A stretch of 64,000 bases of DNA from Candidatus Krumholzibacteriia bacterium. GTDB taxonomy: Bacteria; Krumholzibacteriota; Krumholzibacteriia; LZORAL124-64-63. The notes under the pieces are model-generated. The model ran no database searches. It was not told the DNA's origin and saw only the letters and a program-made list of their open reading frames with translations. A program made the position numbers and the translations under genes. Location: contig JANTFX010000002.1 in the NCBI GenBank assembly GCA_024763215.1, forward strand, positions 42,076 through 106,075, given 5' to 3'. Below are positions 1 through 64,000 of this stretch, one piece after another; position 1 is the first letter of the stretch; each line of letters starts with the position of its first letter.

Positions 1-113
1 TGGGTGGCGGTGAAGGCGACCACTTCGTACTGGTCGTTGCCACGGAACCGGCAGTTGAAGTTGTGGAAGTCCCGGCCGGCGGCCCCCAGAATGATGACCT
101 TGATCTTGCTCAT
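1..113 (-). CDS. N-terminus of a cyclic 2,3-diphosphoglycerate synthetase-like GTPase (truncated by window edge)
   Basis: Reverse-strand translation MSKIKVIILGAAGRDFHNFNCRFRGNDQYEVVAFTAT; the ILGAAGRDFHNFN motif is typical of the family. Confidence 0.7.
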   Translation of the reverse strand, partial: MSKIKVIILGAAGRDFHNFNCRFRGNDQYEVVAFTAT

Positions 114-155
114 GACGACTCCTTGACCCGCTAAGGGGTGGGTGATCCGGTGCGA

Positions 156-647
156 TCAGGGCAGATTGCGGATCGCACGGATGATCTGCGAGGTCGACAA
201 GCCTTGCACCATGGGCACGCGCAGGATGCGTCCCCCCCAGGAAAGGACTTCCCGGGCCCCGACAATATCTTCTTCGCGGTACTCGGACCCCTTGACGAGT
301 ACATCGGGGCGAAGCCGGAGAATACACTCCAGCGGTGTAGGCTCGGCAAAAATAGTGACCGCGGAAACGGGCCGCAAGGCGGCAATGAGCAGGGCCCGGT
401 CCTCCTGCCCGATAACCGGACGCCCGTCGCCCTTCAGGGCGCGCACGGAATCGTCGCTGTTGATGGCCACCACGAGCTGATCGGCGGCGTCCGCGGCCGT
501 CAGCAGGCTGGTCAGATGCCCGCGGTGAATCAGATCGAAACACCCGTTGGTAAAGGCGATGGTCCTGCCGGCGGCATGGATCTTTTCCGCCCAGCCGGCA
601 AGTTCCCCGCGCTCCAGGACCAACCCTGTCCTCGCTGGATCGTTCAC
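156..647 (-). CDS. rfaE2: D-glycero-beta-D-manno-heptose 1-phosphate adenylyltransferase
   Basis: FTNGCFDLIHRGHLTSL nucleotidyltransferase motif, VKGSEYREEDIVGA; overlaps rfaE1 by 4 nt. Confidence 0.9.
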   Translation of the reverse strand: MNDPARTGLVLERGELAGWAEKIHAAGRTIAFTNGCFDLIHRGHLTSLLTAADAADQLVVAINSDDSVRALKGDGRPVIGQEDRALLIAALRPVSAVTIFAEPTPLECILRLRPDVLVKGSEYREEDIVGAREVLSWGGRILRVPMVQGLSTSQIIRAIRNLP

Positions 648-1627
648 GCCGGTTCCTTCCGGTCGAGGGCGGCCCCAAGCTGCTGGGAGGTGATGGTGGC
701 GGTCCCCAGTTCGCGGACGGCGAGCCCCGCGGCGTGGTTGGCCAGGGAGGCGGCCGAGAGGAAGTCGGATCCGGCGGCCAGGGCGGTGGTGTAGACAGCG
801 ATGACGGTATCGCCCGCCCCGGTGACATCGAAAACCCGCGTGGCCCGGGTGGGCAGATGCTCCTCGGTGCCGTCGGACTGGAACAGGGCCATCCCGTCCT
901 CGCCCCGGGTGACCAGCACGGCCTGGGCCGCGGTGCGTTCGAGCAACAGGCGGCCCGCTAGGCGCAACGAATCGGCGCCGTCGATGACCATCGCGCAGGC
1001 CTGTTCGGTTTCCTTTTGGTTGGGGGTCAGGGAGGTGACCCCACGGTACTGGCTGAAATCGCCCTGCTTCGGATCGACCACCATGGGCACGTTCTGCGCG
1101 GCGCCCAGAGCGATGACCGCCCCCAGCACGGCGGGGGTCAGCACGCCCTTGCCGTAATCGCTCAGGACGATGCCGTCCAGGGGGCAGGCGGCTTCCAGCG
1201 CGGCCAGGATCGCCTCACCGGTGTCCTGGTCCACAGGCTCGGCGACCTCGTGGTCGGTCCTTACCACTTGCTGGTTGTGGGCCAGGATGCGGGTCTTGAC
1301 GGTGGTGGGGCGGCCTGCACACCGGGTCATGGTGCCGGCGTCCATCCCCTTGTCGGCAAGCAGCCTCGCCATCTGGTCGGCCACCGCGTCCTGCCCGCAG
1401 ATCCCGCACAGGATCACCTCGGCCCCCAGGGCGCGGATGTTAGCGGCAACGTTGGCCGCCCCGCCGAGCTTGGTCGTCTCCTTGAGGATCCTGACCACCG
1501 GCACGGGCGCCTCGGGGCTGATGCGGTCGACCGTGCCCCACAGGAATCTGTCCAGCATGCTGTCGCCGATGACGGCCAGGCGAGCCCCGGCCATGGCGCC
1601 CAGGATCTTCTTGTATTCCTTGTTCAT
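644..1627 (-). CDS. rfaE1: D-glycero-beta-D-manno-heptose-7-phosphate kinase (PfkB family)
   Basis: RISPEAPVPVV, GGAANVAANIRALGA, DVTGAGDTVIAV motifs; likely start MNKEYKKIL at 1627 because the ORF extension to 1711 overlaps a promoter. Confidence 0.9.
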   Translation of the reverse strand: MNKEYKKILGAMAGARLAVIGDSMLDRFLWGTVDRISPEAPVPVVRILKETTKLGGAANVAANIRALGAEVILCGICGQDAVADQMARLLADKGMDAGTMTRCAGRPTTVKTRILAHNQQVVRTDHEVAEPVDQDTGEAILAALEAACPLDGIVLSDYGKGVLTPAVLGAVIALGAAQNVPMVVDPKQGDFSQYRGVTSLTPNQKETEQACAMVIDGADSLRLAGRLLLERTAAQAVLVTRGEDGMALFQSDGTEEHLPTRATRVFDVTGAGDTVIAVYTTALAAGSDFLSAASLANHAAGLAVRELGTATITSQQLGAALDRKEPA

Positions 1628-1682
1628 GAGCACTTTCTTGACAAGAGGGATGGTGATCGGAAGTGAAATTCCGCGCCGCGAA

Positions 1683-1711
1683 AAATTATCACCCCGCATG
1701 ACCGGTGTCAA
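1683..1711 (-). promoter_or_regulatory. Putative sigma70-type promoter for rfaE1-rfaE2
   Basis: Reverse strand TTGACA-N17-TAATTT (alternatively GATAAT at N15). Confidence 0.5.
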
Positions 1712-1741
1712 CGAGGCCTAGGGATCCACAAGGAGAACCCC

Positions 1742-2047
1742 ATGAACAACAAGCCGCAACAGCAGCGCATAACCCTCGATCTGGGCGAAAAGGAAGCCGA
1801 GGGTATCTACGCCAACATGACCCTGATCACCCACAGCCCCGCCGAGTTCATCCTGGATTTCGCCCGCCTGGTTCCGGGGCTGCCCAAGACCAAGGTCCAC
1901 GCCCGCATCATCATGACACCGCAGGCGGCCAAGGCCCTCCAGCGCTCCCTGGCCACCAACATCGAGCGCTTCGAATCCACCCACGGCGAGATCAAGCTGG
2001 CAGGCCAGCCGAACCCTGGCCAGAACATAGGCTTCCACACCGATTGA
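1742..2047 (+). CDS. DUF3467-family small protein
   Basis: 101 aa, YANMTLITHSPAEFILDFARLVPG...KVHARIIMTPQAAKAL; RBS aaggag upstream. Confidence 0.8.
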   Translation: MNNKPQQQRITLDLGEKEAEGIYANMTLITHSPAEFILDFARLVPGLPKTKVHARIIMTPQAAKALQRSLATNIERFESTHGEIKLAGQPNPGQNIGFHTD

Positions 2048-2059
2048 CGGCCGGCCGCA

Positions 2060-2959
2060 TCATCCTGCCGGCGGCCTCGTCTTCCAGCGGCGGTGCACCC
2101 AGAAATACTGTTCGGGAGCGCGGCGCACGGCGGCTTCCAGCCTCGCCGCGTGGTGGGCCGTCAGTTCCCGGACCGCGGTCGCCTCGTCCCAGCCCGGATC
2201 CGCCACCACCGGGGGTTCGAACACCACACGGTGGCGCCCACCTGGCAGCCGCTGGATGAACACGGTCACCAGGGGCACCCCGGTCCGGTAGGCCAGCAGG
2301 GCAGGGCCCTTGAAGAAGGATGCCGGCCGCCCCAGGAAATCCACGAAGCAGCCCTCCCTGCCGGCATCCTGGTCGGCCACCAGAGCCAGGATCCCCCCGC
2401 CCCTGAGGGCCTTGAGCATGCCCCTGACCCCCGAATCGGTGCGAAGGATCCCCACCCCCGCCCGGTGCCTGATGTCGTTCTGGATGCGGTCCACCCTGGC
2501 ATTGGACTGGGTCTTGGCGGCGGCGGTGACCTTGAAGCCAGACGCCGCGGCCCTGGCCGCGAGCAATTCCCAGTTTCCCAGATGGCCGGTCACGAACAGC
2601 GCGCCCCTGCCCTGCCGGACCACGGCCTGGAGGTGCCGATCCCCCTCGACCTCCACCAGTTCCAGGAAATCCCGCCGCCGCAGGCGGGGGAACACCAGGA
2701 ATTCCATCAGGGTCATGCCCAGGTGGCGGTAGAAATCCAGGGCCAGCTTCCGCAGCCGCCGCGCATCCATCTCGTTGCCGAACGCGTGCTGGAGGTTCTC
2801 CAGAACCACCGTGCGGCGGTAGCGGAACACATGCCAGGTCAGCCAGCCCAACCAGCGGCCCACCGCGAGCAGGAAGCGGCGTGGCAGGGGCCGGGCCAGC
2901 AACAACAGGCCGTAAAGCAAGAGGAAGTCGAACCACTGCCGGCTGCGAGAGGTCATCAC
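2060..2959 (-). CDS. Lysophospholipid/lipid A acyltransferase (LpxL/HtrB family)
   Basis: HLGMTLMEF, VTGHLGNWELLA (HX4-5 acyltransferase motif), VADQDAGREGCFVDFLGRPA, TGVPLVTVFIQR. Confidence 0.85.
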   Translation of the reverse strand: MMTSRSRQWFDFLLLYGLLLLARPLPRRFLLAVGRWLGWLTWHVFRYRRTVVLENLQHAFGNEMDARRLRKLALDFYRHLGMTLMEFLVFPRLRRRDFLELVEVEGDRHLQAVVRQGRGALFVTGHLGNWELLAARAAASGFKVTAAAKTQSNARVDRIQNDIRHRAGVGILRTDSGVRGMLKALRGGGILALVADQDAGREGCFVDFLGRPASFFKGPALLAYRTGVPLVTVFIQRLPGGRHRVVFEPPVVADPGWDEATAVRELTAHHAARLEAAVRRAPEQYFWVHRRWKTRPPAG

Positions 2960-2982
2960 GGCTCCAGGGTAGAAGAACGGGA

Positions 2983-3870
2983 TCAGGCCGACCAGATACT
3001 ACGGGCCAGGCGCCCACCGGGCAACCTCCGGATCAGCCCCGCGGTTTCCAGGGCCAGCAAACCCTGCTGCCAGGTGTCCTCGTTCCCCGGCCACCGGAGG
3101 CGCAGATCATCCCTGCGGACACCTTCGAGATCGAGCCGGTCAAGGATCCAGCCGGCGGCGCTGCCGGGCACCGGCAACGGCAGGGTTCCCTGCCCTTCCG
3201 GCGGCTCCCGGCCGGGCCCCAGCACCGCGGCCACATCGGCCCAGGATTCGACCAGAACAGCCCCTTGCCGCAGGAGCTGGTGGCACCCCCTGCTCAGCTC
3301 GCTGTCGACGGGTCCAGGCACGGCCATGACCTCGCGGTTGTACTCCTGGGCATATCTGGCGGTGATCATGGCGCCGCTGCGCACCGGCGCCTCGATGATC
3401 AGCACCGCGCTGGCCAGCCCGGCGATCAGGCGGTTGCGCTGGCGGAAATGATGCTTCAGGGGCTTGGTGCCGGGTTCGAATTCCGTCAGGACGCAACCGG
3501 AGCCTTCGATGGCGCGGCGCAGTTCCCGGTGCTGGGAAGGGTAGGTCACATCCAGTCCGGTGGCCATGACCGCGGCCGTTTTCCCGCCGCCGGCCAGCGC
3601 CCCGCGGTGGGCGGCGGCATCGATACCCAGGGCCATCCCGCTGATGACGGTCCACCCATGCAGGGCCGCCTGCATGGCCAGCCCCCTGGCAACGGCCAGG
3701 CCCCGCGGGCTGGACCTACGCGTGCCCACCATGGCCAAACAGGGCCCCCTCAGCGCGGCATCATCGCCGGCCACTTCGAGCCAGGGCGGCGCGTCGGGGA
3801 TTTCCGCCAGGAGCCGTGGCCAGGACGGGGTCCCCGGCCGGATCCTGGCTCGCGAAGAGGGCATGGGCAT
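2983..3870 (-). CDS. dprA: DNA-processing protein DprA
   Basis: MVGTRRSSPRGLAVARGLAMQAA, SGMALGIDAAAHRGALAGGGKTAAVMATGLD, RSGAMITARYAQEYNREVMAVPG. Confidence 0.92.
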   Translation of the reverse strand: MPMPSSRARIRPGTPSWPRLLAEIPDAPPWLEVAGDDAALRGPCLAMVGTRRSSPRGLAVARGLAMQAALHGWTVISGMALGIDAAAHRGALAGGGKTAAVMATGLDVTYPSQHRELRRAIEGSGCVLTEFEPGTKPLKHHFRQRNRLIAGLASAVLIIEAPVRSGAMITARYAQEYNREVMAVPGPVDSELSRGCHQLLRQGAVLVESWADVAAVLGPGREPPEGQGTLPLPVPGSAAGWILDRLDLEGVRRDDLRLRWPGNEDTWQQGLLALETAGLIRRLPGGRLARSIWSA

Positions 3871-3897
3871 GACCCGCGTTCCGTTCCGGGAGGAACC

Positions 3898-4905
3898 TCA
3901 TTCACCCTGCAGGGAATACAGCTGGAGCATCAGCCGCCGCAGATCGGCGAGCCCGGCGCCGGTGGCCGAAGAGATGGCCAGGAGGCCTCTGCTGCCATGA
4001 CCCTCGCACCATTTCTTCACCTCGTCCAGGATCTGCTCCAGTTCGTCCGCGGGCAACAGGTCCACCTTGCTCAGGACCACGGCGAAGGGCAGTTCGGCCA
4101 GCCGGTTTCCGTAGGCGGCCAGTTCTCCGGTCAGGGTATCCAGGGTCGCCAGGCAGGATGCGCCGGCGGCATCGACCAGCAAGATCAGTGCCCGCGTCCG
4201 TTCGATGTGGCGCAGGAAATCATGCCCCAGGCCCTTGCCCTCGCTGGCGCCGGTGATCAGGCCGGGGATGTCGGCCAGGGTGCAGCTCCGGTAATCCCCC
4301 AGATCGATGATCCCGAGGTTGGGGATGAGGGTCGTGAAGGGGTAATCGGCGATCTTGGGCTTGGCCGCCGTCAGCACGCTCAGCAGGGTGCTCTTGCCGG
4401 CGTTGGGCTCGCCCACCAGGCCGATGTCCGCCAGCAGCTTCAGCTCCAGGCGTACCGAGCGGGACTCGCCCGCTTTACCCGGCTGGGCCCGCATGGGTGT
4501 CTGGTTGCGCGCGTTGCGGAATTCCCAGTTCCCCTTGCCGCCCCGGCCGCCGGCGGCCACGCAGAGGCGTTGCCCCGGTTCGATGAGGTCGCCCAGCAGG
4601 CGGTCCGTGCCGACCTCGTAGACCAGGGTACCGCAGGGCACCTTGATCACGATATCCTGGCCGTCGGGACCCGATTTCTTCCTGCCGGAACCGGCCTCGC
4701 CGTTGCTCGCCTGGTACCGGCGGCGGTAGCGGAAATCCTGGAGGGTGGTCATCTGGGGGGTGGCCTCGAACCAGACCGATCCCCCCCGGCCCCCGTTGCC
4801 TCCGTCGGGCCCGCCCCGCGGCACGAACTTTTCCCTCCGGGTCGACACGCAGCCGTCCCCGCCCTTGCCCGCGGTCACCGAGATTTCGGCGATGTCCAGA
4901 AACAT
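3898..4905 (-). CDS. obgE: Obg family GTPase (GTPase CgtA)
   Basis: FLDIAEISVTAGKGGDGCVSTRREKFVPRGGPDGGNGGRGGSV; GEPNAGKSTLLSVLTAAKPKIADYPFTTLIPNLG. Confidence 0.97.
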   Translation of the reverse strand: MFLDIAEISVTAGKGGDGCVSTRREKFVPRGGPDGGNGGRGGSVWFEATPQMTTLQDFRYRRRYQASNGEAGSGRKKSGPDGQDIVIKVPCGTLVYEVGTDRLLGDLIEPGQRLCVAAGGRGGKGNWEFRNARNQTPMRAQPGKAGESRSVRLELKLLADIGLVGEPNAGKSTLLSVLTAAKPKIADYPFTTLIPNLGIIDLGDYRSCTLADIPGLITGASEGKGLGHDFLRHIERTRALILLVDAAGASCLATLDTLTGELAAYGNRLAELPFAVVLSKVDLLPADELEQILDEVKKWCEGHGSRGLLAISSATGAGLADLRRLMLQLYSLQGE

Positions 4906-4970
4906 GAAACCCCTTGCCGGTGGCTGTCACCGGTGGTTGACCAAACCGCCCACTGCGGAAACGACGGGGC

Positions 4971-5453
4971 CTATGGCTCGCGCAAGGCCTTGGCGATATT
5001 CCCGGGAACGAGCCGTTCCAGGGGACCGCCGTGCTTGATGACATCCCTGACCAGCGTGCTGCTGACGGCGGCCAGCTCGGGCCTGGCCAGCAGATAGACG
5101 AACTCCACCTGCCTGCCCAGCAGGGCGTTGACCCCGGCCATGCCCCATTCGTGCTCGTAATCCCCGGCGCACCTGATGCCGCGGATCACGGCTCCGGCTT
5201 CCAGCCTGTCCACGGCGTCCACGAGCAGGCCGTCGAAAACCTTCACCTCGACCCCCTCCATCCCGGCCACGGCCCCCTCGATGAGGGCGGCCCTCCGGGT
5301 TGCCGGCAGCAGGCCCGCCTTGCCGTCGCCGGCGACCAGGACCATCACCCGGGAAAACAGCTTCAGGGCCCGCTTCAGGATGTCCAGATGACCCAGGGTG
5401 AAAGGATCGAACGAACCGGGGTAGACTACCAGGGGAGCACTCTTCCTACTCAT
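4971..5453 (-). CDS. coaD: Pantetheine-phosphate adenylyltransferase
   Basis: VVYPGSFDPFTLGHLDILKRA...FDGLLVDAV...RGIRCAGDYEHEWGMAGVN; start MSRKSAP at 5453. Confidence 0.95.
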   Translation of the reverse strand: MSRKSAPLVVYPGSFDPFTLGHLDILKRALKLFSRVMVLVAGDGKAGLLPATRRAALIEGAVAGMEGVEVKVFDGLLVDAVDRLEAGAVIRGIRCAGDYEHEWGMAGVNALLGRQVEFVYLLARPELAAVSSTLVRDVIKHGGPLERLVPGNIAKALREP

Positions 5454-6018
5454 GTTCATCTCCCGGGTTCGTGCCGCGCGCCACCGCCAGCACCGTCCTG
5501 CCGTATCGCCGCAACTCCCAGATGGAGGCATCCGAGTCGTCGGACCCGGGTAACGCTCCCATTTCCACCACCGCCATCTCGAACCCCGGAATGCTGCGCC
5601 AGGCCGGACCCCGCGCCAGCAGTTCCGCAGCCAGTCCGGAAGCGTAGGGCGGATCACAGAGCAACACCCAAGGCCTGCCGCGCACATGATCGGCGATGCG
5701 GGCCGAAAAGGCCAGGGCGTCATCCTGGACCAGGGACCACCCCGCCGCCTCCGCCCGGCAATGATCGAGGTTGGCCCGGGTGGCCGCCAGGGCCTGTCGG
5801 GAATTGTCGACGAAGAGGACTTCCGCCGCGCCCCTGCTCACCGCTTCAATTCCCAGGCTGCCGCTCCCGCAGCAGAGGTCGAAAACAACGGCCCCTGCGA
5901 CCCGGGCGCCGAGGATGCTGAAAACGGCCTCCTTGACCCTGTCGGTGGTCGGGCGCACGTCGCCTCCGGGAGGGCACGTCAAGCGTCGGCCCTTGAAGCG
6001 GCCGGTGATAACCCTCAT
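5446..6018 (-). CDS. rsmD: 16S rRNA (guanine(966)-N(2))-methyltransferase
   Basis: MRVITGRFKGRRLTCPPGGDVRPTTDRVKEAVFSIL...CDPPYASG. Confidence 0.92.
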   Translation of the reverse strand: MRVITGRFKGRRLTCPPGGDVRPTTDRVKEAVFSILGARVAGAVVFDLCCGSGSLGIEAVSRGAAEVLFVDNSRQALAATRANLDHCRAEAAGWSLVQDDALAFSARIADHVRGRPWVLLCDPPYASGLAAELLARGPAWRSIPGFEMAVVEMGALPGSDDSDASIWELRRYGRTVLAVARGTNPGDEHE

Positions 6019-6542
6019 CCGACGTCCCCCTCCCCGTGCCCCCTGCCGGAAGCCACCATGATCATACGGGCGACCTGTTCCGCACCAGCCAGGTCGGTCC
6101 GCAAACGGAAATCCGCAGCCGCCGCATAGCCCGGTCGGCGGCGCAGGAACAACTCCTGCACCTGTGCCGGCGATGCGCCGGCCAGCAGGGGCCTGGCGTC
6201 CTCGGTCCCTTGCAACCGCAGCCAGGCGGTGTGCCAGGCCAGATCCAGCCAGAAGACGCGGCCCCGTTCCCTGAGTGAAACGGGCTCGTCGAGGGCATCG
6301 ACCAGGCCCCCGCCCGTCGCCAGAACCAGCGGCTCTCCTACAGGAAGGCTTTCCAGGGCCTCCCGCTCACGCCGTCTGAAGCCGGCCTCACCCTCGGCGG
6401 CGAAGATCTCCGGGACGGCCCTGCCCGCCTCCTCGGCGACCAGGTCATCAAGATCCATGAAACCGATACCGCTCATGGCCGCCAGGCGGCTGCCGACGGT
6501 CGATTTACCGCTGCCCATGAAACCTATCAGGATCATCCACAT
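6015..6542 (-). CDS. aroK: Shikimate kinase
   Basis: LIGFMGSGKSTVGSRLA, FMDLDDLV, LATGGGLV, RPLLAG. Confidence 0.93.
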   Translation of the reverse strand: MWMILIGFMGSGKSTVGSRLAAMSGIGFMDLDDLVAEEAGRAVPEIFAAEGEAGFRRREREALESLPVGEPLVLATGGGLVDALDEPVSLRERGRVFWLDLAWHTAWLRLQGTEDARPLLAGASPAQVQELFLRRRPGYAAAADFRLRTDLAGAEQVARMIMVASGRGHGEGDVG

Positions 6543-6553
6543 GCCCGCATGCT

Positions 6554-6590
6554 AATACAAAGCTCCCCGGGACACAACGTCCCGGGGAGC
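6554..6590 (-). terminator. Intrinsic-terminator-like hairpin between aroK and pilQ
   Basis: GCTCCCCGGGAC-GTTGT-GTCCCGGGGAGC (12-bp perfect stem) followed by TTTGTATT on the minus strand. Confidence 0.75.
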
Positions 6591-6615
6591 CAGGATTGGC
6601 CGGCGGTGCGGTGCT

Positions 6616-7986
6616 CTAGTAGCCGCTCACCTTGTCGGGATAATAGGTGCCTTTCGAATTCTCGGTCAGCGTCGAGCGCTCCATGTAGCCTTGCTCGACG
6701 ATGCGCGGGGTGACGAAGACCACCAGCTCCCGGCTGCTCTTGGCGTCGGTGCTGTGGCGGAACAGGGCGCCGAGAACCGGCAGATCCTGCAGCACGGGGA
6801 TGCCCGTGCTCAGGGTGCTCTCGACCTTGCGCACCAACCCGGCGATGATGGCGGTCTGGCCGTCATCGACCAGCACCCGGGTGTCGGACTCGCTGGTGTT
6901 GATGATCACGCCGCCCTGCACGGTGGCCTGGCTGGACAGGTCGCTGACCTCGTTGTGCACATCGAGGGTGATCCGGTTCTCGTTGTTGATGTGCGGAGTG
7001 ACCTTCAGCATGATGCCGATGGTCGTCAGCTGGGTGATGGCGTTGCCCGCCTGGTCGGAGACGATCAGGGGGATCTTCTGCCCCACCAGGATGCTCGCTT
7101 CCCGGTTGTCGGTGGTGGTGATGATCGGGTTGCTGATCAGGTGGGCCTTGTTCTGGCTTTCCAGGGCCTCGATGGTGACCATCAGATCGCCCCAGTCCTG
7201 GACCGTGCCCACCCTGACGTTCCCGGCGGGGTTCTGGACCGGGTTGGAGATCTCACCACCCCCGTAGATGTTGTTGCCCGGGCTCTGGTAGTTGGCGAGG
7301 GACCAGTTGATGCCCAGTTCCCTGGTGGCCTTCTGATCGATATCCACCAGCCTGGCGTTGATCTCCACCTGGGGGGTCCTGGTGTCCAGCTTGACCGCCA
7401 TGTCCTTGATCAGTTCCACCCGCTCCTCGATGTCGTTGATGAGCAGGCTGTTGGTCCTGACATCCACATCGATGTTGCCGCGTTCACTGAGCATCTTCTT
7501 CAGGGCGTCCTTGACCTCTTCCCCGTTGGCGTAACGCAGCTTCACCAGGCCCAGGTGCAGCTTGGCAAGGTCCTCGACCTGCTTACGCGCGCGTTCGGTG
7601 GACAGCTTCTCCTGGCGCAGATCCTCCGCAGTGTCGATCCGGTAGATCCCGTTCTCCTCGATGTAATCGAAGTTATGGGCCCTCAGGATCACCGCCAGCG
7701 CCTCTTCCCAGGGCACTTCCTCCAGCTTGACCGTCACCTTCCCCGTTACCCGGGGCGAAGCGACGATGTTTGCGCCCGAGAAACCGGCCAGGGAACGCAG
7801 CACGGTGGTGATTTCCGCATCCTGGACATCAAGGGAAATGGGTTCCCCGCGGTACCCGGAATCAGCGGCCTGGACCGTGGCCGGGGCGTTCGCCGGCTGG
7901 TCCTGCGCGACCGCGAACCCTGCCATGAGCATCACTACCGCCAGCAAGGCATACGAAGCCAAACGGATCCGTCCGTACATGATCAA
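6616..7986 (-). CDS. pilQ: Type IV pilus secretin PilQ (short form)
   Basis: Secretin/TonB short N-terminal domain, N0/N1, C-terminal secretin domain (VGQKIPLIVSDQAGNAITQLTTIGIMLKVTPHI; DDGQTAIIAGLVR; IPVLQDLPVLGALFRH; ELVVFVTPRI). Confidence 0.93.
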   Translation of the reverse strand: MIMYGRIRLASYALLAVVMLMAGFAVAQDQPANAPATVQAADSGYRGEPISLDVQDAEITTVLRSLAGFSGANIVASPRVTGKVTVKLEEVPWEEALAVILRAHNFDYIEENGIYRIDTAEDLRQEKLSTERARKQVEDLAKLHLGLVKLRYANGEEVKDALKKMLSERGNIDVDVRTNSLLINDIEERVELIKDMAVKLDTRTPQVEINARLVDIDQKATRELGINWSLANYQSPGNNIYGGGEISNPVQNPAGNVRVGTVQDWGDLMVTIEALESQNKAHLISNPIITTTDNREASILVGQKIPLIVSDQAGNAITQLTTIGIMLKVTPHINNENRITLDVHNEVSDLSSQATVQGGVIINTSESDTRVLVDDGQTAIIAGLVRKVESTLSTGIPVLQDLPVLGALFRHSTDAKSSRELVVFVTPRIVEQGYMERSTLTENSKGTYYPDKVSGY

Positions 7987-8459
7987 TCCTCCGATTTCTC
8001 CAGCTTGAGGACCACCTTGTTGGTGATCCCGTACAAGGTGACCCGCGCGGTGAGTGAATCCTTGCGGATGCTGACGACCCTACCGTTCTTGATGCGGTCG
8101 CCCACACGCAGAATGTATCCGAAACCATCGCCGTTCTCGACCAGGGCGAACTGATCGTCCTGCCCCCACATCACGCCCACCAGGCGGGCGCTGTTCACAT
8201 CGAGGAGCCCTCCGGACTTGGACTGCTCGAAATCCCCGGCCACCAGAACCTTGAAGGGATCCTGCTTGCCGTAGGACTGGTAGAAGAACTCGTTTTCCCG
8301 GATGGCGTTGATGCGGTCCCGGGAGACCTGCGACGGGGAGACCGAGCCTCCTTCGTCACCGGCCGGTTGGTCGGTGGCCATGGCCGCAGGTACCGCCGTC
8401 ATGACCATGATCAGCAGCAGCAGCATGAGCCGGGCGGACTTGAAAAGGGATGTCTTCAT
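7983..8459 (-). CDS. pilP: Type IV pilus assembly protein PilP-like
   Basis: Position between pilO and pilQ; signal-peptide-like N-terminus; KQDPFKVLV...LVGVMWGQDDQFALVENGDGFGYILRVGDRI. Confidence 0.8.
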   Translation of the reverse strand: MKTSLFKSARLMLLLLIMVMTAVPAAMATDQPAGDEGGSVSPSQVSRDRINAIRENEFFYQSYGKQDPFKVLVAGDFEQSKSGGLLDVNSARLVGVMWGQDDQFALVENGDGFGYILRVGDRIKNGRVVSIRKDSLTARVTLYGITNKVVLKLEKSED

Positions 8460-8470
8460 GGTGGTCACCT

Positions 8471-9154
8471 CTAGTTCCCCGCGCCGGCGGCGCCGTGTTT
8501 GGGCCCTGAGGGCGTCTTGCCCCCCGTGTTCTGGGCCAGGGTCCGGTCCCCCTTGCCCTCGAGCTGGGGCTGTACTTTCTGGCCCGGACTGAGCGTGTAG
8601 GCGGTCAGGACCATGTCGGTCTGGACGGTGAAGGGCTTGTCCTTCTTCTGCTCCTGCCCCTTCATGTGCAGGCGGGACACGTTGATGATGCGGTTGAGGT
8701 TGGCCAGCCGGCTCAGGAAGATCCCCGTCTGGTGATAGCCGCCCTCGATGGAGACCTCGATGGGGTTGTCGGCGTAGAAGCCCTGGGGTGTGGGGATCTG
8801 CGGCTTGAACAGGGTGAAGGCCACGCCTGATTGCTGACCTGCCGCGGTCACCTTGCGCAGCAGATCGGGCATCTGGTTCTCGTCCGGCAGCAGGGACTGG
8901 GCCACCTGCCACTGCTCGTGCAGGGTGTTGTACTCCTGCTCGACCCGGTCCAGGTTGCGCACCAGCAGGCGGGCCTTCTCCAGGTCCTGGCTCAGCTTCT
9001 GGTGCTTGGCGTCCAGCTGCTTCAAGGTAGCCTGTCCGGACTTGTAGGTGATGGGGTAGGAAGACGACATGAAGTACATCGGCAACACCACCAGCACCAC
9101 GAGGATGGAACCCGCCCAGCGGAGAAATTTGGGATCCTTGACATCGATATCCAT
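8471..9154 (-). CDS. pilO: Type IV pilus inner-membrane protein PilO
   Basis: Single N-terminal TM plus coiled coil; LLPDENQMPDLLRKVTAAGQQSGVAFTLFKP; between pilN and pilP. Confidence 0.9.
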   Translation of the reverse strand: MDIDVKDPKFLRWAGSILVVLVVLPMYFMSSSYPITYKSGQATLKQLDAKHQKLSQDLEKARLLVRNLDRVEQEYNTLHEQWQVAQSLLPDENQMPDLLRKVTAAGQQSGVAFTLFKPQIPTPQGFYADNPIEVSIEGGYHQTGIFLSRLANLNRIINVSRLHMKGQEQKKDKPFTVQTDMVLTAYTLSPGQKVQPQLEGKGDRTLAQNTGGKTPSGPKHGAAGAGN

Positions 9155-9166
9155 AGCGGTCCTTCC

Positions 9167-9745
9167 TTAGCCTTCCAGCCCGTTGTCAACCACGGGCCGG
9201 GTGGTCCTGGCCTGGGCCTTGAATTTGATGACCCTCACACCCTCGATCTCGCCTTTTTCGGCCACCATCAGGTTCACGCCGCTGAACCACGGGCTGTTGG
9301 TGACGTTCTGGAGAAAATCGCTGACGAGGAAGTTGGAGAAGGTGACGCCTTCGATGGAGAAGCTGCCGTCCCCGTTCTCCTGGAACTCCGTCAACCACAT
9401 GTTTTCCGGCATGCTCCGATTCAGCTCATCCATCACGTGCAGGCGGAAGTACCGGTCATGATCCAGCTCGGTGATGACGTCGAGCCTGTCGTTCAGGTCC
9501 TTGCGCTGCTGGTTCAGCCGCTTGATCTTGGCGATCTCCGGGGCGAGGCGGCGCGTCTCGGCCTCCTCCTCGGCGACGGTCGTCCTGAGGGCCTTGATGT
9601 GGTTGGCCTGCAGCTGATGCACGACGCCGCAGGTCACCAGGGCCGCGACCACCAGCACCAGGGGCGCGAAGCTCCCCACCTGGGGGATGCTCCAGCTGCG
9701 CCGGGTTACGATCTCCTCACGCGGCAGAAGATTGATCCGGATCAT
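9167..9745 (-). CDS. pilN: Type IV pilus inner-membrane protein PilN
   Basis: MIRINLLPREE start, one TM; WLTEFQENGDGSFSIEGVTFSNFLVSDFLQNV. Confidence 0.92.
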   Translation of the reverse strand: MIRINLLPREEIVTRRSWSIPQVGSFAPLVLVVAALVTCGVVHQLQANHIKALRTTVAEEEAETRRLAPEIAKIKRLNQQRKDLNDRLDVITELDHDRYFRLHVMDELNRSMPENMWLTEFQENGDGSFSIEGVTFSNFLVSDFLQNVTNSPWFSGVNLMVAEKGEIEGVRVIKFKAQARTTRPVVDNGLEG

Positions 9746-9747
9746 CT

Positions 9748-10896
9748 TCAGACCCCCTCTCTCAGAGCCAGGCCCACGCTGACGGTCAGCAGCGGACTGA
9801 GTTCCTCGGCCTGGCCTTCGGCGAACAGGTCCGGTTCATAGTCCAGGGCCCGCAGAGGATCCGAAACCTCGCAGGGCACGTTGTACCGCTCGGCCAGGTA
9901 TGCCAGAAGGCCGGGCAGGTGGGCTCCGCCCCCGCTCAGGACGATATGGTCGAACCCGCTCTCCTCGCCCGAGGTTTTCAGGTACGAGAGGCTCGGCTCC
10001 AGGCCGTCGTAGATCTCCGACCCCACCGAACGCACGATCTCGGTCACCAGCTGGGCGTCGACACCTTCGAGCTCGCCGCGGGCCACCCTGACCGCCGTTT
10101 CATAGGTCAGACCCAGCTGCTTCTGGAATTCCTCGATGAAATGGCTGGTGCCCAGCGGCAGATCGCGGGTGAAATACGGGATGCCGTCCTTGACCAGGTG
10201 GACGTTGGTCACGCCCCCGCCGACATCCAGCAGGGCCACCGATTCTCCGGCCTCGTCCGCGGCATCCTCGCCCTCGAGTTCATCGGATTCCAGGTCCGGG
10301 TCCCCGTCCTGCGCTTCCATCTCCCCGTCCCCATCCTCGCTGTCCTTGACCGAGGAGAGGTATTCCCAGGCGTTCTGGTTGGCGAACGAGGCCACGTCGA
10401 TCACCAGGGGATTGAACCCGGCGTCGCGGATCAGCTCGGCATAACCGAGGATCATGTCCTTCTTCGCCGCCACCAGCAGCAGCTCCATCTGGTCGGCGCC
10501 GATGTCATCCTGCAGGATCTGGAAATCCAGGGTGATGTCGTCGATATCGAAGGGAACGTGCTGCTCGGCCTCCCAGTAGATGGCCTCCCGCGCGTCCTCC
10601 TCGCTCATCTTGTCCATGACGATCTTCTTGACGATGACCGCCCGGCCGGCAACGGCGCTGGCCACCGGATCGTTGGGCAACTCGGCGCGATCGGCGGCTT
10701 CCCTGATGGCCTCGATGACAAGCTCCCGGTCCATGATCTCGCCGTCCACGATGGCCTCGGGCGGAAGATCCGCCATGCCGAAGTGGGTCAACGCCGGACG
10801 CGGACCGGACAGGTCCAGGCGCAGGCACTTGACGACGTTGGAACCGATGTCCATGCCGATGAGTGATTTTCGTTTCTTGTTGAGAAAACCGAACAT
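9748..10896 (-). CDS. pilM: Type IV pilus assembly ATPase-like protein PilM
   Basis: SLIGMDIGSNVVKCLRL; YWEAEQHVPFDIDDITLDFQIL; LSGGGAHLPGL; start MFGFLNKKRK at 10896. Confidence 0.93.
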   Translation of the reverse strand: MFGFLNKKRKSLIGMDIGSNVVKCLRLDLSGPRPALTHFGMADLPPEAIVDGEIMDRELVIEAIREAADRAELPNDPVASAVAGRAVIVKKIVMDKMSEEDAREAIYWEAEQHVPFDIDDITLDFQILQDDIGADQMELLLVAAKKDMILGYAELIRDAGFNPLVIDVASFANQNAWEYLSSVKDSEDGDGEMEAQDGDPDLESDELEGEDAADEAGESVALLDVGGGVTNVHLVKDGIPYFTRDLPLGTSHFIEEFQKQLGLTYETAVRVARGELEGVDAQLVTEIVRSVGSEIYDGLEPSLSYLKTSGEESGFDHIVLSGGGAHLPGLLAYLAERYNVPCEVSDPLRALDYEPDLFAEGQAEELSPLLTVSVGLALREGV

Positions 10897-10968
10897 GTCA
10901 AGCCTGCCTTGCTGTTCGTGCGTTATGCCGGAAAAGCCCGGCACTTCATGGTTACCCCCCCGGTAACC

Positions 10969-10983
10969 GCAACATGCATGCCA
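10969..10983 (-). promoter_or_regulatory. Sigma-54 (-24/-12) promoter upstream of pilM
   Basis: Reverse strand TGGCATGCATGTTGC: GG-N10-GC, matches TGGCAYRNNNNTTGC; about 73 nt upstream of the pilM start. Confidence 0.75.
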
Positions 10984-11120
10984 CAATGATCTTCGGCGTG
11001 GGAAAAAGGGACTTGAGCCTTATTCTCCTGAAAATCCCCCTCCTGCGCCCTTTCAGCCCGGGACCGAGATTTTCCGCCCCGCCGCTGCGAACCGCCATGC
11101 TGAGACGGCCGCGATCCAGG

Positions 11121-11942
11121 TCAAAAAATGTTCAGATACCAGGCAAGAATTTCCCTGCCCCAGAAGTAGATGAGGCCCCCGCCAAGGGCCAGGAAGGTAC
11201 CGAAAGGAAGCTTGGCGGGACCATCATCCGTCCTGCCACCCCACACGGCCGCATAGAGAGTCCCCCCGAGGGCGCCGGCAAAAAGCACGGCGGGCACGCC
11301 CCAGGGCCCCACGAAGGTCCCGAGCATGCCCATCATCATGACGTCCCCGCCGCCCATGCCCATCCGGCCCCGGATCAGCCGGTAGCCATAGGAAACAGCC
11401 AGGATGATCCCGGCACCGCACAGCATGCCCAGCAGCGAGGACCGCCATCCCGGAACCCCGGTGAACGAGGCCGCCAGGCCGACCGCCGCGCCGGCGATGG
11501 TCAACGTGTGCGGGATGATCATGTGCTGCCAGTCGATGACCGCGATGACCAGCAGGATCTGCAGCAGCAGCCCGCCGGCCAGTCCCTGCGCGGTCAGGCC
11601 GAAGCGCAGGAACCCCAGCACCAGACAGACGGCCCCGGCCATCTCCAGCACCGGGTAGCGACGTGGAATGGGCTGCCCGCAGCTGCGGCAGCGTCCCCGC
11701 AGCAGGAGCCAGCTCAGGACCGGGATGTTGTCATGCCAGGCCACACGCGCCCCGCACGCCGGGCAGAAGGAACGGGGGCCGACCACGCTCAGATTGCGCG
11801 GCAACCTGTAGACCAGCACGTTGGCGAAGCTCCCCAGGCAAGCGCCGAGGAACACGATGCACGTCCAGAGGTAGGCGCCCAGCCAGCCGCCCAGGGGCAT
11901 GGCCGCGACCGACGACTGCGCGCAGAAAAGGTTCGTGGTCAT
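11121..11942 (-). CDS. pilD: Prepilin peptidase (A24 family)
   Basis: GACLGSFANVLVYRLPR, FCPACGARVAWHDNIPVLSWLLLRGRCRSCGQPIPRRYPVLE; FTGVPGWRSS... GRMGMGGGDVMMMGMLG. Confidence 0.93.
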   Translation of the reverse strand: MTTNLFCAQSSVAAMPLGGWLGAYLWTCIVFLGACLGSFANVLVYRLPRNLSVVGPRSFCPACGARVAWHDNIPVLSWLLLRGRCRSCGQPIPRRYPVLEMAGAVCLVLGFLRFGLTAQGLAGGLLLQILLVIAVIDWQHMIIPHTLTIAGAAVGLAASFTGVPGWRSSLLGMLCGAGIILAVSYGYRLIRGRMGMGGGDVMMMGMLGTFVGPWGVPAVLFAGALGGTLYAAVWGGRTDDGPAKLPFGTFLALGGGLIYFWGREILAWYLNIF

Positions 11943-12649
11943 GGACTCTCCAGCACCGGCCCGTACACGTCGTTCTGCGCCCCGAGCTTGGCGCTGATCT
12001 CCCCGATCATCTTGCGGGCCAGCTTGATCATCTGGGGATTTTCGGTGGAGTTGAGCAGGGTCTTCCACAGTTCCAGCGACACGCGGTCGTCCCCCATCCT
12101 GTAGTGCGCGAAGGCGGCGAACCGGCGTTCACGGTCCGTGGCATCCTTGCACCTGGAGGCGGCTTCGAACCAGAACGCCGCCCGCTCGTAATCCTTGTAG
12201 AACACGTAGTAGGTGAACCCGACCTGGAAGGGCAGCTTGGCGGTGTCGGGATTGTTCAGGATCCCCCGCTTGAGCAGGTCCAGGGATTTGGGAAAGCTCC
12301 CCAGGTCCGACCACGCCACCAGGGAAGCGAAGTGGTACGCCTCCACGAAACGGGGATCCAGCCGCGTGATGCCGTCGATCAACAGATCGAAATAGCGCAG
12401 GTCGTTGTGGCCCTTGGCGAACGCGCCGTAGTACTGGATGAAGCGGAACCAGAGGTAGTCGGCCACGGTCTCCCTGAACCCCACGGCGGCTTCGGTGAGG
12501 AAACGGCCCGAGGGGAAGTACAGGTGGTCCTGGCGGTCCTGCCCGTGCAACATGGCGTCGTAACTCAGAAGCGAGCCGACGACCAGCAACAGGCAGAAGA
12601 ACACCCCCACGCTGCGGCCCATGGCCCCGATGTCCAGGCGCCCGTTCAT
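11939..12649 (-). CDS. Membrane-anchored TPR-like protein of unknown function in pil locus
   Basis: N-terminal TM then FRETVADYLWFRFIQYYGAFAKG...LDPRFVEAYHFASLVAWSDLG, TPR-like helices; 4-nt overlaps with neighbours. Confidence 0.7.
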   Translation of the reverse strand: MNGRLDIGAMGRSVGVFFCLLLVVGSLLSYDAMLHGQDRQDHLYFPSGRFLTEAAVGFRETVADYLWFRFIQYYGAFAKGHNDLRYFDLLIDGITRLDPRFVEAYHFASLVAWSDLGSFPKSLDLLKRGILNNPDTAKLPFQVGFTYYVFYKDYERAAFWFEAASRCKDATDRERRFAAFAHYRMGDDRVSLELWKTLLNSTENPQMIKLARKMIGEISAKLGAQNDVYGPVLESP

Positions 12650-13413
12650 CGCAGGCCCTTGCCCCTGAACACGGCCCCGGCCAGCAGGACCAGCAGCCCG
12701 GCGTACCCCAGGCAGTAGACGGTCGCGAGCAGGTACTGGCCCGGCGGTATCAGGTCCCCGTGGACCACCGCGCCGCGGATGTTGAAGACCTCGAGGTTGG
12801 GAACCAGGAAGTAGACCGCATCGAATATCCGCTGCTGCAGGGGGCTGCCCTGGAGGTGCCCGAAATCCCGGATGGACTGGCTCAGGTGCCCCACGAGGAA
12901 GACGCCCAGGGTGGCCACCGCGGACAGGGGCGCCGAGGCGCAGGTGCTGAAGAGCACGACCACCGCATTGATGATCACCAGCTCCAGCAGGGTCATGTAG
13001 ATCGCGCCCAGGTAGTGGACGGAGAAGGCTCCCGGGGCCACCGTGAGCACGAGGAAGAACAGCAAGCCCATCAGCGCCAGCATGGCGGCCAGGGTGAGGT
13101 TCAGGCCCAGGAACTTCCCGAGCAGATACTGCCGCCGGCCCACGGGCTTGGCCAGGATGGTCACGATGGTTCCCTTGTCGACTTCCTTGCGGATCATGTT
13201 GCTCCCCACGAGCACCACGACCAGCAAACCGAAGGCCGACATGGCGGCCAGGCCCACGTCGGTCATGATCTTGCTCTGGGCGCCGATGGTCAAAGGTGAA
13301 AGCACCGCCGTGCTGGCCAGCATGACGAACCCGAACATGCCCACCAGGTAAAACAGCCGGTCCCGCACCGTTTCCCGGAACGTACCGACCGCAAGGGTGC
13401 CGAGCGTGCTCAT
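12646..13413 (-). CDS. ABC transporter permease (PilI-like by position)
   Basis: TFRETVRDRLFYLVGMFGFVML, NMIRKEVDKGTIVTILAKPVGRRQYLLGKFLGL; multiple TMs; adjacent ABC ATPase. Confidence 0.82.
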   Translation of the reverse strand: MSTLGTLAVGTFRETVRDRLFYLVGMFGFVMLASTAVLSPLTIGAQSKIMTDVGLAAMSAFGLLVVVLVGSNMIRKEVDKGTIVTILAKPVGRRQYLLGKFLGLNLTLAAMLALMGLLFFLVLTVAPGAFSVHYLGAIYMTLLELVIINAVVVLFSTCASAPLSAVATLGVFLVGHLSQSIRDFGHLQGSPLQQRIFDAVYFLVPNLEVFNIRGAVVHGDLIPPGQYLLATVYCLGYAGLLVLLAGAVFRGKGLR

Positions 13414-14441
13414 CACGACCCCCTCCCCTGTTCCGCTTGGTCCACGAACAGCTCCTCCAGGGCCGAGCGGTGGGTCCCCACCCCCAGCACCTTCCATTGC
13501 TGCTCGGTGCAGCGCGCCAGCAGCCGGGCCAGATCCGCCACCCCGGCGGTCTGGACGTGCAGTACCTCGCCGTGCCGCCTGACGATGTGATCCTCCAGGA
13601 TTCCCGAACCCGCCCCGCGCGGGGCCACGAGCTGGACTTCGTAGATCGTGGTCCGGTTCAGATCCGCCATGCGGTGCTGCGCCACCAGGTGCCCTTGCCG
13701 CAGAATGGCCACCTCATCGGCCAGCATCTCGATGTCGGGCACGATGTGGGACGAGAGGATCACCGTCTTGCCCCGGTCGCGGAGGCCCTGCAACAGTTCG
13801 CGTACCTGCCGGCGGCCCACCGGGTCAAGTCCCGACATGGGCTCGTCAAGGATCAGCAGATCGGGATCCCCGAGCAGGGCCTGGGCCAGCCCGATGCGCT
13901 GCAACATGCCCTTGGAATACTTGCGCAGCCTGACCGCGGCCGCCGACTCCAGCTTCACCACAGCCAGCACTTCGTCGATCCTTTTCTCCCGCTCCGGCCG
14001 CCGGATATGCAGCAGGTCGGCGTAGAAGCGCAGCAGCTCCCTGCCGCTCAGGTGCTCGAAGAAATAGGGGCGCTCGGGCAGGTACCCGATGGCAGCCCTC
14101 GCCGCAGGATCCGTATGCTCTCGCCCGAAGATCCGCACGCGTCCGGCCCGGGCATGGACCAGATCGAGGATGCAGTTGATGGTGGTCGTCTTGCCCGCGC
14201 CGTTGTGGCCCAGCAGGCCGAAAATGCACCCCGGAGCCACGGTGAAGGACACTCCTGCGATGCCGCGCTGGCGGCGCCGGCGGAATCCGGTCCTGTAGTC
14301 TCGGGTCAGGTCCACGACTTCAAGGGCCGCACAACCATGGCGGGATGCGGCATGGATAGCGGGGGCCGGTCCGGCCATGCAGGCGGTTCCGGCCCCGGGC
14401 TCCGCAACTGTCTGATTCGTAGCCATCTGCTGCCTACTCAC
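13413..14441 (-). CDS. ABC transporter ATP-binding protein (PilH-like by position)
   Basis: LLGHNGAGKTTTINCIL Walker A, YSKGMLQRIGLAQALLGDPDLLILDEPMSGLDP signature/Walker B. Confidence 0.93.
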   Translation of the reverse strand: MSRQQMATNQTVAEPGAGTACMAGPAPAIHAASRHGCAALEVVDLTRDYRTGFRRRRQRGIAGVSFTVAPGCIFGLLGHNGAGKTTTINCILDLVHARAGRVRIFGREHTDPAARAAIGYLPERPYFFEHLSGRELLRFYADLLHIRRPEREKRIDEVLAVVKLESAAAVRLRKYSKGMLQRIGLAQALLGDPDLLILDEPMSGLDPVGRRQVRELLQGLRDRGKTVILSSHIVPDIEMLADEVAILRQGHLVAQHRMADLNRTTIYEVQLVAPRGAGSGILEDHIVRRHGEVLHVQTAGVADLARLLARCTEQQWKVLGVGTHRSALEELFVDQAEQGRGS

Positions 14442-14554
14442 TGATCACCTCGGTAGCGTTTCCGGGACGCTGGCCCGGATAACCTCAAACTGCGGCTTCC
14501 AGTGGGGGTGCTTGCAACACCGGTGCCAGCGGCACAGGCAGTGGATCCGGAGGA

Positions 14555-14962
14555 TCAGATGTTCGACAGGGTGATGATGACGGCCGACCGTCCATAGCCG
14601 GTGATGCGGTATCCGGCCATGTTGCCGCCGACCATGACTCCCTCCAGCCCCACCTGGCCCGGCCCGGCCGCAGGTGCGCCGAACTGGGGTTCTGAGGCCG
14701 CATCGGTGAAAGCGTTGGTCATCAACCCGCCTCCCGGCAGCATGGGGGTCAGGTCCCCTGCGGCAACCGAGTAGGTCCCGCTGTGCATGGCGGCGTAGTC
14801 CTCGGTGACCAGCTGCAGGGTATGGGCGCTCGAGAGGGTGCCCGCCTCGCGGGCGTGATTCTTCATGGATATGAAATTGGGCAAGGCGATGGTCACGAGC
14901 AGGCCCAGGATGATGATGACGATCATCAGCTCGATAATGGTGAATCCTTTGGCATTGTTCAT
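14555..14962 (-). CDS. Type IV pilin-like protein (second pilin)
   Basis: MNNAKG/FTIIELMIVIIILGLLVTIALPNFISM class-III leader and pilin TM; body similar to the adjacent PilA. Confidence 0.92.
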   Translation of the reverse strand: MNNAKGFTIIELMIVIIILGLLVTIALPNFISMKNHAREAGTLSSAHTLQLVTEDYAAMHSGTYSVAAGDLTPMLPGGGLMTNAFTDAASEPQFGAPAAGPGQVGLEGVMVGGNMAGYRITGYGRSAVIITLSNI

Positions 14963-15474
14963 GGTGTGCCTCCGGTCATCGTTTCCATGGACTCGATTGC
15001 TTTCCCGGTGCCGGCCCGGTCGGGTCCGCCCTCCAGCCGCACCAGTTCCCGGCAACCGCCATCGTTGCCGTAGATCCAACCCTGGATACGGTAGGAGCGG
15101 CCTTCGTTCCCCGGGGTGTAGGTCACATCACCGGGTCTGCGGGCGAAGGCCAGGGGCTTGCCGTCCAGGGGGTTGGCGGGCACCCGCTTTTCAGGCAGGT
15201 ACCGCGACAGTTGCGCCACCGAAGACGGGAACCGGCCAAGGTGCTGCCGCGCGAAACTCTCGGCGGCCAGCTGCACGGTGGCTGCATTGCCCTTGATGGC
15301 CGCAACCCGAGCGCCGGCACCGATCCGGTTGGCCAGAGGAACCACCGCCAGCAGCAACAGTCCGACCACCAGCACCAGAGCCCCCACCGCCAGGACGACA
15401 TCGTCACGTTCCGGAATGGGCGGAGCGTGGAACGGTCGGCGAATGGTCTGGAGGTGCTGCCGGATAGCCTGCAT
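14959..15474 (-). CDS. Pilin-like membrane protein lacking a recognisable prepilin leader
   Basis: 172 aa; TM near residue 30-50 then AAIKGNAATVQLAAESFARQHLGRFPSSVAQL..., similar to the pilin AAHTVQLAAEDYA...AAGDLTPLLP. Confidence 0.65.
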   Translation of the reverse strand: MQAIRQHLQTIRRPFHAPPIPERDDVVLAVGALVLVVGLLLLAVVPLANRIGAGARVAAIKGNAATVQLAAESFARQHLGRFPSSVAQLSRYLPEKRVPANPLDGKPLAFARRPGDVTYTPGNEGRSYRIQGWIYGNDGGCRELVRLEGGPDRAGTGKAIESMETMTGGTP

Positions 15475-15487
15475 GTTCCCATCCCTT

Positions 15488-15525
15488 GAAAAACGGGCGG
15501 AGCAGGTCAAGCCAGCTCCGCCCGT
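15488..15525 (-). terminator. Intrinsic terminator downstream of pilA
   Basis: Reverse strand ACGGGCGGAGC-TGGCTTGACCT-GCTCCGCCCGT followed by TTTTTC. Confidence 0.9.
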
Positions 15526-15544
15526 ATTCCGTTACGGCCGTGGA

Positions 15545-15985
15545 TTACTGGCCGCTGGTCAGCGTCAGGATGATACCGTCACCGGCCGGACCGCCCGTGG
15601 GATCCTTGCCGAAACCGGTGATGGAGTAACCATCGTTCACACCGTCACCATCGGGGTCGACGGCCAGGATACCGACCTGCCCGGCGGCAGCGGCGACAGC
15701 GGCGAAGTGGGGCTCGGTGGCGGCGCCACTGAAGGCGTTCTCCAGCAGAGCGGCACCCGGCAGCAGCGGAGTCAGGTCACCGGCGGCGTCCGAGTAGATG
15801 CCGTCGTTGCGAACCGCATAATCCTCGGCGGCCAGCTGGACCGTGTGCGCGGCGCCCTTGACCTTGGCTTCCTTGGCCCGGTCCTGCATGCTGATGAAGT
15901 TCGGAATGGCGATGGCAGCCAGGATGCCGATGATAACGACCACGATCATCAGCTCAATCAGAGTAAAGCCCTTACGATTCAACAC
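15545..15985 (-). CDS. pilA: Major type IV pilin PilA
   Basis: (V)LNRKG/FTLIELMIVVVIIGILAAIAIPNFISM; GTG start at 15985 with AAGGAGGACAGGTA-GTG; upstream sigma-54 promoter excludes the ATG at 16090. Confidence 0.93.
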   Translation of the reverse strand: MLNRKGFTLIELMIVVVIIGILAAIAIPNFISMQDRAKEAKVKGAAHTVQLAAEDYAVRNDGIYSDAAGDLTPLLPGAALLENAFSGAATEPHFAAVAAAAGQVGILAVDPDGDGVNDGYSITGFGKDPTGGPAGDGIILTLTSGQ

Positions 15986-16078
15986 TACCTGTCCTCCTTG
16001 CAATGGTCCGCGGACCTTGAATTGGGAACGGGCCGGTATGCCCCCCCCTGTCAACCTGCCTGTGGCTGGAGCTTTTAA

Positions 16079-16094
16079 TGCAATGCTCATGCCA
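16079..16094 (-). promoter_or_regulatory. Sigma-54 (-24/-12) promoter of pilA
   Basis: Reverse strand TGGCATGAGCATTGCA, exact match to TGGCAYRNNNNTTGCW, about 95 nt upstream of the pilA start. Confidence 0.88.
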
Positions 16095-16141
16095 CCTGCA
16101 GCCTTTCCCTCCGCTTTCTCGAAATCCCTTGTGAGTCAACG

Positions 16142-16156
16142 GATTGGGATCCAATC
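16142..16156. promoter_or_regulatory. Dyad GATTGG-GAT-CCAATC, candidate activator (PilR) site
   Basis: Perfect 6-bp inverted repeat 48 bp upstream of the -24 element of pilA. Confidence 0.35.
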
Positions 16157-16241
16157 TGGTCGGTGCTTCCCCCTGAGCCTGCCCGCTTCCGCGTGCTGTT
16201 TGCATGGAGCTTCATGCCCCCGGCAGGCAAAACAGGAGCCG

Positions 16242-17762
16242 CTATCCGACCGGCACGACGTGGGATTCCTCCCGCGCGTGATCTTCCTGCCCGGAATCAC
16301 TTCCGGACATGTCCAGAACGGCTTCGACCACGTCGGCCGCTTCATTCCCGGCCGTTTCGTAGGCGTCGTCGTCGTTGAATTGCTGGTCTTCCTCACCGTT
16401 CAGACCGTACTTCTTGAGCTTGCGATAGAGGGTCGAGGCGTTGATCCCCAGAATTTCCGAAGTCCGCTTCCGGGCTCCGCCCGTACGCTCGAGGACGGCC
16501 AGGATGTGGGATTTCTCCAGCTCCTCCAGGGTGACCATGCCGCCGACCGCCAGGGTGGGCGTCCCTGCGGCCGCCTGCTGCAGGGACCTGATCTGCTGGG
16601 GCAGATCATTCACGGTGACCTTCTGCCCTTCACGGATGATCACGGCCCGTTCGATGACGTTCTCCAGTTCCCGCACGTTTCCCGGCCAGTCATAGGCGCA
16701 CAGGATACGCATGGCCCCATCGTCGATGAAATTGCCCATGCCCCCGGAATACTCCGGTCCCAGGCAGCGCTTCAGGAAGTGATCCACCAGCAGGGGGATG
16801 TCGTCGGTGCGCTCTCTGAGGGAGGGAAGCTGCAGGGGGATGACGTTGAGGCGGTAGTACAGGTCGGTGCGGAAATTCCCCTTGGCGACCTCGTCCTCGA
16901 GGTCGCGGTTCGTCGCGGCGATGACCCTCACGTCCACCTTGACCGGACTGCTGCTGCCGACCGGATATATCTCGCGTTCCTGGAGCATGCGCAGCAGCTT
17001 GACCTGGATGGACAACGGGGTTTCACCGATCTCATCCAGAAAAATCGTCCCACCCTCGGCCTGCCTGCAGAACCCGTCATGGTCCCGGTCGGCCCCGGTG
17101 AAGGAACCCCGCACGTGTCCGAAGAGCTGGCTTTCGAGCAGGGTCTCGGGAATGGCGCCGCAGTTGATGGCCACGAAGGGACCGCTGCTGCGGTCGCTGC
17201 GCTGGTGGATGGACTGGGCGATCAGCTCCTTGCCCGTGCCGCTCTCGCCGTTTATCAGGACGGTGGCCCGGGTCGAGGCGATCTTCTCGACCATCTTGTA
17301 GACCGAACGCATGCGCGGACTCTTGCCGATGATCTGCTTGCGGCTCTGGGTGCGCGTCAGCTGCCGCCGCAGTTCCTGGTTCTCGTTGCGAGCCCGGTGG
17401 AGTTCAAGCGCGTTGCGGACCACCATCTTGATGTCGTCGTTCTTGCAGTGCTTCTGCAGGTACGAGAAGGCGCCCAGGTTGACGGCGTCGATGGCCGACT
17501 GCTCGCTGGCATAGGCGGTCATGATGATGACCGGGCAGGTCGCCTCCAGCTTCTTGAGTTCCTTCAGCAGCTGGATACCGTCCATCTTCGGCATCTGGAT
17601 ATCGGTCATGACCAGGTCGCAGGGAGTCTCCTTGAAAGTCTCCAGTCCGGCGGCGGCGGAATTCGCCGTCAGTACCTCATACCCCTCTTTTTGCAGGAGG
17701 ATGGAAAGGTACTGGCACATGGACTCCTCATCGTCGACGACCAAAATCCTGTCCTGGGCCAT
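16242..17762 (-). CDS. pilR: Sigma-54-dependent response regulator PilR/NtrC type
   Basis: Receiver LVVDDEESMCQYL...LVMTDIQMPKMDG; AAA+ INGESGTGKELIAQSIHQRS, GSFTGAD; Fis-type HTH ILGINASTLYRKLKKYGL. Confidence 0.94.
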   Translation of the reverse strand: MAQDRILVVDDEESMCQYLSILLQKEGYEVLTANSAAAGLETFKETPCDLVMTDIQMPKMDGIQLLKELKKLEATCPVIIMTAYASEQSAIDAVNLGAFSYLQKHCKNDDIKMVVRNALELHRARNENQELRRQLTRTQSRKQIIGKSPRMRSVYKMVEKIASTRATVLINGESGTGKELIAQSIHQRSDRSSGPFVAINCGAIPETLLESQLFGHVRGSFTGADRDHDGFCRQAEGGTIFLDEIGETPLSIQVKLLRMLQEREIYPVGSSSPVKVDVRVIAATNRDLEDEVAKGNFRTDLYYRLNVIPLQLPSLRERTDDIPLLVDHFLKRCLGPEYSGGMGNFIDDGAMRILCAYDWPGNVRELENVIERAVIIREGQKVTVNDLPQQIRSLQQAAAGTPTLAVGGMVTLEELEKSHILAVLERTGGARKRTSEILGINASTLYRKLKKYGLNGEEDQQFNDDDAYETAGNEAADVVEAVLDMSGSDSGQEDHAREESHVVPVG

Positions 17763-17846
17763 GAAGTGCTCCTCGCGTCGTGAAGATCCAGCTGCTGTCA
17801 GGGGAGGTATCGACCACCGGCAGGTTTTCTTTACGCGGAAATGCTC

Positions 17847-19580
17847 CTACACCAGGATTTTTTCGGCCGCCGGGACCTCTTCCGGGTCGCCGGTGCCCGC
17901 CGCCAGGTCGGCCTGCGGCCAGACCACCACGAACACGGCGCCACCGGATGCGGCCGTCCGGGCTTCCACGTGACCCCCATGGGCCGCAGCGATCCTGGCC
18001 ACCATGGCCAGTCCCAGGCCCGTGCCCTTGTCCTTGGTGGTCTTGAAGGGGGTGAACAGGTCATCACGGATGTCCGGGTCGATCCCGGGGCCGTCGTCGG
18101 CCACCTCCAGGATGTAGTTCCCGTCCCGCTTCCGGACCACCAGTTCGATGCGGCCGTGATAGGCCATCGCCTCGCAGGAGTTGATCACCAGGTTGAGGAT
18201 CATCTGGGTCAGCTGAGAGGAATCCGCGACGAGGTCAAGGTCGTCCGGGTCGCAGCTGAAGTCGACCGCCACCTGCCCCCCGTGGGCCACGACGTGCTGT
18301 GTGGCCTGCAGCTCGACCTCGGCCAGGAATTCCGCTGCCGAAAACCGCCGCAGGGCCACCGGCCGCATGCGGGAATAGGCGAGGAAATCATTGATGATCG
18401 TGTTGACCCGGGCGCTTTCCTTCAGCACCAGCCCCAGCAGCTGGTCCAGGTTGCCGTCCAGATCCAGCTCGCCGGCCAGGATTTCCACGCTGCCGCGGAT
18501 GCTGGCCAAAGGGTTGCGGATCTCATGAGCGATGCTGGCCGCCAGTTCACCGACGGCGGCCATACGGTCCGCCTCCCTGACCCGGGCGGCCAACTTCTTT
18601 TCCCGGGTCAGGTCGGTGAAGATAACGATGGCGCCGTCGCGGTGGCCATCCAGGTCGAGGACGGGGTTGACGTTCAGCCCCAGGGGCCTGGTTCCACCCG
18701 GGACCTGGATTTGCACCTCGCCCCGCTTCATGGGTTCCTGACCGTCGGCGACCGCGACCAGGACCGCGGCCAGTTCCTGTATTCCCGCCTGCGGGGCCAC
18801 CTGGGCGAGGTGCCGCCCCAGGAGGTCCTTTTCCCGCAGCCCCAGGATGGCTTCGGCAGCCGGGTTGATCCGCGTCACGCGACCTGACCCGTCGATGGTC
18901 ATCAGCCCGCTCCTGATGTTTTCCAGGATGTTCCGCACCTCGCAGCGGACCTTGGCGGAGTCCTCCTCGCTGCGCCGCTTCTGGAGCCCCCTTTGCGCCA
19001 GCTTCCTGGCCAGGGAACCGCTCACCATGCCGGTGAAGATGAAAAGGGCCAGGTGCAGGGCCGTGACCATGACGGGCCACCCCTGCAGGTACTCCGGGGG
19101 CGTCGAACGCCCCGCCAGCAACCAGCCGAGGGCCAGGCCGAAATGCCCGCCGCCGACGAAGATGGCGGCCACACCGGCCAGGGACATGGCCCCGCGCGAG
19201 CCCAGGAAGTACGCACCGAACATGATGGGGACGCAGAAGGACAGCGGGAGCATGGAAAAGGGACCACCGGTGAACTGCACCAGCAGCCCGAGCACCACCG
19301 TGTCCACCGCCAGCTGCACAACCAGCAGGAGCTGCCGGTCGACCGGGACCAAGGCGGCCGCCCAGCCGGCGGCCAGGGAAGTGTAGAGCAGGCCCAGGGA
19401 GGCCACGACCCCGGCCAGGGTGACCTGCTCGGGCGCAAACAGGATCATCCCGGCCGAGGCCAGGCTGAGCACCACGGCGAACCCCAACCTCAGCCGCAAC
19501 AGCTTCAGGTTGGGGTCGCCGGGAATCGGGTTGTGGGCCGCGCCGGGCATGGGTTCGCACTCCGCAGCCAAGCTCGTCAA
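17847..19580 (-). CDS. pilS: Sensor histidine kinase PilS
   Basis: N-terminal multi-TM, PAS, ASIAHEIRNPLASIRGSVEIL, ATPase DDGPGIDPDIRDDLFTPFKTTKDKGTGLGLAMV; next to pilR. Confidence 0.93.
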   Translation of the reverse strand: MTSLAAECEPMPGAAHNPIPGDPNLKLLRLRLGFAVVLSLASAGMILFAPEQVTLAGVVASLGLLYTSLAAGWAAALVPVDRQLLLVVQLAVDTVVLGLLVQFTGGPFSMLPLSFCVPIMFGAYFLGSRGAMSLAGVAAIFVGGGHFGLALGWLLAGRSTPPEYLQGWPVMVTALHLALFIFTGMVSGSLARKLAQRGLQKRRSEEDSAKVRCEVRNILENIRSGLMTIDGSGRVTRINPAAEAILGLREKDLLGRHLAQVAPQAGIQELAAVLVAVADGQEPMKRGEVQIQVPGGTRPLGLNVNPVLDLDGHRDGAIVIFTDLTREKKLAARVREADRMAAVGELAASIAHEIRNPLASIRGSVEILAGELDLDGNLDQLLGLVLKESARVNTIINDFLAYSRMRPVALRRFSAAEFLAEVELQATQHVVAHGGQVAVDFSCDPDDLDLVADSSQLTQMILNLVINSCEAMAYHGRIELVVRKRDGNYILEVADDGPGIDPDIRDDLFTPFKTTKDKGTGLGLAMVARIAAAHGGHVEARTAASGGAVFVVVWPQADLAAGTGDPEEVPAAEKILV

Positions 19581-20791
19581 CCTCCGACCACGTTGGCCAT
19601 CTTGAACATGGGCAGGTACATGGCTACGAGCATGCCGCCGACCATGGTGCCCATGACGACGATCATCAACGGTTCTATGGCCGCTGTCAGGGCCTCTACG
19701 GCGGAGTCCACCTCGTCGTCGTAGAAATCCGCGATCTTGGACAGCATCTCGTCCAGCGCGCCGGTCTGTTCCCCGATGCTGATCATCTGGACCACCATGG
19801 GCGGGAAGACCCCGCTTTCCTTCAGGGGCAGGGCGATGGTGTCACCCTGGCTGATGCTGGTGGCCGTGTTCTGGATGGCCTGCTGGATAACGCTGTTGCC
19901 GGCGGTCTTGGCCGTGATCTCCAGCCCCTGCAGGATGGGCACGCCGGAGCTGATGAGCGTCCCGAGGGTGCGCGTGAAGCGGGCAACGGCGGACTTCCTG
20001 AGCACGGTGCCCAGGATCGGTATCCGCAGGGCCAGACGGTCGGTGACCATCTTCCCCTTGACGGTGGCCCGGTAGCGCTTGAAGGCGATGGTGGCGGCCG
20101 TGGCGCCGCCCGCCAGGGCCCACCAGTACGCTTTGAGGAATTCGGACAGGCCCATGACGATCCGCGTCGGCGCGGGCAAGGTGCCCCCGAAATCCGAGAA
20201 CATCTTGGCGAAGACCGGGATCACGAACATGAGCATGAAGATGCAGGCCCCGCCGGCCACCGTCAGCACGATGACCGGGTAGGTCATGGCGCCCTTGACC
20301 TTGCGTTGCAGGGCGTCCGCCTTCTCGAGGAAGACGGCCAAACGGCCCAGGATCACGTCCAGGATACCGCCGGCCTCGCCGGCGGCGATCATGTTCACGA
20401 ACAGGTCCGAGAACACCTTGGGATGCTTCTCCAGGGCTTCGGCCAGGGTCGAACCGCCTTCGACGTCGCTGGTCACCTGCTGCACGACCTTCTTGAAGTG
20501 GGGTTTCTCCAGCTGGCGCCCCAGCACGTCCAGACACTGCACCAGGGGCAGGCCCGCGTTGACCATGGTGGCGAACTGCCGGGTGAAGACCGAGAGGTCC
20601 TTGACCCCCACCTTGGTCTTCTTCAGGAAGCCGATCTCGATCTCCTTCGGCTTCTTCTTGATCGAGGTGATCACCACCCGGCGCTTGCGCAGGTATTCCC
20701 CCACCTGCTTGCGGTCTTCGCATTCGTACTCACCGGAGAGGACCTCGCCCTTGCTCGTCCGGCCTTTCCAGATAAAGGTTGTGGTGCTCAC
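19577..20791 (-). CDS. pilC: Type IV pilus platform protein PilC
   Basis: FTRQFATMVNAGLPLVQCLDVL, GEAGGILDVILGRLA, ARFTRTLGTLISSGVPILQGLEI, IGEQTGALDEML. Confidence 0.96.
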   Translation of the reverse strand: MSTTTFIWKGRTSKGEVLSGEYECEDRKQVGEYLRKRRVVITSIKKKPKEIEIGFLKKTKVGVKDLSVFTRQFATMVNAGLPLVQCLDVLGRQLEKPHFKKVVQQVTSDVEGGSTLAEALEKHPKVFSDLFVNMIAAGEAGGILDVILGRLAVFLEKADALQRKVKGAMTYPVIVLTVAGGACIFMLMFVIPVFAKMFSDFGGTLPAPTRIVMGLSEFLKAYWWALAGGATAATIAFKRYRATVKGKMVTDRLALRIPILGTVLRKSAVARFTRTLGTLISSGVPILQGLEITAKTAGNSVIQQAIQNTATSISQGDTIALPLKESGVFPPMVVQMISIGEQTGALDEMLSKIADFYDDEVDSAVEALTAAIEPLMIVVMGTMVGGMLVAMYLPMFKMANVVGG

Positions 20792-20813
20792 GGGATTCCT
20801 CCGCTGCTACGGG

Positions 20814-21884
20814 TTAAACCATCGCCGGCTGGCCGAGCATCTGCTGCAGCTCCTGCACGTCCGGGCTCCGGCCCATGGCGGTATCCAGAGTCACCCACTT
20901 GTTGACCACCGCCTGGTATAGTGACTGGTTCAAGGTCTGCATGCCGTGCTTCTGCCCTGCCTGCATGTGACCGTAGATCTGATGGGTCTTGTTGTCGCGG
21001 ATCATCGCCTTGATGGCCGGCGTGCATACCATGACCTCCAGCGCCAGCGCCCGCCCGCCACCGCGGGCCCTGGGCAGGAGCTGCTGGGTGATCACGCCGT
21101 TCAGGCAGAACGAGAGCTGCGAGCGCACCTGGTTCTGCTGCTCGGGCGGAAACACGTCGATGATCCGATTGATGGATTCGAAGGTGCTGTTGGTGTGCAG
21201 GGTCGCCAGGGCCAGGTGCCCCGTTTCGGCGATGGTCAGGGCCGCGGCGATGGTCTCGCGGTCCCGCATCTCGCCGATGAGGATCACGTCCGGGTCCTGC
21301 CTCAGCACGTACTTCAACGCGTCGGGGAAACTGTGGGTGTCGCTGTTGACCTCGCGCTGGTTGACGATGCAGTTCTTGTGCTGGTGCACGAACTCGATGG
21401 GGTCCTCGATGGTGATGATGTGGCCCTTGCGGTTGGAGTTGATGGTATCGACCATGGTCGCCAGGGTGGTGGACTTGCCGCTGCCGGTGGGCCCGGTGAC
21501 CAGCACCAGGCCGTTGTTCTTCTGGATCAACGTCCGGCACACGCCGGGCAGTCCCAGCTCCTCGAAGGTGCTGATCTTGTAGGGGATCTGCCGGATGGCC
21601 ATGGAGACCACCCCGCGCTGCAGGAATACGTTTGCGCGGAACCGGCTGATGCCCTGCACGCCGAAGGAGAGGTCGAGCTCCTTCTTGGTCTCGAAGCGCT
21701 TCTTCTGCTCGTCGTTGAGGATGCTGTAGGCCAGCCGCATGGTCTCGTCCCCGCTGAGGACCGCGTGGTCGGTGCTCACGATGGTCCCGTCGATGCGGTA
21801 CTGGGGCGGCAGCCCCGCCACGATATGGAGGTCGCTGGCCCCGCGTGAGACCATGTCCTCTAGCAATTCCCTCATTCCTGCCAC
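20814..21884 (-). CDS. pilT: Pilus retraction ATPase PilT
   Basis: GASDLHIVAGLPPQYRIDG, GPTGSGKSTTLATMVD, EDPIEFVHQHKNCIVNQREV, LIGEMRDRETIAAALTIAETGHL. Confidence 0.96.
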   Translation of the reverse strand: MAGMRELLEDMVSRGASDLHIVAGLPPQYRIDGTIVSTDHAVLSGDETMRLAYSILNDEQKKRFETKKELDLSFGVQGISRFRANVFLQRGVVSMAIRQIPYKISTFEELGLPGVCRTLIQKNNGLVLVTGPTGSGKSTTLATMVDTINSNRKGHIITIEDPIEFVHQHKNCIVNQREVNSDTHSFPDALKYVLRQDPDVILIGEMRDRETIAAALTIAETGHLALATLHTNSTFESINRIIDVFPPEQQNQVRSQLSFCLNGVITQQLLPRARGGGRALALEVMVCTPAIKAMIRDNKTHQIYGHMQAGQKHGMQTLNQSLYQAVVNKWVTLDTAMGRSPDVQELQQMLGQPAMV

Positions 21885-21908
21885 TGCTTGCTTCCCTCCG
21901 GTAAAGTC

Positions 21909-23591
21909 CTAATCCGACACCGCGGTTTCCCGCAGCACTTCCTCGATGGTGGTGATACCCTTCTGGATCTTGACCAGTCCGTCGTCGCGCAGGGTCAGCA
22001 TCCCCTGCTGCACCGCCATGTCCCGGATCTCGCTGGTGGAGGCCCGGTCAAGGATCAGGTCGCGGATCTCCGCGGTGATGGGCATCACCTCGTACAGACC
22101 CTGCCGCCCCGAGTAACCGGTGCCGTTGCACTTGTCGCACCCCTTGCCCTTGTAGACGACCGTGCCCGGCGGCAGACCGATGTCGCGCAAGGCTTCGGGC
22201 GACACTTCCATCTCCTCCTTGCAACCCTTGCAGATCCTGCGCACCAGCCGCTGGGCCATGATCAGGACGGTCGATGATGCGACCAGGAACGGTTCGATCC
22301 CCATGTCGATCATCCGGTTTATGGTGCTCGGGGCATCGTTGGTGTGCAGGGTCGAGAGCACGAGGTGCCCGGTCAACGCCGCCTTGGTGGCGATGCCGCC
22401 GGTTTCCAGGTCCCGGATCTCACCCACCATGACGATGTTCGGGTCCTGCCGCAGGAAGGCCTTCAGGGCCGCGGCGAAGGTCAGCCCCACTTCCTCCCGC
22501 ACCTGCACCTGGTTGATGCCGTCGATGTTGTACTCCACCGGATCCTCGGCCGTCATGATGTTCAGATCCGGGTTGTTGAGCTTGGAAAGGCACGAATACA
22601 ACGTCGTGGTCTTTCCGGACCCCGTGGGACCGGTAACCAGGACCATGCCAAAGGGTTGGGCGATGGCGTGATAGATGTCGGCGATGGCCTTCTCTTCCAT
22701 GTTGAAATCGGCCAAGTCCAGGTTCAGATTCCCCTTGTCCAGGATCCGCATCACGACCTTTTCCCCGTAGATGCAGGGCAGGGTCGAGACGCGCAGGTCG
22801 ATCTTCTTGGTGCCGATCTTCAATTTGATGCGCCCGTCCTGCGGAATCCTGCGTTCTGCAATGTCCAGTTCGGACATGATCTTCAGGCGGCTGATGATGG
22901 CGTTCTTCAGCTTGATGGGCGGCTCCATCACTTCCTGCAGGATGCCGTCCACGCGGTAGCGCACCCGCATGTTGCGCTCGTAGGGCTCGATGTGGATGTC
23001 GCTGGCCCCCATCTTGACCGCCTCGGCCAACAGGGTGTTGACCAGCTTGACCACCGGGGCGTTCTGACCCTCCTGCCCGGTGATGTCGTCATCATCCTCC
23101 TCTTCGACCACCTCGATGTCCGCCTCGATGCCCTCCATGATCTCGGACAGGGAATCGGCGGTCGCATAGTACTTGTCGATGGCCTTCTTGATGGCCATCT
23201 CGCCGGCCACCGCGGGCTGGACATCCAGACCGGTGATGAACTTGATGTCGTCGATGGCGAAGATATTGCTGGGGTTGGACATGGCCACGGTCAGGATCCG
23301 GCCGCGCCTGCTGACGGGCAACACCTGGAACTTCCGGGCCACATCACCCGGCACCAGGTCCACGCATTCCAGTTCCACGGTGGCGTTGTCCAGATCCAGC
23401 ACGGGCATGTTGTAGACTTCGCCCAGGAAGGTGGTCAGGGTGGTCTCGTCGACGGACCCGGCCCGGATCAGGGCCTGCCCCAGGGTGCCACCCTGCTGTT
23501 TCTGGATTTCCTGGGCCTTGCTCAGATCGGCATCGCTGATGACGCCTGCTTCCAGGAGTTTGGCGGCCACCTTGTTCTTGGTCGTTATCAT
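21909..23591 (-). CDS. pilB: Pilus extension ATPase PilB
   Basis: GASDIHIEPYERNMRVRYRVDG, GPTGSGKTTTLYSCLS, AEDPVEYNIDGINQVQV, tetra-Cys CKGCKEEM...CDKCNGTGYSGRQGLYEVM; start 23591. Confidence 0.96.
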   Translation of the reverse strand: MITTKNKVAAKLLEAGVISDADLSKAQEIQKQQGGTLGQALIRAGSVDETTLTTFLGEVYNMPVLDLDNATVELECVDLVPGDVARKFQVLPVSRRGRILTVAMSNPSNIFAIDDIKFITGLDVQPAVAGEMAIKKAIDKYYATADSLSEIMEGIEADIEVVEEEDDDDITGQEGQNAPVVKLVNTLLAEAVKMGASDIHIEPYERNMRVRYRVDGILQEVMEPPIKLKNAIISRLKIMSELDIAERRIPQDGRIKLKIGTKKIDLRVSTLPCIYGEKVVMRILDKGNLNLDLADFNMEEKAIADIYHAIAQPFGMVLVTGPTGSGKTTTLYSCLSKLNNPDLNIMTAEDPVEYNIDGINQVQVREEVGLTFAAALKAFLRQDPNIVMVGEIRDLETGGIATKAALTGHLVLSTLHTNDAPSTINRMIDMGIEPFLVASSTVLIMAQRLVRRICKGCKEEMEVSPEALRDIGLPPGTVVYKGKGCDKCNGTGYSGRQGLYEVMPITAEIRDLILDRASTSEIRDMAVQQGMLTLRDDGLVKIQKGITTIEEVLRETAVSD

Positions 23592-23668
23592 CGGTCCCTC
23601 GCCAATGTTGTACCCGCATCCATCCGGTCCGGATATCGCTGCCATGCGGACCATGCCGACGACTCTTC

Positions 23669-23689
23669 CGGTCCCCTCGTGAGGGACCG
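23669..23689. promoter_or_regulatory. Inverted repeat upstream of pilB
   Basis: CGGTCCC-CTCGTGA-GGGACCG, 7-bp perfect arms, about 80 nt upstream of pilB. Confidence 0.3.
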
Positions 23690-23784
23690 ATCAATTCACC
23701 CTGTCCTTGGATTCATCGGTAGCGGGTCGAGGAACTTTAACCTGAATTACCCCCGGGCCGACAATGGTGCCGGAAGAGCCCCCG

Positions 23785-24213
23785 TCAGGGCCCAGCCGGG
23801 CTCCCGAGGTCCTGCGCGCCCTGCGCTGAAGGGCACGCATAAGCCAGCAGGGTGTCCAGCTTCCCGGCCAGTCGGGGCCCGATGCCCTTGATGCGGACCA
23901 GATCATCCGGACCGCCGAACACCAGGCCTTCGCGCCGGGCCGCCAGGATCCTGCCGGCCAGCACCGGGCCCACGCCCGGCAGCAGGACCAGGCTGTCCAG
24001 GGGGGCTGTGTTGATCGAGAGGGGGATGTTCAGGACGGGCTTCGCACCGGAGGCCGAAGGCGCACCGCCAGCGGCGGGCAGCTGCCCGGGCAGGTGTTCC
24101 AGTTCCGACCGCCAGCGGCCATCGGGACCGATCAACAAACGGTCCCTGAGCAGATGGCCGGCCAGCAGCAGGAAGCACATGAGCAGGAACCCGGCGCCCT
24201 GCCGCCAGGGCAA
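23785..24213 (-). CDS. ComEA-like helix-hairpin-helix protein with N-terminal TM
   Basis: LPWRQGAGFLLMCFLLLAGHLLRD then SINTAPLDSLVLLPGVGPVLAGRILAARREGLVFGGPDDLVRIKGIGPRLAGKL (two HhH); TTG start at 24213 inferred. Confidence 0.8.
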   Translation of the reverse strand: MPWRQGAGFLLMCFLLLAGHLLRDRLLIGPDGRWRSELEHLPGQLPAAGGAPSASGAKPVLNIPLSINTAPLDSLVLLPGVGPVLAGRILAARREGLVFGGPDDLVRIKGIGPRLAGKLDTLLAYACPSAQGAQDLGSPAGP

Positions 24214-24230
24214 CCGGGGTGTGCGGGGTG

Positions 24231-26957
24231 TCAGTGGAGGAAGTTCCAGGACAGGCGCATCACCGTTTCCCGGCCGGGCCCCCAGGCATTGCCCGTCAAC
24301 CGGTAACGCTCGCCGGTCAGGTTGCGCAGGGCCAGGGACAGATCCGCCCCCACCAGCCTGAAGCCCACCACCAGGTCCGTCAGGGTGCGGGCCGGGATCC
24401 CATAGCTCCCGGTCACGTCCCAGGGATCGCTCATGGCGCCCACATGGGTCCTGAACAGCGCCACCTCCAGGACGGCGTCCTCCGCGAACAGGTGATTCTC
24501 CCACATGACGGTCAACCGGGTGTAGGTGTCTGGAGGCATGAAGGCCGGCTGCAGTCCTGTCGATGAGAAATCCTGCCATGTCCCCTCGTAGCGGATCCGG
24601 CCCCACCCCAGGAATCGCCCCTGGTGGCCCACCGCGGCGGTCAGGCGCGTGTAGTCCATGGCCACGCCGTTGGCCAGGCGTCCGCTTTCCGACCCCGGCG
24701 CCGAGGGCACCCAGGTGATCCCGTCCTCCACGCTCCCCGAGACCCCCTCGGCGGCAAGATCCATGCCCACCAAACGTGAGGCCAGGCGCAGGCCCCAGCG
24801 GCGGGTCTTTTCCCGCTTCAGGCCGGAGTTGGGCTCCAGGATAAGTACCCGGTCGGCGACACCGTGGCGCAGGACCGTCCCCAACTCGTCACTGCGGGGA
24901 GCCCGGCCCCCTGCCTCGTAGTACAGCCCCCAGCGCACCGGACCGCCATGGCCCCGCAGCCGGGCCGAGGCCAGCTGGTCCCAGCCCAGCCGGTCGGTCC
25001 ACAGCCCTCCTGCACGGCCCGTCATCTGCAGCCCGAAGACGCGCAGGCCTGAACCAACGGTCACGACGGCCTGCTGCCCATCCATGTGCACGGGCCCGGC
25101 TTCATGACCGAGGCCCAGGGTGTCGGGCCCGGTATCATCCAGCGTCCAGTTCTCCACGGACATGGAAAGCTGCACCGGCAGCATGGATCCGCCGGACGTG
25201 TCCGGCCGTTCCACGCTTGTTCCGGGAACCGTGCTGTCGGCGGGGGCGGCCGCGGTGGAATCGGCAGAGGTGGATTCCAGGCTGTCGACGGAGGAAGCAG
25301 CGCTCGAATCGGCTGCAGCGGCTGCCTCCCCGCTGTCCGGCACCGCGGCGGTCAGCGAATCGTCCTCCACCCCGCTGACGGGCAGGTCCGCGGGTGCGGA
25401 GTTGGCCGCCACATTCCTGCGGCCCAGGGTCACCTCCAGCAACAACCCCTGGCGCCCGGTGGACAGCATCCGGGACGCGGTATCGGACCCGGCGGTGTAC
25501 TGGTCCATGCGGACATCCCGATTGCGCCAGAATACAGCCGTGCGGACACCCACCCGCCGGCTGCCCCCGTGCATGTCCACAGACACCCCGTCGGACCAGA
25601 CCTCCTGATGGTCCGCGTCCAGGGCGGGTACGAGATCCTTGGTCTTGCGGGCATAATCGTAATCGATGTCCAGGCGGGCCTGGTCCGTCAGGGTGCGGGA
25701 CAGGCGCACATGGCTCTGCCGGAGGCGGGCATGGCCGGGATAGTATTCGTCATCTGGAATGGGATCGAAGACCTCCCCCGGCAGGTCGCTGAAGTTGTAG
25801 CCTTCCTTGTCCAGGTTCTCCTGATACTCGAAACCAAGACGCCAAGGGGCCTGGGGAGTAAGAAGTTGCAGCTTCCGCCCGTAGGTCTCGTGACGCCCCT
25901 TGGTGCCCTCGTAGGAGGTGAACGCATCCTGCGGCGCCTGGTCGCGGCGGGCGAGTTGGATCCAGCCGCCGGTGCCCCCCCAGGGGTCCAGGCCAAAGGA
26001 CATGGTGTCGGGCCGCATGCCCGCCAGCGGCACCAGGCCCGGGTCATCGGCCAGCACGTGGCCGGTGCCCAGGGGCAGCCCCCGGCGCATCACCAGGGGG
26101 TAGGCGGCTGTGGAAAATTCCCCCAAAATCATGGCAGCCGAGCCAAGGCCCCCATCGGCTACGGGCACGAAATCACCATGCCAGGCGAGCAGGTCCAGCA
26201 GGGACGCCGAGAACGGGTGCCACAGCCCCCTTCGCCATTCGGGCGGGCCCTCGACCCGGGCAGGCGGAGCGGGCGCCTGGACCGCCACCGCAAGGGTGGA
26301 ATCGGCAGGGGCGCCGGCATCGGCCCGGACGCCCGGAGCCGCCAGGCACATCCAACCCAGCAGCACCAGGGGAGCCACCGATCCCACGCGGCCGACCAGC
26401 GGCTCCCGTCCCAGGTGCCGGAATCTTCCGGCCAGGGAAGGGAAAAGGGCGGCGAAGATGACCAGGTTGCTGCCGGTATGCAGCAGGTAGAACGGCACCG
26501 CCCCCGCCAGGACCACGGCCGGCTCCAGGTTGAAGCCCGCCATGACCCCCGCGGTGGTGACCGCCTCGTACCAGGTTGTGCCGATCAGGGCGAGAAACAA
26601 GGAGCCCAGGACCCGCCTGCCGAGGCCGGAGCCGGAAAGGGCGTTCCAGGAAGACCACAGGCCGCCGAGCAGGCCGAGGCCGGCCAAACCCGCCATCTGG
26701 GCCACGAGGATCCAGACCGCGGGGATACCGAAGGGAGAGCCGAGGGAGTAGATCCCGGCGGCAAGCGCACCGCACACGGCGCCCAGGCGGGCGCCCAGCA
26801 CCACGCCGGCGACCGCGACCACCAGGCTCATCAGTTCCACGTTGGGTATGCCCGCCAGCAGGAAGCCGGCACCAGCCGCGGTGCCGGCAAACAGACCCAG
26901 GAGCACCACGACACGGACCGCGACGTACCGTGCGGGCGCGTTTTCAGTCTTGTTCAT
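24231..26957 (-). CDS. Fusion: ECF S-component-like membrane domain + TonB-receptor-like outer-membrane beta-barrel
   Basis: N-term polytopic IPNVELMSLVVAVAGVVLGARLGAVCGALAAGIYSLGSPFG; internal signal-like VAPLVLLGWMCLAAPGVRA; C-term SLALRNLTGERYRLTGNAWGPGRETVMRLSWNFLH. Confidence 0.72.
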   Translation of the reverse strand: MNKTENAPARYVAVRVVVLLGLFAGTAAGAGFLLAGIPNVELMSLVVAVAGVVLGARLGAVCGALAAGIYSLGSPFGIPAVWILVAQMAGLAGLGLLGGLWSSWNALSGSGLGRRVLGSLFLALIGTTWYEAVTTAGVMAGFNLEPAVVLAGAVPFYLLHTGSNLVIFAALFPSLAGRFRHLGREPLVGRVGSVAPLVLLGWMCLAAPGVRADAGAPADSTLAVAVQAPAPPARVEGPPEWRRGLWHPFSASLLDLLAWHGDFVPVADGGLGSAAMILGEFSTAAYPLVMRRGLPLGTGHVLADDPGLVPLAGMRPDTMSFGLDPWGGTGGWIQLARRDQAPQDAFTSYEGTKGRHETYGRKLQLLTPQAPWRLGFEYQENLDKEGYNFSDLPGEVFDPIPDDEYYPGHARLRQSHVRLSRTLTDQARLDIDYDYARKTKDLVPALDADHQEVWSDGVSVDMHGGSRRVGVRTAVFWRNRDVRMDQYTAGSDTASRMLSTGRQGLLLEVTLGRRNVAANSAPADLPVSGVEDDSLTAAVPDSGEAAAAADSSAASSVDSLESTSADSTAAAPADSTVPGTSVERPDTSGGSMLPVQLSMSVENWTLDDTGPDTLGLGHEAGPVHMDGQQAVVTVGSGLRVFGLQMTGRAGGLWTDRLGWDQLASARLRGHGGPVRWGLYYEAGGRAPRSDELGTVLRHGVADRVLILEPNSGLKREKTRRWGLRLASRLVGMDLAAEGVSGSVEDGITWVPSAPGSESGRLANGVAMDYTRLTAAVGHQGRFLGWGRIRYEGTWQDFSSTGLQPAFMPPDTYTRLTVMWENHLFAEDAVLEVALFRTHVGAMSDPWDVTGSYGIPARTLTDLVVGFRLVGADLSLALRNLTGERYRLTGNAWGPGRETVMRLSWNFLH

Positions 26958-27051
26958 ACCGGAATCTTAACCCAGCGCCGGTCCCTTGGGTAGGGCCGGG
27001 AGCAAAAATCTGCAGGGGCGCGCGGCCGGCGTCCGCTCAGGAGGTGGACCT

Positions 27052-28623
27052 TTAACCCGTGGCCAGAGGCAAGGCGGCTTTCCGCGCGGCGACATCCATA
27101 TATCCGGGATCCTCGGCCAGGATCCTGTTATAGCAATCCGAGGCATCCTCGTTGCGGTCCGCCTTTTCATATAGCTTGGCCAGGTGGTAGAGCAATCCCA
27201 GGCGGCCATCCCGGGCCACCACTTCGGCCGCGGCGCCCTCTTCCAGGACCGTCATGGCTTCATCCTCACGATGGGATCGTTCGAGGGTCATGCACCACAT
27301 CTCATAGGCCCTGGCGGCATATTCGGGATCGGTCGTGGCGAGCTTGAAGCTAGCGGCCGCCTGGTCGGTCATGCCCATCTCCAGGTACACCAATCCCATC
27401 TCGTATTGCCGGTCGGCGGTATCGGCATCGCCGCCCACCTGCGAGCCGATCTCGGCGGTGATGGTCTCCAACTGCTCGACGGCGGCGCCCAGGAGGTCCT
27501 CGCCGTCCTCGGCCAGGATCTGGTCCAGGAGGTTGACGCTGTTGTCGGCGGTGCCGGAGGCCGCCTCGTCAGGCTGTGCCGCCTCCTCAGGCTGTGCCGC
27601 CTCGTCAGGCTGTGCCGCCTCGTCGCTATCGACTTCCCCCACGGCGGCGGCCAGGATATCATCCAGGTCCCCGGTGGCGCCGGTGTCGATGCTGATGCAC
27701 CCGTCCTCATCCTTCTCCTCGGCCAGCAGATCGTTGTTGTGTTTCACATCCGCCATGGCCGCGGTCTCCAGACCGGCAAAACTGGTTTCGTCCCCCCCGG
27801 CAGCCGGCGGATCTTCCGCTTCGGCGGCGGGCAGGACCTGAGCATCGGCCTCGTCGCGGGATGAAGCCGCGAGGTCAGGATCAACCTCCGGCTTGGGTCC
27901 TGTTTCCAGTGCAGAATCCGGGCCACCGAGATCGATGGCCCCGAAATCGGCAAAGGCCCCGGTGTCGGTTGCGGTCTGAGGATTGACCAGTTCGTTCCAG
28001 CGCATGTATTCCGGGTAATTCACCACGGAGGATTCGTTCGCTACGATGGCCTCGACCTCGGCGGCCGCCTCGGGATCATCGTTCTGGTGCTTCAGACAGC
28101 AATGCAGGACCCTGGCCCGCGCGGTTTCCAGGGGCATGTCCCACATCCGGAACAGCTGCACCAGCTTGTCCAGGATCTCCTCGTCGTCGTGATACAGGTC
28201 CATGAGGGTCACGCAACGCTTGGCGAACATGTCCTTGGGATCCCCGGCCAGCTCGCCGCTGGCGGACAAGAACGCCAGCGCATGCTCACGGCCTTCGGTC
28301 TTGAGCCCCTGCCCGGCCTTGGATTCGGCCAGGTACCAGTGGGCGTTCATGTTCCCCGGCTCGTGGCGCAGGATCTTCTTGTATATGGCCACCGCGTTGT
28401 TGACCAAACCGTTCTTGCGGTACAGGGAGGCTGCGGCCAGGAAATGCCGCACCGCCCGGGAGGGCTCACCCGCCTTCAGGCACATATCCCCCAGTTCATT
28501 GACCAGCGAGGGATTCTTCTTTTCGATCTCCAGAATCTGTTCGTATACGGAAATGGCCCGCTCCCAGTCCCGTTCCTTGCCCGCCTGGTAGGCATCCTGC
28601 TTGAGTTGGCTCAACTTGGACAA
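27052..28623 (-). CDS. Tetratricopeptide-repeat protein with acidic low-complexity middle
   Basis: WERAISVYEQILEIEKKNPSLVNELGDMCLKAGEPSRAVRHFLAAASLYRKNG... TPR units; PDEAAQPDEAAQPEEAAQ repeats. Confidence 0.85.
   Translation of the reverse strand: MSKLSQLKQDAYQAGKERDWERAISVYEQILEIEKKNPSLVNELGDMCLKAGEPSRAVRHFLAAASLYRKNGLVNNAVAIYKKILRHEPGNMNAHWYLAESKAGQGLKTEGREHALAFLSASGELAGDPKDMFAKRCVTLMDLYHDDEEILDKLVQLFRMWDMPLETARARVLHCCLKHQNDDPEAAAEVEAIVANESSVVNYPEYMRWNELVNPQTATDTGAFADFGAIDLGGPDSALETGPKPEVDPDLAASSRDEADAQVLPAAEAEDPPAAGGDETSFAGLETAAMADVKHNNDLLAEEKDEDGCISIDTGATGDLDDILAAAVGEVDSDEAAQPDEAAQPEEAAQPDEAASGTADNSVNLLDQILAEDGEDLLGAAVEQLETITAEIGSQVGGDADTADRQYEMGLVYLEMGMTDQAAASFKLATTDPEYAARAYEMWCMTLERSHREDEAMTVLEEGAAAEVVARDGRLGLLYHLAKLYEKADRNEDASDCYNRILAEDPGYMDVAARKAALPLATG
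27560..27627 (-). repeat. 18-bp in-frame tandem repeat (about 3.8 copies)
   Basis: gccgcctcgtcaggctgt / gccgcctcctcaggctgt / gccgcctcgtcaggctgt / gccgcctcgtcgct. Confidence 0.9.
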
Positions 28624-28662
28624 GTCTCAGCCCCCCGCCTTGGGTATGAATTCATGGGCTCC

Positions 28663-28685
28663 GCCCGGATACAGGTGATCCGGGC
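28663..28685. repeat. Inverted repeat in hutI-TPR intergenic
   Basis: GCCCGGAT-ACAGGTG-ATCCGGGC, 8-bp arms, no T-tract. Confidence 0.6.
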
Positions 28686-28732
28686 TGGCGATACAGGATT
28701 ATTGATCGACCTGCGGGAAAAGAAGTTGAGGA

Positions 28733-30057
28733 TTAAATCTGACGCCCCCGCAAAAAGGCCGCGGCGACCGGATTGTGCCCCGCATGGTAGGGCACCAGGC
28801 GGAAGTCGGGAACGTCCAGAACCAGGAAATCGGCGCTTTTGCCCACCGCCAGGGAACCGGTCACCTCCTGCAGGCCCAGAGCCCAGGCCGCGTTCAGGGT
28901 GGCCGAGGCCAGGCTCTCGGCAGGGGTCAGGTGCATGCGGGTGCAGGCGATGGCCATGATCAGGGGCATGGACATGATGGGGCAGCTGCCGGGGTTGAAA
29001 TCCGAGGCCAGGGCGATGGCGCACCCGGCGGTGATCATCCGGCGCGCCGGGGCAAATGTTTCCAGCCCCAGGCTGAACACCGTGCCCGGCAGGAGGACGG
29101 CCACGGTTCCGGAGCCGGCCAGGGCGGAGATCCCCTGCTCATCGATCTTGATCAGGTGGTCCGCCGACAGGGCGCCCAGGGCCGCGGCCAGTGCGGCCCC
29201 GCCGAAGGGTTCCAGTTCGTCGGCGTGGACGGTCAATGCCAGCCCCAGGTTCCGGGCGGTGGTCAGGATATCCCGGGTTTCATCCAGGTCGAAGACCGAG
29301 GGTTCGCAGAAGACGTCGGCACGCGTGGCGAGCCCGGCGGCCGCCGCGGCGGGCAGGATCTCCCGGCGCACCAGTTCCACATACCGCCCGCGGCGGTCGC
29401 GGTACTCGGCGGGGATTTCATGAGCGGCCAGACAGGTGCGGACCATGCGGATCCCGGTCAGCTCCGCGATCCGGCCCGCGGCCCGCAGCATCTTCAATTC
29501 GTCCTCGAGGTTCAGCCCGTAGCCGCTCTTGACCTCCACGGTCACGGTGCCGTGGGCCATCATTTCACGCACGCGCTCCGTGCCGAGGGTGACCAGTTCA
29601 TCCTCGCTGCGCCGGCGCAGATCATTCACCGAGGCCATGATCCCGCCGCCGGCGGCTGCGATTTCCAGATAGGTTTCGCCCCGGATGCGCCGTTCGTATT
29701 CATCCTGCCGCGTGCGGCCGAAAACCAGATGGGTGTGGGGATCCACGAAGGCCGGGATCACCGCCATGCCGCGGGCGTCGAGGGTTTCGACACCGGCCAG
29801 GTCGATGCCGGCGGACAACAGGGCCGCAGTCAGCTGCGCACCCGGCCCCCAGGCCAGCACGAGTCCGCCGCCGCAGACCAGCATCCCGTCGGGCACGGCG
29901 CCTGTCCGGTCCAGATCCGCACCGCGCAGGGGCCCGGTCCTGCCGGCTCCGTCGGCATGGTCCAGGGTCACGAGCTGGCCGATGCCGGCCACCACCAGGT
30001 CCACCCCGACCTTTCCCTCGCGCAGGCGCTCATCGATTCGTACCGGATGTTCCATGA

Positions 30058-30061
<4 letters not shown>
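28733..30061 (-). CDS. hutI: Imidazolonepropionase
   Basis: VIPAFVDPHTHLVFGRTRQDEYERRIRGETYLEIAAAGGGI, MVRTCLAAHEIPAEYRDR, DFNPGSCPIMSMPLIMAIACTRMHLTPAE. Confidence 0.94.
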
Positions 30062-36804
<6,743 letters not shown>

Positions 36805-39800
36805 CGTGTTGCCACCTCCTTTCCCCTTCCTTGCGGGCGAACCAGCTCGCGGCGACGGTGAGGTAACGTGACGGCTCCCAGGCCAACCGGAAGGACGACT
36901 CGACCTTCACGCCCGCGGTGGGGAAGAACCAGGGCCTGGTCACCCCCGCGGGCTCGTCGCTGGTCACATTCCCCGCCCGGACATCCGACTGCAGGGTCCA
37001 GGCCCGGGCCAGGCGCCGCCGCACGGTGGGATGAGCCGCCCATTCGGTTTGCCGGACGCCCGTGACATCGTCCTTGCGGTCGGTGAAATCAACCAGCACC
37101 GAGAGGCGCAGTTGCGGGCCCGGGCCGTAGGTCCAGCCGCCCTCGATGGTACCGGTCCGGACCCCGAAACTGCGCCGGGCGCTCAGCTGGTCCTCGACCG
37201 TGCTGCGGCTCTCCCGGCTCGTCAGCAGGCGGAGCTGCCAGGAGGAATTGCGGCTGACACGCACGCTGGAGCGCAACTGCCAGCTGCGCTCGAGACGATC
37301 TTCCGGGTGGGTCGCGAACTGCCGGTCCCGGGTCTGGCGGAACTGGAACTTGCCCCGGATGTCGATGCCCGGATGGTTCTGGAGCAGGGTCAACTCCTCG
37401 GTGAGGTAGACATCCCCCAGAACCGTGGTGCTGTCGTGCAGGACCAGGCCCGGGTCCAACCGCAGCAGGCCGCCGATGTCGTCGGTGGTGCTACGGCCCT
37501 CCACGCTGGCCAAGGTCAGCACGGACCAGGCCCCGTACCAGCGCTCCCGGCCCAAAAATCCGAACCCCTGGCGCCAGTTCAGGTCCGCCTTGACCGCCGT
37601 TGTGGCCACGAGGCTGTCCGTGCCCGCCAGGACCATATCGTAGGACCCCAGGTCCTCGCCAAGATAGCGGCCGTCCTGGTCGTAGTCCCCCTGCCTGTCG
37701 CCAACGAACACGATCTGGCGGTCAAGCACCTCGGTGCGGCTGTTGTCGACCTTGTACCCCAGGGAAAAGTCCGTGGACGTGCGCGCCCATTTGCCGGCCA
37801 GGGTGGCCTTGGCCAGCCGCGTCGTCTGATCGGGAAGATCCGGCAAGATGATGCGGCGCACGGCGCCCTCGCCCACCAGCCGCAACCCCGCCAGGTTGCC
37901 CGTGGCCAGGTCCAGGCGGGTGGTGCGGCCTTCCCGCTGCCGATCCCAACCACCCGTGCGCAGGGAATCGGCCAGCTCGAGGCCGAAGGATGCGCGCCAG
38001 GTCAGGGCGCGGCCGTTGCGGCCTTCCAGGCTGTAGTCGTACTGGTAGCGGCGGTAGCCCCGGGCCCTGCCCTCCGGCGCGGCCGCATCCCGCCAGCGTT
38101 CGAACCCGTACCGGAAACCGGGCCGCAGCCAGCCCACCTGCCAGCTCACCTCGTGCCAGCGCCGGGAATTGGTGATATCCAGGGGATCGACCGCGTCCTC
38201 GGCGGTGCCGTCGGTCCAGGTATGGGTCCCGGCAAGACCGGCCAGTTGCCACCTGCCCCGCCAGGTGGCCAGGTCCGCGGTCATGCCCTGACCGTGCGCA
38301 AGGCCGCTGCGCTCGAGGCCCAGATTCAGGAACCGGGTGTCACCTCCGGTGCTCCAGTCGCCGTCGACTGTCCACTGCCGGTCCGCCTCGGACAGGAACC
38401 CCGGCCGGCGGGCCCTCTCCTCCAGTCCCCATTTCCGGTAGCTGAAGATATCCCGCGTCAGTTCGAAGGGCCGGAAGGTGGAGGTGAGGTCATCGTACCG
38501 CGCCTTCAGGTTCACCCGACCCAGCCCCGGCGAGGCCCCGCTCAAGGTCCGGTCGGCCAGCACCCCCTCCAGGTGCACCGCACCTCCGTGGTCGTCCCCG
38601 TCGTCCAGGGGGGACAGCCGGTTGAGATCCTGGTTGGAGACATCCCATTCGGCAGCCACGTGGGAGGCCGTGGTATCGCCGAGGGTGCCCACCAGGCTCA
38701 TCATCGAGTGCGCCACCGGCAGGTCCAGGGGTCGGCCGACGCGGTAGCTGCCCAGCCCCGCCCCTCGGTAGACGAAGAGCCGTTCCCCGGTCGGGCTGAG
38801 GGTGTCCAGATCGTAGTCTCCTTCGCCCTGGCCCACGAAGAAAAAACTGACCTCATAGGCGCCGTGGCCCGGCGCCTGTACGTAGTGCTGCGTCGTGTCC
38901 TCGGTGACGAGGTTGTACGAACCGGTGCTGTCGGCCACGGCCGTCACCCCACCGGCGATGGCCAGGTCCGGATCGTCGCCCGCGGCCGCCAGGGTCGATT
39001 CGTCCTCGGGGCCCAGGGTCCCGGTGCGCAACCGGCCCGGGTCGTCCTTCTCGGAGATCACGCGCACCCCGAAGGTTCCTCCCAGGTCGGTGCCCGGCAA
39101 CAGGAAATCCAGGCCCGCACCGGCGCCGGTGACGGTCCTGCCGTAAGGCCCCTCCCCTTCCTCGAATTCGACCACGATGGAGGACTCGGCGGTGATCAAC
39201 CGCTTGTAGGTGAACGTCACCGTGCCCCGCACGTAATCGATCACGTAGTCGCGATCGGACCCGCGCACCAGGGGCACCCCGTCCAGGGTCACGCGTTCGG
39301 AACCGGCCACGATGAACAGGTTGGCCGCGGCGTCGCCTCCTCCGAGGAAATACGGGCCCTGGTTGGATTCCTGGCCCTTGATCTGCAAGGTGCGGTACCT
39401 GCCCCGCGGCGAGCCGGCCAGGACCTGGAAGCTGGTCCTGCCCGCCTTGCCCTCCAGCGACACCCCCTGGAGCTTGCGCCGGTAGTCGCCGAAGACGGTG
39501 CCCCTGCGCCGGGCCACGAAATCACCCAGGGTCGAGGACCAGCCGCGCCCCTTGATCTGGACCAGCACCTTGTCGATATCCCGCAGCTGCTGGGTATTCC
39601 CCTCGGGCACCACCGGCAGGTTGTCGTCCGACAGGAAGGCCCGCACCGAGATATCGGGCGTCAGTTGCCCCGCGATATCCAGGCGCAAATTCTGGTCCAC
39701 CACCATGTCCCGCCGGCTGCCCGATGAGACCTGGACGGTCTTGCTACCGGAAACCGACAGTTGCCCCATCTCTCCAAAAGCAGGATTCCGGCCCGGCTCC

Positions 39801-40239
39801 CCGGGCGTGGGCGGTAGACCGGGAGCCTGACCGGGTCCGGCCCCGACCGGACGCAGGTCCAGCCGCGCAGGCACCCCCACAGGCTGGAAACGGTACGCAA
39901 CCACCAGTTGCACGGCTCCAACGGAATCCGTGCCGACAGGGACCAGTCGGTGCCACGGATGCAAGGGGATCAACACCCCGGAACGCCCGCGCAACCTCAC
40001 GTCCCGGCCGTCCTGCAGCAGGGAGTCCCCCACCGAGGCACGCAGGGAACCCGGCTGGATGAAGCCATGGGCCAGGACCAGGGGGCTGGAGTCCGCGGGA
40101 AGATCGTGGAATTCCACCTCGACCCTGTACAGGCCCTGCCGGCCTCCGTCGGAAGGCGGGCCCGCCAACAGGGGGCAGGAAACAGCCAGGCAAAACAGCA
40201 GGGAAAGAGGGAAGATCCTGTCCGGGGTCCGGCCCATGC

Positions 40240-41265
40240 CTACTGGTAGACGATGCGATAGACCAGCACCGCCACCCGGGCCACGTCGGTTACGGCCAGC
40301 AGATCACCTGGGCCCACGGCCACATCCACCGGGGTCAGGGGGGCGCCCTGCAGGGAGAACTCCTGCCCGGCGGAAAAGCGCAGCTTGAGATCAGGATCCA
40401 GGATATGAATACGGCCGTTGCCGGGATCGGCCACGAAGACGTTGCCGAAGCGGTCCCGGTCGAGGCCGGCCGGGGCGACGAAGGGGTTTTCCGCCTCGAA
40501 CACCCCGCCGTAGGAGTCCTCGAAGAAACCCAGCCGACCGTACAGATCCAGCCGGCGGTTGCCCTGGTCGCTGACCAGGAAGCTGCCGTCGACCCTGAAC
40601 AGCAGGCCCATGGGATCCTGGAACTGGTCCCGCAGGCTCCCCGGATCCCCCAGCCGCATGGTGAGGTTCAGGAAGGAATCCAGCAACAGGACCTGCTGCC
40701 GGCCCTGGTCGGTGATGATCATCCGGCCGTCCTGGTCCACGTCGAAGGCCGTGGCCCGCACGGGGAAGCCGGGGTCCGCCTGGTCCAGATCCAGCAGGAC
40801 ATCCAGCTGGGTTCCGCCCAGATCGAAGCGGTAGATTTTTGCGCCGCCAGGATCCAGCACCAGCGCCTTGAAACCGTCCACCTTCACATCGAGCGGCGTG
40901 TAGGGGGAAGCCACCGGGGTGTCGAATTCGTACCAGGTCTGACGCATGGCATCCAGGGCATGCACTTTGCCGCGTTTCTGGTCGCAGAACATGAGGGTCC
41001 CGTCAGGGGCGTATTCGCAACCGGCGATGCCGGTGATGGGGAAATACGGCGCCGTGGATTCGTTCTCGAAGGAATAGAGGAACTCGAGGGCGGCCACCCG
41101 GGTGCCGGCCCGCGCGGCGGCGGGAGGATTGTCAGAACGGTTCGGACCTTCATGACGGGAGGCCTGCGGGTACCCCCCCGCGCAACCGGCCAGAAGTGCC
41201 AGGCCCACGGCCAGGGCCACGGCGCCGGAACGGCGGGAAAAGGCGAACCCGGCCATCAGAACCAC
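40240..41265 (-). CDS. NHL-repeat beta-propeller lipoprotein
   Basis: Lipobox LALLAGCAGG; repeats GLDRDRFGNVFVADPGNGRIHIL, FDVDQDGRMIITDQGRQQVLLLD. Confidence 0.72.
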   Translation of the reverse strand: MVLMAGFAFSRRSGAVALAVGLALLAGCAGGYPQASRHEGPNRSDNPPAAARAGTRVAALEFLYSFENESTAPYFPITGIAGCEYAPDGTLMFCDQKRGKVHALDAMRQTWYEFDTPVASPYTPLDVKVDGFKALVLDPGGAKIYRFDLGGTQLDVLLDLDQADPGFPVRATAFDVDQDGRMIITDQGRQQVLLLDSFLNLTMRLGDPGSLRDQFQDPMGLLFRVDGSFLVSDQGNRRLDLYGRLGFFEDSYGGVFEAENPFVAPAGLDRDRFGNVFVADPGNGRIHILDPDLKLRFSAGQEFSLQGAPLTPVDVAVGPGDLLAVTDVARVAVLVYRIVYQ

Positions 41266-42164
41266 CGCGTCACCACACAGCGTGCGGCCGGGCGTGCCCA
41301 GACCGGCGCCACCTCCACCTGCACGTTCATGCCCAGGACCTGCGCGCCCGGTTCGTCATCCTGCTTGCCGGCACCCATCACCGCATCGACCACCGAGACG
41401 GCCCGGTTCACCACGGCGAAGAGGATCATGAAATCCCGCCGGTCGTAGGCGTTGCTCGCATCGGCCCGCAGCTGCCGGTAACCGTACAGACGGTCCATGT
41501 TCGCCCACTGCCAGGCATCCTGCGCATCGATCAGGCCGGACACCGGTTCCTGCAGCGCACGCGCCTCACGGTACCGGTCCTCGTTGTAGGAGTCGCTGTC
41601 CATGTAGCGGGCGACATTCTGCCAGTAATTATCATCGTGGCTGCCGCTGGTACCCGCGTAGATGCCGGCGAAGTCCCGGGCGTCGTCCATGCGGTTGTCG
41701 CCCTGGGTGTCGAAGATGAAGTAGGTGGCCCAGATGGCCACCTCGGCACCACACATGATGTAGGCCTTCTGGTGCCGCCCGTTGTAATACTGGCCCGCCC
41801 CCGGCAGCACCGCCGAGAGCAGCCCCGCCTTGAATTTTTCGCCCAGATGGGAAGGTCCCTGTTCCAGATCCCGTTCTTTTTTGATCCCCCCCCCGAACTC
41901 GTCGGGTTGGTCGTCAAAGCCCTGCCCGCCGATCTGCATCCAGGCCCCCGGCGCACCGCCGGAACCGTCATGGGCTTGCACCAGCTGCCGCCAATGGCTC
42001 GACCCGAACCACATCCGGACCCCGCCTGCGGGCCCGTCCTGTGCGGCGGCGCCCCCGGGGATCATCCCCACCGACAGCAGGGCCAGGGCACAGGTCAGGC
42101 CCAGCCTTGCGATACTTCCCCTGATCTTCAGATTCAATGCTCGCCTCCCGGTAGGCCTGGTCAT
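41256..42164 (-). CDS. DUF5683-like exported/membrane protein (paralog A)
   Basis: Signal peptide; FKAGLLSAVLPGAGQYYNGRHQKAYIMCGAEVAIWATYF; DRRDFMILFAVVNRAVSVVDAV. Confidence 0.6.
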   Translation of the reverse strand: MTRPTGRRALNLKIRGSIARLGLTCALALLSVGMIPGGAAAQDGPAGGVRMWFGSSHWRQLVQAHDGSGGAPGAWMQIGGQGFDDQPDEFGGGIKKERDLEQGPSHLGEKFKAGLLSAVLPGAGQYYNGRHQKAYIMCGAEVAIWATYFIFDTQGDNRMDDARDFAGIYAGTSGSHDDNYWQNVARYMDSDSYNEDRYREARALQEPVSGLIDAQDAWQWANMDRLYGYRQLRADASNAYDRRDFMILFAVVNRAVSVVDAVMGAGKQDDEPGAQVLGMNVQVEVAPVWARPAARCVVTRWF

Positions 42165-42165
42165 G

Positions 42166-43125
42166 TCAGAAACTCACTGCCGCGGCCATGGTCCCGCCCT
42201 TGAACCCGCGCGGCTGGGCCAAAAGGCTGATCTGATGACCGGAGACCTCCAGGTCCCGGCTCGGACCGCCACCCAGGATACCCTCGAGGTAGGCGGTCTG
42301 GATCACGCTGAAGACACGCAACCCGATGTTCACGAACAGCCAGTTGTCACGCTTGGAATAGGCATCATCGGATCGGCCCCGCATCTCCCGGTAGATGTCC
42401 CGGTGGTGGGAGGTGAACGGCTGGCGCAGGTCGGCCAGGGTGCCGGTCGGTTCGTAGCCGCCGGTCAGCACCGTGTCATTGGGGTTGACGAAATCATCCC
42501 ACCCGAACACGAACTGGTCCCACTTGCCGAGGTTCTCGTAGTACTCCCAGTGGTCGTCGGCTTCGCTGACCCACAGGGGCAGGTTGCCCTCGAAATCATC
42601 CACGCTGGAAACGGGCTGCACATCGTCGAAATAATCCAGACCCAGCCCGCCCCGGACTTCGTCCTCGCTGGTGGGGTCGTAGGCGGCCACCAGTCGATCC
42701 ACGCTCCAGTGCTCGTCGGCGTAGTTGAAGAAATCCTGCTGGATGTCGTCACCGTCGTTGTCGTTCTTGATGACCTGGGTCCAGGCGAAGATGTCGGCGG
42801 CCATCATCACATAACCCCGCTTGTAGCCCAGCATGGCCTCGCCGCTGCCCGGCAGGATCAACGAGGAGAGGATGTGCAGGCCGGCCTTCTTGCCCTCGTG
42901 GGACCTCTCGAACGAGGGCACCTCGGGCGCGGCGCCGCCGATCTCAACCTGATCCGCTGCGAAGCCCAGCAGGGCCTGGTCGGCCAAGGCGGTCCGCTGC
43001 AGCAGCCAGCCTGCCCGTTCGAGGTTCCCGGGGCCGCAGGCGGCAGGAGAAGCCAGGCCGGTCGCCGCGGAGGCAAGGATCACCGCTGCGGTCGTCAGGA
43101 TCATCACGGTTGTCTTCATGCTCAT
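42166..43125 (-). CDS. DUF5683-like exported/membrane protein (paralog B)
   Basis: Signal peptide; LHILSSLILPGSGEAMLGYKRGYVMMAADIFAWTQV; SKRDNWLFVNIGLRVFSVIQTAYLEG; RBS AAAGGAG. Confidence 0.6.
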   Translation of the reverse strand: MSMKTTVMILTTAAVILASAATGLASPAACGPGNLERAGWLLQRTALADQALLGFAADQVEIGGAAPEVPSFERSHEGKKAGLHILSSLILPGSGEAMLGYKRGYVMMAADIFAWTQVIKNDNDGDDIQQDFFNYADEHWSVDRLVAAYDPTSEDEVRGGLGLDYFDDVQPVSSVDDFEGNLPLWVSEADDHWEYYENLGKWDQFVFGWDDFVNPNDTVLTGGYEPTGTLADLRQPFTSHHRDIYREMRGRSDDAYSKRDNWLFVNIGLRVFSVIQTAYLEGILGGGPSRDLEVSGHQISLLAQPRGFKGGTMAAAVSF

Positions 43126-43163
43126 GAAAGCGTCTCCTTTTCGCCGGACGCACGTCCGGACAT

Positions 43164-46100
43164 TCACCGTTCGACGGCCAGGGTCATGGTACGCGAGATG
43201 CGGCCTCCGGTCCCGCTGAATTCCAGCCGGCAGACATAGAGCCCGCTGGCCAGGTCCGGCAGATCCACCGCCTTCTCGTTAATGGTTCCGGGCACGGCGG
43301 GAATCTCGGCCGCGTAAACGACCTCGCCCTCCAGGTTATGAATCCTGAACCGGGCAGGCCGGGCATCCCCGCTGTAGAACCGGACCGTCAGGGGCACCTG
43401 GCCCAAAGGATTGGGATAGAGCAGGGCCGTGTCGGCATCCTTGGCGGCCGGGGCGCCCGCGCCCAGGTCGGCAGGAGTTCCACCGGGCCCCAGGCGCGCC
43501 GGACTTCCGCGAGGCCCGAGCCATTCGCTGGTCCTGCTGCCGCTGGAAGCCGGCGCCAAAGCGAAGCCGGTGATACGGCCGTTGACGAGGTTGCGCCCGA
43601 ACGGGGGACCCGCGTAACCGCCGCGGCTGGCCAGCCACAGGATGCGCGGCATTTCCGGGCCGTACCCGGAGCCGATGGCCAGGCCCGCTATCGCCCTGTC
43701 GCCCCAGCGGAAAGGGAACCCGGCCTGCAGGCCGCCGCCGGCATCCAGGCAAAGCAGATGGCCGCCGTCGGTCTGGAAATAGACCTCATTGATGCCGTCC
43801 CCGGTGCCGTCGCCGACCACCACCGGACCGGAGATGACCGTGCTGTCGGGCAAGGGGAACAGATCCCTGAGGCTGGTCGGCCAACCGCTCAAGGGCACGC
43901 CCTCGGCCGAAAAAGCCAAGATCCTGCTCTCGGTGGCCAGGACCACATCGTCCGAACCGTCGCCGTCGAGATCCGCAACCGCGGGTTCGCACACCAGCTT
44001 CCGGTCCGCATCAAGAGGCGCCACCTCCGACCAGCGGACGCCTTCCAGAACCCATGCCCCCACCGCACCCTCATCGTCGAAAACATCCAGCCTGCCACCG
44101 GCGGCGGGACCCACCCGGGAAGCCCGCACCCTGCCCCGGGCCTGGCGCGCAACGTAGGAGTGGAAATCCGCCAGGAGGCGGCCGGCCCCCGCATCGAGCC
44201 TGACCTCGTACCATCCGGAGATCGCCGCCACCACGGCGCGGGCAGCCGCGCCCGCACCCCGTGCCAGCAGAGCCGCCCCTGAGGCCCCGGGCTCCAGAAT
44301 CAGACCCTCACCTACCTGCTGGCCGGTCTGCAGGTCCAGGGCCACGGCCTGATCGTCGGTGGTGACGGCCAAGGCCACGGCATCATCGCCACCAGAGCTC
44401 AGGACCACCGGGCCGGCGCCGATACCCGCGCCCAGGTCATGGGTCCAGACCTCGTCCACGGTGGTGCCCAGGTTCGTCAAGCCCACGGTCCCGTCGACCG
44501 TCCCCCACAACAGGGCCGTCTGGCCGGGCCCGGTCGTCAGGGCCGCAGGTGGGCCAGCAAGGGGCCCGGGCAACCGGGTGATGGCGCCCTCGGGCCCCTC
44601 CACCTGGCCGGGCCACACGGGGAAGCCCGAGGGGTTCAGGCCATAGAGGTAATAGGCCGCAGCCTGCCCGGAATCCGGTGGGGCATCGGCGAAGATGAGG
44701 GTGCTGCGGCCGTCAGCCAGCACGACCGGGGTCAGCGAGCCCGCATCCAGGGCGTGGGCCTGGCCCGGCGTCTGGAGGGGCAGGGACCAGGGGAAACCGC
44801 CGAGCACGGGTCTGATCCCCGCGCCGAAACGCATGACGCTGGTCCGGTTGCCCACGTTGGGACCCACGTCATCGAGGAAGAAGCCCGACCACGAGCGATC
44901 CACGCAACGGCTGGAAGGGAAGCCCTCGGTGAACAGGTTGTTGTAGCCGGAGGTGGCTCCGGTGGCGTCATAGCCGCCGAAGGGGTCAAGCACCGAGCCG
45001 TACCAGCCCAGGACATACGAATCCAGGACACCGATGTCGGTGATCCCGTCCGCCTCGACCAGGCGCAGCCCGTCGCCCTGGGTGTTGATGGTGTTGCCGG
45101 CCAGGCCCCGCTCGATGCGATCCTCGTTCACATGCCAGACCAGCACCCCGCCGGCGGGCATGAAGTAGTCGTACAGGCCCGAATTCTGCCAGAACCCCTG
45201 GGGCCTCTCCCCGGCCAGGTAGAGGATCACGCCGGTGTCCTCGTCCCGTTCGAACGACAGGTTCTGATACGGGGTCTCCCCCGGCCCGGTCGGCACCCAG
45301 CGGTTCTCCAGCAGGAACCACTCGCGGGGCGAAACCCCGGCCCGCAAGGCCTGGGGATAGCGCAGGTCGAAATCCCCGCTGACACCGTCATAGATACCGT
45401 ACTGATCGCGGGGTACCTCGACGGCCGGCAGACGGTAGGTCTGCTCGGTTCCCTGGACCTCGCCCAGATCCAGCCAGCCCAGGTACCACTTGTTCCAGGC
45501 GCCCAGGGAAGGCGGCAGGACCCCGTTCGCCACGACGAACACGGTATCCCCCTCGTCGGTCACCGTGCCGATGGTCACCCCCAGGTTGGTGCCGGAATCC
45601 ATGAGGTCCCAGATGCCGGCATTGGGGGTCATGGTGTCCGTGTTGTAGACATCCACCAGGCCCAGGGCATGGCCGAACTCATGGTAGAAGGCGGCGGCGA
45701 TGCTGCCGGGGTACCCGTCCTGATTGGTGGTCTCGGGAATGATGGAGCACTCGGACAGCATGCCCTTGGCGCCGGTTGTCGAATCGACGCTCGCCAGGGC
45801 CTGGGGCTCGCCCAGGGTCAGGAAGAAGGTCGGGATGTCGTTGGGGGAATCCCCGTTGATGTCGCTCTGCCAGTCACCGCCGGCATGGACGAAGATGATG
45901 TACGTGAAGGGGTTGTCATCATCGTAGTTGGCCAGATCGGCCGACCCGTCCGCCTGGGTGGCCGCATCGGCGGCGGTCATCATGTCCCTGACCAGGCGTT
46001 CCAGTTCCGCCAGGGTCCACAGGCCCTCCGACCCGGGTCCGTAATCGGCGACGTCGCTGACCTTGTAGCTGCCGTCAGGATCCTCGGGCAACACCCTGCC

Positions 46101-46697
46101 CTCGATGTGCAGGCGCCCCCCGGACTGGTAATCGTAGAACTGGGCCAGACCCTGCAGATGGGCCTCGTAGAAGGCCTTGTCGTGGGGCGGCGGATCGATT
46201 TCCAGGGGCCCGGGGTCGGCCAGGGGCTCCAGGACGAAGTTCCCGTCAGGGGCGATGGTCGTCAGGTTGGAATCCCGGTTGGTCTCGAACGACATCCGGA
46301 TGATGAGGATCCGGAGGGTGTCCTGAACATCCAGGGCCGTCTTTCCGGGCTGCTGGGCAGTACCGGCCGAGAACAGGGCCGGACCCAGCCCCCGGCTCCG
46401 CAACAGATCCACGCTTTTGCGTGACACCTGGCGTTCGCCGAGCAGGCTGTGGATGGCGAGCCAGCGCCGCGAATGCTCCGCCGCGCGCGCCTGCTCCCGT
46501 GCCAGGGCCTGCCTGCCCGAGGCGTTCTCCCTGACGAGCATGGGGTTCCACCGGTAGGCAGGAAGGCGCCCATAGGGCGCATGATCCCCCGCCCAGGAAT
46601 CCGCGGCCCCCGCACAGACCAGGACCATGGCCAGCACCGCCGCCAACCTGCGCCCCTGAGGACGCAGGCCGGCGGCTCTATGGAATCGGCTTACCAA
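43164..46697 (-). CDS. M6-family metalloprotease with FG-GAP-like propeller and C-terminal sorting-like domain
   Basis: AFYHEFGHALGLVDVYN (HExxHxxGxxD); ADLDGDGSDDVVLATESRILAFS; C-term LLYPNPLGQVPLTVRFYS...YVCRLEFSGTGGRISRTMTLAVER; TTG start with AGGAG. Confidence 0.85.
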   Translation of the reverse strand: MVSRFHRAAGLRPQGRRLAAVLAMVLVCAGAADSWAGDHAPYGRLPAYRWNPMLVRENASGRQALAREQARAAEHSRRWLAIHSLLGERQVSRKSVDLLRSRGLGPALFSAGTAQQPGKTALDVQDTLRILIIRMSFETNRDSNLTTIAPDGNFVLEPLADPGPLEIDPPPHDKAFYEAHLQGLAQFYDYQSGGRLHIEGRVLPEDPDGSYKVSDVADYGPGSEGLWTLAELERLVRDMMTAADAATQADGSADLANYDDDNPFTYIIFVHAGGDWQSDINGDSPNDIPTFFLTLGEPQALASVDSTTGAKGMLSECSIIPETTNQDGYPGSIAAAFYHEFGHALGLVDVYNTDTMTPNAGIWDLMDSGTNLGVTIGTVTDEGDTVFVVANGVLPPSLGAWNKWYLGWLDLGEVQGTEQTYRLPAVEVPRDQYGIYDGVSGDFDLRYPQALRAGVSPREWFLLENRWVPTGPGETPYQNLSFERDEDTGVILYLAGERPQGFWQNSGLYDYFMPAGGVLVWHVNEDRIERGLAGNTINTQGDGLRLVEADGITDIGVLDSYVLGWYGSVLDPFGGYDATGATSGYNNLFTEGFPSSRCVDRSWSGFFLDDVGPNVGNRTSVMRFGAGIRPVLGGFPWSLPLQTPGQAHALDAGSLTPVVLADGRSTLIFADAPPDSGQAAAYYLYGLNPSGFPVWPGQVEGPEGAITRLPGPLAGPPAALTTGPGQTALLWGTVDGTVGLTNLGTTVDEVWTHDLGAGIGAGPVVLSSGGDDAVALAVTTDDQAVALDLQTGQQVGEGLILEPGASGAALLARGAGAAARAVVAAISGWYEVRLDAGAGRLLADFHSYVARQARGRVRASRVGPAAGGRLDVFDDEGAVGAWVLEGVRWSEVAPLDADRKLVCEPAVADLDGDGSDDVVLATESRILAFSAEGVPLSGWPTSLRDLFPLPDSTVISGPVVVGDGTGDGINEVYFQTDGGHLLCLDAGGGLQAGFPFRWGDRAIAGLAIGSGYGPEMPRILWLASRGGYAGPPFGRNLVNGRITGFALAPASSGSRTSEWLGPRGSPARLGPGGTPADLGAGAPAAKDADTALLYPNPLGQVPLTVRFYSGDARPARFRIHNLEGEVVYAAEIPAVPGTINEKAVDLPDLASGLYVCRLEFSGTGGRISRTMTLAVER

Positions 46698-46740
46698 GAC
46701 GGACTCCTAACCTCTGAAGAAAAAACCCCGCGGCAGGTCA

Positions 46741-47766
46741 TCAGAACCTGTACGCGAAGGACAGCCTCTTGACCGTGGGCAGTCCCTTGGCCTGGGGCAC
46801 CGAGGCGTAGTCGAAGGTGATGGCCTGGCCGACCCAGCGGTTCAGGTCCACCCCGAAGCCGTAGGTCGAGTCGTTGATGTCCCCGAAATCGGCGCTCTTG
46901 TAACCGATGCGCACGAACAGCGAGCGCAGGTAGTTCCATTCGACCCCGCCGCCGTATTCCTCTTCCTCGGTGGCGAACCCGGTGCCCCACTTGTCGTCCT
47001 TGTACTTGTACAGAGGCACGAGGTAATCCGCCACCGCCAGCAAGCCCATGTACTCGCTGTGGTAAAGGCTGGTGGCCAGGCCGACCGTCATCTTGCGCGG
47101 CATGGGGTCGTTCTGGGCGGCGTTGACGTGCTGGATCCCGGGCCCCAGGTTGGCCACGGCCAGACCCAGGTTGGACCGCAGGCTCGGCACCTTCATGTGG
47201 ATGCCGAAATCGACGCCGAAGCTGTCGCCGCTGCCGCTGCCGGTGGTGTCCTGCAGGAACTGCGAGTCGGCCAGCTTGTCACGGAAATACTTGGCGCCGA
47301 TGCCGACGCCGATGGTGCTGGTCAGCCGCACGGCGTAGGTGGCGCCGAAGGCCCACTCGTAGGAAGAGAAGGTGCCCTTGTCGGTCTGGTCCTCGTCGGT
47401 GGCCTGCTGGGTGCCCATGTCCAGATAGTTCAGGTACACGCCGAAGGCGCCGGTCTGCCCCATGGGGGTGCCGTAGCCCACCCAGTAAAGACCGATATCG
47501 TTGGCCAGGCCCTCGGCCAGGCTCGATTGCATGATCTGCAGATCATGGGGCCGCTGGCGCAGGGGCATGAAGGCGAAACCACCGGGGTTCCACCACATGG
47601 CCGTGGCGTCCTGGGACAGGGCCGTGCCGGCCTCGCCCATGGCATTGTAACGGGCCCCCACCGGGAACACCAGGTTGATGGCGCCCGCACCGGAAGCCAG
47701 GACGTCGCCGGTCATACCGACCGCGAGCATGAGGGCCAACACGGCCACCATCGAGATCCTCTTCAT
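46741..47766 (-). CDS. porV: PorV/PorQ-family outer-membrane protein
   Basis: FPVGARYNAMGEAGTALSQDATAMWWNPGG; terminal VKRLSFAYRF; directly after the PorU-like gene. Confidence 0.85.
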   Translation of the reverse strand: MKRISMVAVLALMLAVGMTGDVLASGAGAINLVFPVGARYNAMGEAGTALSQDATAMWWNPGGFAFMPLRQRPHDLQIMQSSLAEGLANDIGLYWVGYGTPMGQTGAFGVYLNYLDMGTQQATDEDQTDKGTFSSYEWAFGATYAVRLTSTIGVGIGAKYFRDKLADSQFLQDTTGSGSGDSFGVDFGIHMKVPSLRSNLGLAVANLGPGIQHVNAAQNDPMPRKMTVGLATSLYHSEYMGLLAVADYLVPLYKYKDDKWGTGFATEEEEYGGGVEWNYLRSLFVRIGYKSADFGDINDSTYGFGVDLNRWVGQAITFDYASVPQAKGLPTVKRLSFAYRF

Positions 47767-47819
47767 GGTTTTCTTACCTCCACTAGGGTGATGATTCCCC
47801 TGACGGGAAATCCCGGGGA

Positions 47820-50800
47820 TCACCTCATGACGACCAGCTTGCCGGTCTTGGTGATCTCCCTTTCATCGGCGGAAGCCGCAAGCCCCCGCAGCACGAAAAG
47901 ATAGGTTCCGTTGGCGATCTCATCGCCGCGATCGTCCCGGCCGTCCCAGGCCATGATCACAGGGCCTGCGCTGGCGAAATCCTGACGGGTGGTCTTGATG
48001 CGCCGGCCGGCCAGGGTGTAGATCTCCCACTGGACGGTCATGGGATCGCTCAGATCGAATAAAAGTCGGCACGGCCCGGGCGTGGGATTAGGAAAAAGGG
48101 TCACATTTTCCAGGCCACGCACGCCGGCCGGGATGAGCTGGAAGCTCAAGGTGTCGCTGCCGACGTTGCCCAGGGCGTCGCTGGCGTGCAGGGCTGCGCG
48201 GTGGCTGCCCAGATCCAGATCCGCCGGCAGGGGGAAGGACAGCCGACCGGCCGTGTAGCTGTTCTGGTCGAAGGTGAAGCTGCCGGTCACGTCGGTCATG
48301 AATCCGGTGTCGTCGAATTCCAGGAGCAGGCTGTTGCCGGGGCTCGTGCCGAGGATGGCGATGCCGCTGCTGTCGGCCAGCTGGGCGGTCAGCAGGGATC
48401 CGGTGCGCACGCGGTAGCGTCCGTCCGCGAAAGCCATCTCGATGCGGGGGCCCTCCACGTCGTTGCCGGACTGTCCGTTGCCGCGCTCGCTGGAAAGCCG
48501 CACCACACCGGCCCGCTCGGTGCCGCCCCCGGTGACGATGACCCTGATGCGCGCATCGTCCCCGTAGCGGAACTGGGCCGGGTTCATGAAGGGGATCTCC
48601 AGGCCGGCGCCGGTGGCGATCCCGGTGCCCCGAAAGACGCTGGCCCCCTTGTGGTGGTAGTAGCGCTCGGTGGGCGTGTAGATGTACAGCGGTGGCGGGT
48701 TCGGATTGCGGGTATAGGTGTACACGACATAGCCCTGATCGAAGCCCGAATCCTCCACCCTCACATCGTAACTGTCTCCGGGCTGGGGCGGATCCTGGCC
48801 GTCGGTGGCCAGGATGACGGCCTGCTTCGCCGCGGTGAAAAGGGTGTCCACGCTGCCGGCGGCGAACTCCAGCACATCCGGGGGGTTGGGCAGCGACAGC
48901 GCCGGATCGCCCATGATGTTGAAATGCTGGGAATTCTCGATATCGGGATTCCAGACCATGAGGCCCTTGGCCTCCATCAGGGCCAGCCCGATGGTCTGGT
49001 CGGCGGCCACGTGCCCGTCAGGGTACAGGTCGGCATAGAAGGCATTGGAGATCTTGTCATTGCTGCTGCTGTAGCTGACCTGGCTGGCGGTGATACAGGC
49101 GATGGCCCCACCGGCGGGGGCGCTCAAGAACTCCTCCGCCATGGACAGCCTGTTGGGGCTGTCGAAAACCCCCACGTCGCAGCTGAAAGCCACGAACACA
49201 AAGCGTTTCATCCCGTTGAGCAGGCCGGGGATGTCCCGCGACTGGAAGACCTGTTCGTCGGCCAGGTTATCCTCCGCCCCGTGCCCGATGTAGTGGAAGA
49301 TCGTCGTGCCCTCGGTCATGGCCGCCTTGATGTCGTTGGCCATCTGGGGCTTGAGGTTCGAGGTCGGCGAGGGGAAGGGGTAGGCCACACCGTAGATCTT
49401 CGTGACATCGAGGCTCCGCGGCAGGTATTGCTCGGTCAGCACATCCGCCTGGACGGTATGGTAGATCTCTCCGGTCGTGCCGTACTGGCCGTGCTCGGGC
49501 CGGTTGGCGTCATCGGCGGCGAAGACCAAGCGGTTGCGCCACGAGCCCGGTTCGGGGTTGCCGTCATAGCTGATGATCCTGCTGACCATGTCGAGGGCGT
49601 CGCTGACGGTGCCGGCGGGCAGGCGGCCGCAGGCCAGATCCGGATAGTCCAGGATGCCCGGGGCAAGGTAATCGAACGAGACCAGGCCGTCGTCGGAGGC
49701 ATACGGTGTGGAGGAAGAACCCGAAACGGGAAAATCAGGGAACACGGTCCTGATCTCGGTGGGCAGGAAGTCGTAGAGGCCCTGACCCACCGGATGGCCC
49801 AGATAGTTGCGGTAGTCCCGGCTGGCGTTGCCGATGAAGCACGCGTACTGCAGGCGGTGCCCACCCTGCTCATAGACCCAGCGCAGGTAGTTGCGTATGG
49901 CCCGCGGGTCCTTCTGGCCTCCCGAAAAATTGTCGTAGATGTCCTCGGCCGAGACCGCGGCGGCCGCCGGTGCCGCGATGCCGGGTATGGCCGTGTTCCG
50001 GTAGGCGGCCAGGGTCGTGGCCGCGAAGGCGAAATCGGGCGCGTAGACGACCACGTAATCCAGATCGGTGTCGCCATCCCTAAGCGACGTGGGCTCGGCG
50101 AGTTGCCCCTGGAGATCACCGCCGAAGGCCCCGTCCCTCACCAGCACCAGCTGGTGATCCGCCGCGTCACCGAGGCTGTAGGCCAGCGACCAGTAATCAG
50201 GGTCCTGGGCGTCCCGGTGGGCGACGAGGATCCGGGGGGCCAGAGGGTCGGTCACGTCCCAGACGCTGAGGCTGCCGGCGCCGGGGGCCCGGATGCGGAT
50301 ATCGAAGGGCGAGGCGGGCATACCCGGCTCCACGGCCGAAAAGATCGTTTCCAGGGCTTCCGCACCGGGGTCCAGGATCAAGTCGGCCAGGTAGCTGATA
50401 TCGAAGCTGTCCAGGGCGATGGGCTGCTTGGGGGTGCTGCCGGAGGGCTGGGAGGCGTTGGCCAGGGTCAGGGTGTTCAAACCGTCGTTGACCGCGGTGG
50501 AATTTCCCACCACACGCACGCGCATGCTGTCGGGATTGCTCTGTTCGCTGGAAAGGAAATCCAGGGTCGCCTTCTGGCTGGAATCCCCGTTCAACCACGC
50601 TTCGGCGCTGAACTGGTAGTCGCGATACGAGTAGTAATTCCCCCGGACATCCACCACGAAACGCGCCGTCGCTCCGGCCACAGGATGCCGCAGGGTGAAG
50701 GTGTCCGGGCGCGAGCTGATGACGAAGCTGTCCCAGGCCCAGTTGTCCAGGAACAGGCCGCCGTTGTCCAGAAGCTGCTTTTCCCGGTGCAGCCGGACCC

Positions 50801-52301
50801 GCGCGGTGGTCACGGGGGTCCCGCCGCCGGGATTCGCGGGATCCGAAGCCATGCGCAGGGGGGAGCCCGGCAGGGGCGAGGGCGTGCCCTCGTCCTCCCA
50901 GGTCAGCCAATAGGTCGCATGGTCGGCGAAGGGATGATCGTAATGGTCGAGCCGCTCGGCCGCGCCGGGGAAGCGGTCGCGCCAGGCGCTGGAGGCCACG
51001 GCGTAGAAGCGCAGCTCGTCATCCAGGTTCCACTCCTGGTCCCCGCCGTCCAGGACCTCGACGGCCACCTCCTGCAGGCCGATCCGGTCGGCCTGCTGGT
51101 CATCAGGCAAGCTGGGATCGGGGTCCAGGGCCAGGCCCCCGCCCCGGTACAGCCGCAGCTTATCGGGGTCGATGTCCGTCACGGGCACGCCCATGCCGCT
51201 GAGTTGGGCGCCGGTCAGGCGCACGGGGCCGTTGGTGCGCACGTCCAGGCGGACCCAGTGCGCGGTGGCCCCGAAATCGAACCCGCTCCGGAGCCCATCG
51301 CGGCCCTTGCCCGCCCGTGCGGCCAGGGCCTCCTGCCTGGCCCCCAGTCCCAGAACCCTGAACAGATCCTCGTTGAGCAGCCCGTGCGGGGTCACCAGGC
51401 CGGTGAAATCCTTGGCGGCGGCCTTGCCGCCCAGCACCAGGAGGTCCTGGTACCTGTTCTGCCGCGGATGATGGATCTCCACCACGACCTCGGAAAGGAC
51501 GCCCCCGCCGGCGCCCAGGTCCACCCGGCACCCCAGCAGGGGCACCGACCGGAACACCCGGGGCACCGACACCGTCACCGGGTCAGCCGGGGTGTCCGGC
51601 TGCCGGTACCAGCGCAGGCTCCTGATGATGACCTGGGGCTCGTCCAGGGTCGGCACGGCCAGGGTGAAATCCCGCCGGGGCGCGGAGAACCGCTGGTCCT
51701 GTCCGGCCTGGTCGTCCACGGTCAAGGGATCGGTCCAGCGCACCTTTCGGGGATCGGCAGCCTGCCAGTCCCCGGGTGCGGCCACCAGCGGCACACGGAT
51801 GCGGACCACGGTGGCGTCGGCCCCCTCTTCGAGCACGGTGATCCGGGCCCGGCCCAGCAACGCCGTATCCTCCGTTGCGGCAGCTTCTGCCGACGGGGCC
51901 GCGACCAGCCCCAGCAGCAGGAAACTCGCCGCCGCCAGAGCCACCTGCCAGGAAAGGCTCCCCCTGGCCAGGCGCCGGCCATGGGGCAGGATGCCGTTGT
52001 GGGTGGGGAAGATGAAACGGCGCCGGGAGTACCATCCCAGCTTCTGGAACAGGTTTTCCAGGTCGGGCAGCATGCCGCCCAGCCCCCCCAGGACAGCCGC
52101 CAGGCTGCCGAAGGGCAGCAGCAGAAGCAGAACCAGGGTTCCGGCGCCCCCCAGCAGCTCCAGACGCCAGTCCGGGTGGTCGTAGTGGGGAATCATGTCC
52201 AGCACGGCGTGCGACGCGATGCCGGCGGCGACCCCGGCCACGGGATGCCCGCACAGCCCGCCGGCCAAAGCTCCCACTGCGAAATGGGTAAAGAGGCACA
52301 T
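47820..52301 (-). CDS. porU: PorU-like C25 (gingipain-fold) T9SS sortase fused to an N-terminal YdjM-like membrane domain
   Basis: N-term HFAVGALAGGLCGHPVAGVAAGIASHAVLDMIPHYDHPDW...LPDLENL; C25 motifs TIFHYIGHGAEDN and FVFVAFSCDVGVFD; C-term LFPNPTPGPCRLLFDLSDPMTVQWEIYTLAGRRIK; start 52301 (TGATG overlap with Trm112). Confidence 0.82.
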   Translation of the reverse strand: MCLFTHFAVGALAGGLCGHPVAGVAAGIASHAVLDMIPHYDHPDWRLELLGGAGTLVLLLLLPFGSLAAVLGGLGGMLPDLENLFQKLGWYSRRRFIFPTHNGILPHGRRLARGSLSWQVALAAASFLLLGLVAAPSAEAAATEDTALLGRARITVLEEGADATVVRIRVPLVAAPGDWQAADPRKVRWTDPLTVDDQAGQDQRFSAPRRDFTLAVPTLDEPQVIIRSLRWYRQPDTPADPVTVSVPRVFRSVPLLGCRVDLGAGGGVLSEVVVEIHHPRQNRYQDLLVLGGKAAAKDFTGLVTPHGLLNEDLFRVLGLGARQEALAARAGKGRDGLRSGFDFGATAHWVRLDVRTNGPVRLTGAQLSGMGVPVTDIDPDKLRLYRGGGLALDPDPSLPDDQQADRIGLQEVAVEVLDGGDQEWNLDDELRFYAVASSAWRDRFPGAAERLDHYDHPFADHATYWLTWEDEGTPSPLPGSPLRMASDPANPGGGTPVTTARVRLHREKQLLDNGGLFLDNWAWDSFVISSRPDTFTLRHPVAGATARFVVDVRGNYYSYRDYQFSAEAWLNGDSSQKATLDFLSSEQSNPDSMRVRVVGNSTAVNDGLNTLTLANASQPSGSTPKQPIALDSFDISYLADLILDPGAEALETIFSAVEPGMPASPFDIRIRAPGAGSLSVWDVTDPLAPRILVAHRDAQDPDYWSLAYSLGDAADHQLVLVRDGAFGGDLQGQLAEPTSLRDGDTDLDYVVVYAPDFAFAATTLAAYRNTAIPGIAAPAAAAVSAEDIYDNFSGGQKDPRAIRNYLRWVYEQGGHRLQYACFIGNASRDYRNYLGHPVGQGLYDFLPTEIRTVFPDFPVSGSSSTPYASDDGLVSFDYLAPGILDYPDLACGRLPAGTVSDALDMVSRIISYDGNPEPGSWRNRLVFAADDANRPEHGQYGTTGEIYHTVQADVLTEQYLPRSLDVTKIYGVAYPFPSPTSNLKPQMANDIKAAMTEGTTIFHYIGHGAEDNLADEQVFQSRDIPGLLNGMKRFVFVAFSCDVGVFDSPNRLSMAEEFLSAPAGGAIACITASQVSYSSSNDKISNAFYADLYPDGHVAADQTIGLALMEAKGLMVWNPDIENSQHFNIMGDPALSLPNPPDVLEFAAGSVDTLFTAAKQAVILATDGQDPPQPGDSYDVRVEDSGFDQGYVVYTYTRNPNPPPLYIYTPTERYYHHKGASVFRGTGIATGAGLEIPFMNPAQFRYGDDARIRVIVTGGGTERAGVVRLSSERGNGQSGNDVEGPRIEMAFADGRYRVRTGSLLTAQLADSSGIAILGTSPGNSLLLEFDDTGFMTDVTGSFTFDQNSYTAGRLSFPLPADLDLGSHRAALHASDALGNVGSDTLSFQLIPAGVRGLENVTLFPNPTPGPCRLLFDLSDPMTVQWEIYTLAGRRIKTTRQDFASAGPVIMAWDGRDDRGDEIANGTYLFVLRGLAASADEREITKTGKLVVMR

Positions 52302-52516
52302 CACGCACGCTCCCCGTTCGCAGGGCCGGCCGCAGGGTCCGCCTCGGCGGGATCCCATTTTTCCGCTTCCTCGACGAGCATGATGGGGATGTCGTCCTGG
52401 ACGCGGTACTTCAACCGGCAATGGTCGCAGAAAAGCCACTGGTGGTCAGGGGCGGGCGTCACCGGGCCCCTGCAGGCGGGGCAGGCCAGGATTTCCAGGA
52501 GCTTGGGATCGAGCAT
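52301..52516 (-). CDS. Trm112 family protein
   Basis: MLDPKLLEILACPACRGPVTP...CDHCRLKYRVQDDIPIMLVEEAEKW. Confidence 0.92.
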   Translation of the reverse strand: MLDPKLLEILACPACRGPVTPAPDHQWLFCDHCRLKYRVQDDIPIMLVEEAEKWDPAEADPAAGPANGERA

Positions 52517-52563
52517 GCGCGGGTTCTCCTTGCAAGCGTGTCAGCCAACGGGTGAACGCAGCC

Positions 52564-52592
52564 ATCTTAATATGCTCAGGCTAGCCTGCAAA
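52564..52592 (-). promoter_or_regulatory. Putative sigma70-type promoter P2 of Trm112-porU operon
   Basis: Reverse strand TTTGCA-N17-TAAGAT. Confidence 0.45.
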
Positions 52593-52617
52593 CAGCACAT
52601 TCGACTGCAGGGCAAAG

Positions 52618-52646
52618 AAAAAACCGGGCCCTTTGACCACAGGGCC
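52618..52646 (-). terminator. Intrinsic terminator between accA and Trm112
   Basis: Reverse strand GGCCCT-GTGGTCAA-AGGGCC then CGG-TTTTTT. Confidence 0.65.
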
Positions 52647-52696
52647 AGGGCCGGCCGGGCGGATTCAGCGGATTGTCGGAAAGGTTGGCATCAGGT

Positions 52697-52725
52697 ATCT
52701 TACCAAAACCGGGGCCCGCGGTCAA
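52697..52725 (-). promoter_or_regulatory. Putative sigma70-type promoter P1
   Basis: Reverse strand TTGACC-N17-TAAGAT, immediately after the accA stop codon. Confidence 0.55.
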
Positions 52726-53706
52726 CTACTTTCGGCCTGATTCGGCGAAAACCCCCATGTCGAGGAATTTCTGCAGGCGCTGGTCCCGCAGCTCATCCGC
52801 ACCCAACCCGTCGAGCTTTGCCAGATGGTCCAGCACGGTCGCCCTGATCTGCATGGCCATGGCCTGATGGTCACGATGGGCGCCCCCCACGGGTTCCGGT
52901 ATGATGCCGTCGATGACCTTCAGGCGCAGGGCGTCTGCGGCGGTCAATTTCATGTTCTTGGCCGCTTCTTTGCTCTTGGCCGGGTCCCGCCACAGGATCG
53001 CCGCGCAACCTTCGGGGCTGATCACGGAGTAGATGCTGTTTTCCAGCATCAGGATACGGTCCCCCACCCCCAGGGCCAGCGCGCCCCCGCTGCCGCCTTC
53101 ACCGGTCACCACGCAGATGATCGGGACCGGCAACGCGGCCATTTCCCGCAGGTTGCGGGCGATGGCCTCGGCCTGGCCCCTTTCCTCGGCCCCGACCCCG
53201 GGGTAGGCTCCCGGGGTGTCGATCAAGGTGATGACCGGACGCTGGAACCGCGCAGCCATCTCCATCAGGCGCAGGGCCTTGCGGTAGCCTTCGGGATGGG
53301 CCATGCCGAAATTGCGCCGGATGTTGCTCTTGGTGTCCCGGCCCTTCTGATGACCGATGAGCATCACCGGCCGGTCGCCCAGGAGCGCCAGGCCGCCGAC
53401 GATGGCTTCATCGTCGCGGAACATCCGGTCGCCGTGCAGCTCGGTGAATTCGGTGCACATGTGCTGGATGAAATCCAGCGTCGTGGGCCGGCGTGGATGG
53501 CGCGCCAGCTGCACCCGCTGCCAGGGTTCCAGGCGCGAGAAGATATCCTGGCCCAGCTTGCGGGCCTTTTCCCGCATACGCTCGACCTCGTCGGCCACGT
53601 CCATGCCCCGCACCGCGGCCGACTCCTGCAGGGCATGGATCTGCTCCTCCAGCTCGACCAGGGGCATCTCGAAATCCAACCACACGCCCTTTTTCTTCCA
53701 GTCCAT
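52726..53706 (-). CDS. accA: Acetyl-CoA carboxylase carboxyltransferase subunit alpha
   Basis: [100 protein letters not shown]. Confidence 0.97.
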
Positions 53707-53806
53707 CTGCGACCTCGCTCCTGGTAACCCGCTTGCGGTGACGCCGCCGCCCGCCACGCCATCTGATTGTCAGCCGACAAGAGTTAGCCATGCCCAGGTG
53801 GCCGTG

Positions 53807-56800
53807 TCAAGCCCGGCCGGTGAACCTGCGCTTGCGCTCCGGCGCCGCGGGCAGCACCGCCCGCATCCTGATGGCCTCGACCCCCGGCAACACCCGCAAG
53901 CGGCGCAGCGAGTCCAGCGTCAGGGTCAGGTTCCGGGCCCCGGACTTGAGCATCCAGGTACGCCCCTCCCGCCGCACCTGGACCAGCAGGGGCACGGGCC
54001 GGGCCAGGACGGGACCCGGGCCCTCATCGGGATCCCGGGACGGGTCCTCGGCGGGGCCCTCGGCCGGCGATCCGCTTTCGGAAGACCCGCGAGGGTCCGC
54101 ATCCAGCCGCGCGGAGGTCGCCGCCAGAAGCCGCAGGGGCAGCGGCTCCCGGAACTCCTCGAATACCCGTCCCAGCTCGGCCACCCCCTCGGTACCCGCG
54201 GCATCCAGATCCAGATCCAGCATGCATTCCCGCACCCAGGTGCCCAGCACCTCGTCGATCCGCGTGATCCGGTCGACGACGATCTCCCGCACACCGTCAC
54301 CGCGGACCTGGACGCGTCCTCCGACCACCAGGATGGAATCGCTTTCCACCAGCTCCTTCGTCTGCTCATAGACGCGTGAATAGACCACCAGCCCGATGAC
54401 GCCGGACTGGTCCTCGAAATGGGCCCGCGCGTACAGCCGCTTGTTGCGGTCCCGATGCTTGGTGTGGGAGGTGATCACGCCCACCAGCTCCACCCAGGCG
54501 CCCTCGCTGCGCTGATGGGCCCCCGCGGTGGTCTGGGTGGGCAGCGAGGCCAGCAGCTCGCGGTATTCCTGGAAGGGATGCCCGGAGAGGAAGAAACCCA
54601 CGGCCTTCCTCTCGAGGCTCAACTTGACCAGGGGATCGAACGGCTCGGCCTCCAGCAGGGAGGGCTTGAGGGCGACTGCGGCCTGCCCCCCGCCGAACAG
54701 GGAAGCCTGCCCCCCGGCCCGGTCGCGGGAAACCTTCTGGCCGTAGGACAGGGCCCGGTCCAGATTCTCCAGCAGCTGCTTCCGGTGCCCCGGGAACGCG
54801 TCCATGGCGCCGGCGTTGATCAGCCCCTCCAGGACCTTGCGGTTGACCTTCTGCAGGTCCACGTGTTCGACCAGGTCGAAAAGGTCGGCGAAATCCCGGC
54901 CCAGTTCCGCGTGCGCCTGCCCGACGGCCTCGATGGCCGCGGTCCCCACGCCCTTGATGGCGCCCAGACCGAAAACCACGTCCCCGTCGCGGACCGTGAA
55001 CTCGGCCCGGGGCCGGTTGATGTCCGGAGGGCAGATGTTCAGGCCCAGGGCCTTGACCTCGTCGATGAGCTGGGTGACCCGCTCGGCCTTGCGCATCTCC
55101 GAGGTCATGGTCGCGGCCATGAACTCGGCCGGATGGTGGGCCTTCAGCCACGCGGTCTGCAGCGACAACAAGGCATAGGCCGCGCTGTGGCTCTTGTTGA
55201 AGCCGTACTGCGCGAAGAATTCCATCTCCTTGTAGACATCGCGGGCCAGCTCGTCGGCGAAGCCAAGCGTGCGGGCCCCGTCCAGGAACTTCTCCTTGAG
55301 CTCGGCCATCATCTTCTTGTTCTTCTTGCCCATGGCCTTGCGCAGGGTGTCGGCTTCGGCCATGGTGAATCCGCCCATGGCCGAGGCGATCTGCATGACC
55401 TGTTCCTGATAGAGGATCACCCCGTAGGTGTCGTTGAGGATGGGCTCGAGGACCGGATGCTTGTACGTCACCTTCTGGCGGCCGTGCTTGCGCTCCACGT
55501 AGACCTTGTCCATGTCGGCCCCCAGGGGGCCGGGGCGGTACAGGGCGCAGATGGCGGTGATGTCGTCCCAGCAGGTGGGCGCCATCTTCCGCACCAGCTC
55601 CTGCATGCCGCTGCTCTCGAGCTGGAAGATGCCCACCGTGCGGCCTTCCTGCAGCAGCTTGAAGGTGGCCGGATCATCGGTGGGGATCTCCGCGGGGGTC
55701 AGGCGCCTGCCGGTGCTCTCGGCGATCAGGCCCAGGGCCTTGTCGATCACCGTCAGGGTGCGCAGCCCGAGGAAATCCATCTTCAGCAGGCCCAGGGCCT
55801 CGCTCATCTTCATGTCGTACTGGACGGTGATGTCGCCCTTGCTCGACTTGTACAGGGGCGCGTGCTCGATCAGGGGGCTGGGGGTGATCAGGACGCCGGC
55901 GGCGTGGATGCCCGTGTTGCGGTTCAGGCCCTCGAGGACCAGGGCGTTGCGCAGGAGCTTGGCGTGCAGGTCGGATTCGCGCCCCACTTCCTTCAGGCCC
56001 GGCGCCTCGTCCAGGGCCTTCTGCAGGGTGATCCCCACCTCCTCGGGCACCAGCTTGCTGATGCGGTCGCTGTCGCTGAAGCTGAAGTCCAGCACCCGGG
56101 CCACGTCCTTGATCACCGCGCGCGCGGCCATGGTCCCGAAGGTGATGATCTGGGATACGTTTTCCCGCCCGTACTTCCGCGCCACGTACTCGATGATCTC
56201 GCCGCGCTTCTCGAAGCAGAAATCGACGTCGATATCCGGCATGGAGATGCGGTCCGGGTTCAGGAAGCGCTCGAACAGCAACTTGTGCCGGATGGGGTCG
56301 ATGTCGGTGATCCCGATGCTGTAGCAGACCAGGCTGCCGGCGGCCGACCCGCGGCCCGGCCCCACGGGAATGTTCATACCCCTGGCCGCATCGATGAAAT
56401 CCCATACGATCAGGAAGTAGCCGGCGAAGCCCATCTGCCTGATGACGCCCAGTTCGTACTCCAGGCGCTCGGTCAGTTCGGGCGTGATGGTCCCGTAACG
56501 GCGGCGCAGGCCCTCGCGCGCCAGGTGCTCCAGGTACGCGTCCGGCCCTTCGAACTGTTCGGGGATGGGGAAGGCCGGCAGCAGCAGCTTGCCCATCTCC
56601 AGCTCGAAATCCACCATGTCCGCCACGCGCAGGGTGTTTTCCACCGCCTCGGGCCAGTCCTGGAACAGATCCAGCATCTCCCGGGTGGACTTGAAGTAGA
56701 TCTCCGGGGTGTTGCTGCGCCAGCGCCCCGGATCGTCCAGGGTCTTGCCGGTCTGGATGGCCAGCAGGATATCGTGGGCCTCGAAGTGGGACCGCTCCAG

Positions 56801-57445
56801 GAAATGGCAGTCGTTGGTGGCGATGATCCCCACGCCCGTTTCCCGGGCCACCTCGGGCATCATCTGCCGGATGCGGGCCTCGTCCTCGATCCCGTGGTTC
56901 TGGATCTCCAGGAAGTAATGGTCCGCCCCCAGGATGTCCCGATAGGCGGCCGCCGCTTCGATGGCCGCCCGGACGTTGCCCTGGCGCAGATGCCAGTTGG
57001 GCTCGCCGCTCATGCAGGCCGAAAGGCCGACCAGCCCCTCGCTGTGCTCGGCCAGCAGCTTGCGGTCGATACGCGGGCGGTAGTAGAAGCCGTCCAGATA
57101 GCCCTTGGAGGACAGCTTGGCCAGGTTGTGGTAGCCGACCTCGTTGCGGGCCAACAGAACCATGTGGTAGCTGCGGTTGCGCACCTTGTCCGGGTTGCGG
57201 TTCTGATGATCCTGGGTGACGTAGGCCTCCATCCCCAGGATGGGCTTGACGCCGCGTCTGGTGCACTGCAGATAGAAATCCACCGCCCCGAACATGTTGC
57301 CGTGGTCGGTGAGCGCCAGGGCCGGCTGCTCGTCGTCGGCCGCCCGCTGGGCCATGTCCTCGCACTTCATGGCCCCGTCCAGCAGGGAGTAATGCGAGTG
57401 GTTGTGCAGATGCACGAATTTGTCGGGCAAGGTTTTCAGGGGCAT
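53807..57445 (-). CDS. dnaE: DNA polymerase III alpha subunit
   Basis: PHP domain FVHLHNHSHYSLLDGAMK; VGPGRGSAAGSLVCYSIGITDIDPI; MPDIDVDFCFEKRGEIIEYV; QIASAMGGFTMAEADTLRKAMGKK. Confidence 0.97.
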   Translation of the reverse strand: MPLKTLPDKFVHLHNHSHYSLLDGAMKCEDMAQRAADDEQPALALTDHGNMFGAVDFYLQCTRRGVKPILGMEAYVTQDHQNRNPDKVRNRSYHMVLLARNEVGYHNLAKLSSKGYLDGFYYRPRIDRKLLAEHSEGLVGLSACMSGEPNWHLRQGNVRAAIEAAAAYRDILGADHYFLEIQNHGIEDEARIRQMMPEVARETGVGIIATNDCHFLERSHFEAHDILLAIQTGKTLDDPGRWRSNTPEIYFKSTREMLDLFQDWPEAVENTLRVADMVDFELEMGKLLLPAFPIPEQFEGPDAYLEHLAREGLRRRYGTITPELTERLEYELGVIRQMGFAGYFLIVWDFIDAARGMNIPVGPGRGSAAGSLVCYSIGITDIDPIRHKLLFERFLNPDRISMPDIDVDFCFEKRGEIIEYVARKYGRENVSQIITFGTMAARAVIKDVARVLDFSFSDSDRISKLVPEEVGITLQKALDEAPGLKEVGRESDLHAKLLRNALVLEGLNRNTGIHAAGVLITPSPLIEHAPLYKSSKGDITVQYDMKMSEALGLLKMDFLGLRTLTVIDKALGLIAESTGRRLTPAEIPTDDPATFKLLQEGRTVGIFQLESSGMQELVRKMAPTCWDDITAICALYRPGPLGADMDKVYVERKHGRQKVTYKHPVLEPILNDTYGVILYQEQVMQIASAMGGFTMAEADTLRKAMGKKNKKMMAELKEKFLDGARTLGFADELARDVYKEMEFFAQYGFNKSHSAAYALLSLQTAWLKAHHPAEFMAATMTSEMRKAERVTQLIDEVKALGLNICPPDINRPRAEFTVRDGDVVFGLGAIKGVGTAAIEAVGQAHAELGRDFADLFDLVEHVDLQKVNRKVLEGLINAGAMDAFPGHRKQLLENLDRALSYGQKVSRDRAGGQASLFGGGQAAVALKPSLLEAEPFDPLVKLSLERKAVGFFLSGHPFQEYRELLASLPTQTTAGAHQRSEGAWVELVGVITSHTKHRDRNKRLYARAHFEDQSGVIGLVVYSRVYEQTKELVESDSILVVGGRVQVRGDGVREIVVDRITRIDEVLGTWVRECMLDLDLDAAGTEGVAELGRVFEEFREPLPLRLLAATSARLDADPRGSSESGSPAEGPAEDPSRDPDEGPGPVLARPVPLLVQVRREGRTWMLKSGARNLTLTLDSLRRLRVLPGVEAIRMRAVLPAAPERKRRFTGRA

Positions 57446-57498
57446 GAGCGGCCAGGTCCGGGTGCTGGTTGTGACGGGTCGACGGGCGCTGAAGGCAC

Positions 57499-57527
57499 AG
57501 GATAACAGGCCTCAGCCTCAGGCACAA
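57499..57527 (-). promoter_or_regulatory. Putative sigma70-type promoter of dnaE
   Basis: Reverse strand TTGTGC-N17-TATCCT. Confidence 0.35.
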
Positions 57528-57548
57528 CCAGCGTCCTCCAGAGGCCGG

Positions 57549-59438
57549 TTATTCCCCCCCAGCCTCTGATTTCTTCCCACCTCCGGCCCGCCCGCACGTG
57601 ACGACGAGGTCGCAGGAGGCCTCGTTGCCGCACCGGTCCCGCAGGGTGAGCTTCAGGTCATGGACCCCGGCCGGAGTATCGGCGGGCAATTCGACCAGCA
57701 GCCGGCTGCGCGGCAGATCGGGCTCGGGGAAGAACGGCCGGCCGTCGAGGGTGGCGGTGATCGAGGCGGGGTCCACCCCCGAGCCGCCTTCGGAGATGAC
57801 CACCGGAAAGACCTCCCAGCGTGGCGGGGTGACCCCGGGCACCGTGGGCCTGGGACCGGGGCCCAGTTGCAGCGCCCCGGCCACCGCGCCGGCCGCGCTC
57901 AGCACCGGGGCAGCATGATCCAGGAACACCGCGTACAGCCCGGGCGCGCCCAGCATGAAACCGGGCCCGTCCGGGCCCGCCTCCAGGGGGTAGGCCCCGG
58001 ACCAGTCCCTCCCGTTCCAGCGGTAGATGCGGGCAAAGTCACCGTCGGCGGCCATGGCGGCGCTGAAGCCGCTGTCGGCCGGCAGGGCCACCGGCACCGC
58101 CGATTCGATGGGCCAGTCCGCCGCCAGGAAGATGCCCGCCGCCGAAGCCGGGGTCAGGTACTGGTCCTGGGCGCGCAGGAGGGTCGGCATCGGCAACGCC
58201 GCCGGGCGGCTCAGGAGCCTGGTCTTCAGATATACGGGGTCCCCCGCGTCGGGATCCAGAGTGGTCACGGTCCAGCCTTCGGCGGCGCAATCGGGGCTGA
58301 AGAACGGGCTCTGCAGGCAGCCGGCGACCACTTCATCCGGAACCCCTGCCGGGACGGCCAGGGAATCCGGACGCCAGCCTGCAGCCTGTGCCCCTTCGCC
58401 GACCTGCAGGGGCAGCACCACCCGGTCCCGGCCACCGGCATGATCGACCGCCTCGATGACCAGGCTGTGGGCGCCGGGCGCCAGCCCGCGCCCGGCCGGC
58501 CCCAGGGGCCAGGGTCCCCCCTCCCTTCCCGGCACATCATCGCCCCGCCGGTGGTGCAGCCAGCGCTCCCGCGGCGAGAATCCCTCATACCATTCCAGAC
58601 GCGAGCAGGAACCCTGGTCGAAGGCGAAGGTCGAGTTCCGCGCCCGGAAGACCTCCTGGCCGTCCAGCAGCACACGGATCAGTTCGGGCTCCAATCGGTA
58701 GCCGCGGATATCGGCATGGTCGACCACGCGGGCGGTGAAGGCCACCGGCCCGTCGATCGCCAGGGGGGGCAGGGTATCGGGCAGTGCCTCGGCATCGGGA
58801 CGGCCGCAAACCATGATCTGCCTGCGTCCGCCCACGGTGGCGTCCACGGTCATGGGCACGGCGTGGACGGCGTAGATCACCGGCGGGAAGGTATCGGGCA
58901 GGACGAAACCATGCGCCAAGGGGTTCAGTGGCCGCTGCGCCGCATCGCGCACCTCGAAATGCAGGTGGGGACCGGCGGTGCCGCTCTGGCCGGTCAGGCC
59001 CAGCACGTCCCCGCGGCCGATGGTGATCGCCCCCGGCTTGAAATAAAGTTCGGCACGGTACCGGCCCGACTTGCGCCGGGCCTGGTCGATTTTGGCCCGC
59101 AACACATCGTTGAAACGCGCCAGGTGGGCGTAGACGTAGGTCTTGCCCGCCGGGGTCTGCAGGTACACCGCCCGCCCGTAGGCCCTGGCCGTGGCCCGGA
59201 CACGCACGATGCTCCCGTCCTCGGCGGCGTGGACGGCGAAACCGGTCCGGCCCTGCGTCTTCAGATCCAGGCCGGCATGATACCGCCCCGGGCGGTATTC
59301 CATGAAACCGCTGGTCAGGTAGCGGGTGGGCAGATCCAGGGGCCAGCGGGGCGGCGGTTCCGCAGTGGCGGTGGTGTCAACCACCAGGCAGGAACACAGG
59401 ATCAGCAGCAGGAAGAATCGGAGACGGAAAGAATGCAT
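57549..59438 (-). CDS. M23-family metallopeptidase domain protein
   Basis: GRYHAGLDLKTQGRTGFAVHAAEDGSIVRV...YVYAHLARF...LTGQSGTAGPHLHFEVRDA; signal peptide. Confidence 0.87.
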   Translation of the reverse strand: MHSFRLRFFLLLILCSCLVVDTTATAEPPPRWPLDLPTRYLTSGFMEYRPGRYHAGLDLKTQGRTGFAVHAAEDGSIVRVRATARAYGRAVYLQTPAGKTYVYAHLARFNDVLRAKIDQARRKSGRYRAELYFKPGAITIGRGDVLGLTGQSGTAGPHLHFEVRDAAQRPLNPLAHGFVLPDTFPPVIYAVHAVPMTVDATVGGRRQIMVCGRPDAEALPDTLPPLAIDGPVAFTARVVDHADIRGYRLEPELIRVLLDGQEVFRARNSTFAFDQGSCSRLEWYEGFSPRERWLHHRRGDDVPGREGGPWPLGPAGRGLAPGAHSLVIEAVDHAGGRDRVVLPLQVGEGAQAAGWRPDSLAVPAGVPDEVVAGCLQSPFFSPDCAAEGWTVTTLDPDAGDPVYLKTRLLSRPAALPMPTLLRAQDQYLTPASAAGIFLAADWPIESAVPVALPADSGFSAAMAADGDFARIYRWNGRDWSGAYPLEAGPDGPGFMLGAPGLYAVFLDHAAPVLSAAGAVAGALQLGPGPRPTVPGVTPPRWEVFPVVISEGGSGVDPASITATLDGRPFFPEPDLPRSRLLVELPADTPAGVHDLKLTLRDRCGNEASCDLVVTCGRAGGGKKSEAGGE

Positions 59439-59582
59439 GGGGCGTGTCCTTCGGCCGGTGTGCGGGTTAAGTTACCGCTTCAAACGGGGGACGACAAGGC
59501 CGATAATATCTTCTAGGATAGCAACGGAAAGGATTCCTGCTCCGGTCCGGAACAGTCCGGTTCACCTTTCAGGGAGGAAATC

Positions 59583-60935
59583 ATGACCACGATCGCCCCC
59601 GCCTCCGGCTCTCCCCGCTGGGACGTACCCACCCCCACCGGCCGCACTTTTCTGCTGGACACCAACGTCCTGCTCCACGATGCCGATTCCCTGGCCGCGT
59701 TCGGGGAGCACAACGTGGTCCTGACCGTGGATGTCCTGGAGGAGCTGGACCGGTTCAAGCGGGAAAACGACGAGAAGGGGCGCAACGCCCGGCGGGTCAT
59801 CCGCGCCATCGACGGCCTGCGCGACGGCCGCCCACTGAGCCAGGGGGTCGACCTGCCGCGAGGCGGCAAGCTCTTCATCCTCGTGCGCAGCTTCATGAAA
59901 TCCCTGCCCGAGGGCATGGACCGATCCGTGCCCGACAACCGGATCCTGGCCGCCGCCTGCGCCCTCGCCGAAAAGGGCGTCGACATCACCTTCGTGACCA
60001 AGGACATCAACGCCCGTGTCAAGGCGGACGCCCTGGGGGTCCAGGCGGAGGATTTCCTCAACACCAAGATCAACTTCGACGAGCTGTACCAGGGCTGGAG
60101 CGAGTACGAGGTCCCCGAGGAGACGATCGATGAATTCTACCGGGGCACCCCGCTCGAGCCCGAGGAGGAATTGCGCCCCAACGAGGGCGTCCTGCTGCGG
60201 GCCGCCACCAACCCCAAGCATACGGCCCGGGGCCTGTACAACGCCGCCAGCGGGAACATCGAGCCCCTGCAGTACGGCGACAGCCACCCCTGGGGCCTGA
60301 GCGCCCGCAACCTCCAGCAGCAGTTCGCCCTGGAGATGCTCCTGCGCGACGACATCCAGCTCGTCACCATGCTGGGCCAGGCGGGCACGGGCAAGACCCT
60401 GCTCGCCCTGGCGGTGGGCCTGCAGCTGGTGGCCGAGGAGAAGAAATACCGCCGCATCATGGTCTCCCGCCCCATCATGCCCCTGGGCAAGGACATCGGC
60501 TACCTGCCCGGCAGCAAGGAGGAGAAGCTGAGCAGCTGGATGGAACCGGTCTCGGACAACCTGCAGTACCTGGTGGATCCCAAGCTGGAGCAGAGCTTCG
60601 ACAAGGTGCAGTACCTGTTCGACACCGGGGTCGTGGAGGTCGAAGCGGTGACCTACATCCGCGGCCGCAGCCTGCCGAAGCTGTTCATCATCATCGACGA
60701 GGCCCAGAACCTCACCCCCCACGAGGTCAAGACCGTGGTCAGCCGGGCGGGCGAGGGAGCCAAGGTGGTCCTGACCGGGGACGCCTACCAGATCGACAAC
60801 CCCTATCTGGACGCCTCGTCCAACGGACTGGTCTACGTGGCCGAGAGGTTCAAGAGCCAGCCCATCCACGGCCACATCACCCTGGCCCGCAGCGAGCGCA
60901 GCGAGCTGGCGAGTCTGGCGGCGGAGCTGCTGTAG
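59583..60935 (+). CDS. PIN domain plus PhoH-like ATPase
   Basis: FLLDTNVLLHDADSLAAFGEHNVVLTVDVLEELDRFK; GQAGTGKTLLALAVGLQLV; YIRGRSLPKLFIIIDEAQNLTPHEVKTVVSRAGEGAKVVLTGDAYQID. Confidence 0.95.
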   Translation: MTTIAPASGSPRWDVPTPTGRTFLLDTNVLLHDADSLAAFGEHNVVLTVDVLEELDRFKRENDEKGRNARRVIRAIDGLRDGRPLSQGVDLPRGGKLFILVRSFMKSLPEGMDRSVPDNRILAAACALAEKGVDITFVTKDINARVKADALGVQAEDFLNTKINFDELYQGWSEYEVPEETIDEFYRGTPLEPEEELRPNEGVLLRAATNPKHTARGLYNAASGNIEPLQYGDSHPWGLSARNLQQQFALEMLLRDDIQLVTMLGQAGTGKTLLALAVGLQLVAEEKKYRRIMVSRPIMPLGKDIGYLPGSKEEKLSSWMEPVSDNLQYLVDPKLEQSFDKVQYLFDTGVVEVEAVTYIRGRSLPKLFIIIDEAQNLTPHEVKTVVSRAGEGAKVVLTGDAYQIDNPYLDASSNGLVYVAERFKSQPIHGHITLARSERSELASLAAELL

Positions 60936-61724
60936 CTACTGCGCGCCCGCGGACGGCGTGGCGTGCTCGACTTCATACTTCAGCAGGGCCTGGCGTAGCT
61001 GCCCCAGCAGGCAGCCGTCGGCCCTTTTGATGGCGCGCGCCAGGAAACGATCCACCAGCTCCTGATCCTCGCGGGCCGCCGGCGCCAGGGATTTGCGCCC
61101 CTCGTACTCTCCATAACAGGATTCCTGCCAGACGATTTTTCCGTCCGCATCCCGCAGGGTCATCCGGACCTCGGCCTCGGCATGGTGCCTGGTCGGCATG
61201 GGGATGGCGGCCGTGGACAAGGCCCCGAACAACAGGGCACGGCCGGCTCGGCCCGAGGCGTCATCCCCGAGCGCCATGCCCAGACCGATCCCCACCGCGG
61301 CGGTCACGAAGTAGCTGCTGGGGCTGCGCTGCATGGTGGAGCCCATGGAAAGCAGATCCGCCGAGAGGACGAACTCCGCCTGCCCCGGGAAGGGCACCAG
61401 TTCCACAAGCTGGGTCTGGGCCAGATCCTGGGCCAGGGCCTGGCCGTAGACCTCGGCTGCCGGCTGGGCCCAGGCGCTGTCCTTGGGATACCTGATGGTG
61501 AAGAAATGCCCCTGCCCCGTCCTCTGTTCAACCGGGCGCATGTCGGTCACCTTGTCGATGAACAGGGTGGGGATGTGGCTCGTCCCCTGGCTGAAGTCGA
61601 TGCTCTCGCTGGGATAATGCAGGACGATCTTGGGGCTGCCGCAACCGCCGAGGAGCATGAGCGCCAGGACGAAGGCCGGCCCCATGAGCTCCAGCCGGCG
61701 GCCAAGGGATGAGGATCGGATCAT
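60936..61724 (-). CDS. Uncharacterised lipoprotein
   Basis: Lipobox LMLLGGCGS; IPTLFIDKVTDMRPVEQRTGQGHFFTIRYPKD; start MIRSSSLGRR at 61724. Confidence 0.65.
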   Translation of the reverse strand: MIRSSSLGRRLELMGPAFVLALMLLGGCGSPKIVLHYPSESIDFSQGTSHIPTLFIDKVTDMRPVEQRTGQGHFFTIRYPKDSAWAQPAAEVYGQALAQDLAQTQLVELVPFPGQAEFVLSADLLSMGSTMQRSPSSYFVTAAVGIGLGMALGDDASGRAGRALLFGALSTAAIPMPTRHHAEAEVRMTLRDADGKIVWQESCYGEYEGRKSLAPAAREDQELVDRFLARAIKRADGCLLGQLRQALLKYEVEHATPSAGAQ

Positions 61725-61805
61725 GCGCAACTCCAGGTCTGAAGAATTCCAAGCCTTCGGGGCCGGCAGCGACGCGGGCGGCCCCATCCAAGTGGTAGGA
61801 TCAAT

Positions 61806-62612
61806 CTAGGCCTCCGGGACCGTCAGAACCAGTCCCACCTGCAGATCGAGCTCCCGCGCGGCGCTGCGGCCACGCATGGCGATCTCCAGGGTCCCGCCGC
61901 TGCCCCAGTACCAGAACGCTTCCCCTGCCGGCGCCAGACCGTAGGTTTCCACCGGCCCGGGCACCGGCCGGCCGCCCACGACGACCAGGCCCGCGGCCTC
62001 GGCGCGCTTGCCCAGCCGGCCTTCGCGGGTCAGGTCCGTCACCGCATTGCCGAAGCGGTCGATCCAGACGATGCGGCAAGCGGCCCCCGGTGTCCGGTTT
62101 CCCGGCAGGGAGCCCAGCGCCTCGGCCCCGGCCGGAGTCCCGACCTGCCCCAGGGGCACACCCGCGGCCAGATGCGCCGCCACCGGCGCGAAAACATCCC
62201 GGCCGTGGAAGGTGCTGGAAATCCCCCCGCGATCCGGTTGCCCCAGGTAGAGGGTCCGGTCCAGGATCACCACCTCCAGGTCATCCCGATCCCGCAGGAA
62301 GGCCAGCAGGCCGTTGCCCGGCCCCACGAAGCAGGAGCCAGCCGCCCGGCAGGCCACGGCCGGCCGCCCGGTGCCCACACCGGGGTCGACCACCGCCAGG
62401 TGCACCGTCCCGGAGGGCCAGCCGGCGGTGGCCCGCTGCAGGAACCAGCTTCCGGTCGCGATATCGCCTGCATCGAGCTCGTGCCCGAGATCGATCATCC
62501 GGCCCACGAAATCCGGGTACCGGCTCCAGACGCCCGCGACCACCCCCTTCAGTTCGGCCACCCAGGGATCCCTGAGGCCGAAATCCGTGGTCATGGTCAG
62601 ATAGCCGTTCAT
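61806..62612 (-). CDS. SAM hydroxide adenosyltransferase (DUF62/chlorinase-fluorinase family)
   Basis: LTMTTDFGLRDPWVAELKGV, VHLAVVDPGVGTGRPAVA, FVGPGNGLL, STFHGRDVFAPVAAHLAAG. Confidence 0.92.
   Translation of the reverse strand: MNGYLTMTTDFGLRDPWVAELKGVVAGVWSRYPDFVGRMIDLGHELDAGDIATGSWFLQRATAGWPSGTVHLAVVDPGVGTGRPAVACRAAGSCFVGPGNGLLAFLRDRDDLEVVILDRTLYLGQPDRGGISSTFHGRDVFAPVAAHLAAGVPLGQVGTPAGAEALGSLPGNRTPGAACRIVWIDRFGNAVTDLTREGRLGKRAEAAGLVVVGGRPVPGPVETYGLAPAGEAFWYWGSGGTLEIAMRGRSAARELDLQVGLVLTVPEA

Positions 62613-64000: not shown

Follow-up and report, generated by a model that had tools for sequence, protein, structure and literature searches.

The nearest known precedent for the gene described here is the Bradyrhizobium cytochrome b/c1 precursor FbcH, which starts with a polytopic inner-membrane protein, continues through an internal signal peptide to a second protein, and is cut by signal peptidase. 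For the individual parts of this gene, the closest characterized proteins are BtuB, the TonB-dependent receptor for vitamin B12, with a signal peptide at its N-terminus and a full plug, and CbrT, the S component of the vitamin B12 ECF transporter of Lactobacillus delbrueckii (PDB 6FNP, chain A; PMC5997447). The gene lies in a window of 64,000 nucleotides from a Candidatus Krumholzibacteriia bacterium (positions 42,076 to 106,075 of contig JANTFX010000002.1) and joins an ECF-type S component to a TonB-dependent receptor in one reading frame. It resembles FbcH in that a polytopic protein leads, by way of a putative internal signal peptide, into another protein, but both products of FbcH stay in one inner-membrane complex, whereas the second product here would reach the outer membrane. 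CbrT is the only significant PDB sequence match of the S-domain profile (E 3e-7, nearly full length), and, as for CbrT, most genomes that carry the S half have no BtuC-type permease; however, the CbrT gene is free-standing in a host without an outer membrane, whereas the S half is fused to an outer-membrane receptor, and no EcfA was found here, in contrast to ECF-CbrT. The receptor half has BtuB as its best match by both sequence profile and fold and carries a possible counterpart of the TonB box close to where the mature protein is predicted to begin but, unlike BtuB, has a shortened plug and a putative signal peptide in an internal position. The S component and the receptor are each of a known kind, and the new element is the joined, internally signalled layout; neither an S-component/receptor fusion nor a bacterial polyprotein of an inner- and an outer-membrane protein was found in the literature searched, coverage of which was partial.

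The fusion gene occupies positions 24231-26957 on the reverse strand and is an uninterrupted frame encoding 908 aa, running from an ATG to the stop at 24231-24233, exactly the single open reading frame delimited in the initial annotation. An open frame alone is little proof of a gene in this region because GC-rich DNA yields many chance long ORFs, which are abundant around the fusion gene and include an antisense ORF of 635 aa. That this frame is the gene follows from its conservation as a single frame in 29 of 29 S-carrying genomes of its family, from the confident AlphaFold models of both halves and from the existence of the halves as separate proteins elsewhere; conservation at the protein level and the models rule out a chance ORF. 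A frameshift or an assembly error at the S-receptor junction, which the initial annotation had named as reasons to abandon its reading, is excluded by the presence of the same fusion in independent genomes. The window protein by itself gave no Pfam or NCBIfam match in single-sequence searches, and profiles built from its relatives were required.

The presence of the fusion was assessed within the phylum, in a comparison set of 82 genomes among which the window belongs to the family denoted f1; a scan of a genome-contig collection yielded only one close relative. The initial annotation had proposed looking for the same fusion in related genomes and for unfused adjacent homologs, and both were found. 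The S domain is in frame with the receptor in all 29 f1 genomes in which an S domain is detectable, the locus of G054 being cut by a contig end and left outside this tally. Complete fusions number 21, the remainder being cut by contig ends; the protein is about 830-970 aa long, or more in cases in which the open frame by chance extends beyond the start on its upstream side. In families f2, f3, f5, f6, f7 and f8, an S component of about 190 aa is encoded by a separate gene whose stop overlaps or adjoins the start of the receptor gene, commonly as ATGA or TTGA, and the unfused receptor of about 600 aa has its own N-terminal signal peptide. The overlapping genes are probably translationally coupled. 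Since the S component and the receptor are separate neighbors in these families, the f1 fusion is a join of two adjacent, probably co-translated genes. In the f1 genomes that lack the S domain, the receptor persists alone at the loci that were read.

Residues 1-183 (26409-26957, reverse strand) are an ECF transporter S component with six helices and CbrT-like sequence. The AlphaFold model of this domain, based, like the profile, on an alignment of 37 sequences, has a mean pLDDT of 93.5 and a pTM of 0.88, and its high-probability (about 1) fold matches are ECF S components, including FolT, RibU, ThiT, BioY and PanT, with TM-scores of about 0.45-0.65 and weak Foldseek E-values (best 0.035). PF12822 was matched by 36 of the 37 aligned members, with the window member by itself falling below the cut-off.

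Residues 213-908 are a TonB-dependent receptor that is closest to BtuB in both sequence and fold. A plug-like domain shortened on its N-terminal side (residues 240-340; 25938-26240, reverse strand) is recognizable from its alignment to the BtuB plug, from PF07715 and from the AlphaFold model, and is followed by a BtuB-like outer-membrane beta barrel (residues 341-908; 24234-25937, reverse strand). The profile of 33 receptors has BtuB as its top match, aligned to the BtuB plug with an E-value of 3e-12; the Plug family PF07715 was matched by 11 of the 33 (best 7e-16), and TIGR01779, the TonB-dependent vitamin B12 receptor model, is one of the two commonest NCBIfam matches among them. This kinship emerges from the profile and the family members, the window receptor alone giving no match. 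The full-length AlphaFold model comprises six helices, a disordered stretch (residues 185-242) with a short helix at 194-204, the plug-like domain and the barrel, and its best PDB match is BtuB (1nqg, E 5e-24). The two parts of the protein are as the initial annotation had described them, namely about 190 S-component-like codons at the start and, further on, a degenerate plug and a barrel. The barrel contains a long disordered insert rich in Ala, Asp, Ser and Thr (residues 514-590; 25188-25418) that varies in length among the relatives. TonB is encoded in all 39 f1 genomes, that of the window included; coupling of the receptor to TonB is not certain because the N-terminal portion normally seen in plugs is missing.

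The fusion protein is probably a processed polyprotein for the uptake of vitamin B12 (corrinoid) across both membranes, with an S component of the CbrT kind and a receptor of the BtuB kind as its products. The initial annotation had already read the ORF as an internally cleaved polyprotein for a two-membrane uptake route, and the analysis supports that reading. The fusion, its conservation, the identities of the two halves and the partner genes are observed, whereas cleavage, substrate and TonB use are what we infer. Under this model, residues 1-183 would insert into the inner membrane as a CbrT-like S component with the C-terminus inside, and the hydrophobic segment that follows would act as an internal signal peptide, with Sec threading the remaining chain into the periplasm. 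Signal peptidase would cut the chain after A212, leaving the hydrophobic segment on the S component as an additional C-terminal helix, and the freed C-terminal part would move to the outer membrane and fold there as a BtuB-like TonB-dependent receptor whose newly created N-terminus would lie close to the TonB-box-like motif. For transport, the S component would pair with some ATPase and with the EcfT of the asd-truA locus, and it would be synthesized with the receptor in a 1:1 ratio.

Across the class, asd and truA are separated by a CbiQ/EcfT gene, and the window's genome shares this arrangement; there, it is a divergent EcfT-like gene on contig C9 (L069:4218-4973). By profile search, this EcfT was detected in 46 of the 53 S-carrying genomes compared to none of the 28 S-less ones (Fisher p 1.5e-15, a value that ignores relatedness). 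Two S-carrying f1 genomes without EcfT also lack asd, so that the asd-truA region is missing from those assemblies, and the S-carrying family f3 (G003-G006) has no EcfT at this site, with only weak CbiQ matches in G003 and G004. Seven f1 genomes without the S domain have truA directly after asd and cleanly lack ecfT, which may reflect a single loss, given that these genomes cluster together in the Asd tree. None of the 82 genomes gave a match to ECF_ATPase_1 above the cut-off, and the ABC ATPases detected in the window's own genome (G000) were generic, without a clear EcfA candidate. A double ATPase ORF on G000:C30 was considered as EcfA and set aside, being located beside two permease genes and having, by eye, the look of an Opp/Dpp-type importer.

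The initial annotation had left the substrate open; the evidence points to B12. A strong FecCD/BtuC permease match is present in 4 of the 53 S-carrying genomes versus 23 of the 28 S-less ones (p 1.3e-11, again ignoring relatedness), the S-less state being found in at least three lineages (an f1 sub-clade, f4 and part of f5). On account of this distribution, the S domain with EcfT and the BtuC-type permease appear to replace each other, which is what one would predict for two importers of B12. Such an exchange of the inner-membrane importer has occurred naturally in the f1 sub-clade of G040, G047, G048, G057 and G070-G072 (L053-L060), in which the receptor alone is accompanied by a BtuC-type permease and both the S domain and EcfT are missing. 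G005 (f3) has both an S domain and a BtuC-type permease. The FecCD locus L122 (G068:C170), which counts among the four exceptions to the mutual exclusion, has a third-position GC content below that of the rest of the family and may be foreign or contaminating DNA.

It is unlikely that the polyprotein is processed as proposed but handles another substrate, such as haem, another tetrapyrrole, folate or a different cofactor. Such a substrate would be compatible with the S-component fold, which does not discriminate among ligands, with the matches of 11 of the 37 S-domain members to a folate-family S-component model (up to 1.7e-6) and with the fact that FecCD permeases also transport haem and siderophores; furthermore, neither a cobalamin riboswitch nor any other Rfam match was found in the window or in 17 related loci. 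Against these observations stands the finding that the best solved relatives of the two halves are, independently, B12 proteins. In addition, for the tested permeases that appear to take the place of the S domain, BtuC was the top-scoring identity or close to it, and the top one at most of the loci tested, one of which has a BtuF-like gene beside the permease. All 82 genomes lack the corrin-ring gene CbiC, and de novo synthesis of B12 therefore looks absent, yet the activation domain of the B12-dependent methionine synthase was matched, in some cases weakly, in 71 of the 82.

The processing step of the proposed polyprotein would take place at the junction. Here the initial annotation had placed a signal-peptide-like segment (about 26320-26410), and such a segment is indeed found at residues 184-212 (26322-26408, reverse strand), with a predicted cut after VRA at residue 212; counted from residue 183 (about 26322-26411), it reads GREPLVGRVGSVAPLVLLGWMCLAAPGVRA, with DAG following the cut. 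Signal-peptide features were scored by motif and hydrophobicity. In all 21 complete fusions, the last helix of the S domain is succeeded by basic residues, then by a hydrophobic core and finally by a site with Ala at position -1; in nearly all of them, the -3 residue is small or aliphatic, and the residue after the predicted cut is most often Gln. S components end in the cytoplasm, and the segment is therefore correctly oriented for a signal peptide. A TonB-box-like motif, DSTL within ADSTLAVAVQA (residues 219-222; 26292-26303, reverse strand), lies a few residues downstream of the predicted cut. In 14 of the 21 fusions, the pattern D-[ST]-[LMTVI] occurs no more than 12 residues from the predicted start of the mature receptor, compared to a mean of 0.8 in a composition-shuffled control, in which none of 2000 shuffles reached as many; in these related sequences, the motif is suggestive only.

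Were the chain left uncut, the S domain would anchor it in the inner membrane and the protein would span the periplasm to the barrel, an arrangement that could draw on the linker of 17-80 residues after the segment and on the disorder predicted for residues 185-242. We regard this as quite improbable: the Ala at -1 and the small or aliphatic residue at -3 are kept in nearly all members, the shortest linkers (17-23 residues) seem insufficient to cross the periplasm, and unfused relatives carry a normal N-terminal signal peptide at the same place. Internal re-initiation that produces two separate proteins from an incidentally joined frame, a scenario which the initial annotation had raised in the form of an internal GTG start and which recalls the overlapping, probably coupled genes of the other families, is very improbable, because, although GTG codons occur near the window's junction, no start codon is conserved there among the complete fusions and several have none shortly before the hydrophobic core, no well-placed ribosome site common to the members was found, and, with no stop codon between the halves in f1 members, a ribosome translating the S domain must continue into the receptor.

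It is quite likely that a single translated chain, through cleavage by signal peptidase, supplies both a transporter subunit for the inner membrane and the receptor that goes with it in the outer membrane. If true, the two products of this bacterial precursor would be destined for two different membranes. The tie between a BtuB-type receptor and an ECF-type importer suggests a B12 import route for Gram-negative bacteria without BtuCDF, and the S domain together with EcfT provides candidate markers by which B12 scavenging could be recognized in a phylum with few cultured members. The gene also offers a built-in test of whether membrane partners gain from joint synthesis.

The genes flanking the fusion are of other kinds. 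Upstream is a gene for a TPR protein (27052-28623, reverse strand). Listed at 23785-24606 on the reverse strand, with an uncertain true start, is the ORF of a ComEA-like helix-hairpin-helix protein (PF12836, PF00633) that is not part of the fusion. A role of the fusion in type IV pili or DNA uptake, for which the position next to the PilB, PilT and ComEA-like genes is the sole support, was not adopted. In many genomes (L033-L052), as in the window, PilB-PilT genes are located just downstream of the S-component and receptor genes.
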